This document shows, piece after piece, positions 1 to 64,000 of a stretch of 64,000 bases of DNA. A program made the position numbers and the translations under genes. The notes under the pieces were generated by a model. That model searched no databases. It was not told the DNA's origin and saw only the letters and a list, made by a program, of their open reading frames with translations. Within the stretch, counting starts at the first letter, position 1, and each line of letters opens with the position of its first letter. This DNA is from Streptomyces sp. Tue6028 (GTDB lineage Bacteria > Actinomycetota > Actinomycetes > Streptomycetales > Streptomycetaceae), in NCBI RefSeq assembly GCF_002300165.1, contig NZ_MLCE01000009.1:62001-126000 (forward strand), given 5' to 3'.

Positions 1-797
1 TGCTGGAAGTGCACGAACCAGTCCTCGCCGCCACCGGTGCGTACCCAGCCGCCCTGGTGCGGGCCGTTGACGTCGGTGTCGCCCTGCTCCAGGACGACAC
101 GCTCCTCGTACGGCCCGAAGAAGTCGCGTGAGCGGAGGACGCCCTGCCAGCCGGTCTCCACTCCCCCGGCGGGCGCGAAGATCCAGAACCAGCCGTCGTG
201 CCGGTAGAGCTTCGGGCCTTCGAGGGTGAACCAGCCGGGGATCCGGTCGGCGTCGACGACGACCTTCCCCTCGTCGAGCAGGCCCGTGCCGTCGGGGCGC
301 ATGCGGTGGCCCGTGAGCCTGTTCTTGATGCCCGAACGGGACTTGGCCCACGCGTGCACGAGATAGGCCTCGCCGGTCTCCTCGTCCCACAGCGGACAGG
401 CGTCGATGAGCCCCTTGCCCTCCTTGACCAGGTGCGGACGGGTCCAAGGACCCCGGATCTCGCGGGCGTTGACCTGGAAGACGCCGTGGTCGGGGTCGCC
501 CCAGAAGATCCAGAAGCGGTCGTCGTGGTGCCGCAGCGACGGGGCCCACACCCCGCAGTCGTGCCGGGGGGTGCGAAAGCCCGCCGCCGGCTCCAGGCGG
601 GGCAGGGCGTGTCCGACGAGCGTCCAGTTGACCAGGTCGCGGGAGTGCAGCAGCGGCAGGCCCGGAGCACGGCCGAAGCTGGAGGCGGTGAGGTAGAAGT
701 CGTCGCCGACCCGCAGGATGTCGGGGTCGGACCAGTCGGCGTCCAGGACGGGGTTGCGGTAGGTCCCGTCACCGAGGTCGGCGGAGGGCAGGGCCAT
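1..797 (-). CDS. Glycoside hydrolase family 43 (beta-xylosidase / arabinofuranosidase type), 3' end beyond the window
   Basis: GH43 enzymes hydrolyse xylo- or arabino-oligosaccharides. The first 265 codons are present and the rest runs off the left edge. The three acidic residues of the five-bladed propeller can be placed: D24 in WSDPDIL (base), D132 in GLIDACPLW (pKa modulator) and E193 in FTLEGPKLY (acid). No signal peptide is seen, so it probably acts in the cytoplasm on imported oligosaccharides. The ATG overlaps the stop of the upstream DUF6807 gene by one base (TGATG), so it is the last visible gene of the leftward sugar operon. Substrate (xylose- or arabinose-containing) cannot be fixed from this fragment. 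Confidence 0.9.
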   Translation of the reverse strand, partial: MALPSADLGDGTYRNPVLDADWSDPDILRVGDDFYLTASSFGRAPGLPLLHSRDLVNWTLVGHALPRLEPAAGFRTPRHDCGVWAPSLRHHDDRFWIFWGDPDHGVFQVNAREIRGPWTRPHLVKEGKGLIDACPLWDEETGEAYLVHAWAKSRSGIKNRLTGHRMRPDGTGLLDEGKVVVDADRIPGWFTLEGPKLYRHDGWFWIFAPAGGVETGWQGVLRSRDFFGPYEERVVLEQGDTDVNGPHQGGWVRTGGGEDWFVHFQ

Positions 798-1639
798 CAG
801 GGACTCACCGCCTTGCGGACGAGCGCGGCGGCCTCGGCCCGGTCGAGCCGGCCGTCGGCGACGACGGTGACGATCCGCCGCACGAACGTGTCACCGGCGG
901 CGACGGGCAGCCGCTCCTCGTGGGCGAGCGAGGAACCCACCCCCGGGTACTCGGCGGTGCGCACGAACCACGGGTCCTGACGCGTCGCCGCGGTGGCGCC
1001 GGCGAAGACGAGCGTCCAGGTGGCGCCCGCGAGGGCGAGCCAGTCGGCGCGCCGGCCGTGCACCGCGGTCACGTCCTCGGCGTCGGCGGTGAACACCCGT
1101 GGTGTCTCGGCCTCCTTGCGGGCGCGCCAGAAGAAGCCGCCGTAGGCCGCGCCGGGCCGCCCGTTGGTGGCCGGGCTGCCGATGGTCAGCGTGCCCCGGG
1201 TGGTGTTCGTCAGCGAGAAGGTGAAGTCCAGTGCCCAGGCGGACCCGGTCAGTGCGGTGGTCGCCACCGTGCGCCGCTCGCGCAGCAGTTCGCCGCCCGC
1301 GGCCACCCAGCGCAGCTCCTCCACGAAGCCGTCGGGGTCGCGCAGCTGGAAGGCGGTGTGCCGCTGAGCGCCGTGGTTGTCGAGTTCGGTAGGACCCCGG
1401 TCGCGGACATAGGTGCGCCCGCCCCAGAAGTTGTGCCCCTCGACGTCGGGTACGGCGACACCGACGCCGAGGTGGTGTACGTGGTCGGCGGGGCTCAGCT
1501 CGGTGACGGCGGTGCCGGCCAGTGTGGTGACGGGGTGCAGGTACGGGCGCGGCGACAGCCGGGCCGGCAGTGCGGGCCGGGTGAAGTAGCGGCCGACGGG
1601 GCGGCCCGCCACGCGCAGGACCAGCGACTCCTCGTTCAT
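797..1639 (-). CDS. DUF6807 / PmoA family protein
   Basis: This 280-residue protein belongs to the PmoA-like DUF6807 family, often encoded next to Gfo/Idh/MocA oxidoreductases and sugar ABC importers in actinobacteria. Family-typical stretches are HVHHLGVGVAVPDV with FWGGRTYV near residues 53-77, and GAAYGGFFWR near 163-172. The precise reaction is not established. No signal peptide or membrane segment is visible. The ATG lies inside the stop region of the upstream oxidoreductase (overlap of four bases), so translation is coupled. In this context it is probably an accessory enzyme for a modified sugar or sugar acid; that is inference from neighbours. Confidence 0.85.
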   Translation of the reverse strand: MNEESLVLRVAGRPVGRYFTRPALPARLSPRPYLHPVTTLAGTAVTELSPADHVHHLGVGVAVPDVEGHNFWGGRTYVRDRGPTELDNHGAQRHTAFQLRDPDGFVEELRWVAAGGELLRERRTVATTALTGSAWALDFTFSLTNTTRGTLTIGSPATNGRPGAAYGGFFWRARKEAETPRVFTADAEDVTAVHGRRADWLALAGATWTLVFAGATAATRQDPWFVRTAEYPGVGSSLAHEERLPVAAGDTFVRRIVTVVADGRLDRAEAAALVRKAVSP

Positions 1640-2832
1640 CCGGTGCTCACCTCCTTCGGCGGCGCCCAGACGGCGCCCAGCTCGGAGTAGAGGGCGAGGG
1701 TGTCGGCGGCCGCCGCGACCAGGCCGTCGACGCCGCGCACGACCCGGCGGTTCTCTCCGGGCACCCGGGTCCAGCTGTCCTCGGGCAGGGCACGCGGATC
1801 GGGCGCCTGTCGAATCGCTTCAACGACCTTCATGAAGGCACCCGTCGACTCGGGTGTGACCAGCAGGTCCGTGCCGTCCGTCAGATGGGCGACCAGGTTC
1901 TCCAGCAGGTCCGTCCGGCCGAAGTCGGTCTCCTCGGGGCCGTGCCCGGAGCGCTGCACGAGAACGCGGTCCTGCTTGTACCAGAAGGTGATCCGCCCGG
2001 CGCTGCCGTGCACCACGACGTACGGTTCGTCGGGGCGTTCGGCGCACAGGGTCGCGGCCACGGTGATCCGGCCGCCGGCCGTGGTGACGCGCACGCACGA
2101 GGTGTCGTCGGACTCGATGTCGTTGGCGCGCAGCAGCTCGGTCTCGATCCCGGTGACGTCCTCGGCGCGGGTGGCACCGTCGAGGGCGAGCGCCGTGGCG
2201 ACGGCGTGGGCGAGGGGGTTCGTCAGCACGCCGTCGACGACGTCCACGCCGTTCAGGCGGCGCTTGCCCGCCCACGGCGCACGCCGGTAGTACGCCTCGC
2301 CCCGTGCCCACGCTCCGGCGCCGCCGATCCCCAGCACCCGGCCGATCGCACCCTCGGCGATCAGTTCCCGGACGGCGGGCACGGCGTGCGAGCCGAGCGA
2401 CTGGAAGCCGATCTGGCAGGCGACGCCGGCCGCGGCGACCCCGTCGGCCATCCTGCGGAACTCCGCGTACGAGGGGGCGGGCGGCTTCTCCAGCAGCAGG
2501 TGCACGCCCTTGCCCGCGGCGGTCAGCGCCAGGTCGGTGTGGGTGGGGATGGGGGTGCAGATCACGGCGATCGCCGCGCGGGTGGAGTCGAGGAGGGCAC
2601 CGAAGTCGGCGGACTGCTGGACCTGCAGGCCGCCCAGCTCCGCGTCCGTGAGCGGGTTCAGCTCGCAGATACCGGCGAGCCGTACGAGGCCCTGGTCCTG
2701 AAGACGGCGGATGTTGCGCAGGTGCCAGTCGCCGTGGCCGCGGGCGCCCGCGAGGACGACGGGCAGCGGCAGGTCCCGGGCGGGCGGGTTCGTCGGCCCG
2801 CCGACGGCGGACGCCTGAGGCTGGTGGCTCAT
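1636..2832 (-). CDS. Gfo/Idh/MocA family NAD(P)-dependent oxidoreductase
   Basis: The 398-residue protein has an N-terminal Rossmann fold beginning at about residue 25 (VVLAGARGHGDWH) and the family EKP motif (LLLEKPPAP) that contributes the catalytic lysine. The C-terminal half is the alpha/beta dimerisation and substrate domain. Relatives oxidise or reduce hydroxyls of sugars, inositols or sugar acids. It sits between an ABC permease, with which it shares an ATGA overlap, and the DUF6807 gene, so it probably processes the imported sugar. The cofactor and substrate cannot be read from sequence. A much longer reading frame extends upstream, but the start after the permease stop gives the coupled operon arrangement. 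Confidence 0.88.
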   Translation of the reverse strand: MSHQPQASAVGGPTNPPARDLPLPVVLAGARGHGDWHLRNIRRLQDQGLVRLAGICELNPLTDAELGGLQVQQSADFGALLDSTRAAIAVICTPIPTHTDLALTAAGKGVHLLLEKPPAPSYAEFRRMADGVAAAGVACQIGFQSLGSHAVPAVRELIAEGAIGRVLGIGGAGAWARGEAYYRRAPWAGKRRLNGVDVVDGVLTNPLAHAVATALALDGATRAEDVTGIETELLRANDIESDDTSCVRVTTAGGRITVAATLCAERPDEPYVVVHGSAGRITFWYKQDRVLVQRSGHGPEETDFGRTDLLENLVAHLTDGTDLLVTPESTGAFMKVVEAIRQAPDPRALPEDSWTRVPGENRRVVRGVDGLVAAAADTLALYSELGAVWAPPKEVSTG

Positions 2833-3731
2833 CCCTTCACCGCCCCCGCGCTGAATCCCGTGATCAGCCACTTCTGGATGAAGGCGAAGACGATGACGAC
2901 GGGGACGGCGGCGATGATTCCGCCGGCGGCGAGCGCGCCGAGGTCGACACTGTCCGAGCTCATCAGGGTGTTGAGGCCGACCGGGATGGTCTGCTTGCCC
3001 TGATCGCTGAGGAACATCAGGGCGAACAGGAAATGGTTCCAGGCGTGCACGAAGGCGAAGGAGCCGACGGCGATCAGGCCGGGCCGCAGCAGCGGGAGCA
3101 CGACGATCCGGAAGGCCTTGAAGCGGTCGCAGCCGTCGACCCAGGCGGCCTCCTCCAGGGAGTACGGCACGTTCCTGATGAACCCGCTGATGAGGATCAT
3201 CGACAGCGGCAGCTGGAAGACCGTCTCGGCGATGATGACGCTGCCCAGCGAGTTGATCATCTGGAGCTTGGCGAAGATCTGGAAGAGCGGCACGAGGAGC
3301 AGCGCCCCCGGCACGAACTGGGAGCACAGCAGCGCCAGCATGAAGCCGCGCTTGATCCTGAAGTCGAAGCGGGCGAGGGCGTATCCGCCGGCGAGGGCGA
3401 CGACGGTGGTCAGCACCAGGGTGGCGAGCGCGATGAGCACGCTGTTCTGGAAGTAGGTCCCGAAGCTGCGCTCGGTCCAGACCTTGTCGAAGTGGTCGAA
3501 GGTCATGGGCCACGGGACGAGCGAGGTGGAGCCGGCGGGGCGGAGCGCGAACAGCAGGATCCAGTAGAAGGGGACCAGGGTGAAGAGCAGGTAGACCGAC
3601 AGCGGGAGGTAGATCTGCCAGCGGGGCACCTCGTCCCAGGCCCGCCTGGTCTTCTGGAGGGTCGGCCGGGGTTCCTCGGCCGCCGGTGCGGGTGCGGCCG
3701 GAGCGATCGTCCCGGCGTCCTTGGTGATCAC
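2829..3731 (-). CDS. Carbohydrate ABC transporter permease (MalG/CUT1 type)
   Basis: A 300-residue membrane subunit of a CUT1-family sugar importer. Six hydrophobic segments are visible, and the cytoplasmic EAA loop appears as EEAAWVDGCDRFKAFRIVVLPLLRPG. The C-terminus ends in the usual ITGFSAGAVKG form. The start is a GTG overlapping the TGA of the partner permease (GTGA). It would pair with the product of the upstream gene. No ATPase gene is present, which is normal in Streptomyces, where MsiK energises many importers. Confidence 0.92.
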   Translation of the reverse strand: MITKDAGTIAPAAPAPAAEEPRPTLQKTRRAWDEVPRWQIYLPLSVYLLFTLVPFYWILLFALRPAGSTSLVPWPMTFDHFDKVWTERSFGTYFQNSVLIALATLVLTTVVALAGGYALARFDFRIKRGFMLALLCSQFVPGALLLVPLFQIFAKLQMINSLGSVIIAETVFQLPLSMILISGFIRNVPYSLEEAAWVDGCDRFKAFRIVVLPLLRPGLIAVGSFAFVHAWNHFLFALMFLSDQGKQTIPVGLNTLMSSDSVDLGALAAGGIIAAVPVVIVFAFIQKWLITGFSAGAVKG

Positions 3732-4663
3732 TTGTCCCCGCCTCCGAACTTGCTCAGTCGCAGGTAGACGATCGAGCAGAAGAGCAGAATCACGAACGCG
3801 ACCGTGGTCAGGGCCGACGCGTAGCCGAAGTTGTGGGCGTCGACACTGGTGTTCGCGATGTAGAGCGGCAGTGTCGTCGTCTCGCCCGCGGGGCCTCCCC
3901 CGGTCAGCGTGTAGAGCAGGTCGACGTTGTTGAACTCCCACACCGCGCGCAGCAGCGTGGACAGGACGATGGCGTCCTTGAGGTGCGGCAGTGTGATGTG
4001 CAGGAACTGCCGGACCCGGCCCGCGCCGTCGACCTCGGCGGCCTCGTACAGATCCTTGGAGACGGACTGGAGGTCGGCGAGGATGAGGATCGCGAAGAAC
4101 GGCACGCCGCGCCACAGATCGGCGACCACCGCGGCCGGGAAGACGGTGGAGGTGTCGGAGAGCCAGCTGGTGCCGTACTGTCCGATGCCCGCGTCGGCGA
4201 GGTAACGGGTGATGCCCGTCTGGGAGTTGTAGAGCAGCACCCAGATCGCGGAGGTCAGCACGCCGGAGACGGCCCACGGTGAGAAGACCAGCGCGCGGCC
4301 GACCGCCCGTCCCACGAAGGTCTGGTTGACGATCAGCGCGAGCGCCAGGCCGAACAGCAGCTGGAGGCCCACCTCGACGACGACCCACTTGGCGCTGAAG
4401 GTCAGCGTGTCCCAGAACTGGGGGTCGTCGGTGAAGGCGTGCACGAAGTTGTCGAAGCCCGCGTAGCCGTTGCGCCAGGGCTTGGTGGGGTTGTAGTTCT
4501 GCAGGCTGTAGTAGAAGACGCTGATGACGGGGTAGGCGATGAAGCCCAGCATCAGCAGCGCCGCCGGGGCGATCAGCAGGTACGGGAGCCTGTGCGGCGT
4601 CGCGGAGGCACGGCGTCGCCGGGCCGGCGCGGGCGGTTTCGCCACGGCTGCGGCTTGGGCCAT
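3728..4663 (-). CDS. Carbohydrate ABC transporter permease (MalF/CUT1 type)
   Basis: The 311-residue partner permease has a basic N-terminal tail, then six membrane segments, with the EAA loop at YEAAEVDGAGRVRQFLHITLPHLKD. GGAG lies just upstream of the ATG. It is the first gene of a transcription unit that runs left through the second permease, the oxidoreductase, DUF6807 and GH43. Two LacI-type operators lie 67-102 bp upstream, so a LacI-family repressor encoded elsewhere probably controls it. No solute-binding protein gene accompanies it, which is unusual for this family. Confidence 0.92.
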   Translation of the reverse strand: MAQAAAVAKPPAPARRRRASATPHRLPYLLIAPAALLMLGFIAYPVISVFYYSLQNYNPTKPWRNGYAGFDNFVHAFTDDPQFWDTLTFSAKWVVVEVGLQLLFGLALALIVNQTFVGRAVGRALVFSPWAVSGVLTSAIWVLLYNSQTGITRYLADAGIGQYGTSWLSDTSTVFPAAVVADLWRGVPFFAILILADLQSVSKDLYEAAEVDGAGRVRQFLHITLPHLKDAIVLSTLLRAVWEFNNVDLLYTLTGGGPAGETTTLPLYIANTSVDAHNFGYASALTTVAFVILLFCSIVYLRLSKFGGGDK

Positions 4664-4729
4664 GACTGTTCTCCGTTCGCTTGCGGTGGGTCTGTTCGGT
4701 GGGTGCCCGGTCGTTCACGGACTGTGCAG

Positions 4730-4765
4730 GAAGCGCTTGCTCCATGCATCTGGTTGAAGCGCTTC
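4730..4765. promoter_or_regulatory. Pair of LacI-family operators upstream of the ABC permease operon
   Basis: Two copies of the AAGCGCTT core occur at 4731-4738 and 4757-4764, centres 26 bp apart. The second is a perfect ten-base palindrome (GAAGCGCTTC, 4756-4765) and the first differs in the last base. This matches the known AANCGNTT half-site logic of LacI-type sugar repressors. The location upstream of the permease start fits repression of the transport operon. Confidence 0.75.
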
Positions 4766-4806
4766 GCGGATCTCGTTCGGGATGTCGGCCGTGCGGACGT
4801 GCGGTC

Positions 4807-4866
4807 CGGGGACCCCGGGTGCGGATCGGGGTCCCCGTGTGCGGGGGCGGGCATCCCCGCCCCCGC
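4807..4866 (-). terminator. Double terminator after the sugar-acid dehydratase gene
   Basis: Two perfect hairpins stand in series just after the dehydratase stop at 4873. The first in transcription order is 4841-4851 with 4856-4866 (11 bp, 4-base loop); the second is 4807-4817 with 4827-4837 (11 bp, 9-base loop). There is no U tract, as is usual in Streptomyces. They separate the GntR-controlled enzymes from the LacI-controlled transport operon. Confidence 0.7.
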
Positions 4867-4872
4867 TCGGGG

Positions 4873-6594
4873 TCACCCGGCGTACGGGTCCGGCACCTTC
4901 CCCGGCCTGGCCAGGAACTCGAAGTCGCAGCCGGTGTCGGCCTGCGTGATCTGGTCGTTGTAGAGCGCGCCGTAGCCGCGCTCGTACCGGGCGGGCGGCG
5001 GCGTCCACCGCGCCCTGCGGTTCTCCAGCTCCTCGTCGTCCACGTGGAGCCGAAGGGTGCGGGCCTCGACGTCGAGGGTGATCGTGTCACCGCTGCGCAC
5101 CAGGGCGAGCGGCCCGCCGACGTACGACTCGGGCGCCACGTGCAGCACGCACGCGCCGTAACTGGTACCGCTCATCCGGGCGTCGGAGATCCGCACCATG
5201 TCCCGGACGCCCTGCTTCAGCAGGTGGTCGGGGATGGGCAGCATCCCGTACTCGGGCATGCCGGGGCCGCCCTTGGGGCCGGCGTTGCGCAGCACCAGCA
5301 CGCTGTCGGCCGTGATGCCGAGCCCGGGGTCGTTGATGGTGCGCTGCATGGTCCGGTAGTCGTCGAACACGACCGCGGGACCGGTGTGCTTGAGCAGGTG
5401 CGGCTCGGCGGCGATGTGCTTGATGACGGCGCCGTCGGGGCAGAGGTTGCCGCGCAGCACGGCGACCCCGCCCTCCGAGGCGACCGGGTTGTCGCGGGTG
5501 CGGATGACGTCGTCGTTGTGCACGCGTGCGCCGTCGAGCTGTTCGCGCATGCTGTCGTACGACACGGTCGGCCGGTCGAGATGCAGCAGGTCGGTGATCC
5601 GCGACAGGAACCCGGGCAGGCCGCCGGCGAAGTGGAAGTCCTCCATCAGGTACTTCCGTCCGCCGGGCCGGACGTCGGCGAGCACCGGCACGGTCCGCGC
5701 GATGCGGTCGAAGTCGTCGAGGGCGAGGGGAACCCCGGACCGACCGGCCATGGCGATCAGATGGATCACGGCGTTGGTGGAGCCGCCGAGCCCGAGGACG
5801 GTGGTCACCGCGTCCGCGAAGGCGTCGGCCGTCAGGATGTCGGACAACTTGCGGTCCTTGCGGACGAGTTCGACGATCCTGAGCCCGGACGCGGCGGCCA
5901 TCCGATCGTGTCCGGAGTCGACGGCGGGGATGCTCGACGCGCCGGGCACGGTGACGCCGAGGGCCTCGGCGGCAGCGGTGAGCGTGGACGCCGTCCCCAT
6001 GGTCATGCAGTGCCCCGGCGACCTGGCGAGCCCGCTCTCCAGTTCGCTCATCTCGCAGTCCCCGATGAGCCCGGCGCGCTTGTCGTCCCAGTACTTCCAC
6101 ATGTCCGTGCCGGAGCCGAGGACCTCGTCGCGCCAGTGTCCGGGGAGCATCGGCCCGGCGGGCACGAACACGGTCGGCAGGTCGACGGAGGCCGCGCCCA
6201 TCAGCAGGGCGGGAGTCGACTTGTCGCAGCCGCCCAGCAGCACCGCGCCGTCGACCGGGTACGACCGCAGCAGTTCCTCGGTCTCCATCGCGAGCATGTT
6301 GCGGTAGAGCATCGGGGTCGGCTTCTGGAAGGTCTCGCTGAGCGTCGACACCGGGAATTCGAGCGGGAAACCGCCGGCCTGCCACACTCCGCGCTTCACG
6401 GCCTGCGCGCGGTCGCGCAGGTGCACGTGGCAGGGGTTGATGTCGCTCCAGGTGTTGAGGATCGCGACGACCGGCTTGCCGAGGTGCTCCTCGGGCAGAT
6501 AGCCGAGCTGCCGCGTCCGGGCCCGGTGGCTGAACGAGCGGAGCCCGTCCGTGCCGTACCACTGGTGGCTTCTGAGGTCTTCCGGGCGCTTCAT
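4873..6594 (-). CDS. IlvD/Edd family sugar-acid dehydratase (aldonate dehydratase type)
   Basis: The 573-residue protein belongs to the IlvD/Edd iron-sulfur dehydratases. The three cluster cysteines are visible in NPCHVHL, LGGCDKSTPA and GHCMTMGTAS, and the TNAVIHL stretch is typical. Next to a DHDPS-superfamily aldolase or dehydratase and sugar transport genes, the likely role is dehydration of a pentonate or hexonate to its 2-keto-3-deoxy derivative in a non-phosphorylative sugar pathway. Branched-chain dihydroxy-acid dehydratase is less likely from context. ATG at 6594 overlaps the upstream stop (ATGA); an in-frame GTG at 6603 is an alternative start. Confidence 0.88.
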   Translation of the reverse strand: MKRPEDLRSHQWYGTDGLRSFSHRARTRQLGYLPEEHLGKPVVAILNTWSDINPCHVHLRDRAQAVKRGVWQAGGFPLEFPVSTLSETFQKPTPMLYRNMLAMETEELLRSYPVDGAVLLGGCDKSTPALLMGAASVDLPTVFVPAGPMLPGHWRDEVLGSGTDMWKYWDDKRAGLIGDCEMSELESGLARSPGHCMTMGTASTLTAAAEALGVTVPGASSIPAVDSGHDRMAAASGLRIVELVRKDRKLSDILTADAFADAVTTVLGLGGSTNAVIHLIAMAGRSGVPLALDDFDRIARTVPVLADVRPGGRKYLMEDFHFAGGLPGFLSRITDLLHLDRPTVSYDSMREQLDGARVHNDDVIRTRDNPVASEGGVAVLRGNLCPDGAVIKHIAAEPHLLKHTGPAVVFDDYRTMQRTINDPGLGITADSVLVLRNAGPKGGPGMPEYGMLPIPDHLLKQGVRDMVRISDARMSGTSYGACVLHVAPESYVGGPLALVRSGDTITLDVEARTLRLHVDDEELENRRARWTPPPARYERGYGALYNDQITQADTGCDFEFLARPGKVPDPYAG

Positions 6595-7499
6595 ATGGAC
6601 CACCCCGCGGCGATGGCCGCCACTTCCGCGCGCTCGGGTGCGGGCAGCGGCTTGCTCGGCGGGCGGACGTCACGGCGGCACAGGTCGAGCGAGGCCAGCG
6701 CCTCCTTGACCACGGTGACGTTGTTCGCCGAGCCGTTGGCCGCGCGCAGCTCCTCGAAGCGGCGGATCTGTTCCCAGACCTTCATGGCGGCCGGATAGTC
6801 CCCGGATCGAAGCGCTTCGATCATGTTCAGGGAGACCGCCGGGGCGACGTTGACGAGCCCCGAGGTGAAGCCGGTGGCACCGGCCGAGAAGTACGAGGGC
6901 GCGTAGGGCTCGGCGAGTCCAGCCACCCAGACGAAGCGTTCGAGTCCGGCGTCCCGCGCGAAGGCGGCGAAGCGCGCGGCGTCCGGCACGGCGTACTTCA
7001 CCCCGATGACGTTCGGGCAGACGTCGGCGAGTTCGGCCAGGCGCGCGCCCTCCAGGAGCGGGTTGCGGAGGTAGGGGACGACGCCGAGCTCGGGCACGGC
7101 CTCGGCGATGGCCCGGTGGTAGTCGACCCAGCCGCCCTCCGAGACGTACGGGTGCACCGGCTGATGGACCATCACCATCTGGGCGCCGAGCTGCCGTGCG
7201 TGCCGTGCCGAGGCGATCGCGGTGGGCACGTCGTGTCCGACGCCGACGAGTATGGCGGCCCGGTCCCCCGCCTCCTCGACGGTCAGCTCGGTGACGAGTT
7301 GCCTCTCCTCGGGCGTCAGCGCGTAGAACTCCCCCGTGTTGCCGTTCGGTGTCAGGGTTCTGACTCCGCCGTCGAGCAGCCGGCGCAGCAGGGCCCGGTG
7401 AGTGTCGCGGTCGATCGTGCCGTCCTCGGCGAACGGGGTCACGGGGATCGCCACGACCTCGGCGAGCGCCGCCCGCTGGGTCTCGTACGTCGCTGTCAT
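6591..7499 (-). CDS. Dihydrodipicolinate synthase family: 2-keto-3-deoxy-sugar-acid aldolase or dehydratase
   Basis: This 302-residue TIM-barrel protein of the DHDPS superfamily has the phosphate/carboxylate loop PNGNTGEFYAL (residues 51-61), the active-site tyrosine region PYLRNP (142-147) and the Schiff-base lysine K168 in GVKYAV. The substrate arginine of true DapA (the GRTG motif) is absent, which argues against lysine synthesis. It overlaps the GntR gene upstream and the dehydratase downstream by four bases each. It probably receives the dehydratase product, cleaving it to pyruvate plus an aldehyde or dehydrating it toward alpha-ketoglutarate semialdehyde. Confidence 0.87.
   Translation of the reverse strand: MTATYETQRAALAEVVAIPVTPFAEDGTIDRDTHRALLRRLLDGGVRTLTPNGNTGEFYALTPEERQLVTELTVEEAGDRAAILVGVGHDVPTAIASARHARQLGAQMVMVHQPVHPYVSEGGWVDYHRAIAEAVPELGVVPYLRNPLLEGARLAELADVCPNVIGVKYAVPDAARFAAFARDAGLERFVWVAGLAEPYAPSYFSAGATGFTSGLVNVAPAVSLNMIEALRSGDYPAAMKVWEQIRRFEELRAANGSANNVTVVKEALASLDLCRRDVRPPSKPLPAPERAEVAAIAAGWSI
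6805..6822. other. Intragenic 18-bp perfect palindrome with LacI-type core
   Basis: Positions 6805-6822 read the same on both strands (GATCGAAGCGC...) and contain the AAGCGCTT core found twice at 4731-4764. It lies in the coding sequence of the aldolase gene (MIEALRS). It could be an auxiliary operator of the same regulator or a chance result of codon use. Confidence 0.4.
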
Positions 7500-8152
7500 T
7501 CCTGTCCATCCTCTTCCTGGCCCTGGGGGAAGGCCCGTTGCACGAACGACGCGATGTGGGCGTGCAGCGCCCCGGCCGCGCCGTCGGCGTCACCGTCGAG
7601 GGCGAGCCGCAGGATCTCCCGGTGCTCGCTGGCCTCGCGTTCCCAGGACGGGTTCGCGGCCCAGGCGACCGTGGAGACCAGGGCGGCCTGGTCGCGCACC
7701 TCGTCGAGCATCCGGCCGAGCAGTGGATTGCCGCAGGGCACGTACAGGGCGCGGTGGAACTCCCGGTTGGCGAGCGAGCGTTCCGCGGTGTCGGCGGCCT
7801 CGTCGGCGCGGGTCAGCGCGTCTCGCGCGGCGTCGAGGGAGGCCCCCCGGCGAACCGCCCGGCGCAGTGCCTCCGGTTCGAGGAGCAGCCGCACGTCGTA
7901 CACCTCGCGCGCCATGTCCGCATCCACCATGCGCACCGTGACGCCCTTGTACTGGCTCATCACGACAAGACCGGTACCGGCCAGTGTCTTGAGCGCCTCG
8001 CGCACCGGTGTCTTCGACACCCCGAACTGCGCGGCGAGCTCGGTCTCGACCAGGGCCTGTCCGGGCGTCAACTGCCCGGTGAGGATGCGGTGTTTGATCC
8101 CCTCCAGCACGAATTGCGTGCGGGACGGGATCGGGGTGGGCACAGAGGTCAT
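7496..8152 (-). CDS. GntR family regulator, FadR subfamily
   Basis: The 218-residue protein has an N-terminal winged helix (about residues 10-75, with LAAQFGVSKTPVREALKTL as helix-turn-helix) and an all-alpha FCD ligand domain (about 85-205) with the metal-binding D and H residues in FHRALY and EHREILRLAL. FadR-type regulators often repress sugar-acid catabolism and respond to the acid. It heads the operon with the aldolase and dehydratase through ATGA overlaps, and the 14-bp repeats and inverted repeat directly upstream (8163-8233) are probable binding sites. Confidence 0.92.
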   Translation of the reverse strand: MTSVPTPIPSRTQFVLEGIKHRILTGQLTPGQALVETELAAQFGVSKTPVREALKTLAGTGLVVMSQYKGVTVRMVDADMAREVYDVRLLLEPEALRRAVRRGASLDAARDALTRADEAADTAERSLANREFHRALYVPCGNPLLGRMLDEVRDQAALVSTVAWAANPSWEREASEHREILRLALDGDADGAAGALHAHIASFVQRAFPQGQEEDGQE

Positions 8153-8162
8153 GCGCGCCTCT

Positions 8163-8233
8163 CGGATCTCACGTGTCGGATCGCGTGTATCGGATCTCGC
8201 GTATCGCGTCTCATATATGACGTACGAAGTACG
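8163..8233. promoter_or_regulatory. Four degenerate 14-bp repeats plus an inverted repeat before the GntR gene
   Basis: Direct repeats at 8163-8176, 8177-8190, 8191-8204 and 8205-8218 begin CGGATCTC, CGGATCGC, CGGATCTC and CGCGTCTC. They are followed at 8221-8233 by a perfect 5-3-5 inverted repeat (CGTAC GAA GTACG). The block is less GC-rich than its surroundings and lies 11-81 bp before the regulator start, where the promoter and an autoregulatory operator are expected. Confidence 0.6.
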
Positions 8234-8338
8234 ACGCGATGAAGGTAAGAGCGGTGCCGTGTTTCGTCAACGCTTCGGACAAAAGAAGTTGGGGTGACCG
8301 GCGGGGTGGGGGCGGCGCCCGGCGAGTCGGGGTGCGTG

Positions 8339-8587
8339 GCGCACGGGCTGTTCAGGGGTGCGCGCCGCGGCCGGACTCACCGGTGCGTACGGACTGTTCA
8401 GGGGTGCGCGCCGCGGCCGGACACACCGACGCGCACGGGGTGTTCGGGTGCGCGTCTTGGCCGGACACACCGGTGCGCACGAGATGTTCGCGTGCGCCTC
8501 CCGGCCGGACACACCGACGCGCACGAGATGTTCGCGTGCGCCTCCCGGCCGGACACACCGACGCGCACGAGATGTTCAGGGGTGCGC
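8339..8587. repeat. Array of six stem-loops on a 44-47 bp period with a conserved TGTTC loop
   Basis: GCGCAC-type arms pair with GTGCGC-type arms at 8339-8363, about 8384-8408, 8431-8453, 8475-8497, 8519-8541 and 8563-8587. Three units (from 8459, 8503 and 8547) are almost identical over 44 bp and share the GGCCGGACACACC spacer. Every loop contains TGTTC. A period of 44 is not a multiple of three, so reading frames through it are unlikely to be genes. It lies after the 3' end of the metallo-hydrolase gene and before the GntR operon. The whole 8153-8617 stretch otherwise holds no gene. Confidence 0.75.
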
Positions 8588-8617
8588 CTCCGAGGCGGAG
8601 GCACGGCCGGTGTGCGG

Positions 8618-9373
8618 TCAGAAGGCTCGGGTGCCGCCCTCGCGGGCGGTCGCGGTCCGGCCGCCGAAGGCGTCCGCCGCGCGCGCTGTCGCCGTCTGCG
8701 GCGTCAGCGTCGGCCCCACATGGGTGACGAGCAACTCGCCCACCCCGGCCCGTCGGGCGACCGCGCCGGCGTCCTCCGGCGTGAGGTGCACCGGGCGTTC
8801 GCTTTCGCCATGCCGGTCGATGTCCGCCTCGCACAGGAACAGGTCCGCTCCGGACGCGAGTTCGTCGAGCGCGGGGCACGGCCCGCTGTCTCCGGAATAG
8901 GCGAGGACGCTGCCGCCGCACTCGGCCCGCAGCCCGTAGGCCTCGACGTCGTGCACGACGGCCCTCGTCCGCAGCACCAGTTCGCCCACGCGCTCCTCGT
9001 GGCCGTCGTACAGGGGCCTGAAGTCGAACACCCCTGCCATGAAGCCGGGATCGGGCTGCCCGAAGAAGCCGGCGAGCCGCCGTGCGAGCTCCGGCGGCCC
9101 GAACACGGGCAGGGGCGCGGCAAGCGTGAGCCCTCCGTAGGCGAACCCGTACAGGGCGGCCGTCAGATCGGCGTAGTGATCTGCGTGCAGATGCGAGACC
9201 CATATCGCGTCCAGCCGCGTCGGATCCGTGTGCCTCTGCAATGCGGCGAAGGTCCCGGGCCCCGCGTCGACCCACACCTCGGCGCCCCCGCCCCGCAGCA
9301 GATGGCCGGAACAGGGGCGGCCAGGCTGCGGGTGCGGAGAGGCGGTGCCGAGGACCGTGAGGGCGATGGCCAT
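8618..9373 (-). CDS. Metallo-beta-lactamase fold hydrolase
   Basis: The 251-residue protein has the HxHxDH zinc motif (SHLHADHYAD, about residues 60-69) and further histidines in VVHDVEAYG and VTHVGPTL. The N-terminal TVLGTASPHPQPGRPCSGHLL resembles ribonuclease Z / arylsulfatase-like members of the superfamily. No signal peptide is seen. It is a single gene; its left neighbour is the hairpin array. The substrate is unknown: hydrolysis of a phosphodiester or ester is possible from family membership. Confidence 0.85.
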   Translation of the reverse strand: MAIALTVLGTASPHPQPGRPCSGHLLRGGGAEVWVDAGPGTFAALQRHTDPTRLDAIWVSHLHADHYADLTAALYGFAYGGLTLAAPLPVFGPPELARRLAGFFGQPDPGFMAGVFDFRPLYDGHEERVGELVLRTRAVVHDVEAYGLRAECGGSVLAYSGDSGPCPALDELASGADLFLCEADIDRHGESERPVHLTPEDAGAVARRAGVGELLVTHVGPTLTPQTATARAADAFGGRTATAREGGTRAF

Positions 9374-9538
9374 GCGGGGAGCGTACGCGCGGGCCGCGTT
9401 GCAGGGGCCGGCTTTTCCCCCGGGACCGCCGCACGCGGGGCCGCGCCTGCACGGGGCACGCGCCGGGGCCGACGGTGCCGGGCCGGCGTGTCCCCCCGGA
9501 CGCCAGAGGCCGGCTCGCGGGCGCCCGGTGCGAGCGCG

Positions 9539-10126
9539 CTACGCCTTCCAGCCGGGGTCGCGGCCGCTCAGCCCGAGCACCCGGTCGAGGAGCGGCGCGT
9601 CGTCGGGCACCGGCACCACGGGACCGAAGATGCCGCCGCCCCTGCTCGGATCCTCGGCAGCGGCGGCGAGGAACCCGTACGACGCCTGGAGGGCGACGGG
9701 GTCCGGCTCGTACGCCTGGCCGGTGGCGCGGGCGAGGTCCCAGCCGTGCACCACCAGTTCGTCGGCGGCGACGGCGGCGGCCACCGCGCCCGGCAGCGGC
9801 ACTCCGCCCGCCCGGGTCTCGCCCGTCCAGGCCGCCGGGTCCCGCCAGGCCTCGGCGAGCTCGTCGAGCGCCATCGGCAGGGTCTCCCGCCAGCCGGCCT
9901 CGATGTCCGGCAGCGAGGTGTCGGGGCTGCTGTCCGTCGTGGGACCCAGGTCCTTGCGGCCCGCGTCGCGGAAGGCCACGGACAGTCCGGCCAGATGTCC
10001 CAGCATGGTGTGCACCGGGTACCTCGGACAGGGCGTCTCGTTGTCGAGCTGCCCGTCCATCACGCCCTCCGCGAGCCGCGCCACGATCAGGGCCTGCGGC
10101 CCGAGGTCGAACATCTCGACGGTCAT
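9539..10126 (-). CDS. TIGR03086-type metal-binding protein (DinB / mycothiol-dependent isomerase superfamily)
   Basis: This 195-residue protein belongs to the four-helix DinB-like superfamily that includes mycothiol-dependent maleylpyruvate isomerase. The metal histidines are suggested by TMLGHLAGL near residue 42, and DELVVHGWDLARATGQ is the signature of the TIGR03086 subgroup. The ATG at 10126 is chosen because GAGGAG lies just upstream; an upstream in-frame GTG at 10153 lacks such a site. The function is probably a small thiol-dependent transferase or detoxifying enzyme, substrate unknown. It is divergent from the MFS gene at 10278. Confidence 0.8.
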   Translation of the reverse strand: MTVEMFDLGPQALIVARLAEGVMDGQLDNETPCPRYPVHTMLGHLAGLSVAFRDAGRKDLGPTTDSSPDTSLPDIEAGWRETLPMALDELAEAWRDPAAWTGETRAGGVPLPGAVAAAVAADELVVHGWDLARATGQAYEPDPVALQASYGFLAAAAEDPSRGGGIFGPVVPVPDDAPLLDRVLGLSGRDPGWKA

Positions 10127-10277
10127 CCACTTCTCCTCAGCATTCGTGTCCACTGACGGATGGACCGGAGTCGCGCCCGAAACTCATCGGCCGCTCGCCG
10201 GCCCGGCCCGCGCAGGCCGGACCCTAGGGCGATCGCCCGATCCCCGGGCAGCCGCCTTAGAACCACGATCACCGGCC

Positions 10278-11474
10278 ATGACATGGACAGTGACCCGAGT
10301 GCTGAGCGACCGCAACGCGGCGCTCTACCTCACCGGAGCGGTGATCTCCGGTTTCGGATCGTCGGCGATGTGGCTGGTCTGCGGCATCTGGGTCAAGGAC
10401 CTGACCGGTTCGGACGGCCTGGCGGCCCTGTGCGTCTTCACGCTGTGGGCCCCGACGCTGATCGGCCCCGCGCTCGGCACCCTCGCCGACCGCACCCGCC
10501 GCAGACCGCTCCTGATCGCCTCGAACCTGGCCCTCGCCGCGCTGCTGCCCCTGCTGCTCACCGTGGACGCGCCGGACCGCCTGTGGGTCCTGTTCGCGGT
10601 GCTCCTGATCTACGGCGCGACCGGGGTCGTGCTCGACGCGGCCGAGTCCGCCCTGCTCGCCTCCGCGGTCGGCACCCCGCTCCTCGGCGACTTCAACGGT
10701 CTGCGCATGGCGGTCAACGAGGGCATGAAGCTGGTCGCCCCCCTCACCGGGGCCGGCCTGTACGCGGCGTACGGGGGAGCGCCGGTCGCGCTGCTGGACG
10801 CGGTGACGTTCGCCTCGGCGGCGGGCGTGTTCGCGCTGCTGCGCGTCCGCGAGACCCCGCCGCCCAAGGGGTCGACGGAGGGGTGGCGGGCCCGCACGGC
10901 GCTGGGCGTGCGTGCCCTGTGGCGCCACGGCGAGCTGCGGGCCCTGGTCGTGGCCGGGGGCACGACCATGCTCTTCGCGGGCCTGAACGGCGCGACGGTC
11001 TACGCCGTGGCCGAGGGGCTGGGGCACTCCCCCGCGTACGTGGGCGTGCTGTACGTCGCCCAGGGCGTCGGGTCCATCGCCGTCGGACTGGCCTCCGGGC
11101 CGCTCCTGCGCCGTCTGGGCGAACGGCGGTTCGCCGGGTACGGGATCGCGCTCACCGCCGTCGCGGTCGCGCTGCGCGCGGTCCCCTCCGACGCCGTGGT
11201 GCTCGGCTCGTGCGTCGCCGTCGGTGTCGGACTGCCGTGCGTCCTGGTCGCGGCGTACACCGCGATCCAGCGGGAGACCCCCGGTCATCTGCTCGGCCGT
11301 GTCACCGCGACGGCGGGCACGCTGCTGTACGCGCCCAACGCCGTGGGGCTGGCCGTCGGTGCGGGGCTGGTCGAGCTGGTCGACCATCGGGTGCTGCTGG
11401 TGGCGCTGGGGGTCGCTCGTCTGGTCACGGTGGGGCCGTTGCTGCGGCGGTCCGGGGCGCCGGTGCGGGGGTAG
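10278..11474 (+). CDS. MFS transporter, 12-segment type
   Basis: The 398-residue protein has about twelve hydrophobic segments and the MFS motif A loop between segments 2 and 3 (LADRTRRRPLL). It resembles the EntS/tetracycline-like exporters common in Streptomyces, but the substrate cannot be named. The ATG at 10278 gives the membrane start MTWTVTRVLSDRNAALYLTG; longer readings of the frame would add a non-conserved basic leader. It ends convergent to the gene ending at 11601. Confidence 0.85.
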   Translation: MTWTVTRVLSDRNAALYLTGAVISGFGSSAMWLVCGIWVKDLTGSDGLAALCVFTLWAPTLIGPALGTLADRTRRRPLLIASNLALAALLPLLLTVDAPDRLWVLFAVLLIYGATGVVLDAAESALLASAVGTPLLGDFNGLRMAVNEGMKLVAPLTGAGLYAAYGGAPVALLDAVTFASAAGVFALLRVRETPPPKGSTEGWRARTALGVRALWRHGELRALVVAGGTTMLFAGLNGATVYAVAEGLGHSPAYVGVLYVAQGVGSIAVGLASGPLLRRLGERRFAGYGIALTAVAVALRAVPSDAVVLGSCVAVGVGLPCVLVAAYTAIQRETPGHLLGRVTATAGTLLYAPNAVGLAVGAGLVELVDHRVLLVALGVARLVTVGPLLRRSGAPVRG

Positions 11475-11600
11475 GACCGGGTGGCTCGCCCCCTTCGCCC
11501 CTGCCCGTCCCGACACCCCGGGGGGTGCCACCCCGGCCCCCCGCTCCGGCTGCCCGAACGGCCTCGCCCTCGGACGCCGGACGGGCTGCGGCACTGCCCG

Positions 11601-12776
11601 CTAGATCAGCCTCGCCAGCGCCTCCCGTACCGCGGCCAGGTCCGCGTCCGACGCCAGCCCGGCGTGGTAGAGGCGGAGTTCGGTCGCGCCCAGCGCCGCC
11701 GCCCGCTCCGCGTCCGCGGCGAGCGTCCCCGGGTGTCCGCCCATCCCCGACACGACGGTGAAGTTGGCGGCCAGCACGCTCTCCCGGCCGGCCGGGCGGG
11801 CCTCGGCGAAGGGGGTGAGCAGCCCCGCGCCGCCGGTGCACGGGACGACCACCCCGTCCGCCACGGACAGGACGCGTGCGGGATCGACACCGGCGTTCGC
11901 GCCGCAGTGGTAGGACACCGGGTCCGCGTGCAGCAGCACCTGGAACCCGTCCGGCGCCGCGGCCCGCACCGCCGCGACCGCCGCCTCCTGGAGTTCCCCG
12001 GCGACCGCGTCGCGCCACGCGCGCGTGCCCGCCGCCGCCTGAGCTCCGAGCAGCTTCTCGACCCCGGCCCAGCCGCCGTCCGACGGCGCGCCGCGCCACA
12101 CCGCGTCCAGCGCCTCCCGTACGGCGGTCGGCAGCCGCCCTGCGTCGAGGCCCTGTCCGGCGTAGCCGTCGAGGCACGCCGGGCAGAAGCACAGCGACAT
12201 CAGGTACTGGCCGGCGTCGCCGAGCGCCACCCCGCCGATCTTGTCGTGTGCGTGCAGGTGGGCCAGCCCGTACCAGCCGAGCGACTCCAGCTCCGTACCG
12301 CGCGCTCCGGGGCGCACGGCGGCCTCCGCGGCGAGGTCGACGAGGTAGGCCCGCGTCGCGGGCTGCGCGACGCATGGTGCCCAGGGGTAGCGGTCGCCGT
12401 ACGCGTTGACGACGGATGTCGACGGATGGTCCGCTCCCATGCGGGAGTTGTGCGCGAGGACCACCCATGTGTGGACCTCCAGGCCGGCGCCGGCGAGCTC
12501 GGCGGCGGCCGTCCCGAACGCGTCCCCGGGCGCCCAGTCGCCGGCCGCGTACGGCCGCGGGGTGCGCCCCTGCCAGCGCGCGTCGTCCGCCGGGTACAGC
12601 ACGGCCGCGTGCGAGGCGGTGACGACGCGGTGCCGGGGATGCCGGGGCGTCAGGGCCCGCGTGGAGTGGTAGGCGGAGGCGAGCGTGACCTGCCGGACGC
12701 CGAGTCCGGCCGTGCGCGCGGCGGCCTCCGGGTCTCCGTTGACGTCCCACGGGTAGAGGAAGGCGGACGTCTTCAC
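11601..12776 (-). CDS. Conserved hypothetical protein coupled to the deoxyglucarate dehydratase gene
   Basis: I do not recognise a named family for this 391-residue protein. The order of beta-strand-like segments (QVTLASAY, LEVHTWVVLAHNSRMG, ESLGWYGLAHLHAHDK, FQVLLHADP, LRLYHAGL) suggests a TIM barrel as in putative glycosidases. The segment CFCPACLDGYAGQG with further cysteines could bind metal. No signal peptide is seen. The GTG start overlaps the stop of the upstream kdgD-like gene (GTGA), so it is made with that enzyme and probably acts on a uronate, lactone or uronide. That role is inference. Confidence 0.8.
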   Translation of the reverse strand: MKTSAFLYPWDVNGDPEAAARTAGLGVRQVTLASAYHSTRALTPRHPRHRVVTASHAAVLYPADDARWQGRTPRPYAAGDWAPGDAFGTAAAELAGAGLEVHTWVVLAHNSRMGADHPSTSVVNAYGDRYPWAPCVAQPATRAYLVDLAAEAAVRPGARGTELESLGWYGLAHLHAHDKIGGVALGDAGQYLMSLCFCPACLDGYAGQGLDAGRLPTAVREALDAVWRGAPSDGGWAGVEKLLGAQAAAGTRAWRDAVAGELQEAAVAAVRAAAPDGFQVLLHADPVSYHCGANAGVDPARVLSVADGVVVPCTGGAGLLTPFAEARPAGRESVLAANFTVVSGMGGHPGTLAADAERAAALGATELRLYHAGLASDADLAAVREALARLI

Positions 12777-13714
12777 AGGCCCTCCTCCAGCAGCGCGAGG
12801 CCGCGCTCGATCAGCTGTGCCAGCTGCTTGACGTGGTCCTCGGCCGGTTCCTGCAGCGGCGGCCGTACCTCGCCCACGTCCAGGCCCCGCAGCCGTACGC
12901 CCGCCTTGACGAGTGCGACGGCGTAGCCGCGGCCCAGTGCCCGCAGGTCGACGAAGGGGCGGTAGAAGCCGTCGAGCAGCCGGTTCACCGTCTCGTCGTC
13001 CCCGGTGTTCAGCGCGCGGTGGAAGGCCTGCGCGATCTCGGGGGCGAAGCAGAACACCGCGGACGAGTAGAGCGTGATGCCCACGCCCCGGTAGGCGAGC
13101 CCGGTCAGCTCCGCCGTCGGCAGTCCGTTGAAGTACAGGAAGTCCCCCGGGGCCTCGCTGCGCACGGCACTCACGATGCGCTGCATCAGGTCGAGGTCGC
13201 CGAGCCCGTCCTTGAAGCCGATGATGCCGTCCGTGCGGGCCAGTTCGACCACGGTCTCCGGCGTGAAGACGGCGTTGTCGCGCTGGTAGACGACGATGTC
13301 GAGCGAGGTGGCGGCGGCGATCTCCCGGTAGTGCCGCAGCAGTCCCTCCTGGCCGGCCACGACGAGGTACGGCGGCATGGCGAGCAGCCCGTCGGCCCCG
13401 GCGGCCTCCGCCAGCCGCGCGTAGCGGACGGCCAGCGCGGTCCCGTACCCGGCGCCCGCGACGACGGGCACGCGACCCGCGGCCGCCTCCACCGCCGCCC
13501 GCACGCACGCCTCGAACTCCTCCGGCGTGAGCGCGTGGAACTCACCCGTGCCGCAGCAGGCGAAGACGGCCGCGGCTCCGGCCTCGACACCGCGCCGCAC
13601 ATGTGCGCGGTAGACGTCGAGGTCGACGGAGCCGTCGGGGCGGTACGCGGTGACGGGGAAGAACAACGGCCCGCTCGGGATACTCAGTCGAGCGGCGAGA
13701 GGGGCTGAGGTCAC
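12773..13714 (-). CDS. kdgD: 5-dehydro-4-deoxyglucarate dehydratase
   Basis: A 313-residue member of the DHDPS superfamily. It has the stretches typical of 5-dehydro-4-deoxyglucarate dehydratase: FACCGTGEFHAL (residues 51-62), Y143 in VVYQRDN, Schiff-base K168 in GFKDGLGD, and YFNGLPTAE. The enzyme converts 5-keto-4-deoxyglucarate to alpha-ketoglutarate semialdehyde and CO2. It is divergent from uronate dehydrogenase, whose product pathway it would complete. The GTG start at 13714 has AGGGAG six bases upstream. Confidence 0.9.
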   Translation of the reverse strand: MTSAPLAARLSIPSGPLFFPVTAYRPDGSVDLDVYRAHVRRGVEAGAAAVFACCGTGEFHALTPEEFEACVRAAVEAAAGRVPVVAGAGYGTALAVRYARLAEAAGADGLLAMPPYLVVAGQEGLLRHYREIAAATSLDIVVYQRDNAVFTPETVVELARTDGIIGFKDGLGDLDLMQRIVSAVRSEAPGDFLYFNGLPTAELTGLAYRGVGITLYSSAVFCFAPEIAQAFHRALNTGDDETVNRLLDGFYRPFVDLRALGRGYAVALVKAGVRLRGLDVGEVRPPLQEPAEDHVKQLAQLIERGLALLEEGL

Positions 13715-13748
13715 GGGCTCTCCCTAGACAGGTGCTCACCGGTGCACG

Positions 13749-13789
13749 TTTCTGATCCACGTCTATATTTCTGAACGCGCCCACGCTAA
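13749..13789 (-). promoter_or_regulatory. Promoter of the kdgD operon with TTTCTGA direct repeats
   Basis: On the minus strand TTAGCG (13784-13789) and TATAGA (13762-13767) are spaced by 16 bp and read toward kdgD. The heptamer TTTCTGA on the plus strand is repeated at 13749-13755 and 13768-13774, flanking the -10 element. This position suits a repressor site. The regulator is not identified. Confidence 0.5.
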
Positions 13790-13861
13790 TTCGCGACCTC
13801 AGGACGGGTCAAGCGCGCAAACCCGCAACACCGCAGCGGATTCGCCACCTCCGCGCGACAC

Positions 13862-13891
13862 TTGACGGGGCAGGTCGGCACTCCCTAGCGT
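13862..13891 (+). promoter_or_regulatory. Promoter of uronate dehydrogenase
   Basis: TTGACG at 13862-13867 and TAGCGT at 13886-13891 with an 18-bp spacer form a good vegetative-type promoter reading toward udh, whose start is at 13968. An ATGT-CGT-ACAT inverted repeat lies in the leader just downstream. Confidence 0.6.
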
Positions 13892-13967
13892 GTCCACGGA
13901 TGTGAATGTCGTACATGAATACGGCCGCCCGTCGTGGCACATCGCCCCGCACCGAGGAGACACCCGC

Positions 13968-14777
13968 ATGCCCGCTCCCCGCACCGTTCTGCTCACCGGC
14001 GCCGCCGGCGGACTCGGCACCCTGATGCGGGGACTGCTGCCGGAGTACGGCTACGAGCTGCGCCTCCTCGACCTGCTGCCCGTCGAGGGCGAGCCGGACG
14101 CGATCACCGCGGACCTCTCCGACCGGGCGGCGCTGCGCGAGGCGGTCCGGGGCGTCGACGCGATCATCCACCTCGCGGGGATCTCCCTGGAAGCCTCCTT
14201 CGACAAGATCCTCAAGGCGAACATCGAGGGCACGTACAACCTCTACGAGGCGGCGCGCGAAGAGGGCGTACGCCGGATCGTGTTCGCCTCCTCCAACCAC
14301 GCGGTGGGATTCACCCCGCGCCCGCGGGGCGAGGACCCGCTCATCCCGATCGACACGCCGCGCCGCCCCGACACCTTCTACGGACTGTCCAAGTCGTTCG
14401 GCGAGGACCTCGCGCAGTTCTACTGGGACAAGCACGGCCTGGAGACCGTCTCGGTGCGGATCGGCTCCTGCTTCGCCGAGCCGACGAGCGTGCGCATGCT
14501 CTCCGTCTGGATGAGCCCGGAGGACGGGGCCCGCCTCTTCCACGCGGCACTGACCGCCGAGGACGTGCGGCACACCGTCGTCTACGGCTCGTCCGCCAAT
14601 ACCCGTCTGTGGTGGGACCTGTCGACCGCGCGGGCTCTGGGCTACGAGCCGCGGGACGACTCCGAGCCGTACGCGGAGAAGCTGATCGCCGAGCAGGGCG
14701 AGCTCGACCCGGACAACCCGGACCACGCCCACCTGGGCGGCCACTTCACCACCCGCCCGCCGATCTGGCCGCACTGA
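13968..14777 (+). CDS. udh: Uronate dehydrogenase, NAD-dependent
   Basis: The 269-residue short-chain epimerase/dehydrogenase oxidises D-glucuronate or D-galacturonate to the aldarate lactone. It shows the nucleotide loop TGAAGGLG (residues 10-17), the YGLSK catalytic Tyr-Lys motif, and the substrate-binding stretches FASSNHAVG and VRIGSCFAEPTSVRMLSVWMS typical of Udh. Length matches the family (about 265). GAGGAGA lies nine bases before the ATG. A strong hairpin follows the gene. Divergent kdgD provides the later step of the oxidative uronate route; glucarate or galactarate dehydratase is not in the window. Confidence 0.88.
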   Translation: MPAPRTVLLTGAAGGLGTLMRGLLPEYGYELRLLDLLPVEGEPDAITADLSDRAALREAVRGVDAIIHLAGISLEASFDKILKANIEGTYNLYEAAREEGVRRIVFASSNHAVGFTPRPRGEDPLIPIDTPRRPDTFYGLSKSFGEDLAQFYWDKHGLETVSVRIGSCFAEPTSVRMLSVWMSPEDGARLFHAALTAEDVRHTVVYGSSANTRLWWDLSTARALGYEPRDDSEPYAEKLIAEQGELDPDNPDHAHLGGHFTTRPPIWPH

Positions 14778-14811
14778 CGGCGGCCCGGCACGGCGGCACA
14801 GGACGACGACC

Positions 14812-14850
14812 CGGGAGCGGGCGGGCACCGAACGGGCCCGCCCGCTCCCG
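14812..14850 (+). terminator. Terminator after udh
   Basis: A 14-bp perfect stem (14812-14825 with 14837-14850) with an 11-base loop stands 35 bp after the udh stop. The rest of 14778-15064 up to the DeoR gene shows no gene. Confidence 0.75.
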
Positions 14851-15064
14851 CGTTCGGGCACGCACCCTGCCCGATCCCTCTTCGGCTCCCGCTCCACCCC
14901 AGGTCCGCCGCGGGCAGCCGTTGCGCGAAACGGGCACGACCGGGCACCATCGGGCACGCAACAGGCCTGGTCAGTGGCGAAAACCCGCTGTAGAACTTCC
15001 CTCAAGGGCCCGCCGGGCCCGAACGGGCAGTGTGCGACGGAGCGCGAGGGAGCGGGTGACGGCC

Positions 15065-15835
15065 ATGACGGCGATGACGGCGGAGGAACGGCAGCGCGAG
15101 ATCGTCCGGGCCGCACGCCGCGCGGGCTCGGTCGACGTCACCGCGCTCGCCGCCGAACTGGGCGTCGCCAAGGAGACCGTACGGCGCGATCTGCGCACCC
15201 TGGAGGACCACGGCCTGGTGCGTCGCACCCACGGCGGCGCCTATCCCGTGGAGAGCGCCGGCTTCGAGACCACGCTCGCCTTCCGCACCACGAGCCATGT
15301 GCCCGAGAAGCGCCGGATCGCGGCCGCGGCGGCCGAACTGCTCGGGGACGCCGAGACCGTGTTCGTCGACGAGGGCTTCACCCCGCAGCTCATCGCCGAG
15401 GCACTGCCCAGGGACCGGCCGCTGACGGTGGTCACCGCGTCCCTGGCCACTGCCGGCGCGCTCGCCGAGGCGGACCACACCAGCGTCCTGCTGCTCGGCG
15501 GCCGGGTCCGTCCCGGGACGCTCGCGACCGTGGACCACTGGACGACGAAGATGCTCGCCGGCTTCGTCATCGACCTCGCCTACATCGGGGCGAACGGCAT
15601 TTCCCGCGAGCACGGCCTCACCACCCCCGACCCGGCGGTCAGCGAGGTCAAGGCGCAGGCGATCCGGGCCTCCCGGCGCACCGTCTTCGCGGGCGTGCAC
15701 ACCAAGTTCGGTGCCGTCAGCTTCTGCCGGTTCGCCGACGTCACAGCCCTGGAGGCGATCGTCACCAGCACGCTGCTCCCGGCGTCCGAGGCGCACCGCT
15801 ACTCCCTGCAAGGCCCCCAGGTCATCCGAGTCTGA
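15065..15835 (+). CDS. DeoR family transcriptional regulator
   Basis: The 256-residue protein has an N-terminal DeoR helix-turn-helix (VTALAAELGVAKETVRRDLRTLEDHGLVRRTHGG, residues 19-52 as a region) and a DeoRC sugar-phosphate sensor domain with the IGANGIS and GVHTKFG loops. It precedes the polyol-type transport operon on the same strand by 131 bp and probably controls it in response to a phosphorylated sugar. GTG at 15056 is an alternative in-frame start, with a purine-rich site at 15046-15052. Confidence 0.9.
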   Translation: MTAMTAEERQREIVRAARRAGSVDVTALAAELGVAKETVRRDLRTLEDHGLVRRTHGGAYPVESAGFETTLAFRTTSHVPEKRRIAAAAAELLGDAETVFVDEGFTPQLIAEALPRDRPLTVVTASLATAGALAEADHTSVLLLGGRVRPGTLATVDHWTTKMLAGFVIDLAYIGANGISREHGLTTPDPAVSEVKAQAIRASRRTVFAGVHTKFGAVSFCRFADVTALEAIVTSTLLPASEAHRYSLQGPQVIRV

Positions 15836-15966
15836 GAACCCAACCCACCCGCTCTCCCCCGCCCCCGCCCTCCCCTCATCACATCCAGAAACCCAACCGA
15901 CCCTCCCCAGGGGCCCGTCCGCACCCGGTCGCGCCCTTTATCTCCCCATACGTCCAGGAGTGATCC

Positions 15967-17337
15967 ATGCGAACCCCGAGCCGACGGAGGCCGCGCGCGC
16001 TGCTCGCCGCGGTCGCCGCAGGGACGCTGCTCACCCCGCTGCTCTCCGGCTGCTGGACCGGAGCGGGCGGCGCGGGCTCCGGAGGCAACTCCATCAACGT
16101 CCTGATGGTCAACAACCCTCAGATGGTGGAGCTCCAGAAGCTCACCAAGGCGCACTTCACCGAAGAGACCGGCATCAAGGTGAACTTCACCGTGCTGCCG
16201 GAGAACGACGTGCGCGACAAGATCAGCCAGGACTTCGCCAACCAGGCGGGCCAGTACGACGTCGCCACACTGAGCAACTACGAGATACCGATCTATGCCA
16301 GGAACGGCTGGCTGCACGAGATGGACTCGTACGTGCGCGACGACGGCGCGTACGACGAGCAGGACATCCTGAAGCCGATGCGGCAGTCCCTGACGGCCGA
16401 CGACGGCAAGCTCTACGGGCAGCCGTTCTACGGCGAGTCGTCCTTCCTGATGTACCGCAAGGACGTGTTCGCGAAGAAGGGGCTCACGATGCCCGCGCAT
16501 CCCACCTGGGAACAGGTGGGCGAACTGGCCGCACAGGCCGACGGCGCGGAGTCCGGCATGAAGGGCATCTGTCTGCGCGGCCTGCCCGGCTGGGGCGAGC
16601 TGATGGCCCCCCTCACCACCGTCGTGAACACCTTCGGCGGCACCTGGTTCGACAAGGACTGGAAGGCCCGCCTCGACTCCCCCGAGTTCGAGAAGGCGAC
16701 CAAGTTCTATGTGAACCTCGTCCGCGAGCACGGCGAGTCGGGCGCGGCCCAGTCCGGATTCGCCGAGTGCCTCAACAACATGACGCAGGGCAAGACGGCC
16801 ATGTGGTACGACGCCACGTCGGCCGCCGGCCTGCTGGAGGCGGCCGACTCCCCGGTCAAGGGCAAGCTCGGCTACGTCCCGGCGCCGGTCCAGAAGACCG
16901 ACTCCTCCGGCTGGCTCTACACCTGGGCGTGGGGCATGCAGAAGGCCTCCCACAACTCCGACAAGGCCTGGAAGTTCATCTCCTGGGCGTCCAGCAAGCG
17001 GTACGAGCAGCTGGTCGGGGACACCACCGGCTGGTCCAACGTCCCGGCGGGCAAGCGCGCCTCGACCTACACGAACGCCGCCTACCGCAAGGAGGCCGCC
17101 GCCTTCCAGGACATGACCCGCGAGGCCATCGAAGGGGCCCGGCCGCGCGACCCCGGGGTGCAGCCGCGTCCCGCGCCCGGCATCCAGTTCGTCGGCATCC
17201 CCGAGTTCACCGACCTCGGCACCAAGGTCTCGCAGGAGATCAGCGCGGCCATCGCCGGACGCCAGTCCGTCGACTCGGCCCTGAGCAAGTCCCAGAAGCT
17301 CGCCGAGAAGATCTCCAAGGAGTACGAGGGACGATGA
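15967..17337 (+). CDS. ABC transporter solute-binding lipoprotein, polyol/sugar type
   Basis: The 456-residue protein starts with a basic stretch, a hydrophobic segment and a lipobox (LLSGC, cysteine 29), so it is an anchored extracytoplasmic receptor. The mature part is a family 1 solute-binding protein (SINVLMVNNPQMVELQKL onward), of the length and style of sorbitol/mannitol receptors such as SmoE. Its stop overlaps the permease start (ATGA). Substrate assignment as a polyol rests on the downstream dehydrogenase and operon type, not on ligand residues. Confidence 0.9.
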   Translation: MRTPSRRRPRALLAAVAAGTLLTPLLSGCWTGAGGAGSGGNSINVLMVNNPQMVELQKLTKAHFTEETGIKVNFTVLPENDVRDKISQDFANQAGQYDVATLSNYEIPIYARNGWLHEMDSYVRDDGAYDEQDILKPMRQSLTADDGKLYGQPFYGESSFLMYRKDVFAKKGLTMPAHPTWEQVGELAAQADGAESGMKGICLRGLPGWGELMAPLTTVVNTFGGTWFDKDWKARLDSPEFEKATKFYVNLVREHGESGAAQSGFAECLNNMTQGKTAMWYDATSAAGLLEAADSPVKGKLGYVPAPVQKTDSSGWLYTWAWGMQKASHNSDKAWKFISWASSKRYEQLVGDTTGWSNVPAGKRASTYTNAAYRKEAAAFQDMTREAIEGARPRDPGVQPRPAPGIQFVGIPEFTDLGTKVSQEISAAIAGRQSVDSALSKSQKLAEKISKEYEGR

Positions 17338-18272
17338 CCGCCACGACGACGGCCCCCGTGGCCGCGACTCCCGTACGCACCCTGCGCAGGCCGTCCTCCC
17401 GGCTGCGCGCCTGGGCCACCCGCGCCCCGCTGCTGCCCGCCCTGATCTTCATGATCGCCGTGACCCAGCTGCCCTTCGTGGCCACGCTGGTGATCTCCTT
17501 CTTCGACTGGAACGCCCTCTACCCGAAGGCCCGGCACTTCACCGGCCTCGGCAACTACTCCGACGTCCTGACCGACGCCGACCTGCGGCACTCGGTCTGG
17601 ACGACGATCGTGCTGACCGTCACCGTGGTGCTGGTCAGCCTGATCGTGGGCCTCGGCCTCGCCCTGCTCCTGGACCGCAGGTTCCGGGGCCGCGGCATCG
17701 TCCGCACCCTGTTGATCGCGCCCTTCCTGGTGGTCCCGGTGGCGGCGGCACTGCTCTGGAAGCACGTGCTCTACAACCCCGAGTACGGCCTGCTCAACGG
17801 GCTCCTGCACATCGTGGGCGGCCCCCAGCCGGACTGGATCTCGAACACCCCGCTGCTGGCGGTCGAGGCCTCCCTGGTCTGGCAGTGGACACCGTTCATG
17901 ATGCTCATCCTGCTGGCCGGGCTGCAGAGCCGCGACCATCAGCAGATCGAGGCCGCGCGGGTGGACGGCGCGAGCGACTGGCAGATCTTCCGCCACCTCA
18001 CCCTCCCCCACCTGCGCCGCTATCTCGAACTGGGCGCACTCCTGGGGTCGATCTACATCGTGCAGAACTTCGACGCGGTCTTCACCCTCACCTCCGGCGG
18101 CCTGGGCACCGCGAACCTGCCCTACACCGTCTACCAGAGCTTCTACCAGGCCCACGAGAACGGCCTCGCGTCGGCCGCGGGCGTCCTGGTCGTCATCGGC
18201 TCGATCATCATCGCGACCTTCGCCCTGCGCGTGGTGTCGTCCCTGTTCCGCGAGGAGGTGTCCCGCGCATGA
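17334..18272 (+). CDS. ABC transporter permease (MalF/SmoF type)
   Basis: This 312-residue integral membrane subunit has six main hydrophobic segments, and the EAA loop appears as IEAARVDGASDWQIFRHLTLPHLRR. It is coupled to the receptor gene upstream and the second permease downstream by ATGA overlaps. The ATPase is not encoded here and is probably the shared MsiK-type protein. Confidence 0.92.
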   Translation: MTATTTAPVAATPVRTLRRPSSRLRAWATRAPLLPALIFMIAVTQLPFVATLVISFFDWNALYPKARHFTGLGNYSDVLTDADLRHSVWTTIVLTVTVVLVSLIVGLGLALLLDRRFRGRGIVRTLLIAPFLVVPVAAALLWKHVLYNPEYGLLNGLLHIVGGPQPDWISNTPLLAVEASLVWQWTPFMMLILLAGLQSRDHQQIEAARVDGASDWQIFRHLTLPHLRRYLELGALLGSIYIVQNFDAVFTLTSGGLGTANLPYTVYQSFYQAHENGLASAAGVLVVIGSIIIATFALRVVSSLFREEVSRA

Positions 18273-19147
18273 GCGCCACCGCCGTACCCGTACGATCCCG
18301 CCGCACCCGCGGTCCCCGCCGTACCGTCCGCGCCCGGGGTGCGGGCCTGGGCCTGGTGGCCTGGCTGGCCGGAGTCGTCTTCTTCCTGCCCATCGCGTGG
18401 ATGGCCCTGACGTCCTTCCACTCGGAGTCGGACGCCGCGACCAACCCTCCCTCCCTGGGCGCCGCACTCACCCTGGACGGCTACCGCGAGTTCTTCGGCA
18501 CCGGAGGCGGTGCGAGCCCGTGGCCCGCGCTGGTCAACTCCACGGTCGCGTCGCTGGTCTCCACCCTCTGCGTCCTGCTGCTGGCCCTGCCGGCCGCGTA
18601 CGCGCTGTCCGTCCGGCCGGTGCGGAAGTGGACCGACGTCCTGTTCTTCTTCCTGTCGACGAAGATGCTGCCGGTGGTCGCGGGCCTCCTGCCGATCTAC
18701 CTCTTCGCCAAGAACACCGGGATGCTGGACAACATCTGGCTCCTGGTCATCCTCTACACCTCCATGAACCTGCCGATCGCGGTGTGGATGATGCAGTCCT
18801 TCCTCGCCGAGGTGCCGGTCGCGGTGATCGAGGCCGCGCAGATCGACGGCGCCAGGCTGCCGACGGTCCTGGCCCGCGTGGTCGCCCCGATCGCCCTGCC
18901 CGGCATCGCCGCGACGGCACTCATCTGCTTCATCTTCAGCTGGAACGAGCTGCTCTTCGCCCGGGTGCTCACGGGGGTGGTCGCGGAGACCGCGCCCGTC
19001 TTCCTGACCGGCTTCATCACCAGCCAGGGACTGTTCCTGGCGAAGGTGTGCGCCGCGTCGCTCGTCATCTCCCTGCCGGTGCTCGCCGCGGGGTTCGCCG
19101 CCCAGGACAAGCTGGTCCAGGGCCTGTCGTTGGGAGCCGTGAAATGA
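18269..19147 (+). CDS. ABC transporter permease (MalG/SmoG type)
   Basis: The 292-residue partner permease has a basic N-terminal tail, six membrane segments, and the EAA loop IEAAQIDGARLPTVLARVVAPIALPG. The C-terminus VQGLSLGAVK is typical of the MalG branch. It overlaps the genes on both sides by four bases. Confidence 0.92.
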   Translation: MSATAVPVRSRRTRGPRRTVRARGAGLGLVAWLAGVVFFLPIAWMALTSFHSESDAATNPPSLGAALTLDGYREFFGTGGGASPWPALVNSTVASLVSTLCVLLLALPAAYALSVRPVRKWTDVLFFFLSTKMLPVVAGLLPIYLFAKNTGMLDNIWLLVILYTSMNLPIAVWMMQSFLAEVPVAVIEAAQIDGARLPTVLARVVAPIALPGIAATALICFIFSWNELLFARVLTGVVAETAPVFLTGFITSQGLFLAKVCAASLVISLPVLAAGFAAQDKLVQGLSLGAVK

Positions 19148-20133
19148 AGGCCGCCGTCATCGAGTCCGTGGGCAAGGCCGTCGTCGCCGAGGTCCCGGAC
19201 CCGACGCCAGGCCCCCGCGAGGTCGTCGTCGAGGTCGCCGCCTGCGGCCTGTGCGGCACCGACCTGCACATCCTCCAGGGCGAGTTCGCGCCCGAACTGC
19301 CCATCGTGCCCGGCCACGAGTTCGCGGGCGAGGTGGTCGGTGTGGGCAACCGGGTCACGGAGCTCGCGGTCGGCGACCGGGTGGCGGTGGACCCCTCCCT
19401 GTACTGCTACGAGTGCCGGTACTGCCGCACGGGCCACAACAACCTGTGCGAGCGGTGGGCGGCGATCGGCGTCACGACGGCGGGCGGCGCCGCCCAGTAC
19501 GCGGTGGCACCCGTGGCCAACTGTGTGAAGCTGCCCGAACACGTCCGCACCGAGGACGCCGCCCTCGTCGAGCCGCTCTCCTGCGCGGTCCGCGGCTACG
19601 ACGTGCTGAACGCCCGTCTCGGCGCCCATGTGCTCGTCTACGGCTCCGGCACCATGGGCCTGATGATGCTGGAGCTCGCCAAGCGCACGGGCGCGGCGAG
19701 CGTGGACGTGGTGGACGTGAACCCGCGACGACTGGCCACGGCCCGGCAGCTGGGCGTGTCGGCGGCCGCGGCGGGGGCCGACGAACTGGACCGCCCGCAG
19801 GGCTGGGACGTGGTGATCGACGCGACGGGCAACGCGGCGGCGATCCAGGACGGCCTGGACCGGGTGGCGAAGGCGGGCACCTTCCTCCAGTTCGGCGTGG
19901 CCGACTACGCGACCCGGGTCACCATCGACCCCTACCGCATCTACAACCAGGAGATCACCATCACCGGGTCGATGGCGGTGCTGCACAGCTTCGAACGGGC
20001 CGCGGAACTGTTCGCCACGGGGGTGCTCGACCCTGACGTGTTCATCAGCGACCGGCTGCCGCTGACGAGCTACCCGCAGGCGCTGGAGCAGTTCGCGAAG
20101 GGAGTGGGGCGCAAGATCGTCGTGGTTCCGTAG
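19144..20133 (+). CDS. Zinc-dependent alcohol (polyol) dehydrogenase
   Basis: The 329-residue medium-chain dehydrogenase has the catalytic zinc residues in GLCGTDLH and GHEFAG, and a structural zinc site with three cysteines in CYECRYCRTGHNNLC plus the first Cys region. The Rossmann loop is YGSGTMGLMM followed by the acidic VVDVNPRR, which favours NAD. Relatives include sorbitol and arabitol dehydrogenases. As last gene of the transport operon it probably oxidises the imported polyol to a ketose. Confidence 0.88.
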   Translation: MKAAVIESVGKAVVAEVPDPTPGPREVVVEVAACGLCGTDLHILQGEFAPELPIVPGHEFAGEVVGVGNRVTELAVGDRVAVDPSLYCYECRYCRTGHNNLCERWAAIGVTTAGGAAQYAVAPVANCVKLPEHVRTEDAALVEPLSCAVRGYDVLNARLGAHVLVYGSGTMGLMMLELAKRTGAASVDVVDVNPRRLATARQLGVSAAAAGADELDRPQGWDVVIDATGNAAAIQDGLDRVAKAGTFLQFGVADYATRVTIDPYRIYNQEITITGSMAVLHSFERAAELFATGVLDPDVFISDRLPLTSYPQALEQFAKGVGRKIVVVP

Positions 20134-20442
20134 CCGCCCTCGTGTGGATGCGGGACGGTCCGGGCCCGGAGCGGTACGACGGGTCCGGACCTGGGCGGTC
20201 CGGGACGCACCGAGGCGGACGGACGCGGCCGGAAACGGGCCGCTCCTTACGCGCTCGGACGACGCTGACGGGACCGACGGGACGGGTGGGACCGACAGGA
20301 CCGACAGGACGGGTGAGGCAGACGGGACCGGGTGGGGCCGACGGGACAGGCAGGGCCGAAGCGACTCACGAGTCCGACGAGGCCGCTTGAATCATTCCTT
20401 GGGTAAGGGAACGGTAAAGCGGCCCCGCTCGTTATCCCCGGC
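20134..20442. other. Gene-free spacer with low-complexity decamer repeats
   Basis: No convincing gene is seen. Positions 20267-20354 are a low-complexity run built from variants of GGGACCGAC and GACGGG. A self-complementary TCCGGGCCCGGA at 20159-20170 may help end the upstream operon. The last 50 bp before the TerD start are slightly richer in A/T and should contain its promoter, but no clear -35/-10 pair can be named. Confidence 0.6.
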
Positions 20443-21666
20443 ATGACAGCTATGACCCCCGGCTCGAACATCCCTCTCCCCGTCTCCCGCGTGACGGTGG
20501 ACGTCACCGCCCCGGTGCGGCTCGACGTTTCGGGCCTGCTGCTCACCGCCGACGGCAAGGTGCGCTCCGACGACGACTTCATCTTCTACAACCAGCCCGC
20601 GGGCCCCGGTGTGACCTACCGCTCCGGCGGCGGCACCGCCCCGGACGCGATCACGGTCGACACGACCGCGGTCCCCCCGGGCATCGAGAAGATCGTCGTC
20701 ACGGCCAGCCCGGACGCGGCGGGCCAGACCTTCCAGGGCATCGAGCCCACCGCCACCGTGCGCAATGCGGACGACAACGCGGTCCTGGCCACCTTCACCC
20801 CGCCCCGCCTGGGCACGGAGACGGCCCTGGTGGTCATGGAGATCTACCTGCGCAACGGCGCCTGGAAGGCCCGGGCGGTCGGCCAGGGCTATGCGAACGG
20901 CCTGGCGGGCATCGCCACCGACTTCGGCGTGACCGTGGAGGAACCGGCACCGGCCCCCGCTCAGCCCATCGCCCCGCCGCCCGCGCCGCCCGTCACCCCG
21001 CCGGCCCCGCCGCTGGACCCCCGGACGGCCGCCGCCCCGCCCGTCCCGGCCGCTCCCCCGGCTCCGCCCGCCGCCGCGCCCGGCAGCGGAAAGATCAATC
21101 TCGACAAGGGCCGGGTCAGCCTCCAGAAGAACCAGACGGTCTCCCTGGTCAAGGGCGGCCGTCCGCTCCTCTCCCAGGTGAAGATGGGCCTCGGCTGGGA
21201 GCCCGCGTACCGCGGCAAGGACATCGACCTGGACGCCTCGGTCATCGCGTACGGCCCCCAGCGCAACCACATCGACAGCTGCTACTTCGGCAAGCTCTCC
21301 ATCGTGAACGGCGCGATCAAGCACTCCGGTGACAACCTCACGGGCGAGGGCGGGGGCGACGACGAGGTGATCGTCGTGGACCTCGGCCGCCTGCCCCAGG
21401 AGGTCACCGGCCTGGTCTTCACGGTGAACTCCTTCTCCGGCCAGAAGTTCACCGAGGTCGCCAAGGCCTACTGCCGTCTCCTCGACGCCGCCACCGGCGA
21501 GGAACTGGTCCGCTTCGACCTCACCAACGCCGAGGCCCAGACCGGCGTCATGATGGCCAAGCTGATCAAGCAGTTCTCCGGCGAGTGGGAGATGACGGCC
21601 ATGGGCGACTTCGTCAAGTCCCGCACGGTCCGCGGCATGGTGAAGCCGGCGGCCCAGGCGCTCTGA
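20443..21666 (+). CDS. TerD family protein with two TerD domains
   Basis: The 407-residue protein has an N-terminal TerD-like domain (about residues 10-168, with the calcium-site-like SDDDFIFYNQP), a proline/alanine linker (about 170-220) and a second TerD domain (about 220-400, DIDLDASVIAYG and DDEVIVVDLGRLP). TerD proteins bind calcium and are linked to tellurite, oxidative and phage stress in many bacteria; in Streptomyces several paralogues exist. It stands alone here, so no specific partner can be suggested. The weak ribosome site before ATG 20443 leaves 20452 as a possible start. Confidence 0.88.
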   Translation: MTAMTPGSNIPLPVSRVTVDVTAPVRLDVSGLLLTADGKVRSDDDFIFYNQPAGPGVTYRSGGGTAPDAITVDTTAVPPGIEKIVVTASPDAAGQTFQGIEPTATVRNADDNAVLATFTPPRLGTETALVVMEIYLRNGAWKARAVGQGYANGLAGIATDFGVTVEEPAPAPAQPIAPPPAPPVTPPAPPLDPRTAAAPPVPAAPPAPPAAAPGSGKINLDKGRVSLQKNQTVSLVKGGRPLLSQVKMGLGWEPAYRGKDIDLDASVIAYGPQRNHIDSCYFGKLSIVNGAIKHSGDNLTGEGGGDDEVIVVDLGRLPQEVTGLVFTVNSFSGQKFTEVAKAYCRLLDAATGEELVRFDLTNAEAQTGVMMAKLIKQFSGEWEMTAMGDFVKSRTVRGMVKPAAQAL

Positions 21667-21728
21667 CCCACCCCCCGGCCACGCCCTCGAAGGCAGCGGA
21701 CGGGCACATCCGGGAACACAAGTCGCAG

Positions 21729-21761
21729 ACGGCGGTGGTGACTTCGGGTCACCACCGCCGT
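21729..21761. terminator. Bidirectional terminator between terD-like and tetR genes
   Basis: A 14-bp perfect stem (21729-21742 with 21748-21761) closed by TTCGG lies between two converging genes and can serve both strands. Confidence 0.8.
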
Positions 21762-21810
21762 GCCGTGTGTTCTGCTCCCCGGCCGGGTGCCGGTGCCGCC
21801 CGCCCCCTCC

Positions 21811-21870
21811 AGGGACGCAGGCCCTCCGTCGGGGACGCAGGCCCTCCGTCAGGGACGCAAGCCCTCCGTC
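21811..21870. repeat. Three tandem 20-bp repeats across the 3' end of the TetR gene
   Basis: Units at 21811-21830, 21831-21850 and 21851-21870 are near-identical (pattern [AG]GGGACGCA[GA] then GCCCTCCGTC). The TetR stop codon at 21849-21851 lies at the junction of units two and three. As 20 is not a multiple of three, each unit shifts the frame. Confidence 0.85.
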
Positions 21871-22415
21871 AGCAGGGACAGATAGCGCCGGATGTGCTTG
21901 CCCTCGCCGTTCGCCAGTTCCGACGCCGTGGCCACGCCGTGGGCCAGGCGCAGGATGTCGATCGACTCCACGTCGGCGCGCAGGGTGCCCTCCCGCTGAG
22001 CCGCGCCGACCAGGCGGGCCGCGGCCCCTTTCACCGAATTGCCGCAAGCCGTCACCACGGCGGAGCTGCCGTCGGTGACCGCCGATCCGAGGAGCGCCTT
22101 GAGGCCGCGGACCTGGATCATGCCTTCGCTCAGCTCGTTCAGCCACTCCACCAGCGCCGCGCCGGGCGGGAGTTCGGCGGCGAGAGCGTCGGCGCGGGCC
22201 GCGATCTCCTCGATGCGGTCGACGTACACGGCCTCCAACAACGCCTGCCGGTTGGGGAAGTGCCGGTACAGCGTCCCGGACCCGACGCCGGCGCGTTTGG
22301 CGATGTCGTCGAGGGACGCGCTCTCCCCGTGCTCGGCGAAGGCGAGCGCCGCCTCCTTCAGGAGTCGCTCGTAGTTCCGCCGCGCGTCTGCCCGCATCGG
22401 CTTGACCTGCGCCAT
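21849..22415 (-). CDS. TetR family repressor
   Basis: The 188-residue protein has an N-terminal TetR helix-turn-helix (LDDIAKRAGVGSGTLYRHFPNRQALLEAVY, within residues 35-70) and a SACE_7040-like helical ligand domain. It is divergent from an MFS drug exporter, and the intergenic region carries two operator-like palindromes, so it very probably represses the exporter and itself. The last residues (LTEGLRP) are encoded within a tandem repeat. Confidence 0.92.
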   Translation of the reverse strand: MAQVKPMRADARRNYERLLKEAALAFAEHGESASLDDIAKRAGVGSGTLYRHFPNRQALLEAVYVDRIEEIAARADALAAELPPGAALVEWLNELSEGMIQVRGLKALLGSAVTDGSSAVVTACGNSVKGAAARLVGAAQREGTLRADVESIDILRLAHGVATASELANGEGKHIRRYLSLLTEGLRP

Positions 22416-22435
22416 TCAGATACTCCTTGCCAACC

Positions 22436-22482
22436 GGGGACCGTCTCCGTATCTTAACGAGGACTAAACGGAGACAGTCCCC
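22436..22482. promoter_or_regulatory. Two TetR-type operators between the repressor and the MFS exporter
   Basis: Arms at 22436-22450 and 22468-22482 form a 15-bp inverted repeat with one mismatch across a 17-base centre. Each arm is itself close to a palindrome of form GGGGAC-N-GTCTCC. The site lies between the divergent starts at 22415 and 22551. Confidence 0.75.
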
Positions 22483-22550
22483 GCTTATCTTCGCGGGCGG
22501 TCGGTGCTGCCCGCACGCATCCGTCGGGGACAAGAGACAGGGAGCATCCC

Positions 22551-23987
22551 ATGTCCACCCCGTCCGCACCGTCCACCACTGCCGACGCACCCTCCGCGTC
22601 ATCCGGAACCGCCGGGCTCGGCCCCGCTCTGCTCGTCATCGTCACCGCGTATCTGATGGTCGGCGTCGACTCCACCGTCGTCAACGTCGCCCTGCCCGAC
22701 ATCCAGACGGACCTGCGCTTCACCCCGACCGGCCTGTCCTGGGTCCTGAACGCCTACACCCTCACCTTCGGCGGTCTGCTCCTCCTCGGCGGCCGGGTCG
22801 GCGACATCGCGGGACGCCGCCGCACACTCACCACCGGCGTAATCCTCTTCGCCGCCTCCTCCTTGCTCGGCGGACTCGCCACCGAGAGCGGCTGGCTGCT
22901 CGCCGCCCGCGCGCTCCAGGGCGTCGGCGCCGCCCTCATCGCTCCGAGCACCCTCGCCCTGATCACCACGAACTTCCCGGACGGCCCCCGCCGCCACCAC
23001 GCCCTCGGCGTCTACTCCTCCATGGCGGGCATCGGCGCCTCGGTCGGGCTGGTCCTCGGCGGCATGCTCACCTCCTGGGCGTCCTGGCGCTGGGCCCTGC
23101 TCATCAATGTGCCCATCGGCCTCGCGGTGGCCCTCGCCCTCCCCCGCTTCGCGGCCGAGACCCCGCGCCACGCGGGCCGGTTCGACGCGGCGGGAGCGCT
23201 CACCGGCACGGCCGGGACGACCTCCCTCGTCTACGCGTTCATCCGGGTGTCGGACCAGGGCTGGAGCGACGCGCAGGCACAGCTCGGCTTCGGCGCCGCG
23301 GCGGCCCTGCTCGCGGGCTTCGCCCTGATCGAGAGGCGCGCGCAGCAGCCCATCATGCCGCTGCGCCTGTTCGCCGACCGCGACCGGGCGGGCGGCTACG
23401 CGGGCGTCCTGCTGCTGCCCGCGGGCATGTTCGGCGCGTTCTACTTCCTCACCCTGTTCAGCCAGCGGGTGCTGGAGTACAGCCCGCTGCGCGCGGGCTT
23501 CGCCTTCCTGCCCATGACGCTGGCGATGTTCACGACCGTGCGGTGCGTGCCGCGGCTGCTCCAGCGCCTCGGCGCCAAGCCGGTGCTGCTCACCGGTATG
23601 GCCCTGCTCGTCGCCGCGGGAGCCTGGCTGTGGCGGCTGGCACCGGGCGACGGCTATCTGGCGGGACTGCTCGGCCCGCTGCTGCTGCTCGGCGTGGGCG
23701 TCGGTCTGAGCTTCATGCCCCTGAACGCGACCATCCTCGCGCGCGTCGAGCCCCGCGAGGCGGGTGCCGCCTCCGGCCTGCTCCAGACCCTTCAATGGCT
23801 CGGCGGCACCCTCGGGCTCTCCGTCCTGGTCACGGTGTTCGGCACGACGACCCGGCACACGACCGGCTCCCCGGCCGAGATCCTCACCGCGGGCGCGGCC
23901 CGCGCGTTCGGCATCGGCTCGCTGATCGCGCTGGCCGCGCTGCTGGTGTCGGCGATCGTGATCAAGGGGCGGCGGCGCGCCGTCTAG
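22551..23987 (+). CDS. MFS drug exporter, DHA2 (14-segment) family
   Basis: The 478-residue protein shows the DHA2 signature in segment 1 ([15 protein letters not shown]), motif A ([14 protein letters not shown]) and [18 protein letters not shown], with about fourteen membrane segments. Proteins of this family extrude drugs or secondary metabolites by proton antiport. The divergent TetR gene and its operators suggest inducer-dependent expression. The stop overlaps that of the convergent acdS gene. Confidence 0.9.
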
Positions 23988-25000
23988 AAGAGGGCGCTGT
24001 ACGCGTTCAGGGCGGGCTGCCCGCCGAGGTGGGCGTAGAGCACGGTGGAGTCCCGGTCCAGCTCGCCGCGCGCTACGAGGTCGATCATCCCGGCCATCGA
24101 CTTCCCCTCGTAGACGGGGTCGGTGACCATGCCCTCGGTCCGCGCGGCGAGCCGCATCGCCTCCAGCGTCGTCTCGTCGGGGATCCCGTACGTGCCCGCG
24201 TGGTAGCGCTCGTCGAGCTCGACGTCCGCCTCGGTGAGTTCCCTCCGTACGCCGATGAGCCGGGCGGTGTCGCGCGCGATCCTCTCGATCTGTCCCCGGG
24301 TGCGGGCGGGCTCTGCCGACGCGTCGATCCCGAGGACGCGCCGCGGCCTTCCGCCCGACTCCTCCAGGGCGGCGAACCCGGCGATCATGCCCGCCTGGGT
24401 CGACCCGGTCACCGAGCACACCACCACGGTGTCGAAGAAGGTCCCCAGTTCCCGCTCCTGCTCCGCGACCTCGTACGCCCAGTTCGCGAAGCCGAGCCCG
24501 CCGAGCCGGTGGTCCGAGGCGCCGGCGGGGATGGCGTAGGGCTTGCCACCCGACTCCTCGACCTCGCGCAGTGCCTGCTCCCAGCTCTCCTTGAAGCCGA
24601 TCCCGAACCCGGCCCGCACGAGCCGCACGTCGGCCCCGGCGAGCCGGCTGATCAGGATGTTGCCGACCTTGTCGTACACGGAGTCCGGCCACTCCACCCA
24701 ACTCTCCTGGACCAGCACGCACTTGAGTCCGGCGCGAGCGGCGCAGGCGGCGACCTGGCGGGTGTGGTTGGACTGCACTCCGCCGATCGAGACGAGCGTG
24801 TCGCAGCCCTCGGCCAGCGCGTCGGCGACGAGGTACTCCAGCTTGCGGGTCTTGTTCCCGCCGTACGCGACACCGGAGTTGCAGTCCTCCCGCTTGGCCC
24901 ACAGCTCGGCCCCGCCGAGATGTCCGGTCAGCCGCTCCAGCCGGTGCACCGGGGAGGGGCCGAAGAGCAGCGGATAACGGGCGTACGAGGAAAGGGACAT
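23984..25000 (-). CDS. acdS: 1-aminocyclopropane-1-carboxylate deaminase
   Basis: The 338-residue PLP enzyme has exactly the usual AcdS length. The N-terminus ([21 protein letters not shown]), the PLP lysine motif [11 protein letters not shown] (lysine near 51), [35 protein letters not shown] and [14 protein letters not shown] all match true ACC deaminases rather than D-cysteine desulfhydrases. It splits ACC to alpha-ketobutyrate and ammonia, lowering plant ethylene, which points to a root-associated life. A GntR regulator gene lies 13 bp upstream on the same strand. Confidence 0.9.
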
Positions 25001-25013
25001 GGGACCTCCCGGA

Positions 25014-25667
25014 TCAGTCGGTGTCTTCGTCGGCGAGCTCCTCCAGGCCCCGCCAGATCTCCGCCGTCACACGGACCGCTTCCTCCGCGTCGCCTTCCGC
25101 GCAGGCGTCGATCAGCCGCTCGTGCAGTCCCGCCGAGCGGCAGCTGCCGCCCTCGCCGAAGCGCCGGCGCTCCAGACGGCGGATGAGCGGGGTGTAGCGG
25201 GTGACGGTGGCGGCCGCGGCACGGTTGCCGCTCATCCGGACGAGGACGTCGTGCAGTGCGTCGTCGGCGCCCAGGGCCGCGTCCACGTCACCCGCGCGCA
25301 CGGCGGCGGCGAACCGGTCGTTGGCCGCGCGCATGGCGTCCACGTCGGCGTCCCGCAGCCGGGGCACGGCGACCCGGGTCACCAGCTCGTGCATGGCGCC
25401 GACCACCGCCGCCGCGTCCCGCACGTCGGCGGCCACGACCGGGGTCACCCGTGTGTAGCTCTGCGGCTTGGTCTCCAGCAGGCCTTCGTCGACCAGCCGC
25501 GCGAAGGCCTCACGCACGGGGGCCCGGGACAGCCCGAGCCGCTCGGCGAGTTCGGCGTCGCGGACGACCGCGCCCGGCTCGATCTCCCCGGCCACGATGG
25601 CGTCGCGGATCGCTTCGTAGGCGCGGTCCCTGAGCAGGGTCCGCCGCACGGGTCGCAGGGCCTCCAT
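25014..25667 (-). CDS. GntR family regulator (FadR subfamily) upstream of acdS
   Basis: The 217-residue protein has a winged helix ([26 protein letters not shown], within residues 40-66) and a C-terminal FCD domain with [12 protein letters not shown] and the [12 protein letters not shown] histidine helix. It is the first gene of an operon with acdS and is probably its repressor, responding to an amino acid or ACC. A palindromic candidate operator lies just before the start. Confidence 0.9.
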
Positions 25668-25680
25668 GGACTGAAATGTT

Positions 25681-25692
25681 AGATGTCAATCT
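25681..25692. promoter_or_regulatory. Candidate operator of the GntR-acdS operon
   Basis: AGAT-GTCA-ATCT forms a 4-4-4 inverted repeat 14-25 bp before the regulator start. On the minus strand it contains TTGACA. The short distance to the ATG suits autorepression. Confidence 0.5.
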
Positions 25693-25705
25693 GCCGGACC
25701 GACAA

Positions 25706-25739
25706 GAGCGGGGCCCGCACCGATGTGCGGGCCCCGCTC
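25706..25739 (-). terminator. Terminator after rsr
   Basis: A perfect 15-bp stem (25706-25720 with 25725-25739) with a CGAT loop stands 31 bp after the rsr stop and separates it from the GntR-acdS operon. Confidence 0.85.
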
Positions 25740-25770
25740 CCCTCATGCCGTCAGGCAGACACCCGGGCCG

Positions 25771-27354
25771 TCACACCGCCCACGGCCAGTCGGCGTCCCG
25801 GGTGCTCTCCAGCAGCGGCACCATCCGGAAGGCCGCGTCCGACAGGCCTCCGAAGGTGTGCCGGCCGGGGCGCCCGGAGGGGCCGTGACCCGGCCGGTAT
25901 CCGGCGAGGTTCCAGGTGTAGACCGGCACGTCCGCGGGGACCTGCTCGGTCGGGTCGCCACAGTGGCTGTACGCGGCCTGCTCGTCGGTGACGATCAGGA
26001 CCCGGTCGTGCTTCTTGTAGTGCTTGCGCACCGCCTCGCTCGTCTCGGTGCCGCCGAGGCTGCCGAAACGCTCCAGCACCTTGAGCACCGAGTCGCCCCT
26101 GCGGTACTTCACCCGGCTGCTCGTGGAGCCGAACTCGACCAGGTCCGCGTCGGCCGCCCGCAGCGCGAGCGCCGTGCCGAAGATCGCCGCCGCGTCGGCC
26201 CGGTTGAGCCGCGAGCGGTCGGACATCTGCGAGAAGAACATCGACCCCGAGCGGTCCACGAGCACCAGCGTCCGGCCCGGCAGCGCGGGCACGTTGGCCA
26301 GCGAGTGACCGAGCGCCCGCTCCAGCGGGTACGACCAGCGCAGCGAGGGCGCGTGCCGGTACGCGGCGAGGTAGCGGAACGGGAACTGCCGCGAACGCGC
26401 CACCTCCGCCGGGTCGCTGATCCGCGCGGCGACCTGCTCGGCCACCTCGTCGGACACTCCGGCCTCGTCGAAGTTGCGCAGGTTGCGCACCAGCGCCATC
26501 ACACCCATGGACGGGATCACGGCCTCCCAGGCCGCCTTGTCCATCGGCCCCTGGAGCCAGCCGGCCAGCGCCTCCCACGTGATGCCGGCGGCCGCGAGCC
26601 GCCCGGCGCCGTCGGGCGCCGTCACGACGGCACGCCGCTCGGCGGCGGGCAGCGCCATCAGCTCGCGGTGCGCGGTCAGCACACGGTCCGACGCGGGCGG
26701 CACCGCCGTGTCCGGGTTGTGCCGCCGGTCCAGCGCGTAGCGGAACAGCTCGCCCTGCCACGGCTTGTCCGGGTCCGGCGCCGCGTGCACCAGGTTGAGG
26801 ATGTCGCCGAAGCGGTAGCCCTTGGACGCCGTGTCGTACTTCAGCAGCGACTTGCCGCTGTAGAGACGGCGTACGGCGTCGGCGACACCGCGCTTCACGG
26901 GCTTCGGCACGTTGCGGCCGTAGGTGGCGGTCCAGTAGGCGAGCAGCTCGCCCGGCTCGTCCGGCCGGCGCAGCACGGAGGCCACGACCTGGCGGTTCGA
27001 GGGGCCGTCGATGGCGCCCGCGTCCAGCCGTGCCTTCACGTACTCGGCGGCGCCCACGATCGAGGCGGTCCGCAGGTTGCCCTCGCCGCGCAGCCAGCCG
27101 AGCAGACCGGCGGTCCACGCCGGGTCGGCGACCGCGAGGTCGCGGACGAGCGCGGCGAAGCGGTCGTCACGGTCGGCGCCGGTCTCGTAGAAGGTCTGCT
27201 GGGACACGAAGTTGGCGACGGAGAGCAAAAAGAGCTCGGAGCGCGCGTCACGCTCCTGGCCCCGCCCGCCCTCGTACGTGCGGAGCACGCGTCCTGTGGA
27301 CGTCACGCGGGAGGTGGGCCGCGCTCGGGCCGCCTTGGTGTTGAATCGCGCCAT
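25771..27354 (-). CDS. rsr: Ro60 orthologue Rsr (TROVE domain and vWA domain RNA-binding protein)
   Basis: The 527-residue protein has an N-terminal TROVE HEAT-repeat ring (about residues 15-345), which in Ro60 binds misfolded RNAs in its hole and Y RNA on its outside, and a C-terminal von Willebrand A domain. The metal-dependent adhesion site is intact: D367, S369 and S371 in VLVDRSGSM, a threonine in SLGGTETS and an aspartate in VTDEQA. In Deinococcus, Rsr works with Y RNA and PNPase in structured RNA decay and rRNA maturation under stress. Three Y-RNA-like genes lie directly upstream on the same strand. GGGGGAA lies ten bases before the ATG. RtcB/RtcA genes are not adjacent. Confidence 0.93.
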   Translation of the reverse strand: MARFNTKAARARPTSRVTSTGRVLRTYEGGRGQERDARSELFLLSVANFVSQQTFYETGADRDDRFAALVRDLAVADPAWTAGLLGWLRGEGNLRTASIVGAAEYVKARLDAGAIDGPSNRQVVASVLRRPDEPGELLAYWTATYGRNVPKPVKRGVADAVRRLYSGKSLLKYDTASKGYRFGDILNLVHAAPDPDKPWQGELFRYALDRRHNPDTAVPPASDRVLTAHRELMALPAAERRAVVTAPDGAGRLAAAGITWEALAGWLQGPMDKAAWEAVIPSMGVMALVRNLRNFDEAGVSDEVAEQVAARISDPAEVARSRQFPFRYLAAYRHAPSLRWSYPLERALGHSLANVPALPGRTLVLVDRSGSMFFSQMSDRSRLNRADAAAIFGTALALRAADADLVEFGSTSSRVKYRRGDSVLKVLERFGSLGGTETSEAVRKHYKKHDRVLIVTDEQAAYSHCGDPTEQVPADVPVYTWNLAGYRPGHGPSGRPGRHTFGGLSDAAFRMVPLLESTRDADWPWAV

Positions 27355-27419
27355 GGTGAATTCCCCCGAATTCCTGCGACGGTCTGTCGCTTTTCCGGAG
27401 GGAGGCGCAGCGGAAGGAA

Positions 27420-27565
27420 GGTGTCCGAGGTCGGGAATCGGCGACGGTACACACCGAACGCGTCTGCCATTTCCGCCACATCGACCCTGAGTCGATGACG
27501 GGATTCGAACCCGCACCCTTGGAGATTCGGTCCCAGAAGTATCCGTCGCCTGCGCACCGGGCACC
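27420..27565 (-). ncRNA. Y-RNA-like RNA 3 with tRNA-like (YrlA-type) module
   Basis: About 146 nt. The outer ends pair (27558-27565 with 27420-27427, one mismatch), followed by the shared motif GGUGCG-N2-GGC-N6-UACUUC starting at 27558 and an 8-bp inner helix (27543-27550 with 27440-27447). The distal part is a tRNA-like module in permuted order: T arm 27498-27514 (loop UUCGAAU), then a closed acceptor-like hairpin (27491-27496 with 27480-27485, 5-base loop), then a D arm at 27460-27477. The D arm has the GGCGGAAAUGGCAGACGC form of leucine tRNAs. There is no anticodon and no CCA end, matching the bacterial YrlA class known to accompany Ro60. End points are inferred from pairing. Confidence 0.87.
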
Positions 27566-27576
27566 CACCTTGTGCT

Positions 27577-27657
27577 GCGCCTCCCGAGATCAAGTCGGCG
27601 GCGGCTCTGGATTCTTTTGAGAGAAGAAGTAGCCGCAGCCCGCGCACCGGGAGGTGC
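27577..27657 (-). ncRNA. Y-RNA-like RNA 2, short form without tRNA module
   Basis: About 81 nt. Its ends pair over ten positions with one mismatch (27648-27657 with 27577-27586). The same GGUGCG-N2-GGC-N6-UACUUC motif begins at 27648 with identical spacing, and the inner helix GCGGCU/AGCCGC (27631-27636 with 27601-27606) is capped by a small UUCUU/AAGAA hairpin and a pyrimidine-rich loop. The 3' strand GACUUGAUCU resembles the conserved 3' strand of animal Y RNAs. The tRNA-like module of its neighbours is missing, so it may bind Rsr without the same partner. Confidence 0.8.
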
Positions 27658-27670
27658 ATGAAGTTGTGGT

Positions 27671-27807
27671 GTCCAGAGATCGAGGTCGGCGGAACCGACA
27701 AGGTGCTCTAACCCCTGAGCTACACCGGCGCGTTGTACCGGTGGCGGGACTCGAACCCGCGGCCGCCCCATTATGAGTGGAAGTAGGTCCTGCCTTCGCA
27801 CCTGGAC
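27671..27807 (-). ncRNA. Y-RNA-like RNA 1 with tRNA-like (YrlA-type) module
   Basis: About 137 nt. Ends pair as GUCCAG/CUGGAC (27802-27807 with 27671-27676). The shared motif GGUGCG-N2-GGC-N6-UACUUC starts at 27802, and an inner helix GGC-AGGACC pairs with GGUUCC-GCC apart from one mismatch. The distal module has a T arm at 27744-27760 (loop UUCGAGU), a closed acceptor-like hairpin CACCGG/CCGGUG (27738-27743 with 27723-27728, 9-base loop) and a D arm at 27704-27722 with the UAGCUCAGGGGUUAGAGCA form of ordinary tRNAs. No anticodon arm or CCA end exists. A -10-like TAAAGT ends seven bases before the predicted 5' end. Confidence 0.87.
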
Positions 27808-27814
27808 GTGCATC

Positions 27815-27820
27815 ACTTTA
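27815..27820 (-). promoter_or_regulatory. Candidate -10 element of the Y RNA array
   Basis: TAAAGT on the minus strand is followed by seven bases and then by the predicted first base of Y RNA 1 (27807). No good -35 hexamer is seen at 17-18 bp, so an activator or alternative sigma factor is possible. Confidence 0.45.
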
Positions 27821-27876
27821 GGAGGGCGGCCGCGGGCCGGGCGAGCGAATTAATGCGTGCTGTCGACCGAGGGAGT

Positions 27877-29328
27877 TCAGCCGCGCTTCTGGCGCTTCCA
27901 GGGGCCGGTGATGGCGAGCATGATGCCCGGGTCCTGGATGTTGGCGAAGAGGGTGCCGCCGTCGGGCGAGAAGGTGACGCCGGTGAACTCGCTGTACTCG
28001 GGCTCCTCCTCGCTGCCGATGTTCAGCTCGTTACGGGCGATCGGGTACGTACGGCCGCTGTCCGTGGCGCCGAAGAGGTGCTGGATGCCCTCGCCGTCCT
28101 CGGCGATGACGAGGCCGCCGTACGGGGAGACGGTGATGTTGTCGGGGCCGTCGAAGGCGCCGTCGACCGACGGGTCGGGGTTGACGCCGATGAGGACCTT
28201 CAGCGTCAGGGTGCGGCGCTTGGGGTCGTAGAACCACACGGCGCCGTCGTGCTGGACGGGGCTCTCGCTGCGGGCGTACGAGGAGACGATGTAGACGCCG
28301 CCGTCGCCCCACCACATGCCTTCGAGCTTGCGGGCGCGGGTGACCTGGCCGTCGGTGAACTGCTTGCGCACGGAGGTGGTCTTCGCGTCACGGTCGGGCA
28401 CGTCCACCCAGTCCACGCCGTAGACCGTGCCGATCTTCGTGGCGCGGGAGAGGTCGTCGACGAACTTGCCGCCGGAGTCGAAGCACTTGAAGGCCTGGAG
28501 CGAGCCGGCGTCGTCGGCGAGGGTGGCGAGCTGCCCGTGGCCGTGCTCGAAGCCCTGCGGCGGGGTCCAGCGGTAGAGGAGGCCGTTCGGGCCAGCGGCG
28601 TCCTCGGTGAGGTAGAGGCGACCGCGCTTGGGGTCGACGACGACGGCCTCGTGGGCGTAGCGGCCCAGTGCCTTGATCGGCTTGGGGCCGCGGTTGCGGC
28701 GGTGGTCCACGGGGTCGACCTCGAAGACGTACCCGTGGTCCTTGGTCATGCCGTTCTGGCCGGCCTTGTCCTCGGTCTCCTCGCAGGTGAGCCAGGTGCC
28801 CCAAGGGGTGTTTCCACCGGCGCAGTTGGTGGAGGTGCCCGCGATGCCGACCCACTCGGCGACCTTGTCGTGCCGCACCTCGACGACCGTGCAGCCGCCG
28901 GACGCCGCCGGGTCGTAGACCAGGCCCTCGGTGAGCGGAACGGGGTGCGGCCAGTCGGCGCGGGGGCCCTTGAGCTCGTGGTTGTTGACCAGGAGGGTGG
29001 CGCCGCGCGGACCGCGGAAGGTGGACGTGCCGTCGTGGTTGGAGGGCGTGAACTCGCCGGACTCCAGCTTGGTCCTGCCGCTGTAGGTGATCACGCGGTA
29101 GGAGAACCCGGCGGGCAGGGCGAGCAGGCCGTCGGGGTCGGGGAGCAGCGGACCGTAGCCGACGCCGCCGTGCTTCGCCCCCGAAGCCTCGCCCGCGCCG
29201 TCGGTGTCCGTCTCCGTGGAGGCGAGGGCGTTCGGAGCGGTGGCCAGCGCGCCTACGCTGCCGGCCAGGGCGACTCCGGCACCCGTGATCGCGGATCGTC
29301 TGGCGAAGTCCCTGCGGGTGAGCGACAT
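27877..29328 (-). CDS. phoX: PhoX family alkaline phosphatase, Tat-exported
   Basis: The 483-residue protein starts with a twin-arginine signal (RRDFARRSAITGAGVALAGS) and an alanine-rich cleavage region (PNALAS), so it is exported folded. The DUF839/PhoX body includes the metal-ligand-rich stretches VNNHELKG, TCEETEDKAG, GRYAHEAVVVDP and DGPDNITVSPYGGLVIAEDG. PhoX enzymes are calcium- and iron-dependent phosphomonoesterases for phosphate scavenging. AGGAGA precedes the ATG at 29328. An 11-bp direct-repeat PHO box lies upstream, so PhoRP control is likely. Confidence 0.9.
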   Translation of the reverse strand: MSLTRRDFARRSAITGAGVALAGSVGALATAPNALASTETDTDGAGEASGAKHGGVGYGPLLPDPDGLLALPAGFSYRVITYSGRTKLESGEFTPSNHDGTSTFRGPRGATLLVNNHELKGPRADWPHPVPLTEGLVYDPAASGGCTVVEVRHDKVAEWVGIAGTSTNCAGGNTPWGTWLTCEETEDKAGQNGMTKDHGYVFEVDPVDHRRNRGPKPIKALGRYAHEAVVVDPKRGRLYLTEDAAGPNGLLYRWTPPQGFEHGHGQLATLADDAGSLQAFKCFDSGGKFVDDLSRATKIGTVYGVDWVDVPDRDAKTTSVRKQFTDGQVTRARKLEGMWWGDGGVYIVSSYARSESPVQHDGAVWFYDPKRRTLTLKVLIGVNPDPSVDGAFDGPDNITVSPYGGLVIAEDGEGIQHLFGATDSGRTYPIARNELNIGSEEEPEYSEFTGVTFSPDGGTLFANIQDPGIMLAITGPWKRQKRG

Positions 29329-29406
29329 GTGGTGTCTCCTGTGACGGTGGAGGGGGACTGTCGTGGGGGGCGGTGGCGACCTCGGTTGCGGCCACACGCT
29401 CCCGCC

Positions 29407-29428
29407 CGCGCCTGAACGGGAGTTGAAC
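29407..29428 (-). promoter_or_regulatory. PHO box of phoX
   Basis: On the minus strand GTTCAACTCCC (29428-29418) is directly followed by GTTCAGGCGCG (29417-29407). The 11-bp phase and the GTTCA starts match the direct repeat units bound by PhoP in Streptomyces. The site is 79-100 bp before the phoX start. Confidence 0.75.
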
Positions 29429-29599
29429 ACCGGCCGACTTCACCGGTCCCGCTTCCATGAATCCACCAGGACCCCGGACGCACGCCGCCCCCTCCCGCAC
29501 CCTCACCGAGCACCCGGTCGCGCCGACCGGCCACTCCACGACGGCTCCTGCGCCGGGCGCCCCCTCGGCGGGGTCGCGCCCGGCGTACCGCGTGTGCCG

Positions 29600-31021
29600 C
29601 TAACCGCCCTGCTGCGATCGTGCCTTGAACGCGGCCTTGCGGGCCTCCTTGGCGACCTTCTTGTCGGGGTGCAGGCGCCCCATGGCCTCCAGAACGTCCG
29701 CGGTGGCCGGATGGTCGACCCGCCACGCCGTGGCGAAGAAGCCGCTGTGCTGCTGGGCCAGTCCCTCCACGAGGGCCTGGAGTTCCGCGGAGTTGCCTTC
29801 GGCGGCGAGCTGGGCCGCCACCGTGTCGACGGTGAGCCAGAAGACCATCGCCTCGGACGGCGGGGGCACGTCGGGCACCCCGTGTTCGGATAGCCAGACC
29901 CGGGCGAGGCCTCCGAGCTCCGGGTCGTCGAGGACGTCCCGCAGCGCGGGCTCGGCCTCCAGCCCGACCAGGGAGAGCGCCTGCTGGCAGCGCAGCCGCC
30001 GCAGTGGCCCACCGGCGTCGCCGCCGCGGGCGGCGGCGAGCAACTCGTGTGCGGCGGGCAGCGGTTCACGGCGGGCGAGCCACTGCTCGGTCTCGGCCTG
30101 CGCCGCCGTCGGCGGGAACACGGCCGTGCCGTCCAGCAGCGCGTCCGCCCCCTTGTCGGCGAGGTCGCCCACCGCGGGGGCGTCGAGGCCCGCTTCGAGG
30201 AGCCGGGCACGCAGCCCGTACAGGCCGAGCGGGGTCAGCCGGACCATCCCGTACCGGGACACGTCCGTGTCGTCGTCGGCGGCCGGGTCCTCGGCGTCCG
30301 CCATGAGCGCCTCGTCGACGGGCTGGAAGTCGACGAGCCCGGCGGGCTCCAGCAGCCGGAACTGGTCGTCGAGCCGCATCATCGCGTCCGACACCTGTTC
30401 CAGGACGTCGTCGCTGGGCTCTCCCATGTCGTCGGGCACGATCACCGACGCGGCGAGCGCGGGCAGCGGCACCGTCCCGTCGCCGGCCCCGTCGTCGCCC
30501 ACGGTGAGCACGTACAGGTTGCCGAGCACCCCTTCGAGGAACTCGGCCTCCGCCTCGGGATCCCAGTCCAGGGAGGAGAGGTCGAGTTCGCCGCTCTCCC
30601 CCATCGCGTCGACCAGGTCGTCGAGGTCGGGCACGCTCGCGTCGGCGAGCACCGTGTCGAGCAGGGCGAGCCACACGCCGAGGACGTCCTGCGGGGCGCC
30701 GGAGGTGAGGAGGGCGAGGTCCTCGCCCGGACCGACGGTGCCCTCCTCCTCGTCCACGATCTCGACGAGTCCGGTGTCGACGGCCATTCCCCAGGCCTCG
30801 GCGGCGAAGGCCTCCGCGTCGTCCCCGGAGAGTCCGAGGAGGGCGGCGGCCTCGGGCAGCTGCTCCTCGACGAGCTCGCCCCCCGCGCCGACCCGTGTGT
30901 CCGGACCCGCCCAGCGGGCCAGCCGGGCGGCGCGGGAGAGCAGCGGGGTGGCGAGCGCGTCCCGCGCCAGCTCCGCTTCGGAGTGCAGCCGCACCGGCGG
31001 CAGGGGGGAGCTGTCTGACAT
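29600..31021 (-). CDS. Conserved actinobacterial protein of unknown function
   Basis: I do not recognise a family for this 473-residue protein. It is strongly acidic and largely helical by composition, with no signal peptide or membrane segment, and a basic tail (HPDKKVAKEARKAAFKARSQQ). Repeated helical pairs (for example GGPLRRLRCQQALSLVGLEAEPALRDVL) suggest an alpha-solenoid or HEAT-like C-terminal half. The longer open frame back to 31105 encodes a hydrophobic-basic stretch without likeness to the rest, so ATG 31021 is preferred. No operon partner is visible. Confidence 0.75.
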   Translation of the reverse strand: MSDSSPLPPVRLHSEAELARDALATPLLSRAARLARWAGPDTRVGAGGELVEEQLPEAAALLGLSGDDAEAFAAEAWGMAVDTGLVEIVDEEEGTVGPGEDLALLTSGAPQDVLGVWLALLDTVLADASVPDLDDLVDAMGESGELDLSSLDWDPEAEAEFLEGVLGNLYVLTVGDDGAGDGTVPLPALAASVIVPDDMGEPSDDVLEQVSDAMMRLDDQFRLLEPAGLVDFQPVDEALMADAEDPAADDDTDVSRYGMVRLTPLGLYGLRARLLEAGLDAPAVGDLADKGADALLDGTAVFPPTAAQAETEQWLARREPLPAAHELLAAARGGDAGGPLRRLRCQQALSLVGLEAEPALRDVLDDPELGGLARVWLSEHGVPDVPPPSEAMVFWLTVDTVAAQLAAEGNSAELQALVEGLAQQHSGFFATAWRVDHPATADVLEAMGRLHPDKKVAKEARKAAFKARSQQGG

Positions 31022-31240
31022 CGGCTGGGTTCTCCTCCGAACAACCAGGACAAGCAGGGCAATCGTAAAAGCGTCGGCGAGCAGTGACAAGAAGCCGCAG
31101 AGCACCCGAAAACGGGCGCGGAGCGTCTCCCTGCCGCCGCACCGGACCCGAGGAGGTGTCCCCGGACGCGAGGGTCCGAGGGCCGCCGGGGAATCCGTGC
31201 CGACCGCTCAGCCTAGACGGATTTCCACCCATGCCGCCTG

Positions 31241-31308
31241 GTTCATGTCCCCGACAACCCCCGTACACCACGGAAACCTTGACAACTCCCCTCGCCACAC
31301 ACGAGATT
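31241..31308 (+). promoter_or_regulatory. PHO-box-like repeats and promoter of the secreted nuclease
   Basis: Three 11-bp units in phase, GTTCATGTCCC (31241), CGACAACCCCC (31252) and GTACACCACGG (31263), are followed five bases later by TTGACA (31279-31284) and, after 18 bp, GAGATT (31303-31308). Units one and three match the PhoP half-repeat; the middle one is poor. PHO box just before the -35 is the known activating arrangement. Confidence 0.5.
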
Positions 31309-31361
31309 GACGCGCGTAGAAGTCGAACGGGTCAGCGATCCGCCGGCTTCTACGCGCGTCA
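31308..31361 (+). promoter_or_regulatory. Large perfect inverted repeat at the presumed transcript start of the nuclease
   Basis: 15 bp at 31308-31322 pair perfectly with 31347-31361 around a 24-base centre. It begins where transcription from the TTGACA promoter should start. It may be a 5' mRNA stem-loop or an operator. Confidence 0.65.
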
Positions 31362-31439
31362 CCGGCCCGCACGCAGGACGCGTTCGACCACAGCTCCACC
31401 CTCGTCCCGGCGCTCACGTACGTCCCCGGAGGGATTCCC

Positions 31440-33266
31440 TTGCCGAGCAGGAGAACCGCGCGCACAGGCGCGCTGACCGTCGCCGCGGTCTGTTCCACCC
31501 TTTCCGCCGTGGTGCTCACCACGCCCGCTCACGCGGACACCGTCCACATCCACGACATCCAGGGAACCACCCGGATCTCCCCGCTCGCGGGCCAGAAGGT
31601 CACGGACGTGGCCGGCATCGTCACGGGTGTGCGCACCTACGGCTCGTCCAAGGGCTTCTGGATCCAGGACCCCACCCCGGACGACAACCCGGCGACCAGT
31701 GAGGGCGTGTTCGTCTTCACCAGCTCCACCCCGAAGGTCGCGGTCGGCGACTCGGTCACGGTGACCGGCACGGTCTCGGAGTACGTCCCGGGCGGTGCCT
31801 CCAGCGGCAACCAGTCGCTGACGGAGATCACCAAGCCGACGGTGACCGTCGTCTCCAGCGGCAACGCCGTCCCGGCCGCGACGGTCGTCGACGCCCGGTC
31901 CGTACCGGACGCCTACGCGCCCGCGGGCGACACCGCCGCTAGCGGTTCGATCAACGCCCTGCCCCTGGAGCCGGCGAAGTACGCCCTGGACTACTACGAG
32001 TCCCTCGAGGGCATGAACGTCCAGGTCAGCGACGCCCGCGTGGTCACCGCCACCGACCCGTACAGCGAGCTGTGGGTCACGGTGAAGCCGCGCGAGCACG
32101 CCAACGAGCGGGGCGGCTCGGTGTACGGCTCGTACACCTCGCAGAACACGGGCCGGATCCAGATCCAGTCCCTGGGCTCGACGGCCGACTTCCCGGTCGC
32201 GAATGTGGGCGACGAGCTCACCGGCGACACCACGGGGCCGCTCGACTTCAACCAGTTCGGCGGCTACACGCTCGTCGCCGGGCAGCTCGGCACCCTGGAG
32301 CAGGGCGGCCTGGAGCGCGAGACGACGAAGAAGCAGGCGCGCGGCGAGCTGGCGGTCGCGACGTACAACGTCGAGAACCTGGACCCGGGCGACGCCACGT
32401 TCGCCGCCCACGCGTCCGCGATCGTGAACAACCTCCGGTCGCCCGACATCGTGTCCCTGGAGGAGATCCAGGACAACAACGGCGCGACGGACGACGGCAC
32501 GGTCGCGGCCGACCAGACGGTGAACAAGCTGATCGACGCGATCGTCGCGGCGGGCGGCCCCCGGTACGACTGGCGCTCCATAGACCCGGTCAACGACCAG
32601 GACGGCGGCGAGCCCGGCGGCAACATCCGCCAGGTCTTCCTCTTCAACCCCGAGCGGGTGTCCTTCACCGACCGCGCGGGCGGCGACTCGACGACCGCGG
32701 TGGGCGTCACCAGGGTGCACGGCAAGGCGCAGCTGACCGCGTCCCCGGGCCGGATCGCCCCGGCCGACACGGCGTGGAAGAGCAGCCGCAAGCCGCTCGC
32801 GGGCGAGTTCGTCTTCCGCGGCAGGACCGTCTTCGTGATCGCCAACCACCTCAACTCCAAGGGCGGCGACCAGGGTCTGACCTCGCAGTACCAGCCGCCG
32901 GTGCGCAGCTCGGAGACCCAGCGCCACGCGCAGGCGACGCTGGTGAACACCTTCGTGGACGAGATCCTGAAGGCGCAGAAGAACGCGGACGTCATCGCCC
33001 TCGGCGACATGAACGACTTCGAGTTCTCGGACACCGTGAAGATCCTGGAGGGTGACGGCGAGCTCTGGTCGGCGATCAAGTCGCTGCCGAAGAGCGAGCG
33101 TTACACCTACGACTACCAGGGCAACAGCCAGGTCCTCGACCAGATCCTGGTCAGCCCCGCGATCCGCCGGGACTGCGACTTCGAGTACGACAGCGTGCAC
33201 ATCAACTCGGAGTTCCACGACCAGATCAGCGACCACGACCCGCAGGTGCTGCGGTTCAGGCCGTAG
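31440..33266 (+). CDS. Secreted endonuclease/exonuclease/phosphatase family nuclease (ExeM/NucH-like)
   Basis: The 608-residue protein begins with a Sec signal peptide (basic start, hydrophobic core, cleavage after TPAHA near residue 32). An OB-fold-like lamin/nucleic-acid domain (about 45-260) precedes the EEP catalytic domain (about 295-608), with ATYNVENL, the metal-binding glutamate in VSLEEIQDN, ANHLNSKGGD, LGDMNDFE and the catalytic DHDPQV at the end. It probably degrades extracellular DNA, giving phosphate and nucleosides. The start is TTG with GGAGGG eight bases upstream. A strong terminator follows. Confidence 0.88.
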   Translation: MPSRRTARTGALTVAAVCSTLSAVVLTTPAHADTVHIHDIQGTTRISPLAGQKVTDVAGIVTGVRTYGSSKGFWIQDPTPDDNPATSEGVFVFTSSTPKVAVGDSVTVTGTVSEYVPGGASSGNQSLTEITKPTVTVVSSGNAVPAATVVDARSVPDAYAPAGDTAASGSINALPLEPAKYALDYYESLEGMNVQVSDARVVTATDPYSELWVTVKPREHANERGGSVYGSYTSQNTGRIQIQSLGSTADFPVANVGDELTGDTTGPLDFNQFGGYTLVAGQLGTLEQGGLERETTKKQARGELAVATYNVENLDPGDATFAAHASAIVNNLRSPDIVSLEEIQDNNGATDDGTVAADQTVNKLIDAIVAAGGPRYDWRSIDPVNDQDGGEPGGNIRQVFLFNPERVSFTDRAGGDSTTAVGVTRVHGKAQLTASPGRIAPADTAWKSSRKPLAGEFVFRGRTVFVIANHLNSKGGDQGLTSQYQPPVRSSETQRHAQATLVNTFVDEILKAQKNADVIALGDMNDFEFSDTVKILEGDGELWSAIKSLPKSERYTYDYQGNSQVLDQILVSPAIRRDCDFEYDSVHINSEFHDQISDHDPQVLRFRP

Positions 33267-33274
33267 TCCGGCGC

Positions 33275-33319
33275 GGGCAGGAGCCCGGCCCCGTCGTCCG
33301 GGGGGCCGGGCTCCTGCCC
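33275..33319. terminator. Terminator after the nuclease gene
   Basis: A perfect 18-bp stem (33275-33292 with 33302-33319) and 9-base loop lies eight bases after the stop. It can also serve the converging SRPBCC gene that ends at 33386. Confidence 0.85.
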
Positions 33320-33385
33320 TGTCCGCTCGCGGTGGCGACACCGCGGCACGGGCCGGTTCCCCGCTGGGGGCCGGCCCCGGCGCGT

Positions 33386-34117
33386 CTACGGGGTGTCGAA
33401 CACGCCGTTCAGCCAGCCCTGCCAGGCGGTCTCGTCGCGCCCGGCGTCGGCGTCCGCCGCGAAGTCGTGGACGCTGATGCCGACCGGCGCGCCCCAGTGG
33501 TTGCGCCCGAAGAAGCGGATGAGGGCGTCATCGGTGCGCAGGCCGATGAAGTACGGGTTGCGATAGTCGACCACCGCGTCCAGGGTCCGGCCGCCGGGCC
33601 CCCGGGCGGCCACCTTGGCCCCCTCGGCCGTGTCGTCGGACAGTCCCAGGGCCCGGCCCACGGCGGTGAACGCGTCGGACGCCTGCGAGGCCTCGGGCCC
33701 GTTGAGCGTCGTGAACGCGACCGGGCGGGGCGCGAAGTGCGTGAGGTACTGGCGCAGGGTGTGCAGATAGAAGTCGGTGTGCTTGCTCGCGCCGTCGTAC
33801 TGGTTGTCCCAGTCGTCGGTGAAGATCCCGCTGTGCACGTAGCGCACCCAGGCCCGGCGGCCCTCGTCGCGCGGCTCGATGGTGTTGTCCAGCTGGTTGA
33901 GGCTCTGGGTGGGGAACCCGACGTCCTCGCTGCGGGAGGTCAGCCGGTGCGGCGGGTCCCAGTTGGTGAGGGTGGATCCGAAGGGGCCGACGCGATGCTC
34001 GCCGTCGAACTCCATGGGCCACAGCCAGCCCCCGGTACCGGTGGTGAGGGCGTCCCACACCTGCTCGGGCGTGGCGTCGACCTCGTACTCGCGGGCGATC
34101 TCGAATTCCTTGGACAT
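33386..34117 (-). CDS. SRPBCC (AHSA1/START-like) domain protein
   Basis: The 243-residue protein begins with the AHSA1-type sequence IAREYEVDATPEQVWDALTTGTGGWLW and has the helix-grip pattern of SRPBCC ligand-binding folds, duplicated or extended in its C-terminal half. Such proteins bind hydrophobic ligands or act as co-chaperone-like factors. The regulator gene upstream ends 12 bp before it on the same strand, so both form an ArsR/SRPBCC operon of the kind common in actinobacteria. Ligand unknown. Confidence 0.85.
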   Translation of the reverse strand: MSKEFEIAREYEVDATPEQVWDALTTGTGGWLWPMEFDGEHRVGPFGSTLTNWDPPHRLTSRSEDVGFPTQSLNQLDNTIEPRDEGRRAWVRYVHSGIFTDDWDNQYDGASKHTDFYLHTLRQYLTHFAPRPVAFTTLNGPEASQASDAFTAVGRALGLSDDTAEGAKVAARGPGGRTLDAVVDYRNPYFIGLRTDDALIRFFGRNHWGAPVGISVHDFAADADAGRDETAWQGWLNGVFDTP

Positions 34118-34129
34118 GGGGGCTCCTGC

Positions 34130-34843
34130 TCAGTGGGTCTCGGGGTCGTTCTCGGGGGTGGGCCGGCCGGCCTCGGCGATCGCGGTCTGCGCGCCGTCCG
34201 CCCCCGTCACCGCCTTCTCCGTCACCGCGGGGTCCGTCGTGGCGGTGCCGGTCTCGGCGGGGTCCTTGACCGTCGGGTGGAGGGCGACGACGATCCGGTG
34301 GTCCCGACCGCCGTCGGCGCCGGGAGCGTCGTACTTGCGGATCAGGGCGCTCACTCCGGCCGTCAGCTCCTGGACGAAGGCCGCGCGGTCGGCGGCCGAG
34401 GCGAAGCGGACCTCGCCGTCCAGCGCGTAGGTCGCCAGCCGTTTGCGGGCCTTCGCCGCGCCGGTGATCAGTGAGCCGACGTCCCGGACCAGCCGGGCGC
34501 CGAGGGCGAGCAGCCAGCGGGCGGACAGCTGGTCGCGGAAGCGGTCCGGATCGGGCTGCACGGCGGACAGGGCGAGCGGTGAGATGACGTACGAGGCGGC
34601 GGTCGCGCGCATGAGCCGCTCGGTGACGTTGCCCTTGCGGCGCTCCCCCGCCAGCTCGACCAGGCCGTGCCGCTCCAGCGCCTTGAGGTGGTAGTTCACC
34701 TTCTGCCGGGGCAGTCCGACCTTGCCGGCCAGCATGGCGGCCGACGCGGGCCCGGCGGCCAGCTCGGCCAGCAGCCGGGCCCGTACGGGGTCCAGCGAGA
34801 CGGCGGCGGCCTCTGCGTCCTCGATGACGGTCACGTCCAACAT
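34130..34843 (-). CDS. ArsR-type winged-helix regulator
   Basis: The 237-residue protein has an N-terminal winged helix (about residues 15-75; DPVRARLLAELAAGPASAA, LPRQKVNYHLKALERHGLVEL) and a longer helical C-terminal part. There are no metal-binding cysteines in the ArsR style, so it is not an arsenic sensor. It heads the operon with the SRPBCC gene. An A/T-rich stretch at 34862-34873 just upstream should contain its promoter. Confidence 0.87.
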   Translation of the reverse strand: MLDVTVIEDAEAAAVSLDPVRARLLAELAAGPASAAMLAGKVGLPRQKVNYHLKALERHGLVELAGERRKGNVTERLMRATAASYVISPLALSAVQPDPDRFRDQLSARWLLALGARLVRDVGSLITGAAKARKRLATYALDGEVRFASAADRAAFVQELTAGVSALIRKYDAPGADGGRDHRIVVALHPTVKDPAETGTATTDPAVTEKAVTGADGAQTAIAEAGRPTPENDPETH

Positions 34844-34935
34844 GACCCCACCGTCTCACCGAAAACTTTTTTTGTCCAGACGGATGAAGTGTTCGGTGAG
34901 TCGGGCGGTGGCTGTGCGGGCGAGGAGAGGCGTGG

Positions 34936-34984
34936 GCCTCCGGCGGCGCGCCTCGCCGACACGGCCAGGCGCGCCGCCGGAGGC
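34936..34984 (-). terminator. Terminator after the monooxygenase-like gene
   Basis: A perfect 18-bp stem (34936-34953 with 34967-34984) with 13-base loop lies eight bases after the stop at 34992. Confidence 0.85.
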
Positions 34985-34991
34985 ACGGGAG

Positions 34992-35696
34992 TCAGTCCGG
35001 TACGAGCCCGAAGAGGTGCTCGTACCGGGTGACCGTGCTGCTCTTCAGCCCCGGCCAGGTCTGGACCCGCTCCCACAGGGCCGTCGCCGAACCGATCCCG
35101 TCACCGGGCGCGGCAAGGGCCTCGATGTGGGCCTCGGCGCTCTCCCACTCGGCGTAGTTGAGGACCCGGGTGCCGTCGGTGCCGAGGTGGAAGTGGGCGC
35201 CGATGCCGCCGGGATGCGGGTTCGGCTCGCCCTCCAGCGCTTCGAGGACGGCGTCGACCCAGGCACGCTGCCGGCCGGCGTCCGGGCTCTCGAACTCCAC
35301 GTCGACGATCACGACACAGCCGGGGACACGTCCGTCGCGGTCCGCCGGACCGACGCTGCGGTAGCGCCGGAAACGGCCGGGCCCCAGCCGCTCGATGCCG
35401 GGGACGGTGATGTCGATCTCGTCGGCACGCTCCTGACGGTGCGTCTTCCCGAAGGCCTCATGGGCCTGTTGGCTCGTCCACTGCGCGTAGTGCAGCAGAC
35501 TGGAGGCGTCGTGCCCGGCGTACACATGGTGGCCGAGCAGCCCGTCGGCGGGCCAGGGCCGGCGCTCCCAGGCCCGGGCGACGGCTTCGGCCGCCTGCTG
35601 CCGGCGCAGCGGTGTGCCCAGCTTCCAGACGCTGAAGAAGGGCGCGCCGACGCGCGGGTCGGCGGGGTCGGGGTGCGTGGGGGTACGACGGGTCAT
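34992..35696 (-). CDS. Antibiotic biosynthesis monooxygenase (ABM) domain protein
   Basis: The 234-residue protein holds two ABM-type ferredoxin-like domains (about residues 15-110 and 120-215); the second has VIVDVEFESPDAGRQRAWVDAVLEALE and the paired histidine region GAHFHLG. ABM proteins are cofactor-free monooxygenases or quinone/ROS-responsive proteins. No biosynthetic genes surround it, so a stress or detoxification role is more likely than antibiotic synthesis. Its promoter has the long spacer and palindrome of MerR-family control. Confidence 0.83.
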   Translation of the reverse strand: MTRRTPTHPDPADPRVGAPFFSVWKLGTPLRRQQAAEAVARAWERRPWPADGLLGHHVYAGHDASSLLHYAQWTSQQAHEAFGKTHRQERADEIDITVPGIERLGPGRFRRYRSVGPADRDGRVPGCVVIVDVEFESPDAGRQRAWVDAVLEALEGEPNPHPGGIGAHFHLGTDGTRVLNYAEWESAEAHIEALAAPGDGIGSATALWERVQTWPGLKSSTVTRYEHLFGLVPD

Positions 35697-35735
35697 ACGG
35701 GCCTCCGGTGGTCGGCCGTCACGGACGTACCGACC

Positions 35736-35766
35736 ACCCTTCGACCTCGACCATGGTCGAGGTCAA
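35736..35766 (-). promoter_or_regulatory. MerR-type promoter with 19-bp spacer and 22-bp perfect palindrome
   Basis: On the minus strand TTGACC (35766-35761) and AAGGGT (35741-35736) are 19 bp apart. A perfect 22-bp palindrome (35743-35764, core CTCGACCATGGTCGAG) fills the spacer. An over-long spacer holding a palindrome is the hallmark of promoters that MerR-family activators untwist. Confidence 0.75.
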
Positions 35767-35785
35767 GCCCGTCCCGGCGCCTCCC

Positions 35786-36463
35786 TCACTCCTCCCCGCC
35801 GACCGGCCGTTCGTCGAGCCGGGTCAGCTGCGTCTGGAACCAGTCGAGACGGGCCTGCAACAGAGCCGCCTCCGCGACGAGTTCGGGGACGCCGAGCCCC
35901 TCGGGCAGTTCCGTGGCGGGCTGCACACCGCGGCCCGCCACGACCCGCAGCCCGTCTCCGGCCAGCCGGGCGAACGCGGAGAGCGACACGGACGTACGCC
36001 CGCGCACACAGCCCGCGCACGCCGCCGCGAGCGCGCGCCACCCGGGCCTCCCCCAGCCGGCGTCGGCGAGGGCGCCGGCCACGGCGCCGCACGCGCACGG
36101 GTCGACGGTCGCGGTCCGTACCCGCTGGCGGGCGTACCGGAAACCCCGCTCGAAGCGGATGTAGGCGCCCAGGACGGCGACTTCGAGAAGCACGGCCGCC
36201 CGGTGCTCGGCGGTGCACAACAGCGCCTCGGCGGTGGCCCGGTCGTGCACGCAGTGGAAGCCGCAGTCGCAGCGGCGGTGCGGTGCCCGGTGCCGCCGTC
36301 CGTAGACGCAGCGCGCCTCGTCCAGCACTCCGTACGGCAGCGCACCGCCCAGCGACACACCGGTGAACCCGGCCCGGGTGCCGTCCTGGGACAGCACCGG
36401 GTGGGCGATCTTGTATCCGGTCGGCGGCTCCGTCGGGCGTTCCTCGGGGAGCCGCAGCCTCAT
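35786..36463 (-). CDS. Conserved hypothetical, cysteine-rich (putative zinc-binding) protein
   Basis: This 225-residue protein is not recognised as a named family. Two cysteine/histidine clusters suggest zinc binding: a central CDCGFHCVHD and CACGAVAGAL ... CAGC, plus a further Cys in the YGVLDEARCVYG segment. There is no signal peptide or membrane segment. The ATG overlaps the stop of the small upstream gene (ATGA), so both are translated together. Similar gene pairs appear to be lineage-specific in Streptomyces; no function is proposed. Confidence 0.72.
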   Translation of the reverse strand: MRLRLPEERPTEPPTGYKIAHPVLSQDGTRAGFTGVSLGGALPYGVLDEARCVYGRRHRAPHRRCDCGFHCVHDRATAEALLCTAEHRAAVLLEVAVLGAYIRFERGFRYARQRVRTATVDPCACGAVAGALADAGWGRPGWRALAAACAGCVRGRTSVSLSAFARLAGDGLRVVAGRGVQPATELPEGLGVPELVAEAALLQARLDWFQTQLTRLDERPVGGEE

Positions 36464-36594
36464 CGGCCGGCCGTGACCTCTTCGGGCACGGACGTCTCCG
36501 GCTCCTCGACCGCCTCGGGCAGCCGAAGTCCGTCCTCCTGCGTCCGGTCCTGTTCTTCCGCGACTCCGGTGGCGAGTGCCTTGCCCAGCCTCAT
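36460..36594 (-). CDS. Small coupled protein, 44 residues
   Basis: The reading frame begins MRLGKALATGVAEEQDRTQE and ends acidic (EEPETSVPEEVTAGR). GGGAGG lies four bases before the ATG at 36594, and the stop overlaps the start of the cysteine-rich protein gene by four bases. Strong ribosome site plus coupling support a real gene despite the size. Function unknown; it may be a leader or partner of the downstream product. Confidence 0.65.
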   Translation of the reverse strand: MRLGKALATGVAEEQDRTQEDGLRLPEAVEEPETSVPEEVTAGR

Positions 36595-36787
36595 GACGCC
36601 TCCCGCGATCTGCCGACGACTGTCGTCCCGGCCATAGTGACCCACAACAGGGCGAGTTGGCACCAGTGCCTCCGCCCCTCGCGGGCGCACGCCCGGCGGA
36701 CGGAACCGACACTCCTTAGCGTCTGTTGCATGTACTTCGTAGAAGAATTAAGTGGAGCTTCACGGTCGAGGTGCCGAGACTACCGTC

Positions 36788-37714
36788 ATGACCACTGCCA
36801 CGACCGACTCCACGACGCCGGCACCGGCGCACGCCGCACCGTTCGGCCGCGCCCTGTGCGCCATGATCACGCCCTTCACGGAGAGCGGCGCGCTCGACCT
36901 CGACGGTGCCCAGCGGCTCGCCGACCGGCTGGTCACCGAGGGCTGCGACGGGCTGGTGCTGTCCGGCACCACCGGCGAGTCCCCCACCACGACGGATGCG
37001 GAGAAGGCCTCGCTGGTGCGGGCGGTACGCGAGGCGGTCGGCGACCACGTGTCCATCGTGGCGGGGGTGGGGACGGCCGACACGCGGCACACGGTCGAAC
37101 TGTCGCTTCAGGCCGAAAAGGCGGGAGCGGACGGCCTGTTGGTGGTCTCCCCCTACTACAGCAGGCCCCCGCAGGACGCGCTGGAGGCCCACTTCCTGGA
37201 CATCGCGGACGCCGTCGGGCTGCCCCTCGCGCTCTACGACATCCCCGGACGCACCGGCACCCGCATCGAGCCGGACACCATGATCCGGCTCGCCCGGCAC
37301 CCGAGGATCGTGGCGGTCAAGGACTGCGCGTACGACCTGCTGGGCACCCAGAAGGTGCTGGCCCGCACCGAGCTGGCGTACTACGCGGGCTGCGACGAGT
37401 ACGTCCTCGCGCTGCGCGCGATCGGCGCGAGCGGGTACATCAGCACCGTCGCGAACGCGGCGCCCCGCCAGTTCCGGGCGATCCTCGACGCGTTCGACGC
37501 GGGCGACACGGCAAAGGCGGCCCGCCTCCAGCGCCGGGCCGTCCCGCTGGTCGAGGCGATGATGGCGGCCGGCCTGCCGGGCTCGGTCACCGCCAAGGCG
37601 CTGCTCGGCTCGCTGGGCCTGCCCGCGGGCCCGGTCAGGCCGCCGCTGCGGCCCGCCGGCCGGGAGGCGGCCGACGGACTGCGCGTGGCGTACGACGAGC
37701 TCACCGCGGGCTGA
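36788..37714 (+). CDS. dapA: 4-hydroxy-tetrahydrodipicolinate synthase
   Basis: The 308-residue enzyme condenses pyruvate with aspartate semialdehyde, the first committed step to diaminopimelate and lysine. All key parts are present: SGTTGESPT (59-67), VSPYYSRP (120-127), Y150 and R155 in YDIPGRTG, and Schiff-base K178 in AVKDCA. The arginine distinguishes it from the two sugar-acid paralogues in this window. A second lysine gene, dapD, lies 2.5 kb away. The leader contains a CTTC-GTA-GAAG inverted repeat (36736-36746). Confidence 0.88.
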   Translation: MTTATTDSTTPAPAHAAPFGRALCAMITPFTESGALDLDGAQRLADRLVTEGCDGLVLSGTTGESPTTTDAEKASLVRAVREAVGDHVSIVAGVGTADTRHTVELSLQAEKAGADGLLVVSPYYSRPPQDALEAHFLDIADAVGLPLALYDIPGRTGTRIEPDTMIRLARHPRIVAVKDCAYDLLGTQKVLARTELAYYAGCDEYVLALRAIGASGYISTVANAAPRQFRAILDAFDAGDTAKAARLQRRAVPLVEAMMAAGLPGSVTAKALLGSLGLPAGPVRPPLRPAGREAADGLRVAYDELTAG

Positions 37715-38917
37715 TCAGCGGCGGGCGAAGACGGGCTGCCACGCCTTCAGCTCGTCGTACATCTGCTTCTGGACCCCGCTCAGCGGCACGATCCTGTCGC
37801 TGCCGATCGTCACCACCACCAGCCGGGCCTGGTACGGCTCGTCCAGGCCGGTCACCCGCTCCCAGGCGATGAGGCGCCGGTCGTCGGCCCAGGCGAGCAG
37901 GTCGCCGCCGCGGACCTTGGTGATCTCCTTGCCGGTGCGGGGGTCGCGGATCGAGGAGTACGACTTCCCGGGGGCGACCTCCTTCGCCAGACCGAGCGCG
38001 GCGAGCCGCCCGTTCGGGGACAGCCGGGCGCCGACGTCCGCGCGCAGGTACTTCTCGTCCGCCGGGGCGGCGATCTTGCCGCCGTCGAGGTCGTAGAACT
38101 GCTGCATCCCGTCCCGTTCGCCGATGACGCGTGCGTACACCTCATCGCCGGTGCGGCTGTAGGAGAAGTCCCCGCGCGAGAGGTCGTTGCGGTCGGACGC
38201 GACCCCGGTCCAGGCGCCCTCGCCGGAGGCCACGTCGAGGTCGTAGAAGCCGGTGCGGCTCGACTGGGCGAACGCGGGTCCCCAGTCCTGGCCGCCCTTG
38301 GCGTTCTCGACCTTGCCGCGCACATCGGGGTTCTCGTCGTACGTCGTCGCCAGGAGCCTGGTCCCGTCGTAGGAGTAGGCGAGTGCGCCGACCCGGTGCT
38401 CGACCGGGATCCACCGCTCGACCTCCCCCGTCGCGAGGTCGAGCAGGCCGATCCGGCGGACGGGCAGGGTCTGCTCCAGCACGGCGGCCGTCCGCAGGCC
38501 CGGTGCGACGGCGACGTAGGCCCACCGGGAGTCCTTCACATACCTGCCGGTCGCCGGGTCGAGCAGCCAGTACGTGCGGACGCCGATGCCCCGGTCGCGG
38601 GTCTGCGGCACGGTCCGCCAGGTGTAGTACGCGGCGAGCGCCGTCTGCCCCACCGCGATCTCCTGTCGCGGCGGCGACTGATCGGAGTGCTGCTCCACGT
38701 CCCCGGACGGCCGCACATCGCTCTTGCCGGAGTCCAGCAGCGGCACCCCGACCGCGATCGCGACGACGGCCGCCGTGGCGGCGGCGACGGAGGCGAGCCT
38801 GCGGGTGCGGCGGCGCCGACGGACCGCGAGCACCCGGTCGGCGAACCCCGGTGCGGCCGGCGGCTGTTCGGTGGCCTGCTCCCGCAGGGAGTCGCGCACC
38901 AGTTCCTCGACGTTCAT
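37715..38917 (-). CDS. Membrane-anchored TolB-like protein, partner of the ECF sigma factor
   Basis: The 400-residue protein has a short cytoplasmic N-terminus (MNVEELVRDSLREQA) with a basic stretch, one membrane segment (about residues 41-60) and a large extracytoplasmic domain of beta-propeller character (repeated YSYDGTRL, YSRTGDEV and LSPNGRLAAL strands like TolB/WD40). It is coupled to the sigma factor gene by ATGA, so it probably acts as an anti-sigma or sensor partner, although no zinc anti-sigma motif is seen. Confidence 0.8.
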   Translation of the reverse strand: MNVEELVRDSLREQATEQPPAAPGFADRVLAVRRRRRTRRLASVAAATAAVVAIAVGVPLLDSGKSDVRPSGDVEQHSDQSPPRQEIAVGQTALAAYYTWRTVPQTRDRGIGVRTYWLLDPATGRYVKDSRWAYVAVAPGLRTAAVLEQTLPVRRIGLLDLATGEVERWIPVEHRVGALAYSYDGTRLLATTYDENPDVRGKVENAKGGQDWGPAFAQSSRTGFYDLDVASGEGAWTGVASDRNDLSRGDFSYSRTGDEVYARVIGERDGMQQFYDLDGGKIAAPADEKYLRADVGARLSPNGRLAALGLAKEVAPGKSYSSIRDPRTGKEITKVRGGDLLAWADDRRLIAWERVTGLDEPYQARLVVVTIGSDRIVPLSGVQKQMYDELKAWQPVFARR

Positions 38918-39468
38918 GGACGGACCTCCACGGGCAGGTAGTCACGGGACGGCGGCTCGGAACCGGCCGGGCTCAGGGCGGCCAGTTCCGGCGCGAGCGT
39001 GCGCAGTCGGGCGAGGGAGCGATGGGTCGTGGAGCGCACGGTGCCGACCGAGCAGCCCAGCACGCGGGCCACATCGGCCTCGGGCAGGTCCTCGAAGTAG
39101 CGCAGCACCAGCACGGTGCGCTGCCGTGCGGTCAGCCGGGCCAGCGCCCCGCGCATCACGACGCGCAGTTCGGCGGCGGCGGAGAGGTCCGCGCCGGGCG
39201 CGGTCTCGGGCGGCTCCGCGACGCTCAGTTCGCGTCGCGGCCACTTCAGCCGCCACCGGCTCACCTGCTGCCGGTACAGGATCTGCCGTACGTACGCCTC
39301 GGGTTCGTCGATCTGGCGCCAGCGTCCCGCGGCCTTGATCAGGGCGTTCTGCAGCAGGTCCTCGGCCGCGTGCCGGTCCCCGCCGCTGAGCAGCACCGCG
39401 GTCTTCAGCAGAGCCGACGACCGGTTGGCCACGAACTGTCGGAAGCTCTCCTGCGCCTCGGCATCCAT
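38914..39468 (-). CDS. RNA polymerase ECF sigma factor, SigE/TIGR02983 family
   Basis: The 184-residue protein has sigma region 2 (about residues 15-75, HAAEDLLQNALIKAAGRW, DEPEAYVRQILY) and region 4 (about 115-165, LTARQRTVLVLRYFEDLPEADVARVLGCSVGTVRSTTHRSLARL). This actinobacterial group often pairs with a membrane protein gene, as here. ATG at 39468 follows the ribosome site AGAAGG; the longer frame from 39498 is less likely. Confidence 0.9.
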   Translation of the reverse strand: MDAEAQESFRQFVANRSSALLKTAVLLSGGDRHAAEDLLQNALIKAAGRWRQIDEPEAYVRQILYRQQVSRWRLKWPRRELSVAEPPETAPGADLSAAAELRVVMRGALARLTARQRTVLVLRYFEDLPEADVARVLGCSVGTVRSTTHRSLARLRTLAPELAALSPAGSEPPSRDYLPVEVRP

Positions 39469-39604
39469 CGTCACCTTCTCTTCCCCGGCGGCCCCCATGA
39501 ACCGCCCCTGTGCCCCTTGTGACGCCCGGCCCCGGCCGCCGCTATGCCTGGCCCCGGGAAAAATCTCGGAGCCGGTCCCGGCAGGTGTCCCTTACGGTGA
39601 CGGG

Positions 39605-40108
39605 GTGAGCCGACCCCTGCTGTTCCTCGACGTCGACGGGCCTCTCAACCCGTACGCGGCCCAGCCGGAGCGCCGTCCGGCGGGCTACACGACGATCCGG
39701 GTGGCCCTGACGCCGGGCAGGCCTCTGCGGGTGTGGCTGCACCCCGACCACGGCCGGGCGCTCCTCGCCCTCGACTACGAGCTGTGCTGGGCGACCACCT
39801 GGATGGACGCGGCGAACCGCTGGATCGGTCCCGTCATCGGGCTGCCCGAGATCCCGTACGTCGACTTCACCGGCGCCCTGTTCGCCGAGCGGCCCGACGG
39901 GGTGCACTGGAAGACGGAGCGGATCGTCGCGTACGCGCAGGACCGCCCCTTCGCGTGGGTGGACGACGAACAGAGCCCGGCCGACGACGCGTACGTCGCC
40001 GCCCGCCACCCCGCGCCCGCGCTGCTGCGCCACGTCGATCCCCGGCTGGGTCTCGGCGAGGACGACTTCACGGCGCTGGCCGAGTTCACCGCGGGCCTGC
40101 CCCGATGA
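39605..40108 (+). CDS. HAD-superfamily-like protein
   Basis: The 167-residue protein begins with LLFLDVDGPLNPY, matching the first HAD motif (DxDGxLNP), and has ATTWMDAANR (motif II region) and AWVDDEQSP (motif IV region). These fit a small HAD hydrolase without a cap; substrate unknown. The GTG start at 39605 is the only sensible start close to the first motif. It faces the dapD gene and shares a terminator with it. Confidence 0.82.
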   Translation: MSRPLLFLDVDGPLNPYAAQPERRPAGYTTIRVALTPGRPLRVWLHPDHGRALLALDYELCWATTWMDAANRWIGPVIGLPEIPYVDFTGALFAERPDGVHWKTERIVAYAQDRPFAWVDDEQSPADDAYVAARHPAPALLRHVDPRLGLGEDDFTALAEFTAGLPR

Positions 40109-40110
40109 CG

Positions 40111-40145
40111 CGTGTGCCCTCCCGCGGACGGCGGGAGGGCACACG
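40111..40145. terminator. Bidirectional terminator between HAD gene and dapD
   Basis: A perfect 15-bp stem (40111-40125 with 40131-40145) and 5-base loop lies between converging genes. Confidence 0.85.
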
Positions 40146-40166
40146 GCACGGGTCAGGCGGGTGGGG

Positions 40167-41156
40167 CTAGTTGTGGCTGTGCAGGACCTCGTTGAGTCCG
40201 CCCCACACGGCGTTGTTCGGCCGGGCCTCGACCGTGCCGGTGACCGAGTTGCGGCGGAAGAGGATGTTGGAGGCGCCGGAGAGCTCGCGGGCCTTGACGA
40301 TCTGGCCGTCGGGCATCGTCACGCGGGTGCCCGCGGTGACGTACAGGCCGGCCTCGACCACGCATTCGTCGCCGAGCGCGATGCCGACGCCCGCCTCGGC
40401 GCCGACCAGGCAGCGCTCGCCGATGGTGATGCGGACGTTGCCGCCGCCGGAGAGGGTGCCCATCGTGGAGGCGCCGCCACCGATGTCGGAACCGTCGCCG
40501 ACCACGACGCCCGCGGAGATGCGGCCCTCGACCATGGAGGTGCCGAGGGTGCCCGCGTTGAAGTTCACGAAGCCCTCGTGCATGACCGTCGTGCCCTCGG
40601 CGAGGTGCGCTCCGAGGCGGACCCGGTCGGCGTCGGCGATGCGGACGCCCTTCGGGGCGACGTAGTCCGTCATGCGCGGGAACTTGTCGATCGACGTCAC
40701 CTGGAGGTGCAGCCCCTCCGCGCGGGCGTTCAGCCGGACCTTCTCGACGTCGTCGACGGCGACCGGGCCGAGCGAGGTCCAGGCGACGTTGGCGAGGTGG
40801 CCGAAGATGCCGTCCAGGCTCTGGCCGTGCGGCTTCACCAGGCGGTGCGAGAGCAGATGCAGCCGCAGGTAGGTGTCGTGCGCGTCGAGCGGCTTGTCGT
40901 CCAGGGAGGCGATGACCGTACGGACCGCGACCACCTCGACGCCCCGACGGGCGTCCGGGCCGACGGCCTTGGCCGCACCCTCGCCGAGCAGCTCCACGGC
41001 GCGCTCGGCGGACAGCCGCTCGGTGCCGGCCGGGCCGGGCTCGGCGGACAGTTCGGGAGCGGGGAACCAGGTGTCGAGGACCGTGCCGTCGGCGGTCACG
41101 GTGGCAAGCCCGGCGGCGACGGCGCCGGTGGTGCGAGTAGCAGTCGTGTCGGTCAT
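40167..41156 (-). CDS. dapD: 2,3,4,5-tetrahydropyridine-2,6-dicarboxylate N-succinyltransferase
   Basis: The 329-residue acyltransferase has the long N-terminal domain of the actinobacterial DapD type and a C-terminal left-handed beta-helix made of hexapeptide repeats ([37 protein letters not shown]). It succinylates tetrahydrodipicolinate in the lysine/diaminopimelate route, upstream of cell wall synthesis. It is monocistronic here, with a terminator on its right (41195-41229) separating it from the TetR gene. Confidence 0.93.
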
Positions 41157-41194
41157 GGGTGAAACCTAACTTGGCGGGGGCCGCGCGGGCGAAC

Positions 41195-41229
41195 CGGTGC
41201 GCCCGGCGTCTCAGCGTGCGGGCGCACCG
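41195..41229 (-). terminator. Hairpin downstream of the TetR-SMR operon
   Basis: An 11-bp perfect stem (41195-41205 with 41219-41229) with 13-base loop lies between the TetR stop at 41388 and the dapD start. It could end the TetR-SMR transcript, though it stands 160 bp away; the 41230-41387 stretch shows nothing else. Confidence 0.5.
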
Positions 41230-41387
41230 TCCGCCCGGCTTCGCGTCGGGGCCGCTCGCCTCCTTGCCGACCAGGGCGACCTCGGGGACCAGACGTCGTC
41301 CACGGCGGCGACGGACGTCCGGGTGCCGTCCCTTCAGCGGCCCGCCGCACGCCGCCGGACCGCAGGCCCGTGCGCGGCGGTGTGCGG

Positions 41388-41924
41388 TCAGCCGATGAGC
41401 CGGCGCAACGCCTCGCGGGCGTACGCCTCGTCGTACGGCGTGCCGGTCAGCAGCACCTGGAGACAGATCCCGTCCATCAGGGCGACCAGCGCCCGCGCGG
41501 TCACGGGGTCGGTGCGCCGGGCGAGCGGGTCCACAAGGCTCTGGACCCACTCGGCCGCGACGGGACGCAGGGCCGGGCGGCGCAGCGCGGCGAGGTACAG
41601 CTCGTACTCCAGCTCCACGCCGGTCGGGTCGCCCGCGAGCCACTCGCCCACCAGGCCGGCGAGGTCGGCGGCGAGGTCGGTCCGGGGGTCCTCCAACGCG
41701 CCGCGCGCGGCGACGACCTTGGCGAAGCCCTCGTTGGCCTGGCGCAGGGCCGCGACCATCAGCTCGTCGAGTGTCCTGAAGTGGTAGGTGGTGGAGCCGA
41801 GCGGCACATCGGCCTCGGCCGCGACGGTCCGGTGGCTCAGCCCGGCGATTCCCCTGGCGCCCACGACGCGGATCGCCGCGTCGATGATCCGCTGCCGTCG
41901 CTCGGGGTCGTACCGGCGGGCCAT
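41388..41924 (-). CDS. TetR family regulator coupled to an SMR exporter
   Basis: The 178-residue protein has a TetR N-terminus (RQRIIDAAIRVVGARGIAGLSHRTVAAEADVPLGSTTYHFRTLDEL as the helix-turn-helix region) and a C-terminal helical domain. Its ATG overlaps the stop of the upstream SMR gene. It probably represses the SMR-TetR operon through the paired GTAC-N4-GTAC sites at the promoter. Confidence 0.9.
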   Translation of the reverse strand: MARRYDPERRQRIIDAAIRVVGARGIAGLSHRTVAAEADVPLGSTTYHFRTLDELMVAALRQANEGFAKVVAARGALEDPRTDLAADLAGLVGEWLAGDPTGVELEYELYLAALRRPALRPVAAEWVQSLVDPLARRTDPVTARALVALMDGICLQVLLTGTPYDEAYAREALRRLIG

Positions 41925-42244
41925 CAGTGCGCGCCGCCGAGGTTCAGCAGGACGACCCCGCCGATGATCAGGGCGATGCCGGCGAGCTTGGCCGCGCCGA
42001 TCCCCTCCCCGAGGAACACCATGCCGATCGCGGCGATGACCGCGGTGCCGACACCCGCCCATATCGCGTAGGCCGTGCCGACCGAGACGGTCTTCAGAGT
42101 CTGGGCGAGCAGCGCGAACGCGACGACGTACCCGAGGAGGGTCACCAGCGACGGCCACAGCCTGCTGAAACCCTCGCTGTACTTCATGGCGGTGGTCGCG
42201 GCCACCTCCGCGGCGATGGCTCCGCCGAGCAGCACATATCCCAT
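41924..42244 (-). CDS. Small multidrug resistance (SMR/EmrE-type) exporter
   Basis: The 106-residue protein has four membrane segments and the essential glutamate of EmrE-type proteins in segment 1 (IAAEVAATTAMKYSEGFSRLWPS). WAGVGTAVIAAIGMVFLGE is typical of SMR segment 3-4. Such homodimers exchange protons for cationic drugs. The regulator gene follows in the same operon. A start 18 bp further upstream is possible but would run through the operator repeats. Confidence 0.92.
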   Translation of the reverse strand: MGYVLLGGAIAAEVAATTAMKYSEGFSRLWPSLVTLLGYVVAFALLAQTLKTVSVGTAYAIWAGVGTAVIAAIGMVFLGEGIGAAKLAGIALIIGGVVLLNLGGAH

Positions 42245-42280
42245 GCGTACGAGTGTACTCATCGATGCGTACGACCGTAC
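42244..42280. promoter_or_regulatory. Two operator-like repeats at the SMR-TetR start
   Basis: TGCGTACGAGTGTAC (42244-42258) and TGCGTACGACCGTAC (42266-42280) are direct repeats 22 bp apart, two helix turns. Each contains two GTAC palindromes four bases apart. The first overlaps the start codon of the SMR gene, so bound TetR would block transcription. Confidence 0.65.
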
Positions 42281-42393
42281 ACAAACTGCGCACCCCTCCC
42301 CCATGGGCACCGGGCGGCGCACCGGATATCGTTCGCGATCATCGCAGTGGGGGCGGAGTCGTCGGACTCCCGGAGCATGGGAGCGCAAGAAGA

Positions 42394-43473
42394 ATGTCGG
42401 ACACATCGGGGTGGGGACCAGCGGGGCCGTACGGAGGCCCTCCCGCGGGCTGGGGCTGGACGCCGCCGCCCCCGCCGCCCAAGCCGGGGGTCATACCCCT
42501 CGCCCCGCTCGGCGTGGACCATGTCTTCGGCGGTGCCTTCACGACGATGCGCCGCTACGCCAAGCCGCTGTTCGGGCTCGCGGCATTGGTCCAGCTCGCC
42601 CTGGCGGTGCTGATCGGCGGCGCGGCGGTCCTCGCGTACTTCTCGGTGAGTGACCGGCTCGACGTCCTGTACGACAGCGACCGGCGCCCGCGCTGGAGCG
42701 ACGTCCAGCCCGTCCTGGTCGCCTTCGGCAGCGTGTGGGCCTTCGCGATGATCGCCGTGCTGGTCGCGAGCGCCTTCGTGCAGGCGTCCTGTGTCGCCAC
42801 CCTGCACGACGCGGTCCTCGGCCGGCGGACCACCATCGGGCAGGTATGGCGGCGCACCTGGCCGCGCACGCTGTCCGTGCTCGGCGTGAACCTGCTCATG
42901 GGTCTGATCCTGCTGATCCCCATGCTGCTGTTCGCCGCGATGGTCGTCTCGCTCCTCGCGGCGGTGCTCGCCCGCAGCGACAGCCTGTTCGGGATCTTCT
43001 TCCTGCTCCTGCTGCTGGCCCTGCCGCTGACGGTCTGGCTCTGGGTGCTCCTCTCCTTCGCCCCTGCCGCCGCCGTGCTGGAGGCCGCCCGGCCGGTCGA
43101 GGCGCTGCGGCGGTCGGTGCGGCTGATGCGGGGCGCCTGGTGGCGCACGTTCGGGATCACGCTGCTCGGCGGACTGACCGTGCTGATCGTCTCGCTGGTG
43201 CTGCGCATCCCCACGGTGTTCACGACGCCGAGCCCCCAGCCCTACGACCCCTCGTCGCCGCAGCCCATGAGCATGTCGGACGCGTTCGCGCAGAGCCTGC
43301 CGCACCTGGGTCTGTCGTTCACGATCTCGACGGTCCTCAGCGTCGTCGGCCAGGTGTTCACGATGGTGTTCATGCCGCTGATCACCACCCTGCTCTACAT
43401 CGACCGGCGCATCCGCCGCGAAGGTCTCGCCGACGTCCTGCTGCGTGCGGCGGAGGCCAACCCGCGCGTCTGA
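42394..43473 (+). CDS. Polytopic membrane protein with proline-rich N-terminus
   Basis: The 359-residue protein opens with a Gly/Pro-rich cytoplasmic tail (about residues 1-40) and then has about six hydrophobic segments (for example 58-85, 110-140, 170-215). The arrangement resembles the membrane domains of glycerophosphodiester phosphodiesterase-like or DUF7847-type proteins in actinobacteria; the loop VLEAARPVEALRRSVRLMRGAWW is typical. Function unknown. It is a single gene. Confidence 0.8.
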   Translation: MSDTSGWGPAGPYGGPPAGWGWTPPPPPPKPGVIPLAPLGVDHVFGGAFTTMRRYAKPLFGLAALVQLALAVLIGGAAVLAYFSVSDRLDVLYDSDRRPRWSDVQPVLVAFGSVWAFAMIAVLVASAFVQASCVATLHDAVLGRRTTIGQVWRRTWPRTLSVLGVNLLMGLILLIPMLLFAAMVVSLLAAVLARSDSLFGIFFLLLLLALPLTVWLWVLLSFAPAAAVLEAARPVEALRRSVRLMRGAWWRTFGITLLGGLTVLIVSLVLRIPTVFTTPSPQPYDPSSPQPMSMSDAFAQSLPHLGLSFTISTVLSVVGQVFTMVFMPLITTLLYIDRRIRREGLADVLLRAAEANPRV

Positions 43474-43485
43474 GGGACTGCCGGG

Positions 43486-44499
43486 TCACGACGCCCTCCG
43501 CGCCGCCCCGGACAGGGCGGCCGGACTGCAGGCGACGGGACCCGGCTCCCGCACCCGCGCCACGCGGTCGAGCAGTCGCCGCTTGGCGTGGGCGGCGCGT
43601 CGCGAGAACTCCACGCGCCGGTAACGCAGCAACTCGGCGGGGTCGGGCCGGACGGCTCCGGCGAGCGGGTACCCCCGGGAGACGAGGCGGTCGCCCAGCA
43701 CGTCGTCGCACAGAGCGATCTGAGCGGGCGTCAGCCGGGTCGCCCAGCTGCCCGCGCGGGAGACGTCCAGCTTGCCGTGGGTGCGCCGGTGCCAGGTCTT
43801 GCGCGCGGGTACCGCCACCCCGGCCATCCGGTGCGGCTCGCTCATCACGGAGTGGTACTCCTCCCCCAGGAAGCCGCACACCTCCCGCAGCCGGCCCTCG
43901 GGATCGGCCACCAGGTCCTCGAAGCGCAGCTCGTGCCAGCTGCCGGGGCCGAGCGTCTCGGCGTGCCCGCGGGTGGCGTCCATGACCTGCGACCAGGTCG
44001 CCACGGCCTCGTGGAAGCCGCGGTGCCACCAGGGCATGCCGAGCAGCGAGGCGACGCAGTCCCGTCCGTCGCGGACGAGATGGACGAACTGCGCGTCGGG
44101 GAACAGCCGCAGCAGCTCGGCGACATGGAGGGCGTACGCGGGCCGTTTGTCGCCCCAGCGGGCCTTCCCGTGCTCCTCGGCGTACGCCTTCAGGGCGATG
44201 CCGAGTGCAGAGCCGAGCGTCGGGGGGCCGTCGGTGATGCGACGCGCGACCTGCCCGGCGTCCACGCCCAGTTCGTGGAACCGGGTCTGTCGGCACCCGG
44301 TGATCCACCGCGCGAGACCGGCCCGGTTCTCGCGTTCCCGGAGGTCGCCGAAGCCCAGCCGCCCCTCGTAGGCCGGCAGGACGAACCGCGTCTCGGGCGG
44401 CAGCGCGATCCGTGGATGCGCGTGCAGCATCAGCTGGAGAAGAGTGGTCCCGGAGCGGGGACAGCCGAGGACGAAGACGGGGCGCACGGATTCTGGCAC
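43486..44499 (-). CDS. Sulfotransferase family protein
   Basis: The 337-residue protein has the 5'-phosphosulfate loop near the N-terminus (VLGCPRSGTTLLQLMLHAHP), the 3'-phosphate site (LVRDGRDCVASLLG) and the typical LRFEDLVADPEGRLREVCGFLG. It transfers sulfate from PAPS to an unknown acceptor. No PAPS synthesis or secondary metabolite genes lie nearby. Confidence 0.88.
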   Translation of the reverse strand: MPESVRPVFVLGCPRSGTTLLQLMLHAHPRIALPPETRFVLPAYEGRLGFGDLRERENRAGLARWITGCRQTRFHELGVDAGQVARRITDGPPTLGSALGIALKAYAEEHGKARWGDKRPAYALHVAELLRLFPDAQFVHLVRDGRDCVASLLGMPWWHRGFHEAVATWSQVMDATRGHAETLGPGSWHELRFEDLVADPEGRLREVCGFLGEEYHSVMSEPHRMAGVAVPARKTWHRRTHGKLDVSRAGSWATRLTPAQIALCDDVLGDRLVSRGYPLAGAVRPDPAELLRYRRVEFSRRAAHAKRRLLDRVARVREPGPVACSPAALSGAARRAS

Positions 44500-44593
44500 G
44501 GCCCCACGCTGTCGCGCCCCGATGAGCCCGCCCTGGGAGGCCGCTGAGAAAGGCGTGTGAACCCCGGCCGCGCGGAGCGGGACGGGCGCGACA

Positions 44594-44633
44594 CGACGAC
44601 GGCCCCCGGCACGGTTGCCGGGGGCCGTCGTCG
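44594..44633 (-). terminator. Terminator of the suf operon
   Basis: A 17-bp perfect stem (44594-44610 with 44617-44633) and ACGGTT loop lies 26 bp after the last suf gene. Confidence 0.85.
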
Positions 44634-44659
44634 ACGCGCGCGTCGGACGCGGGGGTTGC

Positions 44660-44998
44660 TCAGACGTTGAAGCCGAGGGCGCGAAGTTGCTCGCGGCCGT
44701 CGTCCGTGATCTTGTCCGGGCCCCACGGCGGCATCCAGACCCAGTTGATGCGCAGTTCGTTGACGAGGCCGTCCGTGGCGGACTTGGCCTGGTCCTCGAT
44801 GACGTCGGTGAGCGGACAGGCCGCCGACGTCAGGGTCATGTCGATCGTCGCGATGTTCGCGTCGTCGATGTGGATGCCGTAGATCAGACCAAGGTTGACC
44901 ACGTCGATGCCCAGCTCGGGGTCGACGACGTCGTACAGCGCCTCGCGGAGCTCCTCCTCGGAGGCCGGCTTCGTCGTCAGGGTCTCGTTCTCGCTCAT
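44660..44998 (-). CDS. sufT: Metal-sulfur cluster assembly factor, SufT/MIP18 family
   Basis: The 112-residue DUF59 protein has the DPELGIDVVNLGLIYGI signature and the conserved cysteine in TSAACPLTDVIEDQ. It assists iron-sulfur cluster transfer to target proteins. It is the last gene of the suf operon and overlaps sufU by four bases. Confidence 0.9.
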   Translation of the reverse strand: MSENETLTTKPASEEELREALYDVVDPELGIDVVNLGLIYGIHIDDANIATIDMTLTSAACPLTDVIEDQAKSATDGLVNELRINWVWMPPWGPDKITDDGREQLRALGFNV

Positions 44999-45468
44999 GC
45001 CGTCTTCCTCGCAGCCTTGTCGGGCTCGTCACCCAGTGCCTGGGCCGTCGCGTCCTTCCACGCCATCCAGCTCAGCAGGGCGCACTTGACCCGGGCCGGG
45101 TACTTGGAGACACCGGCGAACGCGACCGCGTCCTCCAGCACCTCCTCCATCGCGTCGTCGGGCTCGACCCTGCCCTTGGACTGCATCAGTTCCAGGAAAG
45201 TCTCCTGGACCTTCTGCGCCTCGGACACGTCCTTGCCGACGAGCAGTTCGTTCAGTACGGAGGCCGAGGCCTGGCTGATCGAGCAGCCCTGGCCCTCGTA
45301 CGAGATGTCCTCGATCCGCTCGCCGTCGTACTTCACGCGCAGCGTGATCTCGTCGCCGCACGTCGGGTTGACGTGGTGCACCTCGGCATCGCCATCCCGC
45401 AAGCCCCGCCCGTGCGGGTGCTTGTAGTGGTCCAGGATGACTTCCTGGTACATCGAATCAAGCTTCAC
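44995..45468 (-). CDS. sufU: Sulfur transfer protein SufU
   Basis: The 157-residue IscU-fold protein has the three cysteine sites of zinc-bound SufU (NPTCGDEITL, GQGCSISQASAS, RVKCALLSW) and the additional insert typical of Gram-positive SufU. It accepts persulfide sulfur from SufS. It stands 15 bp after sufS. Confidence 0.93.
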   Translation of the reverse strand: MKLDSMYQEVILDHYKHPHGRGLRDGDAEVHHVNPTCGDEITLRVKYDGERIEDISYEGQGCSISQASASVLNELLVGKDVSEAQKVQETFLELMQSKGRVEPDDAMEEVLEDAVAFAGVSKYPARVKCALLSWMAWKDATAQALGDEPDKAARKTA

Positions 45469-45483
45469 GTTCCAGCCAGCCCC

Positions 45484-46740
45484 TCAGCCGAAGAAGTTCC
45501 GGACGTGCTCCAGGCCGTCGACCAGCGCGTCGATCTCGGCCGGCGTGGAGTACAGATAGAACGACGCTCGCGTGGTCGCAGGAATTCCGTACCGCAGGCA
45601 GACCGGACGTGCGCAGTGGTGCCCGACGCGGACGGCGATGCCCTGCTCGTCCAGGACCTGGCCCACGTCGTGCGGGTGGATGTCACCCAGCGTGAAGGAG
45701 ATCGCGGCACCGCGGTCCTCGGCCGTCGTCGGGCCGATGATCCGCAGGTCGGGGACCTCCGCGAGCCGCTTCACCGCGTACTCGGTGAGCGCGTGCTCGT
45801 GGGCGAGGATCTTGTCCATGCCGATCGATGACAGGTAGTCGATCGCCGCGCCGAGTCCGACCGCCTGCGCGATCGGGGGCGTGCCCGCCTCGAACTTGTG
45901 GGGCGCCGGCGCGTAGGTCGACGAGTGCATCGACACGGTCTCGATCATCTCGCCGCCGCCGAGGAACGGCGGCAGGTCCTCGAGGAGCTCCTGGCGGCCC
46001 CAGAGCACGCCGATGCCCGTGGGCCCGCACATCTTGTGACCGGTGAAGGCCACGAAGTCGGCCTGGAGTGCCTGGACATCGAGGGGCATGTGGGGTGCCG
46101 CCTGCGAGGCGTCGATCAGGACCAGGGCGCCGACCTCCTGGGCGCGGCGCACTATCGCCTCGACCGGGTTGACGGTGCCCAGGATGTTCGACACCAGCAC
46201 GAAGGAGACGATCTTCGTCTTCTCGGTGATGACCTCGTCGATGTTGGAGAGGTCGAGGCGGCCGTCGTCGGTGAGGCCGAACCACTTCAGCTTCGCGCCC
46301 GTGCGCTGCGACAGCAGCTGCCACGGCACGATGTTGGAGTGGTGCTCCATCTCCGTGATGACGATCTCGGTCTCGTGGTCGACCCGGTAGGGCTCGTCGG
46401 CCCAGCCGAGCATGTTGGCCACGAGGTTGAGCGACTCGGAGGCGTTCTTGGTGAAGATCACCTCGTCGCGGCTCGGCGCGTTGATGAACGCGGCGACCTT
46501 GTCGCGCGCGCCCTCGTACAGCGCCGTGGCCTCCTCGGCGAGCACATGCACACCGCGGTGGACGTTGGCGTTGTACCGCTCGTAGTACTCGGCGAGGGCG
46601 TCCAGCACCTGGCGCGGCTTCTGCGAGGTCGCCGCGTTGTCCAGGTACACGATCTTCCGGCCGTCGTGGACCTGACGGTCCAGGATGGGGAAGTCCTTGC
46701 GGATCGCCTCGGTGTCGAGGAGGCCCGGCAGCTGTGTCAC
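45484..46740 (-). CDS. sufS: Cysteine desulfurase SufS
   Basis: The 418-residue class II cysteine desulfurase has the PLP lysine in FTGHKMCGPTG (about residue 232) and the catalytic cysteine in HHCARPVCLRYG (about 370). EMEHHSNIVPW and MLYGRE-like regions match SufS. It supplies sulfane sulfur to SufU. The GTG start overlaps the sufC stop (GTGA). Confidence 0.95.
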   Translation of the reverse strand: MTQLPGLLDTEAIRKDFPILDRQVHDGRKIVYLDNAATSQKPRQVLDALAEYYERYNANVHRGVHVLAEEATALYEGARDKVAAFINAPSRDEVIFTKNASESLNLVANMLGWADEPYRVDHETEIVITEMEHHSNIVPWQLLSQRTGAKLKWFGLTDDGRLDLSNIDEVITEKTKIVSFVLVSNILGTVNPVEAIVRRAQEVGALVLIDASQAAPHMPLDVQALQADFVAFTGHKMCGPTGIGVLWGRQELLEDLPPFLGGGEMIETVSMHSSTYAPAPHKFEAGTPPIAQAVGLGAAIDYLSSIGMDKILAHEHALTEYAVKRLAEVPDLRIIGPTTAEDRGAAISFTLGDIHPHDVGQVLDEQGIAVRVGHHCARPVCLRYGIPATTRASFYLYSTPAEIDALVDGLEHVRNFFG

Positions 46741-47501
46741 GCGGATGCGCCACCCTTCGTGTACGCCTCGTAGCCCTCGTTCTCCAGCTTGTCGGCGAGC
46801 TCGGGGCCACCCGACTCGACGATCTTGCCGCCGGCGAACACGTGGACCTGATCGGGCTTGATGTAGCGCAGGATGCGCGTGTAGTGAGTGATCAGCAGGG
46901 TGCCGACCTCGCCGGTCTCGCGGACGCGGTTGACGCCCTCGGAGACGATGCGCAGGGCGTCGACGTCCAGGCCGGAGTCGGTCTCGTCGAGGATCGCGAT
47001 CTTCGGCTTGAGGAGCTCCAGCTGGAGGATCTCGTGCCGCTTCTTCTCACCGCCGGAGAAGCCCTCGTTCACGTTGCGCTCGGCGAAGGAGGGGTCCATG
47101 TTGAGGTGCTCCATGGCCTCCTTGACCTCCTTCACCCAGGTGCGCAGCTTGGGGGCCTCGCCGCGGATCGCGGTGGCGGAGGTGCGCAGGAAGTTGGAGA
47201 CGGAGACACCGGGGACCTCGACCGGGTACTGCATCGCCAGGAACACGCCGGCACGGGCGCGCTCGTCGACGGACATCTCCAGGACGTCCTCACCGTCGAG
47301 GGTGACGGTGCCGCTGGTGATCGTGTACTTCGGGTGGCCCGCGAGCGAGTAGGCGAGAGTCGACTTGCCGGAGCCGTTGGGGCCCATGATGGCGTGGGTC
47401 TCGCCCTGCTTCACGGTGAGGTCGACGCCCTTGAGGATCTCCTTCGTGGCGTTGTCGGCCTCGACGGTGACGTGCAGGTCGTGGATTTCAAGCGTTGCCA
47501 T
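46737..47501 (-). CDS. sufC: Fe-S cluster assembly ATPase SufC
   Basis: The 254-residue ABC-type ATPase has Walker A GPNGSGKST (residues 39-47), the variant signature FSGGEKKRHEI and Walker B IAILDETDSGLD, all as in SufC. It forms the SufBCD scaffold complex in the cytoplasm. It is followed by an overlapping sufS. Confidence 0.95.
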   Translation of the reverse strand: MATLEIHDLHVTVEADNATKEILKGVDLTVKQGETHAIMGPNGSGKSTLAYSLAGHPKYTITSGTVTLDGEDVLEMSVDERARAGVFLAMQYPVEVPGVSVSNFLRTSATAIRGEAPKLRTWVKEVKEAMEHLNMDPSFAERNVNEGFSGGEKKRHEILQLELLKPKIAILDETDSGLDVDALRIVSEGVNRVRETGEVGTLLITHYTRILRYIKPDQVHVFAGGKIVESGGPELADKLENEGYEAYTKGGASA

Positions 47502-47508
47502 GGGTTCC

Positions 47509-47832
47509 TCAGGACTCCTGGGTGAGGGAGACGAGCACGTCGTCCCCTTCGATCTTTACGGGGTATACGGGGACGGGGCGCGTCGCGGGAAGGCCGGACG
47601 GCTTGCCGGTGCGGAGGTCGAAGCTGGAGCCGTGCAGCCAGCACTCGATCTGACAGTCCTCCACCTCGCCCTCGGAGAGGGAGACGTTCGCGTGCGAGCA
47701 GATGTCGTGGATCGCGAACACCTCGCCCTCGGTGCGGACGACCGAGACCGGCGTGCCGTCGAGCTCCACCCGCTTCGGGGTGTCGTCCTCCAGCTCGCTC
47801 AGTCCACAGGCGCGTACGAAGGTGGTGGTCAT
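47509..47832 (-). CDS. Rieske-type [2Fe-2S] ferredoxin in the suf operon
   Basis: The 107-residue protein has the Rieske ligands Cys-X-His (DICSHANVSL) and Cys-X2-His (ECWLHGSSFD). It resembles the small ferredoxin components of dioxygenases, but its place between sufD and sufC is conserved in actinobacteria, and it probably donates electrons during cluster assembly. The ATG overlaps the sufD stop by one base. Confidence 0.92.
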   Translation of the reverse strand: MTTTFVRACGLSELEDDTPKRVELDGTPVSVVRTEGEVFAIHDICSHANVSLSEGEVEDCQIECWLHGSSFDLRTGKPSGLPATRPVPVYPVKIEGDDVLVSLTQES

Positions 47833-49013
47833 CAGACCGACGCCTCCAGCTCCTCGTCGATCTTCACGAGAAGGCGCTCTTCGATGTCGTCGACGCCGAT
47901 CTGCTGGACCAGTTCGGCGAAGAAGCCGCGGACGACCAGGCGGCGGGCCTCCTCGGCCGGGATGCCGCGGGCCATCAGGTAGAACAGCTGCTCGTCGTCG
48001 AAGCGGCCGGTGGCGGAGGCGTGACCCGCGCCGACGATCTCGCCGGTCTCGATCTCCAGGTTCGGCACGGAGTCGACCCGGGCGCCGTCGGTGAGGACGA
48101 GGTTGCGGTTCATCTCGTAGGTGTCGGTGCCCTCGGCCTTGGCCTCGATGAGGACGTCACCGATCCACACCGCGTGCGCGCCGTCGCCCTGGAGCGCGCC
48201 CTTGTAGGCGACGTTGGACTTGCAGTGCGGGGTGTTGTGGTCGACGAGGAGACGGTGCTCCTGGTGCTGGCCCGAGTCCGTGAAGTACAGGCCGAACAAC
48301 TCGGCCTCGCCGCCGGTGCCGGCGTAGGCGACGCGCGGGTGCAGCCGGACCACGTCACCGCCGAAGGTGACCACGAACGACTTGAAACCGGCGTCCCGGC
48401 CGATCAGCGCGTTGTGCTGGCCGACGTGGACGGCCTTGTCGTCCCAGTCCTGGACGGAGACCACGGTGAGCTTGGCGCCGTCGCCGAGGATGTAGTCGAC
48501 GTTGGCGGCGAGCACCGCGTCACCGGTGTGGTCGATGACCACGACAGCCTCGGCGAAGGCACCGAGCTCGATGACCTGGTGGCCGTAGGCGACGCCGCCT
48601 TCGCCGCGCACGGCGATGCGGATCGGCTCGGTGAGCACCGTCTCCTTGGGGACGGTGACGACACCGGCCTTCTCGAACGCCGAGTACGCCTGGGCGGCGA
48701 TGCGGTCCACGGGGGTGCCGGCCCTGCCCAGCCGCGCGTCGTCGCGGCCGACGGTCTCGACGACGACGCCCTCGGGCGCCTCGATGTCGACCTTCACGCC
48801 GTCGCCGGTCGCGACGGCGGTGCCGTCGTGCAGCCCGCGCAGCCGCTCCAGCGGCGTGAACCGCCATTCCTCCTCGCGGCCGTGGGGGACGGGGAAGTCC
48901 GCCACGTCGAAGGACGGGGGCGCGCTCATGCGCGTGGCGACGGTCGACTCGGCGGCCACCGCGATCTGGCCGGCGGTGGTGGACCCCACCGGGATGTTCT
49001 GAGCCTCAGCCAT
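47832..49013 (-). CDS. sufD: Fe-S cluster assembly protein SufD
   Basis: The 393-residue protein has the right-handed beta-helix and C-terminal helices of SufB/SufD. The C-terminal LVVRGFFAELVQQIGVDDIEERLL and HASATGRFDDEQLFYLMARGI segments are typical. It forms the scaffold with SufB and SufC. It lies 60 bp after sufB. Confidence 0.94.
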   Translation of the reverse strand: MAEAQNIPVGSTTAGQIAVAAESTVATRMSAPPSFDVADFPVPHGREEEWRFTPLERLRGLHDGTAVATGDGVKVDIEAPEGVVVETVGRDDARLGRAGTPVDRIAAQAYSAFEKAGVVTVPKETVLTEPIRIAVRGEGGVAYGHQVIELGAFAEAVVVIDHTGDAVLAANVDYILGDGAKLTVVSVQDWDDKAVHVGQHNALIGRDAGFKSFVVTFGGDVVRLHPRVAYAGTGGEAELFGLYFTDSGQHQEHRLLVDHNTPHCKSNVAYKGALQGDGAHAVWIGDVLIEAKAEGTDTYEMNRNLVLTDGARVDSVPNLEIETGEIVGAGHASATGRFDDEQLFYLMARGIPAEEARRLVVRGFFAELVQQIGVDDIEERLLVKIDEELEASV

Positions 49014-49073
49014 GGCTGTCGGTCTGCTCTCTTCCTACGTCAGAAATTGCTGGCTGCTGTCGAGGGGGCGGTC

Positions 49074-50495
49074 CTAGCCGACCGCGCCTTCCATCTGCAG
49101 CTCGATCAGCCGGTTGAGCTCGAGGGCGTACTCCATGGGCAGTTCCTTGGCGATCGGCTCGACGAAGCCGCGCACGATCATCGCCATCGCCTCGAACTCA
49201 GTCAGACCACGGCTCATCAGGTAGAAGAGCTGGTCCTCGGAGACCTTGGAGACGGTCGCCTCGTGGCCCATGGACACGTCGTCCTCACGGACGTCGACGT
49301 ACGGGTACGTGTCGGAGCGGGAGATGGTGTCGACGAGCAGCGCGTCGCACAGCACGTTCGACTTGGAGCCGGCCGCGCCCTCGCCGATCTCGACCAGACC
49401 GCGGTACGAGGTACGGCCGCCGCCGCGCGCCACCGACTTGGAGACGATGTTCGACGAGGTGTTCGGCGCCATGTGGACCATCTTGGAGCCGGCGTCCTGG
49501 TGCTGGCCCTCGCCCGCGAAGGCGATGGACAGGGTCTCGCCCTTGGCGTGCTCGCCCATCAGGTAGACGGCCGGGTACTTCATGGTGACCTTGGAGCCGA
49601 TGTTGCCGTCGATCCACTCCATGGTCGCGCCCTCGTACGCCACGGCGCGCTTGGTGACCAGGTTGTAGACGTTGTTCGACCAGTTCTGGATGGTCGTGTA
49701 GCGGCAGCGGGCGCCCTTCTTCACGATGATCTCGACCACCGCGGAGTGCAGGGAGTCCGACTTGTAGATCGGCGCCGTACAACCCTCGACGTAGTGGACG
49801 TAGGCGTCCTCGTCGACGATGATCAGCGTCCGCTCGAACTGGCCCATGTTCTCCGTGTTGATACGGAAGTAGGCCTGGAGCGGGATCTCGACGTGCACGC
49901 CCTTCGGCACGTAGATGAACGAGCCGCCCGACCACACGGCGGTGTTCAGCGAGGCGAACTTGTTGTCACCGACGGGGATGACGGTGCCGAAGTACTCCTT
50001 GAAGAGCTCCGGGTGCTCCTTCAGCGCCGTGTCGGTGTCCAGGAAGATGACGCCCTGCTCCTCCAGGTCCTCGCGGATCTGGTGGTAGACGACCTCGGAC
50101 TCGTACTGGGCCGCGACACCGGCGACGAGGCGCTGCTTCTCCGCCTCCGGGATGCCGAGCTTGTCGTACGTGTTCTTGATGTCCTCGGGCAGGTCCTCCC
50201 AGGACTCCGCCTGCTTCTCCGTGGAACGTACGAAGTACTTGATGTTGTCGAAGTCGATGCCCGACAGGTCCGAGCCCCAGTTGGGCATGGGCTTCTTGTC
50301 GAAGAGACGCAGGCCCTTGAGGCGGAGCTTGGTCATCCACTCCGGCTCGTTCTTCTTGGCCGAGATGTCCCGGACGACTTCCTCGCTCAGACCGCGCTTT
50401 GCAGAGGCGCCGGCCTCGTCGGAGTCGGCCCAGCCGTATTCGTACTTGCCCAGACCCTCGAGTTCGGGGTGGGCAGTCTCCGTGGGGAGAGTCAT
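49074..50495 (-). CDS. sufB: Fe-S cluster assembly protein SufB
   Basis: The 473-residue scaffold protein has [25 protein letters not shown]-like [18 protein letters not shown] and [22 protein letters not shown], diagnostic of SufB. The ATG at 50495 overlaps the sufR stop (ATGA), so expression is coupled to the regulator. The longer frame up to 50654 is not conserved. Confidence 0.95.
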
Positions 50496-51220
50496 GCGGG
50501 GTTCCTCCCGGCCGTGCTTGCAGATGCGTTGTCGGTGTTCTTGGAAATCTTGGGGATGAACGTGGTGCACACCCCGTCGCCGTGGGCGATGGTCGCCAGC
50601 CGCTGGACGTGCGTGCCGAGCAACTGGGAGAAGAACTCGGTCTCCGCCTCGCACAGCTGCGGGAACTGCTCGGCGACGTGGGCGACGGGGCAGTGGTGCT
50701 GGCAGAGCTGCTCGCCCCGCTGGGGGTGCGGCGCGCTGCGCGCCGTAGCAGCGTACCCGTCGGCGCTCAAGGCCTTGGCCAGCGCTTCGGTGCGCTCCTC
50801 GGGGTCCGCGGCGTCGACGGCCTCGCGGTAGGCGCGGGCCTGCGCGGCGATCCGGGCGCGGGCGAAGGAGAGGATCGCCTCGTCTCCACCCTCGCGGGCC
50901 GCGATCCAGCTCAGCGCGTCGGCGGCGAGCTTGTCGTAGGACTGGTCGAAGGCGTCCCGGCCGCAGTCGGTCAGGGCGAACACCTTCGCGGGACGGCCGC
51001 GGGTACGCGCTCCGTAGACCCGCTGCTCGCGCGCGACCACGACGTCGTCGGCGACGAGTGCGTCGAGGTGGCGGCGCACGGCGGCCTGGGTGAGCTCCAG
51101 CCGCCCGGCGAGCTCGGCCACGGTCGACGGGCCGTGATCCAGGATGGACCGCGCGACCCGGTTGCGTGTGGGCAACCCGGCCGCGAGATCCTCTCGCGGA
51201 GCCTCGCCAACGTTTTTCAC
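50492..51220 (-). CDS. sufR: Iron-sulfur-sensing regulator SufR
   Basis: The 242-residue protein has an N-terminal winged helix ([37 protein letters not shown]) and, in its C-terminal third, the cysteine cluster [18 protein letters not shown] that binds an Fe-S cluster in SufR proteins. It represses the suf operon when clusters are sufficient. The GTG at 51220 is chosen because a promoter (TTGTCA-N18-AACAAT) places the transcript start exactly on it. Confidence 0.92.
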
Positions 51221-51256
51221 AACGCCATTGTTGCGTAATTCCTCAGGGCCTGACAA
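51220..51256 (-). promoter_or_regulatory. suf operon promoter with SufR operator; leaderless start
   Basis: On the minus strand TTGTCA (51256-51251) and AACAAT (51232-51227) are 18 bp apart, and six bases later comes the GTG of sufR. CAAC-N6-GTTG (51220-51233) is an inverted repeat that covers the -10 and start site, as expected for autorepression. Confidence 0.7.
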
Positions 51257-51291
51257 GCCGCACCCCGACGGGCCGACGGTGCCGTGCATCA

Positions 51292-51307
51292 CTTAGGTAT
51301 ACCTAAG
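51292..51307. promoter_or_regulatory. Perfect 16-bp palindrome, DtxR/iron-box-like
   Basis: CTTAGGTATACCTAAG is fully self-complementary. The TTAGG...CCTAA halves are those of DtxR/IdeR/DmdR iron boxes, but the centre is five bases shorter than the classical 19-bp site. It overlaps a -10-like TAAGAT (51304-51309) for the aac-like gene and lies about 70 bp from the suf start. Confidence 0.6.
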
Positions 51308-51327
51308 ATGACCTGCGGAAACGATCT

Positions 51328-51339
51328 TTGATCGATCAA
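51328..51339. promoter_or_regulatory. Second palindrome upstream of the aac-like gene
   Basis: TTGATCGATCAA is a perfect 12-bp palindrome 43 bp before the ATG at 51382, downstream of the TAAGAT element. Possible operator of unknown regulator. Confidence 0.4.
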
Positions 51340-51381
51340 TTCGGTGGCGCCGGGACAGACCGTCCGGGAGACTCCCGAACC

Positions 51382-52218
51382 ATGCCCACACCCCCTCCGA
51401 CCGGCCCACTCGTCACTCGGGACACCCTCGCCGCGGACCTTCGCACGCTCGGGGTACGGCCCGCGGAGACACTTCTCGTGCACTCCTCGCTCAGCGCCCT
51501 CGGCTGGGTGAACGGAGGCCCAATCGCCGCCGTCCAGGCCCTGCTCGACACGCTCGGCCCCGACGGCACCCTGGTGGTCCCCACGCAGTCCGGTGACCTG
51601 TCCGACCCGGCGCTGTGGGGCAATCCGCCCGTGCCCGAGCAGTGGTGGGCGACCATCCGCGCCACCATGCCCGTGTACGACCCGCGGGTGACCCCCAGCC
51701 GGGGTGTCGGTGTGATCCCTGAGACCGTGCGCAACTGGCCGGGCGCCCTGCGCAGCGCGCACCCGGAGACCTCGTTCGCGGCGCTCGGTCCACGCGCCGC
51801 GGCGATCCTCGACGGCCACGCGCCCGACTGCCGGCTCGGCGAGCGGAGCCCGCTGGCCCGCCTGGAGGCCGACGGTGCCCGCGTCCTGCTGCTGGGGGCC
51901 GGCTACGACACCTGCACCAGCTTCCATCTGGCCGAGTACCGCATCGCGTCGCCCGTCGTCGACGTGGGGCGGCCGTCCCCGCAGGGCTGGCGGACCGTCC
52001 GTGAGGTGTCGATCACCTCGGACGGGTTCGACGCGCTCGGCTCCGACTACGAACGGGACCGCCCCGTCGTCCGGGGCACCGTGGGCGCCGCCGACGCCCG
52101 GCTCTTCCCGGTCGCCGACGCCGTGGCGTACGCGGAGCGCTGGCTGACACTGCACCGCCCACGCGAGCTCGCGGTCGATACGGCCCCCGGCGCCCCGGCA
52201 CCCCGACGACGTCCTTAG
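51382..52218 (+). CDS. Aminoglycoside 3-N-acetyltransferase family protein
   Basis: The 278-residue protein matches the AAC(3)/YokD acetyl-CoA-dependent family: LLVHSSLSALGWVNGG near the N-terminus, GTLVVPTQS, RSAHPETSFAALG and GAGYDTCTSFHLAEY. Family members acetylate aminoglycosides or other amines. In Streptomyces such chromosomal genes are common outside producers, so the substrate is open. Two palindromes upstream suggest regulation, possibly by a metal or redox sensor. Confidence 0.88.
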   Translation: MPTPPPTGPLVTRDTLAADLRTLGVRPAETLLVHSSLSALGWVNGGPIAAVQALLDTLGPDGTLVVPTQSGDLSDPALWGNPPVPEQWWATIRATMPVYDPRVTPSRGVGVIPETVRNWPGALRSAHPETSFAALGPRAAAILDGHAPDCRLGERSPLARLEADGARVLLLGAGYDTCTSFHLAEYRIASPVVDVGRPSPQGWRTVREVSITSDGFDALGSDYERDRPVVRGTVGAADARLFPVADAVAYAERWLTLHRPRELAVDTAPGAPAPRRRP

Positions 52219-52229
52219 AATTGCGCCTC

Positions 52230-53153
<924 letters not shown>

Positions 53154-53241
53154 CCCGGGTTCGCCTCTCCGTCGGCCGGGGGTCCGGGGATCGCTCCCCA
53201 GGACGACACAGTCTCGAACCGACCGGCAAGGAGCTGCGTCC

Positions 53242-54012
53242 GTGACCACCGCCGGCACCTACACGCCCAAGCCCGGCGCCGCACCCCTGCCCCGCATGAT
53301 CGGCACGCAGGCGGCGCTGGAGACGAAGATGCTGCTCCGCAACGGCGAGCAGCTCCTGCTGACGGTCGTCATCCCGACGCTCCTGCTGGTGCTGTTCAGC
53401 TCGGTCGACGTCGTCGACACCGGCAAGGGCGAGGCGGTCGACTTCCTCGCGCCGGGCATCCTCGCGCTCGCCGTGATGTCGACCGCGTTCACCGGGCAGG
53501 CCATCGCCACCGGCTTCGAGCGGCGCTACGGCGTCCTCAAGCGGCTCGCCTCCTCCCCGCTCCCCCGCTGGGGCCTGATGGCCGCGAAGACCGTGTCGGT
53601 CCTGGTCACCGAGGTCCTCCAGGTCGTGCTGCTCACGGTGATCGCCTTCGCGCTGGGCTGGTCACCGCACGGCAACCCCCTCGCCGTGCTGCTCCTGCTC
53701 GTGCTGGGCACCGCCGCCTTCTCCGGGCTGGGCCTGCTCATGGCGGGCACGCTGAAGGCGGAGGCGACGCTGGCCGCCGCCAACCTCGTCTTCCTGCTCC
53801 TGCTGGTCGGCGGCGGGGTCGTCGTGCCGCTCGACAAGTTCCCGTCCGGCGCCCAGGACGTCCTCGGCCTGCTGCCGATCTCCGCGCTCTCCGACGGGCT
53901 GCGCGACGTGCTCCAGCACGGGGCGGGCATGCCGTGGGGCGACCTCGGCATCCTCGCCGGGTGGGCCGTCGTGGGCCTCGCCGCGGCGGGCCGGTTCTTC
54001 CGCTGGGAGTAG
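53242..54012 (+). CDS. ABC-2 type exporter permease
   Basis: The 256-residue DrrB-like membrane protein has six segments; LASSPLPRWGLMAAKTVSVLVTEVLQ and PLDKFPSGAQDVLGLLPISALSDGLR are typical of the ABC-2 family. The GTG start lies in the second copy of the duplicated junction. It forms the exporter with the ATPase encoded upstream. Confidence 0.9.
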   Translation: MTTAGTYTPKPGAAPLPRMIGTQAALETKMLLRNGEQLLLTVVIPTLLLVLFSSVDVVDTGKGEAVDFLAPGILALAVMSTAFTGQAIATGFERRYGVLKRLASSPLPRWGLMAAKTVSVLVTEVLQVVLLTVIAFALGWSPHGNPLAVLLLLVLGTAAFSGLGLLMAGTLKAEATLAAANLVFLLLLVGGGVVVPLDKFPSGAQDVLGLLPISALSDGLRDVLQHGAGMPWGDLGILAGWAVVGLAAAGRFFRWE

Positions 54013-54062
54013 CGATATGCCCGGGTGCGGGGCCCTCGTGAAGACATGCACAAGCGGCCCCC

Positions 54063-54068
54063 TACGAT
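54063..54068 (+). promoter_or_regulatory. -10 element of ctaA (leaderless start)
   Basis: TACGAT ends seven bases before the GTG at 54076, the distance expected when transcription starts on the first codon. The -35 region (TGAAGA, 18 bp upstream) is weak. Confidence 0.5.
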
Positions 54069-54075
54069 GGTGTGC

Positions 54076-55074
54076 GTGCCAAACGTGACCCGAGCCGACG
54101 CGATCAGCGCGGTGCGCAACCCCCTCGCCTTCATCGCCGGGCGCTGGACCCCGACGTCCCGGACCGTCCAGCGCGCGGCCCTCGCCGCGCTCGTGATGGC
54201 GGTCGTCATCGTGGTCACCGGTGGCGCCGTACGGCTCACCGGCTCCGGCCTCGGCTGCCCGACCTGGCCGAAGTGCACCGACGACTCGCTCACCGCCACG
54301 AGCGCGATGGGCTTCCACGGCGCCATCGAGTTCGGCAACCGCATGCTGACGTACGTGCTGTGCGCGGCCGTCGGCTGGGCGATCATCGCCGCCCGCTCGC
54401 AGAAGCCGTGGCGGCGCAGCCTCACCCGGCTCGGCTGGGCGCAGTTCTGGATCGTCATGAGCAACGCGATCCTCGGCGGCATCGTCGTCCTGGTCGGCCT
54501 CAACCCGTACACGGTCGCCGCCCACTTCCTGCTCTCCACCGCGCTCATCACCGTCGCGGCCCTCATGTGGCAGCGCACCCGCGAGGGCGACGCCGAGACG
54601 CGTCCGCTCGTCGGCAAGTCGGTGCAGCAGCTCGTGTGGTTCCTGGTCGCCGCCGCGGTCCTGCTGATCGCGATCGGCACGGTCGTCACCGGTGCGGGCC
54701 CGCACGCCGGCGACTCGAGCGAGGTCGACCGCATGCACGTCGGCTGGGAGAACGTGGCCAAGCTGCACGCCGTGCTGGCCTGGATCGTGGTGACGCTCAC
54801 CTTCGCCCTGTGGTTCGTGCTCAAGGCGGTCGACGCCCCCAAGGGCCCGCTGCACCGCACCCGCGACCTGTTCCTCGTGCTGCTCGCCCAGGGCGTCATC
54901 GGCTACGTCCAGTACTTCACGGACCTGCCCGAGGCGTTGGTCGGCCTCCACATGCTCGGGTCCTGCCTGGTCTGGATCGCGGTGCTGCGCGTCCTGCTCT
55001 CGCTGCGCGAACGCCCGGACGTCGTCGCCGACCTGCCCGGCCCCTCGGCGGAGTCGGAGCTCACCCGCGCGTGA
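54076..55074 (+). CDS. ctaA: Heme A synthase (COX15/CtaA)
   Basis: The 332-residue membrane protein has eight hydrophobic segments and the conserved heme-ligating histidines in AMGFHGAIEFGNRML, AAHFLLS, AKLHAVLAW and GLHMLGSCL. VTGGAVRLTGSGLGCPTWPKC is the family signature, with the cysteine pair. It oxidises heme O to heme A for cytochrome oxidase. ctaB lies 2.5 kb away. GTG 54076 is preferred as leaderless; ATG 54067 is an alternative. Confidence 0.9.
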   Translation: MPNVTRADAISAVRNPLAFIAGRWTPTSRTVQRAALAALVMAVVIVVTGGAVRLTGSGLGCPTWPKCTDDSLTATSAMGFHGAIEFGNRMLTYVLCAAVGWAIIAARSQKPWRRSLTRLGWAQFWIVMSNAILGGIVVLVGLNPYTVAAHFLLSTALITVAALMWQRTREGDAETRPLVGKSVQQLVWFLVAAAVLLIAIGTVVTGAGPHAGDSSEVDRMHVGWENVAKLHAVLAWIVVTLTFALWFVLKAVDAPKGPLHRTRDLFLVLLAQGVIGYVQYFTDLPEALVGLHMLGSCLVWIAVLRVLLSLRERPDVVADLPGPSAESELTRA

Positions 55075-55133
55075 GCCCCGCGTCGCGGCCCACCCGCAGG
55101 TGAGCCGCGGCCGCTCACCGGCGGGGCGGGCCG

Positions 55134-55901
55134 TCAGCCGCGCGTGACGGGCTCGTACGCGGCCACCAGACCGTCGATCGCCGGGCCCAGAAAGCTCCTC
55201 GTCAGGCCGGCCCGCCGTGCCGCCCACCCGTCGGCGTGCGGCGCCGGGTCGCCGTAGCGCCGCCGCCGGATGTCGTCGACGACGACGCCGGGCGCGCCGA
55301 GGTCCGGCAGCAGCTCCAGTGCCTCGCGCTTGGAGATCAGACGCCCGTCCTGCAGCGTGACCGTCGCCCGCGCGAAGGTGACCATGCCGAGGTCGACCCA
55401 CACGTCCTGCTCCCACCGCCGGGCCTTGTCGAGCGCGGGCCGCCAGAACTCCTTCTGGTCGCGCACGACGAAGGCGCGCAGCTCCGCGTCCGGCACGGGC
55501 GGCAGCAGTTTTTCGGGCGGCTCGCCGTGCAGGACGAGCCCGAACGCCTGGAGTTCGCGGCGCGTGACCGGGGTGACCGGCCGCCTCATCAGCCCGTTGT
55601 GCGCCCAGGTGACGTGCGACAGTCCGGCGCCGGCCGTGCTGCGGGGGGTCAGATAGCTGCAGTGCAGCTTCACGGCCAGCGGTTCGGCGGTGCGCAGACG
55701 CCGGTGCAGCCGGGTCAGTCCGCGCAGCGTGCGCAGCGTGACGGGCCCTTCCAGGACCGCGATCAGGTCGAGGTCGCTGTGCCCTTCCTGGTAGTCGCCC
55801 CCGGCCAGCGAGCCGTGCGCCCAGAGGGCGACCGGGGCGAAGGGGCGCAGATCGGTGCGGAAGCGGTCCAGTAACCGGGTGGTGGCGGTGGCGTCGGTCA
55901 T
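55134..55901 (-). CDS. Nucleotidyltransferase domain protein (aminoglycoside adenylyltransferase-like)
   Basis: The 255-residue protein has the polymerase-beta-type motif GSLAGGDYQEGHSDLDLIAV (residues about 31-50), with the two metal-binding aspartates in SDLDL, and a helical C-terminal half like the AadA/DUF4111 group. It could nucleotidylate an aminoglycoside or another small molecule. It stands alone, downstream-convergent to ctaA. Confidence 0.83.
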   Translation of the reverse strand: MTDATATTRLLDRFRTDLRPFAPVALWAHGSLAGGDYQEGHSDLDLIAVLEGPVTLRTLRGLTRLHRRLRTAEPLAVKLHCSYLTPRSTAGAGLSHVTWAHNGLMRRPVTPVTRRELQAFGLVLHGEPPEKLLPPVPDAELRAFVVRDQKEFWRPALDKARRWEQDVWVDLGMVTFARATVTLQDGRLISKREALELLPDLGAPGVVVDDIRRRRYGDPAPHADGWAARRAGLTRSFLGPAIDGLVAAYEPVTRG

Positions 55902-55947
55902 CCGCACAGTCTGGAGTGCCCGCACCGACCGGTGAAAGGGTGTGGGG

Positions 55948-57054
55948 CTATTCGACCCCGTACACCCGCTGCGCGTTGCCCGCGGCGATCAGGCCGGCCA
56001 CCCGCTGCGCGTCGGCCAGCGACCACGCGCCCTCGGCGACCCAGGTGCCGAGCACCCGCGCCAGCGCGTCACGGAACAGCCGGGCACCCACCACGTGCAG
56101 CTCGGGCAGACCGTGCGCGCCGCTGGAGAACAGCAGCTTGCCGAAGGGTGCCAGCTCCAGGATCTCGGACAGGACGGCCGCCGCCCGCGCCCCGGTACGG
56201 ACCAGGGCGGCGCCGAGGTCCGCGTACACGTGCGGGAAGACACCCGCGAGATGGGCCGCGTGCCGGTGGTACGGGTAGCCGTGCAGCAGGACGAGATCGG
56301 TGCCCAGGCCGGCCGTGGCGCGCACGAAGTCCGTCAGCAGGACCGGGTCCGTACGGTCGATGCGCAGGCCCGGTTCGCCGAGGCCGGCGTGGAGTTGCAG
56401 GGGCAGGCCCGAGGCGACCGCGATCCACAGCAGATGGCGCAGCAGCACCGGATCGCTGAGGGGCCCGCCCACGCGGCGGCCCGCCAGCCAGCGGCCCGCG
56501 GCGCCCCGCACCTCCCCGGGGCCGGGCGGTTCGGGCGCGAGCGACAGACCGTGCCGCACTCCGGCCACGGATGTGAAGGCCACCGCGTTCCCGGCGGCCC
56601 CGTGGACGGACTCGGCGAGATTGGCGAGAAAGGACTCGACGGTGCCGGAGGTGTCGGCGACCTGCTCGGCGAGCAGCTCCAGCCGGACGATCTCGTGCGC
56701 CCGGGCGGCGCCCGCGGAGGCCATCTCGCCGGGTCCGGTGAGGTCGCCGGGCAGTCCGGTGTCCACGAGATAGGTCGTGATGCCGCTGCCGCGCAGCAGT
56801 CTGCGGCCCGACTCCAGTACGCCGAGCTCGCGCCGCCGGGCGAGATAGCGGGCCGGCGGGCAGTGCGGTTCCAGGCCGAGCAGCGGTGGACACCAGCGGC
56901 GTACGGCGAAGCCCGTCTGGGTGTCGAAGAAGGTGGTGCCGGCGGCCGGCGGCCCCTCGGTCCGGGCAAGGTGGGCCTCGAACGTGCCGAGGCCCAGCTC
57001 CGTCCGCAGTACGCCGTGGCAGTACTGGTCCACGAGGGACGGCGTTTCGATCAT
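55948..57054 (-). CDS. Amidohydrolase family protein
   Basis: The 368-residue TIM-barrel protein begins with the first metal motif in a variant form (VDQYCHGVL, D-x2-C-H) and has LQLHAGLGEPG, LLHGYPYHRHAAHLA, VYADLGAA and LFSSGAHGLPEL, as in amidohydrolase_2 / FluG N-domain-like enzymes. The reaction is unknown. The gene precedes no clear operon partner. Confidence 0.85.
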   Translation of the reverse strand: MIETPSLVDQYCHGVLRTELGLGTFEAHLARTEGPPAAGTTFFDTQTGFAVRRWCPPLLGLEPHCPPARYLARRRELGVLESGRRLLRGSGITTYLVDTGLPGDLTGPGEMASAGAARAHEIVRLELLAEQVADTSGTVESFLANLAESVHGAAGNAVAFTSVAGVRHGLSLAPEPPGPGEVRGAAGRWLAGRRVGGPLSDPVLLRHLLWIAVASGLPLQLHAGLGEPGLRIDRTDPVLLTDFVRATAGLGTDLVLLHGYPYHRHAAHLAGVFPHVYADLGAALVRTGARAAAVLSEILELAPFGKLLFSSGAHGLPELHVVGARLFRDALARVLGTWVAEGAWSLADAQRVAGLIAAGNAQRVYGVE

Positions 57055-57153
57055 CCGGACTCCCGCGACTGGACCGTGTCTTCTCAGGTCCTAACGGGTG
57101 AACCGGGTGTCAGGTGTTGCTCTCGCACACCCCGTACGAACGGTCGACGGTTG

Positions 57154-57510
57154 TCAGCCGTTGCTCGGTCCGCCGACCTGGATGCCCGCCATCCGCGTCC
57201 ACTCGTACCGGCCGGTCCTCACCTTGGCGGCGAACTCCCCGTCGAACTCCTCGTGGACGGTGATCCCGGCCTTCTGCACGGCCTGCTCGGCGATGGCGTA
57301 CGTGGGTGCCACGAGGTCGCCCCAGTTGCCGTCCTCGCCGACGAGGACGATCCGGGCGCCCTTCTGCCCGATGTACGCGACCTGTCCCTCGGCCCCGCCG
57401 TGCTCCTTGGAGAACGCGGAGATCCGCTGGGCGAGCTTGGCCGCCTTGCGCTCGGCCTTGGCGTCCTGGGCGGCGCCGGTGCTCTCGTCAACCTGCTGCG
57501 TGTCTGCCAT
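57154..57510 (-). CDS. Conserved hypothetical protein, 118 residues
   Basis: The protein has a charged, helix-forming N-terminus (VDESTGAAQDAKAERKAAKLAQRISAF) and a small alpha/beta part (QVAYIGQKGARIVLVGEDGNWGDLVAP). It is soluble, with no motif I can name. The ATG at 57510 gives a normal start; the longer frame is not supported. It lies between ctaB and an amidohydrolase. Confidence 0.75.
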   Translation of the reverse strand: MADTQQVDESTGAAQDAKAERKAAKLAQRISAFSKEHGGAEGQVAYIGQKGARIVLVGEDGNWGDLVAPTYAIAEQAVQKAGITVHEEFDGEFAAKVRTGRYEWTRMAGIQVGGPSNG

Positions 57511-57545
57511 GGCCAGGATGCTACCGACGGGTAGATCAAACAGCG

Positions 57546-57585
57546 ACGGGTGGGGTGCGTGGCTTTGGCCACGCACCCCACCCGT
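57546..57585 (-). terminator. Terminator after ctaB
   Basis: A perfect 18-bp stem (57546-57563 with 57568-57585) and TTTG loop lies 20 bp after the ctaB stop. Confidence 0.87.
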
Positions 57586-57605
57586 GGTGTGTCGTCAGTG
57601 GGGAA

Positions 57606-58607
57606 TCAGCGCAGGAAGGGGTCGACCGCGACGGCGACGAAGAGGATCGAGACGTAGGTGATGGACCAGTGGAACAGGCGCATCTCCTTGAGCTTCGCGC
57701 CCGTCACCTCGGCCTTGGCGCGGTTCTGCAGACCGTGCGCCTCCCACAGCCAGAACCCGCCGGCCGCGAGGGCCACCGCGGTGTAGAACCAGCCGGTGTA
57801 GCCGAGCGGGGTGAGGAGCAGGGAGACCACGACCATCACCCAGCTGTAGATGACGATCTGGCGGGCGACCACCTTGTTGCCGGCGACGACCGGCAGCATC
57901 GGCACGCCCACGCGCGCGTAGTCCTCCTTGACCTTCATGGACAGCGGCCAGTAGTGCGGCGGCGTCCAGAAGAACATGACGAGGAAGAGGATGACCGGCG
58001 CCCACGACATGGAGTTCGTGACGGACGACCAGCCGATGAGCACCGGCAGACAGCCCGCGATGCCGCCCCACACGATGTTCTGCGACGTACGGCGCTTGAG
58101 GATCATCGTGTAGACGACGACGTAGAAGAGGAGCGCGCCGAGCGACAGCCATGCCGACAGCCAGTTGACGGTCAGGCCGAACAGGAGCGTCGAGACGACC
58201 GCCAGCGTGATGCCGAAGGCCAGGCACTCGCGGGGGCTGACCATGCCGGTGACCAGCGGGCGCTGCGAGGTGCGCTCCATCAGGGCGTCGATGTCACGGT
58301 CGATGTACATGTTCAGCGCGTTGGCGCCGCCCGCGGACAGGAAGCCGCCGAGGCAGGTGAGGAGCACCAGCTTCAGGTCGGGCACACCCTGCTGGGCCAA
58401 GAACATCACCGGAACCGTGGTGATCAGCAGCAGTTCGATGATGCGCGGCTTGGTCAGCGCCACGAACGCTTTGACGCGGGCCCCGAACGGCCGCTGGCCC
58501 CGGCTGCTGCTCGACTCGAGCTCCCCCACGGCCTTAAGGGCGTGGGAGGTGCCCCCACCCGCTGGACGGGATTCGACGGCCGTCACGCACACCCCTGACA
58601 GAGACAT
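57606..58607 (-). CDS. ctaB: Protoheme IX farnesyltransferase
   Basis: The 333-residue UbiA-family membrane enzyme makes heme O from heme B and farnesyl diphosphate. The prenyl-diphosphate site [12 protein letters not shown], the second loop [17 protein letters not shown] and about eight to nine membrane segments are present. ATG 58607 has GGGGAGG nine bases upstream; GTG 58592 would agree with shorter family members. Divergent from tkt. Confidence 0.93.
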
Positions 58608-58947
58608 CCCAGCAAGCCTCCCCGTGTGAAGTCCCGGTAAAGGCTCGCGCGTACCACGCCACTGTAGACGTTGCCCAGACCCCGACATTCGCGGGGGTGG
58701 GGTCGTGTTGGGCGGCGCCGCTGGAAGAGCCGAGCGGCACTCGATTGAGCACTCGGACGAGCGGCTCCGTATTCAGTTGCCGGACACGGATCGGACCAGT
58801 CGGGAGGCGGATCCCGAAGAGTCCCGGCAGTCTGGAATGACTCGAAAAAACGCACGTACTTACGGGGGTAGGCTCGACAACGCCGGTGGGCGCCCAGTGC
58901 ACCGGTATTCGACATGCGTGACATGTGGAGAGGAGCCCTGACCCAGG
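58608..58947. other. Divergent promoter region between ctaB and tkt
   Basis: No gene is seen in this 340-bp region. A stretch lower in GC (58839-58866) precedes a -10-like TAGGCT at 58869-58874 that could serve tkt; no convincing -35 partner is found. On the ctaB side a TACAGT in the leader is a weak -10 candidate. Confidence 0.5.
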
Positions 58948-61035
58948 GTGAGCACCAAGCCGACCACCACAGACCTGGACTGGACCGAGCTGGACCAGCG
59001 GGCCGTGGACACCGCCCGCGTCCTGGCCGCCGATGCCGTACAGAAGGTCGGCAACGGCCATCCCGGTACGGCGATGAGCCTGGCTCCGGCCGCGTACACC
59101 CTCTTCCAGAAGGTGATGCGACACGACCCCGCGGACCCCGAGTGGGTCGGGCGGGACCGGTTCGTGCTGTCCGCGGGCCACTCGTCCCTGACGCTCTACA
59201 CGCAGCTGTACCTGGCCGGCTTCGGCCTCGAACTGGAGGACCTGGAGTCCTTCCGCACCTGGGGCTCCAAGACCCCCGGCCACCCGGAGTACGGGCACAC
59301 GAAAGGCGTCGAGACGACGACCGGTCCGCTCGGCCAGGGTGTCGCCAACGCCGTGGGCATGGCGATGGCCTCCCGCTACGAGCGCGGCCTGTTCGACCCG
59401 GACGCCGCGCAGGGCGAGTCGCCCTTCGACCACTTCATCTACTGCATCGCCGGTGACGGCTGCCTCCAGGAAGGCATCTCCGCCGAGGCGTCCTCGATGG
59501 CCGGCCACCAGGAGCTCGGCAACCTGATCCTGCTGTGGGACGACAACCACATCTCGATCGAGGGCGACACGGAGACCGCGGTCTCCGAGGACACGGTCAA
59601 GCGGTACGAGGCGTACGGCTGGCACGTGCAGCGCGTGGCGCCGAAGCCGGACGGCGACCTGGACCCGCACGCGATCTACAACGCCATCGAGGCCGCGAAG
59701 AAGGTCACCGACAAGCCGTCGTTCATCGCGATGCGCTCGATCATCGCCTGGCCCGCCCCGAACGCGCAGAACACCGAGGCGGCGCACGGCTCGGCGCTCG
59801 GCGCCGACGAGGTCGCGGCCACCAAGCGCGTCCTGGGCTTCGACCCGGAGAAGTCGTTCGACGTCTCCGAGGAGGTCCTCGCCCACACGCGCGGGGCGCT
59901 GGACCGGGGCCGTGAGGCCAAGGCCGAGTGGGAGAAGGGCTTCGCCGCCTGGCGTACCGCCAGCCCGGAGCGCGCGGCCGAGTTCGACCGCATCTCCGCG
60001 GCCGAGCTGCCGGCGGGCTGGGAGGAGAAGCTCCCGGTCTTCGAGGCGGGCAAGGGTCTGGCCACGCGTGCCGCGTCCGGCAAGGTCCTCCAGGCACTCG
60101 GCGCCGTCATCCCCGAGCTGTGGGGCGGCTCCGCCGACCTGGCCGGCTCGAACAACACGACCATCGACAAGACGTCGTCGTTCCTGCCGGCGGACAATCC
60201 GCTGCCGGAGGCGAACCCGTACGGCCGCACGATCCACTTCGGTATTCGTGAGCATTCGATGGCCGCGGAGATGAACGGAATCACGCTGCACGGCAATACC
60301 CGTGTGTACGGCGGTACGTTCCTCACCTTCTCCGACTACATGCGCAACTCGGTGCGCCTTTCCGCGCTGATGCACCTGCCGGTCACGTACGTGTGGACGC
60401 ACGACTCGATCGGTCTGGGCGAGGACGGCCCGACCCACCAGCCGGTCGAGCACATCGCCTCGCTGCGCGCCATCCCGGGTCTGAACGTCGTCCGTCCCGC
60501 GGACGCGAACGAGACCGCGATCGCGTGGCGCGAGATCCTCAAGCGCTACACGAAGGTGTTCGGCGAGGGCGCCCCGCACGGCCTGGTGCTGACCCGCCAG
60601 GGCGTGCCGACGTACGAGCCGAACGAGGGTGCCGCCAAGGGCGGTTACGTGCTGTTCGAGGCCGAGGGCGGCACGCCCGAGGTCATCCTGATCGCCACCG
60701 GTTCCGAGGTGCACGTCGCGGTGGAGGCGCGCGAGCAGCTCCAGGCCGCGGGCGTCCCGACGCGGGTCGTGTCCATGCCGTCGGTGGAGTGGTTCGACGA
60801 GCAGGACCAGGGGTACCGGGACAGCGTCCTGCCGCCGTCGGTGAAGGCGCGGGTCGCGATCGAGGCGGGTATCGGTCTGACGTGGCACCGCTTCGTCGGG
60901 GACGCCGGCCGCATTGTTTCGCTGGAGCACTTCGGCGCTTCGGCCGACGGCAAGGTGCTCTTCCGCGAATACGGATTCACTGCCGAGAACGTCGCCGCCG
61001 CCGCGCAGGAATCGATCGCCGCAGCCCAGCGCTGA
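58948..61035 (+). CDS. tkt: Transketolase
   Basis: The 695-residue thiamine diphosphate enzyme transfers two-carbon units in the pentose phosphate pathway. The TPP motif ([24 protein letters not shown]), the [17 protein letters not shown]-terminus, [14 protein letters not shown] and [18 protein letters not shown] are all present. The start is GTG behind GGAGAGGAG. It opens the tkt-tal-zwf-opcA operon; tal follows after 34 bp. Confidence 0.95.
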
Positions 61036-61069
61036 CGCTGAAATACGACACGTAGGAGATGCAATTTCC

Positions 61070-62188
61070 ATGACAGACGCACTCAAGCGCCTCTCCGAGG
61101 AAGGCGTCGCGATCTGGCTGGACGACCTGTCGCGCAAGCGGATCACGTCCGGCAATCTCGCGGAGCTGATCGACCAGCAGCACGTCGTGGGCGTCACCAC
61201 CAACCCGTCGATCTTCCAGAAGGCGATCAGCAGCGGCGACGGTTACGAGCAGCAGCTCGCGGACCTCGCCGCCCGCAAGGTGACCGTCGAAGAAGCGATC
61301 CGCATGATCACGACGGCGGACGTCCGCGATGCCGCCGACATCCTGCGCCCGGTCTTCGACGCGACCGGCGGCCAGGACGGCCGGGTGTCGATCGAGGTCG
61401 ACCCGCGTCTGGCGCACAACACGAAGGCGACCGTCGCCGAGGCCAAGCAACTGGCCTGGCTGGTGGACCGTCCCAACACCCTGATCAAGATCCCGGCCAC
61501 CAAGGCGGGCATCCCGGCGATCACCGAGACGATCGGCCGGGGCATCAGCGTCAACGTCACGCTGATCTTCTCGCTGGAGCGCTACCGCGAGGTGATGGAC
61601 GCCTACATCGCCGGCCTGGAGAAGGCCCGCGAGCGGGGTCTGGACCTGTCGAAGATCCACTCCGTGGCGTCCTTCTTCGTGTCCCGCGTGGACACCGAGA
61701 TCGACAAGCGCATCGACGCGCTGGGCACCGACGAGGCCAAGGCCGCCCGCGGCAAGGCCGGCGTCGCCAACGCGCGGCTCGCCTACCAGGCGTACGAGGA
61801 GGTCTTCTCCTCCGACCGCTGGGCGGCCCTGGACAAGGCGCAGGCCAACAAGCAGCGTCCGCTGTGGGCCTCCACCGGCGTCAAGGACAAGGCGTACAAG
61901 GACACCCTGTACGTGGACGAGCTGGTGGCGCCGAACACGGTGAACACCATGCCGGAGGCCACTCTGCTGGCCACCGAGGACCACGGGCAGATCAGGGGCA
62001 ACGCGATCGCCGGTACGTACGAGCAGGCCCGCGCCGAACTCGACGCGGTCGAGAAGCTCGGGATCTCGTACGACGACGTGGTCCAGCTCCTGGAGGACGA
62101 GGGCGTCGAGAAGTTCGAGGCGTCCTGGAACGACCTGCTCAAGTCGACCGAGGCGGAGCTTGAGCGCCTCGCCCCGTCGGAGGGCTGA
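61070..62188 (+). CDS. tal: Transaldolase
   Basis: The 372-residue actinobacterial-type transaldolase has the Schiff-base lysine in [11 protein letters not shown] (about residue 142), [13 protein letters not shown] near the N-terminus and [10 protein letters not shown]. It exchanges dihydroxyacetone units between sugar phosphates. AGGAG lies about ten bases before the ATG. Confidence 0.95.
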
Positions 62189-62192
62189 AATC

Positions 62193-63716
62193 TTGTCGAG
62201 CAGCAATCCGCTGCGTGACCCCGCAGACCGACGGCTCCCGCGTATCGCGGGGCCGTCGGGCCTGGTCATCTTCGGCGTCACGGGCGATTTGTCACGTAAA
62301 AAGCTGATGCCCGCGGTGTACGACCTCGCCAACCGGGGTCTGCTGCCGCCGGGCTTCTCGCTCGTCGGCTTCGCACGCCGCGAGTGGGCCCACGAGGACT
62401 TCGCCCAGGAGGTCCACGACGCCGTCAAGGAGCACGCCCGCACGCCCTTCCGCGAGGAGGTCTGGCAGCAGCTGGTCCAGGGCATGCGCTTCGTGCAGGG
62501 CACCTTCGACGACGACGACGCCTTCGAACGGCTGCGCTCCACGATCGAGGAGCTCGACAAGGCACAGGGCACGGGCGGCAACTTCGCCTTCTACCTGTCG
62601 GTGCCGCCGAAGTCGTTCCCCGTGGTGATCCAGCAGCTGAAGAAGCACCGGCTCGCCGACCAGGAGAACGGTTCCTGGCGACGCGCGGTCATCGAGAAGC
62701 CCTTCGGCCACGACCTCAAGTCGGCCGAGGAGCTCAACAAGGTCGTCCACGAGGTCTTCGCCTCGGACCAGGTCTTCCGTATCGACCACTACCTGGGCAA
62801 GGAGACGGTCCAGAACATCCTGGCGCTGCGGTTCGCCAACACGATGTTCGAGCCGATCTGGAACCGGTCCTTCGTGGACCATGTACAGATCACGATGGCC
62901 GAGGACATCGGCATCGGAGGCCGGGCCGGCTACTACGACGGCATCGGCGCGGCCCGGGACGTCATCCAGAACCATCTGCTCCAGCTGATGGCGCTGACCG
63001 CCATGGAGGAGCCCGCCTCCTTCGACGCGGACGCGCTGGCCGCGGAGAAGACCAAGGTCCTCGGCGCGGTCCGGCTGCCCAAGGACCTGGGCAAGCACAC
63101 CGTGCGCGGTCAGTACGCGGCCGGCTGGCAGGGCGGCGAGAAGGTCACCGGCTACCTCCAGGAAGACGGCATCGACGCCAAGTCGAAGACCGACACGTAC
63201 GCGGCGGTCAAGCTGGGCGTGGACAACCGTCGCTGGGCGGGCGTCCCCTTCTACCTGCGCACCGGCAAGCGTCTGGGCCGTCGCGTCACCGAGATCGCGG
63301 TCGTCTTCCAGCGCGCCCCGCACTCCCCCTTCGACACCACGGCCACCGAGGAACTCGGGCAGAACGCGATCGTCATCCGCGTGCAGCCGGACGAGGGCGT
63401 CACGGTCCGCTTCGGCTCGAAGGTCCCCGGCACCTCGATGGAGATCCGGGACGTGTCCATGGACTTCGCCTACGGCGAGTCGTTCACGGAGTCGAGTCCG
63501 GAGGCGTACGAGCGGCTGATCCTGGACGTGCTGCTCGGCGACTCGAACCTCTTCCCGCGCACCGAGGAGGTCGAGCTGTCCTGGAAGATCCTCGACCCGA
63601 TCGAGGAGTACTGGGACCGGCACGGCAAGCCCGCGCAGTACCCGGCGGGCACCTGGGGGCCCGTCGAGGCCGACGACATGCTCGAGCGAGACGGACGGAG
63701 CTGGCGTCGCCCATGA
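62193..63716 (+). CDS. zwf: Glucose-6-phosphate 1-dehydrogenase
   Basis: The 507-residue enzyme makes 6-phosphogluconolactone and NAD(P)H. The nucleotide fold GVTGDLSRKKLMPAVYDL and the catalytic region RIDHYLGKETVQN are clear. The start is TTG, with GGAGGG eight bases upstream inside the tal stop region. It overlaps opcA by ATGA. Confidence 0.95.
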   Translation: MSSSNPLRDPADRRLPRIAGPSGLVIFGVTGDLSRKKLMPAVYDLANRGLLPPGFSLVGFARREWAHEDFAQEVHDAVKEHARTPFREEVWQQLVQGMRFVQGTFDDDDAFERLRSTIEELDKAQGTGGNFAFYLSVPPKSFPVVIQQLKKHRLADQENGSWRRAVIEKPFGHDLKSAEELNKVVHEVFASDQVFRIDHYLGKETVQNILALRFANTMFEPIWNRSFVDHVQITMAEDIGIGGRAGYYDGIGAARDVIQNHLLQLMALTAMEEPASFDADALAAEKTKVLGAVRLPKDLGKHTVRGQYAAGWQGGEKVTGYLQEDGIDAKSKTDTYAAVKLGVDNRRWAGVPFYLRTGKRLGRRVTEIAVVFQRAPHSPFDTTATEELGQNAIVIRVQPDEGVTVRFGSKVPGTSMEIRDVSMDFAYGESFTESSPEAYERLILDVLLGDSNLFPRTEEVELSWKILDPIEEYWDRHGKPAQYPAGTWGPVEADDMLERDGRSWRRP

Positions 63717-64000
63717 AGACCGACCTCACGGACACCACGGCCAGCAAGATCAACAAGGCGCTGGTCCAGGGCCGCCGTGCCATCGGCACACCGGCCGTCG
63801 GCATGGTGCTCACCCTCGTCATCGTCACCGACGAGGAGAACGCCTACGACGCCCTGAAGGCCGCGAACGACGCCTCGCGCGAGCACCCCTCGCGCACCCT
63901 GGTCGTCATCAAGCGGGTCTCGCGCTCCCCCCGCGACCGCACCAAGTCGCGGCTCGACGCCGAGGTGCGGCTCGGGGCGGAGGCGGGCACCGGTGAGACG
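63713..64000 (+). CDS. opcA: Glucose-6-phosphate dehydrogenase assembly protein OpcA, 5' part only
   Basis: The first 96 codons are present before the window ends. MKTDLTDTTASKINKALVQG followed by GMVLTLVIVTDEENAYDAL is the typical OpcA start. OpcA is needed for activity or assembly of actinobacterial and cyanobacterial Zwf, and the translational overlap with zwf fits this. Confidence 0.93.
   Translation, partial: MKTDLTDTTASKINKALVQGRRAIGTPAVGMVLTLVIVTDEENAYDALKAANDASREHPSRTLVVIKRVSRSPRDRTKSRLDAEVRLGAEAGTGET

What the first reader, a model, noticed from the sequence alone, without database searches (positions are those of the whole stretch)
27420..27807. Three tandem Y-RNA-like RNAs directly upstream of the Ro60 orthologue rsr
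Seen: three units on the rsr strand each have pairing ends, an inner helix and the same pattern GGUGCG-N2-GGC-N6-UACUUC. The distance from the first G to UACUUC is 17 bases in all three (27802 to 27785, 27648 to 27631, 27558 to 27541). Known: Ro60/Rsr proteins bind Y RNAs, and bacterial Y RNA genes often neighbour rsr. Inference: this is a three-member Y RNA locus whose shared motif is the Rsr-binding and internal-loop part. The 3' strands (GACCUCGAUCU, GACUUGAUCU) resemble the 3' strand of animal Y RNAs. Tandem triplication with one member lacking the tRNA module is unusual and gives a natural set for asking what each effector domain does.
Basis: partly seen in the sequence, partly recalled or inferred. 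Interest (0 to 1): 0.92.

Follow-up and report, generated by a model that had tools for sequence, protein, structure and literature searches.

The report
Y RNA array carrying swappable tRNA mimics
Just upstream of a Streptomyces gene for a Ro60-type RNA-quality-control protein lie three small RNA genes with the same protein-binding handle: one is a plain stem, and two carry a rearranged copy of a tRNA that related species swap for copies of other tRNAs, which gives a ready-made way to ask what these tRNA look-alikes do.

Summary
The motif GGTGCG-N2-GGC-N6-TACTTC occurs exactly three times in the 64 kb window, all upstream of rsr and on its strand, against none in shuffles. All three units show compensatory base changes across Streptomyces. 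The motif is in 84 of 96 Streptomyces genomes with intact rsr and 5 of 103 without; the 12 exceptions carry variant copies. A covariance model of unit 2 rings almost only in TROVE-positive genomes of other families, directly upstream of TROVE.

Going further, unit 1 is a complete circularly permuted tRNA (anticodon arm, T, acceptor, D). Put back in order, ARAGORN calls a tRNA in 59 of 59 species copies, against 0 of 295 other permutants. Unit 3 is permuted at the anticodon loop; in related species its module alternates between class I (best case Arg-like) and Leu-like (class II, often long variable arm) types at least 16 times on the rsr tree, inside a nearly unchanged Y stem. Unit 2 is conserved without a tRNA module.

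Known kind (bacterial Y RNA/YrlA), new variant. Transcription, Rsr binding and effectors are untested here.

The parts
27671..27807 (-). Unit 1: Y-like RNA with a complete permuted tRNA mimic (order: anticodon arm, variable loop, T arm, closed acceptor stem, D arm)
   Evidence: Motif; alignment of 23 non-redundant copies with 99.9% of cells paired and 6 pairs changed on both sides, 0/500 shuffles; de-permuted copies called as tRNA 59/59
27577..27657 (-). Unit 2: short Y-like RNA without tRNA module; outer 7-bp stem, GGUGCG/GANCUC internal loop, inner helix, UUC/GAA hairpin
   Evidence: 41 copies, 97.4% of cells paired, 24 both-side changes, 0/500 shuffles; model R1 finds it next to TROVE genes in other families
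27420..27565 (-). Unit 3: Y-like RNA whose distal module is a tRNA permuted at the anticodon loop; in this strain with a tRNA-Leu-type D arm
   Evidence: 39 copies, 95.5% of cells paired, 60 both-side changes, 0/500; anticodon-stem test 72/87 against shuffled mean 33.8; D arm best match Leu 18.5 against 9 for the next isotype
27766..27782 (-). Anticodon-like arm of unit 1: UUCCA-CUCAUAA-UGGGG (5-bp stem, 7-nt loop, 'anticodon' CAU)
   Evidence: Stem re-paired in related loci: pair 4 CG/UA/GC, pair 5 AU/CG/GC/UA; loop C32, U33, A38 nearly invariant, 34-35 variable
27744..27760 (-). T arm of unit 1
   Evidence: T-loop TTCRANT in 66/66 copies; pairs counted; inside the Rfam YrlA sub-threshold match
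27723..27743 (-). Acceptor stem of unit 1, 7 bp, 5' and 3' strands joined by a 7-nt loop
   Evidence: 3 pairs with changes on both sides
27705..27722 (-). U8 and D arm of unit 1
   Evidence: GG in the D loop in 66/66 copies
27498..27514 (-). T arm of unit 3
   Evidence: TTCRANT in 88/89 copies; pairs
27479..27497 (-). Acceptor stem of unit 3, 7 bp, closed by a short loop
   Evidence: 5 of 7 pairs with changes on both sides
27460..27478 (-). U8 and D arm of unit 3, tRNA-Leu type (UGGCGGAAAUGGCAGACGC)
   Evidence: Best host match Leu(gag) 18.5, Leu(cag) 17; next isotype Asn 9
27453..27458 (-). 5' strand of the anticodon stem of unit 3 (UUCGGU), pairs with 27526-27531
27526..27531 (-). 3' strand of the anticodon stem of unit 3 (ACCGAA)
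27815..27820 (-). -10-like TAAAGT of the only promoter-like element of the array, with AATTCGCTCGCCCG at 27838-27851
   Evidence: TANAGT lies 12 nt before the unit 1 motif in 69 of 70 loci; the same element precedes unit 2 where unit 1 is absent
25771..27354 (-). rsr, Ro60 orthologue (TROVE, 527 aa)
   Evidence: Pfam TROVE 6.6e-14; AlphaFold model pLDDT 85.5 matches 1yvp and 2nvo

Best explanation
The stretch is a cluster of three Y-type noncoding RNAs made from one promoter in front of unit 1, on the same strand as rsr. Each RNA has the same handle: paired ends, then an internal loop with GGUGCG on the 5' side and GANCUC on the 3' side, then a short inner helix. By analogy with Y RNAs this handle docks on the outer face of the Rsr ring. 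What differs is the far end. Unit 2 is a plain stem-loop. Units 1 and 3 carry tRNA bodies in permuted order, closed at the acceptor end and opened where the handle enters. In unit 1 the opening lies between D arm and anticodon arm, so a full anticodon arm is shown; in unit 3 it lies in the anticodon loop. These modules most likely bring tRNA-binding proteins (by analogy PNPase, or tRNA-handling enzymes) to Rsr, while unit 2 would load or gate Rsr without a tRNA partner. Shown by computation: sequences, covariation, conservation, linkage, module exchange, promoter position. Inferred: transcription, processing of a common precursor, Rsr binding, recruitment of partners.
For: Motif 3 times, 0 expected. 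Neighbour is a Ro60-fold TROVE protein. Covariation in all three units. Motif in 84/96 rsr-positive and 5/103 other Streptomyces, p = 4e-36, with variant copies in the 12 misses. Model R1: 13 of 14 matching genomes in a 148-genome class sample have TROVE; the hits outside Streptomyces in those genomes lie just upstream of it. Several unlinked copies also sit in rsr-positive genomes. Units are lost or gained one by one. Unit 3's module is exchanged inside a fixed handle, e.g. L086/L097 and L108/L110. De-permuted unit 1 is a tRNA for ARAGORN 59/59. One promoter-like element before whichever unit comes first. Known biology: YrlA has D, T and acceptor arms, its basal stem binds Rsr and it tethers PNPase (PMC8394870).
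Against: No transcript or binding data. Rfam YrlA matches only below its curated threshold (32.9 and 19.1 bits against 69). Units 1 and 3 do not fold better than shuffles by energy alone. The handle positions are invariant, so they give no covariation evidence for their own pairing. One genome without detectable TROVE (G220) keeps two such RNAs.
Confidence: 0.8

Rival explanations
1. The three structures are a cis-acting 5' leader of the rsr mRNA: Rsr (or a tRNA-sensing factor) binds its own leader and regulates rsr, and no separate small RNAs matter.
For: One promoter-like element upstream, none seen between units, rsr is the next gene on the same strand. The array is nearly always directly upstream of rsr.
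Against: Y-like RNAs of the same build stand away from rsr in many genomes, e.g. between metK and priA and at scattered sites. Units come and go singly. The acceptor/D/T modules have no evident role in a leader. It may hold in addition to the best explanation.
Confidence: 0.2
2. The tRNA modules do not tether a nuclease but act as decoys: they draw off enzymes that cut or modify tRNAs (for example anticodon nucleases), protecting tRNAs under stress.
For: Unit 1 shows a full anticodon arm whose positions 34 and 35 vary between species while 32, 33 and 38 hold. Modules of different tRNA families are exchanged quickly, as in an arms race. The decoy idea was raised for Salmonella YrlA (PMC7790460).
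Against: Unit 3 has no anticodon loop. No nuclease was linked to this locus here. In Salmonella the YrlA RNA itself was not cut by the induced anticodon nuclease (PMC7790460), which leaves the decoy idea open there but untested.
Confidence: 0.2
3. Permuted tRNA genes that are processed into working tRNAs, as reported for red algae (own knowledge).
For: Unit 1 put back in order is a complete tRNA for ARAGORN, 59/59.
Against: The genome has a normal set of about 70 tRNAs. The anticodons vary freely between species, unlike a needed tRNA. Unit 3 lacks an anticodon. The handle and its link to rsr are not explained.
Confidence: 0.03
4. Decayed tRNA genes or a mobile-element scar.
For: tRNA-like pieces without a native tRNA call.
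Against: Compensatory changes and conservation over the genus and other families.
Confidence: 0.01
5. Coding: an N-terminal extension of Rsr, since the rsr frame is open up to 27816 in this strain (681 codons).
For: Open frame in the window.
Against: In most relatives the rsr frame stays open for far fewer codons, often only about 6 to 80 beyond the 527-codon protein. Units differ by lengths not divisible by three, and changes follow base pairing.
Confidence: 0.01

Closest known systems
YrlA, bacterial Y RNA-like RNA (Rfam RF02553; Salmonella, PDB 6CU1)
   Same: Paired ends; T arm, closed acceptor stem and D arm in the same permuted order; gene beside rsr; best Rfam match for units 1 and 3
   Different: Below the Rfam threshold; handle motif specific to these actinobacteria; unit 1 has an added anticodon arm; unit 3 can carry a class II variable arm; several tRNA families mimicked; tandem array
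D. radiodurans Y RNA (RYPER scaffold between Rsr and PNPase)
   Same: Encoded with an Rsr of the same fold (2nvo); stem taken to be the Rsr site
   Different: Partner protein unknown here; three RNAs of different build
Salmonella yrlB-yrlA pair in the rsr-yrlBA-rtcBA operon (PMC7790460)
   Same: More than one Y RNA beside rsr, one with a tRNA-like domain
   Different: No RtcBA seen next to this locus; here three RNAs in one array, and up to four or five in other families
Vertebrate Y RNAs
   Same: General plan: paired ends with a conserved internal loop for Ro60; a short match GGU-N-CG on the 5' strand and UUGA on the 3' strand (human sequences from memory)
   Different: No vertebrate Y RNA family listed in the Rfam scan up to E = 10; bacterial Y RNAs are described as not homologous with the vertebrate clades (PMC4726728)
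Streptomyces-metK RNA (RF03063)
   Same: Occurs near the metK-priA locus that holds some unlinked Y-like RNAs
   Different: A separate RNA elsewhere in the same loci

Membership tests
Bacterial Y RNA (Rsr-bound RNA) | 5' and 3' ends pair to form a stem | tested here: met
   Outer helices paired in 97-100% of cells in three alignments
Bacterial Y RNA (Rsr-bound RNA) | Conserved internal loop next to the stem with an invariant C (bulged in animals) | tested here: inconclusive
   GGUGCG and GANCUC are invariant or nearly so, but being invariant their pairing and the bulge cannot be tested by covariation
Bacterial Y RNA (Rsr-bound RNA) | Encoded with a Ro60 orthologue | tested here: met
Bacterial Y RNA (Rsr-bound RNA) | Made as a small RNA and bound to Rsr | not testable with these tools
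   No expression or binding data; only promoter position
YrlA (RF02553) | T arm, joined acceptor strands and D arm in permuted order | tested here: met
   Units 1 and 3; de-permutation test
YrlA (RF02553) | Score at or above Rfam's gathering threshold (69 bits) | tested here: not met
   32.9 (unit 1) and 19.1 (unit 3) bits; best relative seen 48.2 (L032)
YrlA (RF02553) | Modified by DusA and TruB in the D and T loops | not testable with these tools
   T loop and D loop sequences are suitable, nothing more
Vertebrate Y RNA | Match to an Rfam vertebrate Y RNA model | tested here: not met
   None listed up to E = 10
tRNA | Cloverleaf in native order found by ARAGORN | tested here: not met
   None at this locus; found only after de-permutation
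Ro60/Rsr protein | TROVE domain and Ro60 fold | tested here: met
   Pfam 6.6e-14; Foldseek 1yvp E 4.7e-15, 2nvo E 5.7e-14
Ro60/Rsr protein | NCBIfam Rsr equivalog NF041674 cut-off (900 bits) | tested here: not met
   20.7 bits: an orthologue by fold and context, outside NCBI's Rsr equivalog

The most novel reading that the evidence does not exclude
Actinobacterial Ro60 particles carry an exchangeable set of complete tRNA mimics, including an anticodon arm, so that each Y RNA points Rsr and its partner at one tRNA family or one tRNA-attacking enzyme. The set evolves quickly by swapping whole tRNA bodies, so the Y RNAs would act as interchangeable guides or decoys rather than one fixed scaffold.
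Probability: 0.25. Interest if true: 0.88.

Novelty: new variant of a known kind. Interest (0 to 1): 0.7.

Why it matters
Why bacterial Y RNAs mimic tRNA is open. Here the handle is held constant while nature varies the far end: none (unit 2), class I or class II tRNA (unit 3), full tRNA with anticodon arm (unit 1). Close relatives differ by one module in a nearly identical locus (L086 and L097; L108 and L110). That turns the question of what the tRNA part is for into a direct comparison, and it shows that Rsr-associated RNAs can be more diverse than one YrlA per species.

Tried and rejected
Minimum free energy as evidence: units 1 and 3 no better than shuffles, dropped in favour of covariation. 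A tRNA gene at the locus: ARAGORN finds none in native order. Vertebrate Y RNA: no match. Coding extension of Rsr: open frame not kept in relatives. More Y RNAs elsewhere in the window's own genome: only the rsr locus has the strict motif; the two-mismatch hits are no more than the reversed-pattern control gives. Motif hits in rsr-negative genomes: G022 checked and is chance (L177); G020 looks like chance but was not read; G220 is real. Streptomyces-metK RNA considered for the metK-priA copies and found to be a different RNA. MAFFT alignment of unit 3 across D-arm classes is poor, so the anticodon stem was tested without alignment. A short two-sequence fold told nothing. Phage and plasmid searches gave only short matches, mostly to the T-acceptor-D part, among them mycobacteriophages Whirlwind and Krypton555 with no feature annotated there, and tandem tRNA-Pro genes in Caulobacter phages. 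The key primary papers (Chen 2014, Sim and Wolin 2018) are not in the library.

Full report
Observation. The array fills the gap between a PhoX-like gene (27877-29331) and rsr (start 27354), all on the minus strand. The rsr product has a TROVE domain. Its AlphaFold model (mean pLDDT 85.5) matches an animal Ro60 with RNA (1yvp), D. radiodurans Rsr (2nvo) and a phage Ro60 (9l5y), though NCBIfam's Rsr equivalog scores far below its cut-off.

Conservation and linkage. Of 110 rsr loci (30 from whole-genome relatives, 80 named Streptomyces), most carry the motif upstream: T1-s-T in 54, s-T in 28, T1-T in 11, and a few other layouts (T1 = unit 1, s = short unit 2, T = unit 3). In several T1-T loci unit 2 is not gone but cut down to its outer stem and loop, CCUCCCGGUGCG-N5-9-UGANCUCGGGAGG. 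Among 199 Streptomyces genomes the motif is in 84 of 96 with intact rsr and in 5 of 103 without. The 12 misses all show a variant Y RNA or its parts at rsr, often a single short one with CCGAUGCG. A covariance model made only from Streptomyces unit 2 matched 14 of 148 genomes spread over the class; 13 of them have TROVE, against 18 TROVE genomes in all (Fisher 8e-14). In other families the matches lie immediately upstream of the TROVE gene, in arrays of up to four or five units (L239, L240). The genomes are related to one another, so these p-values overstate the evidence.

Structure. Compensatory changes support all three units: unit 1, 99.9% of cells paired and 6 pairs changed on both sides; unit 2, 97.4% and 24 both-side cells; unit 3, 95.5% and 60 both-side cells; none of 500 shuffles reaches these percentages or cell counts. 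The shuffle control does not remove relatedness; the slid-partner controls fall to 31-60% paired. Free energy alone does not set units 1 and 3 apart.

What the far ends are. Unit 1: right after the inner helix, UUC of the conserved UACUUC opens a 5-bp stem with a 7-nt loop (UUCCA-CUCAUAA-UGGGG in the window). In 76 distinct copies from many loci the stem is fully paired, with pair 4 as CG, UA or GC and pair 5 as AU, CG, GC or UA; loop positions 32, 33 and 38 are C, U and A in 74-75 of 76 while 34 and 35 vary (the 76 were chosen for full pairing, so the loop constancy, not the pairing, is the independent result; the pairing itself is tested without such a choice). Then come a 5-nt variable loop, T arm, acceptor stem and D arm. 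Written in tRNA order, 59 of 59 copies are called tRNAs by ARAGORN (Met-CAT 27, Ile-GAT 24, others; the window's copy Met-CAT), against at most 3 in native order and 0 of 295 in other circular orders (the 60th record there is the program's end line). Seven further copies were left out because a regular expression missed their shorter D loops. Unit 3: the D arm is followed by a strand that pairs with the stretch before the variable region, i.e. the anticodon stem, in 72 of 87 copies against a shuffled mean of 33.8 and maximum 44. Its module has a class I D arm in 50 copies and a Leu-type class II D arm in 37, many of the latter with a long variable arm whose stem differs wholly between species (GGGG/CCCC, CCGUA/UACGG, GCUUC/GAAGC; sequences). 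The window's own copy is of the Leu type with a short variable region. Unit 3 closes into a tRNA for ARAGORN in 70 of 70 cases when a filler anticodon loop is added, which is partly built in by the selection.

Which tRNAs are mimicked. Against the host tRNAs, the window's unit 1 anticodon-to-T part is nearest Met(CAT) (24.5, next 19) but its D arm is nearest Arg(CCT); unit 3's D arm is clearly Leu (18.5, next isotype 9); unit 3 of L032 is Arg(ACG) on both halves (22 and 25, next 17); the last unit of L239 is Asn. Across all copies the best isotype varies and margins are often small, so only these clear cases are named.

Evolution. On an rsr tree of 97 rows (quick method, SH-aLRT only) the unit 3 type changes at least 16 times, unit 1 presence 17 and unit 2 presence 10. 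Unit 1 and unit 2 counts are rough, since the motif search misses diverged copies such as unit 1 of L011 and L106 and the reduced unit 2. In the pair L086/L097 the flanks are mostly 88-100% identical while the 40-base bins in the module fall to 57-80%; L108/L110 shows the same. So the tRNA body is exchanged inside a kept handle.

Expression. An element AATTCGCTCG-N~17-CCTCCTANAGT stands before the first unit whichever it is: 12 nt from the unit 1 motif in 69 of 70 loci, and before unit 2 where unit 1 is missing. None was seen between units; the gaps are about 15 nt. A single precursor is the simplest reading. This is sequence evidence only.

Unlinked copies. Y-like RNAs also stand between metK and priA (gene names from the reading of the neighbouring frames, not from a family search), with a module that resembles a class II D arm but has no clear isotype, and at scattered sites with a Glu-like module. 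Nearly all are in rsr-positive genomes; G220 is the exception. The window's own genome has none.

Known and new. Reviews in the library describe YrlA as a modular RNA with a basal stem for Rsr and a D/T/acceptor tRNA-like domain, PNPase as partner, and modification by DusA and TruB (PMC8394870), and a yrlBA pair in Salmonella (PMC7790460). From memory, Chen et al. 2014 reported likely Y RNAs near Ro60 in more than 250 species, at least one per species with a tRNA-like domain; that paper could not be read here. So the kind is known and Streptomyces may already be on that list. What I have not found described: an anticodon arm in a Y RNA, a second permutation point, class II variable arms, several tRNA families within one array, and rapid exchange of modules. 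The library is partial, so this is not proof of novelty.

Verdict. New variant of a known kind.

Noticed in passing
L186 (3982-4091), L187, L188, L195, L198, L199, L200, L206, L208: One or two Y-like RNAs between frames that read as metK and priA in nine rsr-positive Streptomyces genomes, several with a class II-like tRNA module.
   Followed up: partly
L175, L176 (G220, no TROVE found), L178, L179, L180, L196, L197, L201, L203, L204, L207: Scattered single Y-like RNAs with an anticodon-like arm and a Glu-like D arm, far from rsr.
   Followed up: partly
L037, L053, L060, L099, L102, L105, L108, L110: Unit 2 reduced to outer stem plus Ro-type loop only (about 36 nt): natural minimal handles.
   Followed up: partly
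L239, L240, L241: Arrays of two to five Y-like RNAs upstream of rsr in another actinobacterial family, with Asn-, Glu- and other tRNA-like modules.
   Followed up: partly
L212, L213, L218, L219, L221, L223-L228: A second rsr clade in Streptomyces preceded by one short Y-like RNA with CCGAUGCG in place of CCGGUGCG.
   Followed up: no
L210 (G149): An intact-looking Y RNA pair beside an rsr gene reduced to fragments.
   Followed up: no
window 52033-52126, minus: ARAGORN calls a tRNA-Ala(ggc) here that the Rfam tRNA model did not list in this contig; probably false.
   Followed up: no
window 23984-25667, minus: 1-aminocyclopropane-1-carboxylate deaminase gene (TIGR01274, above cut-off) beside a GntR/FCD-type regulator, just downstream of rsr.
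   Followed up: no
Caulobacter phage records: The T-acceptor-D part of unit 1 aligns across the junction of two tandem tRNA-Pro genes, which hints that such modules could arise from tandem tRNA genes.
   Followed up: no

Follow-up and report, generated by a model that had tools for sequence, protein, structure and literature searches.

Organization of the rsr locus

The window, that is, the whole stretch of 64,000 nucleotides of Streptomyces sp. Tue6028 that was analyzed, carries on its minus strand a gene for a TROVE-domain protein, rsr, preceded upstream by three Y RNA units named Y1, Y2 and Y3:

25771..27354, minus strand: rsr, TROVE-domain (Ro60-like) protein of 527 amino acids (PF05731; start codon common to relatives)
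27425..27558, minus strand: Y3, rsr-proximal Y RNA with a permuted tRNA-Leu-like domain (orthologous place in 79 Streptomyces loci)
27580..27656, minus strand: Y2, short Y RNA lacking both T and D arms (fold z -2.56)
27681..27802, minus strand: Y1, Y RNA whose permuted tRNA domain is complete (sequence comparison)

The match of the rsr product to PF05731 reaches 53 bits, the cut-off being 23, and the gene starts about 70 nt downstream of Y3, an adjacency to a TROVE gene found in 79 relatives too. The comparison set consisted of the window and the 80 nearest rsr relatives, all from Streptomyces. The Streptomyces genomes G018, G261, G182, G310, G324 and G333 each have a further rsr paralogue, which is more distant (62-72% identity). 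A pattern search of the locus for promoters and terminators found none. Elsewhere in the window ARAGORN reported a 94-nt tRNA-Ala(ggc) at 52033-52126 (minus strand), which is probably a false positive, since a genome-wide search for tRNAs with Rfam did not report it.

Architecture of Y3

The elements of Y3, all on the minus strand, are listed in the order in which they are read from its 5' side, except that each basal or anticodon-stem-like strand is given next to its partner:

27536..27550, minus strand: basal helix, 5' strand, presumed Rsr-binding (GGCGACGGAUACUUC; kept in both classes of relatives)
27438..27448, minus strand: basal helix, 3' strand, presumed Rsr-binding (ACCGUCGCCGA; kept in both classes)
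27526..27530, minus strand: equivalent of tRNA positions 39-43 (CCGAA), paired with 27454-27458
27454..27458, minus strand: equivalent of tRNA positions 27-31 (UUCGG)
27515..27525, minus strand: variable region of 11 nt (UCUCCAAGGGU), weak in the window, a clear hairpin in many relatives
27498..27514, minus strand: T arm, GCGGG-UUCGAAU-CCCGU (5/5 pairs in every parsed relative)
27479..27497, minus strand: closed acceptor-like hairpin, CAUCGAC-UCAGG-GUCGAUG, 7 bp and a 5-nt loop (compensatory pair types at 2-71, 5-68 and 6-67)
27460..27476, minus strand: D arm of tRNA-Leu type, GCG-GAAAUGGCAGA-CGC (tRNA comparison)

In tRNA terms, Y3 runs through the T arm, the 3' strand of the acceptor, a short loop, the 5' strand of the acceptor and the D arm, with residues U8 and G9 lying between the acceptor hairpin and the D arm. 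The predicted structure is an exact circular permutation, in which a tRNA is opened in the anticodon loop and closed at the acceptor end. The initial annotation had already described the order T arm (27498-27514), closed acceptor-like hairpin and D arm, lacking CCA, and this order was confirmed on the minus strand, where a free acceptor end is absent too. Its details required some correction. The acceptor helix, given there as 6 bp, has 7 bp and pairs 27491-27497 with 27479-27485 around the loop 27486-27490; the D arm spans 27460-27476 instead of 27460-27477 and consists of 3 bp plus a G13.A22 mismatch. The statement that an anticodon arm is absent holds for the anticodon loop and fails for the stem, as a 5-bp helix like that of the anticodon stem is formed by 27454-27458 and 27526-27530, with 4 to 5 of its 5 pairs in almost all relatives. 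ARAGORN found no tRNA at Y3, where the anticodon loop and a free acceptor end with CCA are absent. The strands UACUUC and CCGUCGCCGA of the basal helix are conserved in both the Leu-type and the type I classes of Y3 described below, and the variable region of the window can form a 3-bp hairpin at best.

Folding of the single Y3 sequence gave a structure no better than those of its shuffles (z 0.85), and that of Y1 likewise showed no significance against shuffles, while the fold of Y2 was significant. No element of the array matched an Rfam family at the gathering cut-off; in a laxer search the YrlA family RF02553 scored 32.9 bits at Y1 and 19.1 bits at Y3, the curated cut-off being 69. Because of this fold z value and the Rfam scores below cut-off, the case for the Y3 structure is made by comparison and not by folding energy. 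Y3 is therefore called YrlA-like and not a member of the Rfam family: it has the structural features, with a score below the cut-off, and this cut-off belongs to the model and not to the biological definition of YrlA.

Conservation and covariation of the permuted modules

From the 80 Streptomyces rsr loci and the window, 78 Y3 and 55 Y1 modules could be parsed and counted. Nearly all of them have 5/5 pairs in the T stem and 7/7 in the acceptor, and U8-A14 is kept in every counted module. The tertiary pair 15-48 is G-C in 55/55 of the Y1 modules; in Y3 it is A-U (74 modules) or G-C (2) and is broken in one. In an alignment of 27 diverse modules of the Y1 type, 97.8% of the cells are paired, compared with 81.8% in shuffles, and 15 pairs are changed on both sides, compared with 7.8 in shuffles; here the tertiary pair 15-48 switches from C-G to U-A. 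Poor conservation of the two arms among relatives would speak against the proposed mimicry, and the opposite was found, both arms being kept as structures across the 78 Y3 and 55 Y1 modules. A purpose-written scanner located 240 permuted modules in 150 rsr loci; run on the reversed sequences of these loci (894 kb), it gave no hit.

Resemblance of Y3 to leucine tRNAs

The comparison of Y3 with tRNAs of its own genome covered 61 distinct sequences. The D arm of Y3, assigned from the start to the type II leucine tRNA form, proved to be identical at 19/20 positions to that of tRNA-Leu(GAG), the best match, followed by tRNA-Leu(CAG) (18 on the scoring scale, the best non-leucine tRNA reaching 14). 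When D arm, T arm and variable region were taken together, the four best matches were all tRNA-Leu, and the D arm was nearest to tRNA-Leu in 47/47 of the Leu-type Y RNA modules found.

The class of the D arm in Y3 is not fixed among relatives: the body has a leucine D arm in 36 and a type I D arm (UAGCUCA..GGUAGAGCA) in 43, a count in which four rows were assigned by hand. The variable region follows the D arm to a large extent. Most Leu-type Y3 have a region of the form U-hairpin-GU of 11-18 nt, as in tRNA-Leu, and those of type I have 5-6 nt, apart from a few rows that were parsed longer when a chance 5-bp stem won over the true 4-bp stem. The long variable arm is clear in about 25 of the 36 Leu-type Y3, a variable loop of type I length being present in about 11. 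In 11 ungapped Leu-type rows five of five variable-arm pairs show compensatory changes; this ungapped subset (A3) was used since the automatic alignment (A2) had shifted the variable arm. So the Leu-type Y RNAs with a long covarying variable arm copy a type II tRNA.

The T arm and the acceptor hairpin occur alike in alleles of the Leu type and of type I, without being leucine-specific, hence Y3 is a chimera and not the copy of one tRNA. Mimicry of a particular tRNA class, as had been proposed in the initial annotation, is thus supported by the D arm, the variable region and the repeated alternation with type I, but does not extend to the whole module. The leucine resemblance of Y3 is real, and it looks new.

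No single isotype is claimed for the type I Y3, whose matches are mostly ambiguous (Asn, His, Arg). The type I bodies of four loci (L066, L141, L178 and L191) are clearly like tRNA-Arg(ACG), including part of the anticodon loop, and were possibly acquired by recent gene conversion from a tRNA gene. In the rsr-proximal Y RNA of locus L090 the stretch of acceptor and D arm occurs in several tandem repeats (GAUGUGUCAGAAUUC-like units), which are followed by an intact Leu-type D arm. Among more distant actinobacteria there are D arms resembling those of tRNA-Glu and tRNA-Gln.

Exchange of Y3 bodies

Mapped on the rsr tree, the state of Y3, Leu-type or type I, requires at least 18 changes, and mapped on the tree of the upstream gene it requires 19; with shuffled class labels 26 changes were obtained on average and at least 21. 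The sister loci L120 and L131, of type I and Leu type, respectively, have 98% identity in rsr and 100% in Y1 but 71% in Y3, and most of the differences between their Y3 fall inside the tRNA-like body, which UACUUC and CCGUCGCCGA delimit. Conversely, the Y3 of L120 is 94% identical to that of L085, the rsr genes of the two loci being 85% identical. Among pairs of loci with rsr 85-89% identical, Y1 averages 92% identity and Y3 67%. The best reading of these patterns is that the Y3 body recombines between strains as a cassette, during which the basal helix, Y1 and rsr would stay in place.

Anticodon-like arms of Y1 and Y2

The corresponding elements of the other two Y RNAs are the following:

27766..27782, minus strand: Y1 anticodon-like arm, 5 bp (two of them G-U), loop CUCAUAA as in tRNA-Met(CAU) (tRNA comparison)
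27705..27760, minus strand: Y1 T arm, closed acceptor hairpin and D arm (comparison)
27612..27628, minus strand: Y2 terminal hairpin UUCUU-CUCUCAA-AAGAA, with the anticodon loop of tRNA-Glu(CUC) of this genome

On the 5' side of its T arm, Y1 contains UUCCA-CUCAUAA-UGGGG-CGGCC, which comprises a stem of 5 bp, its loop of 7 nt and a variable loop of 5 nt. The loop and the variable loop are identical to those of a CAU tRNA of the same genome, a tRNA-Met by ARAGORN. The stem covaries among relatives (UUCGA/UCGGG, UUCCG/CGGGG, UCGCU/AGCGA and others); in its common form the two outer pairs, both of them G-U, may be weak. As predicted from these comparisons, Y1 is a complete permuted tRNA with its ends between positions 26 and 27.

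Among the distinct Y1 loops, 12/22 are equal to a tRNA loop of this genome, and these cover most of the 114 modules. On the rsr tree of 57 loci, positions 32, 33, 36 and 38 of the loop never change, and positions 34, 35 and 37 change 14, 8 and 6 times, respectively. Diversifying selection on the anticodon letters of Y1 was not seen, positions 34 and 35 changing about as often as other unpaired sites. The presence in Y1 of the determinants of t6A37 (U36, A37 and A38) was suggestive, but this candidate was rejected, position 37 being C in the loop CUCAUCA (8/114 modules).

The loop of the Y2 terminal hairpin has 7 nt in 72/108 distinct sequences. Of the distinct 7-nt loops, 11/33 coincide in full with the anticodon loop of one of the tRNAs of this genome (Glu CUC and UUC, Gly UCC, Cys GCA, Trp CCA, Thr UGU and CGU, Ser GCU and CGA, Leu CAG and Gln CUG), where column shuffles gave 3.0 matches on average, with a maximum of 10 in 20000. 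Both Y1 and Y2 present what characterizes an anticodon arm, namely a covarying 5-bp stem and a 7-nt loop with U33. The tRNA-like loops of these two RNAs, such as those of Glu(CUC) and CAU, reach wider than the finding on Y3.

Relatives in phages

Phages of Streptomyces, Gordonia and Arthrobacter have Ro-like genes that in several cases (L268-L271 and L273) are located in or beside tRNA arrays, and in phage Kela an RNA ligase is next to the Ro-like gene. The same permuted modules accompany these phage genes. The annotated tRNA-Ser(gct) of phage LuckySocke (L268 2274-2347) and tRNA-Arg(tct) of phage VanLee (L274 2204-2275) each correspond to the anticodon, T and acceptor parts of a permuted Y RNA; what was taken for the D arm holds the UACUUC motif, the real D arm being located downstream. 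As parsed here, the two are parts of Y RNAs and not tRNAs.

Relation to known RNAs

The circular permutation between YrlA and tRNA has already been published (PMC11472068). YrlA (Rfam RF02553; Salmonella structure 6CU1) shares with Y3 the TROVE neighbour, a basal helix with conserved strands, the permuted tRNA and the closed acceptor (PMC11472068, PMC8394870). Unlike YrlA, Y3 has a Leu-type D arm, a long variable arm in most of its Leu-type relatives and an exchange of classes, and Y1 and Y2 carry an anticodon-like arm, which the Rfam consensus of RF02553 lacks. For YrlA, modification by DusA and TruB and a function together with PNPase in the RYPER complex are reported (PMC8394870); because of that report on DusA and TruB, the action of tRNA-modifying enzymes on Y RNAs is not a new idea. 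Neither the leucine class nor the anticodon arms are mentioned in the portions of the literature compared, a set that stands apart from the primary Y RNA papers.

With type II tRNA-Leu, Y3 has in common a D arm with the G13.A22 mismatch, A15-U48, U44 and the GU before the T stem, and most Leu-type Y3 relatives have its long variable arm as well; unlike tRNA-Leu, Y3 is permuted, has no anticodon loop or CCA, and its T arm and acceptor are not those of tRNA-Leu. Like Y3, the tRNA-like domain of tmRNA imitates a tRNA with something else in place of its lower half, but it is not permuted in this way, and its Rfam matches were below threshold and covered T arms only. In the permuted tRNA genes of some algae and archaea the 3' half precedes the 5' half, and working tRNAs are produced from them. 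The tRNA-like part of Y3, in contrast, sits in a Y RNA and has a short closing loop.

Possible roles of the tRNA-like bodies

The explanation that best accommodates the observations as a whole, and towards which we lean with reserve, is that Y3, a Y RNA of the YrlA kind with an exchangeable tRNA body, would serve for the class-specific docking of proteins that act on tRNAs. The ring protein Rsr would hold the Y RNA by its basal helix, and the permuted domain would fold into the L-shaped elbow of a tRNA, as the 15-48, 8-14 and GG/UUC features suggest. Proteins that recognize tRNAs, such as modification or processing enzymes or nucleases, could dock on this elbow. The long variable arm and the anticodon loop would set which of them do so, and recombination would change the choice.

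The leading rival, unlikely in our estimation and compatible with much of the same evidence, is that the array acts as a decoy or bait, offering several tRNA identities to tRNA-cleaving toxins or defence nucleases and so sparing or sensing the real tRNAs; class and anticodon would then change because the attackers change. The loops of Y1 and Y2, which agree with anticodon loops of actual tRNAs and are variable at positions 34-36, would be expected from such a role, as would the exchange of the Y3 cassette and the presence of actinophage Ro genes, together with permuted modules of this kind, in or beside tRNA arrays, in one case adjacent to an RNA ligase. Phage tRNAs are thought to resist anticodon nucleases (PMC10264068), and Salmonella YrlA is proposed to be a competitive inhibitor of an anticodon nuclease, but is itself not cleaved (PMC7790460). 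Moreover, no nuclease is linked to the locus here, and the rates at positions 34 and 35 of Y1 are no higher than those of other unpaired sites.

Less probable still is a neutral scaffold, in which only the basal helix and a generic elbow matter and the bodies and loop letters are interchangeable relics, swapped by ordinary homologous recombination. The occurrence of both Y3 classes in close relatives with no other visible change would fit, and so would the T arm and acceptor common to both classes and the loss of the long variable arm in some Leu-type forms. However, this arm covaries where it is present, which implies that it is maintained, and the loops keep U33 and coincide with complete tRNA loops at a higher frequency than loops of shuffled letters; it is because of this constraint on the variable arm and the loops that the neutral view loses weight. 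That Y3 is a permuted gene processed into a working tRNA-Leu, as in some algae and archaea, is very improbable: the permutation is exact, but Y3 has neither anticodon loop nor CCA, the acceptor loop has only 5 nt, the T arm is not that of tRNA-Leu, and the genome has ordinary tRNA-Leu genes. Chance resemblance or an annotation artefact, which the Rfam scores below cut-off and the insignificant single fold of Y3 might suggest, is ruled out for practical purposes by the scanner control (0 against 240) and the strong covariation.

A broader and more speculative reading, which we put forward as doubtful but possible, is that the rsr-linked Y RNA arrays of Actinobacteria and phages would be sets of tRNA-identity mimics, the cassettes of which are swapped in the course of a conflict with enzymes acting on particular tRNAs by cleavage or modification. 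Such sets might comprise complete permuted tRNAs (Met, Ile, Lys, Asn, Glu and Gln types), lone anticodon arms (Glu, Gly, Cys, Trp, His and Pro types) and type II tRNA-Leu bodies.

The data on Y3 bear on the purpose of the tRNA-like domain in bacterial Y RNAs. If Y RNAs copy particular tRNAs, including the long variable arm of tRNA-Leu and actual anticodon loops, and related strains swap the copies, the partner probably distinguishes tRNA identities, and, were this true, the search for it would narrow to enzymes acting on specific tRNAs. The copying of tRNA identity also predicts specific modified bases in the Y RNAs, and the loci L120/L131 and L085/L128 constitute natural swap pairs. Finally, some of the 'tRNAs' annotated in phages turn out to be Y RNAs.
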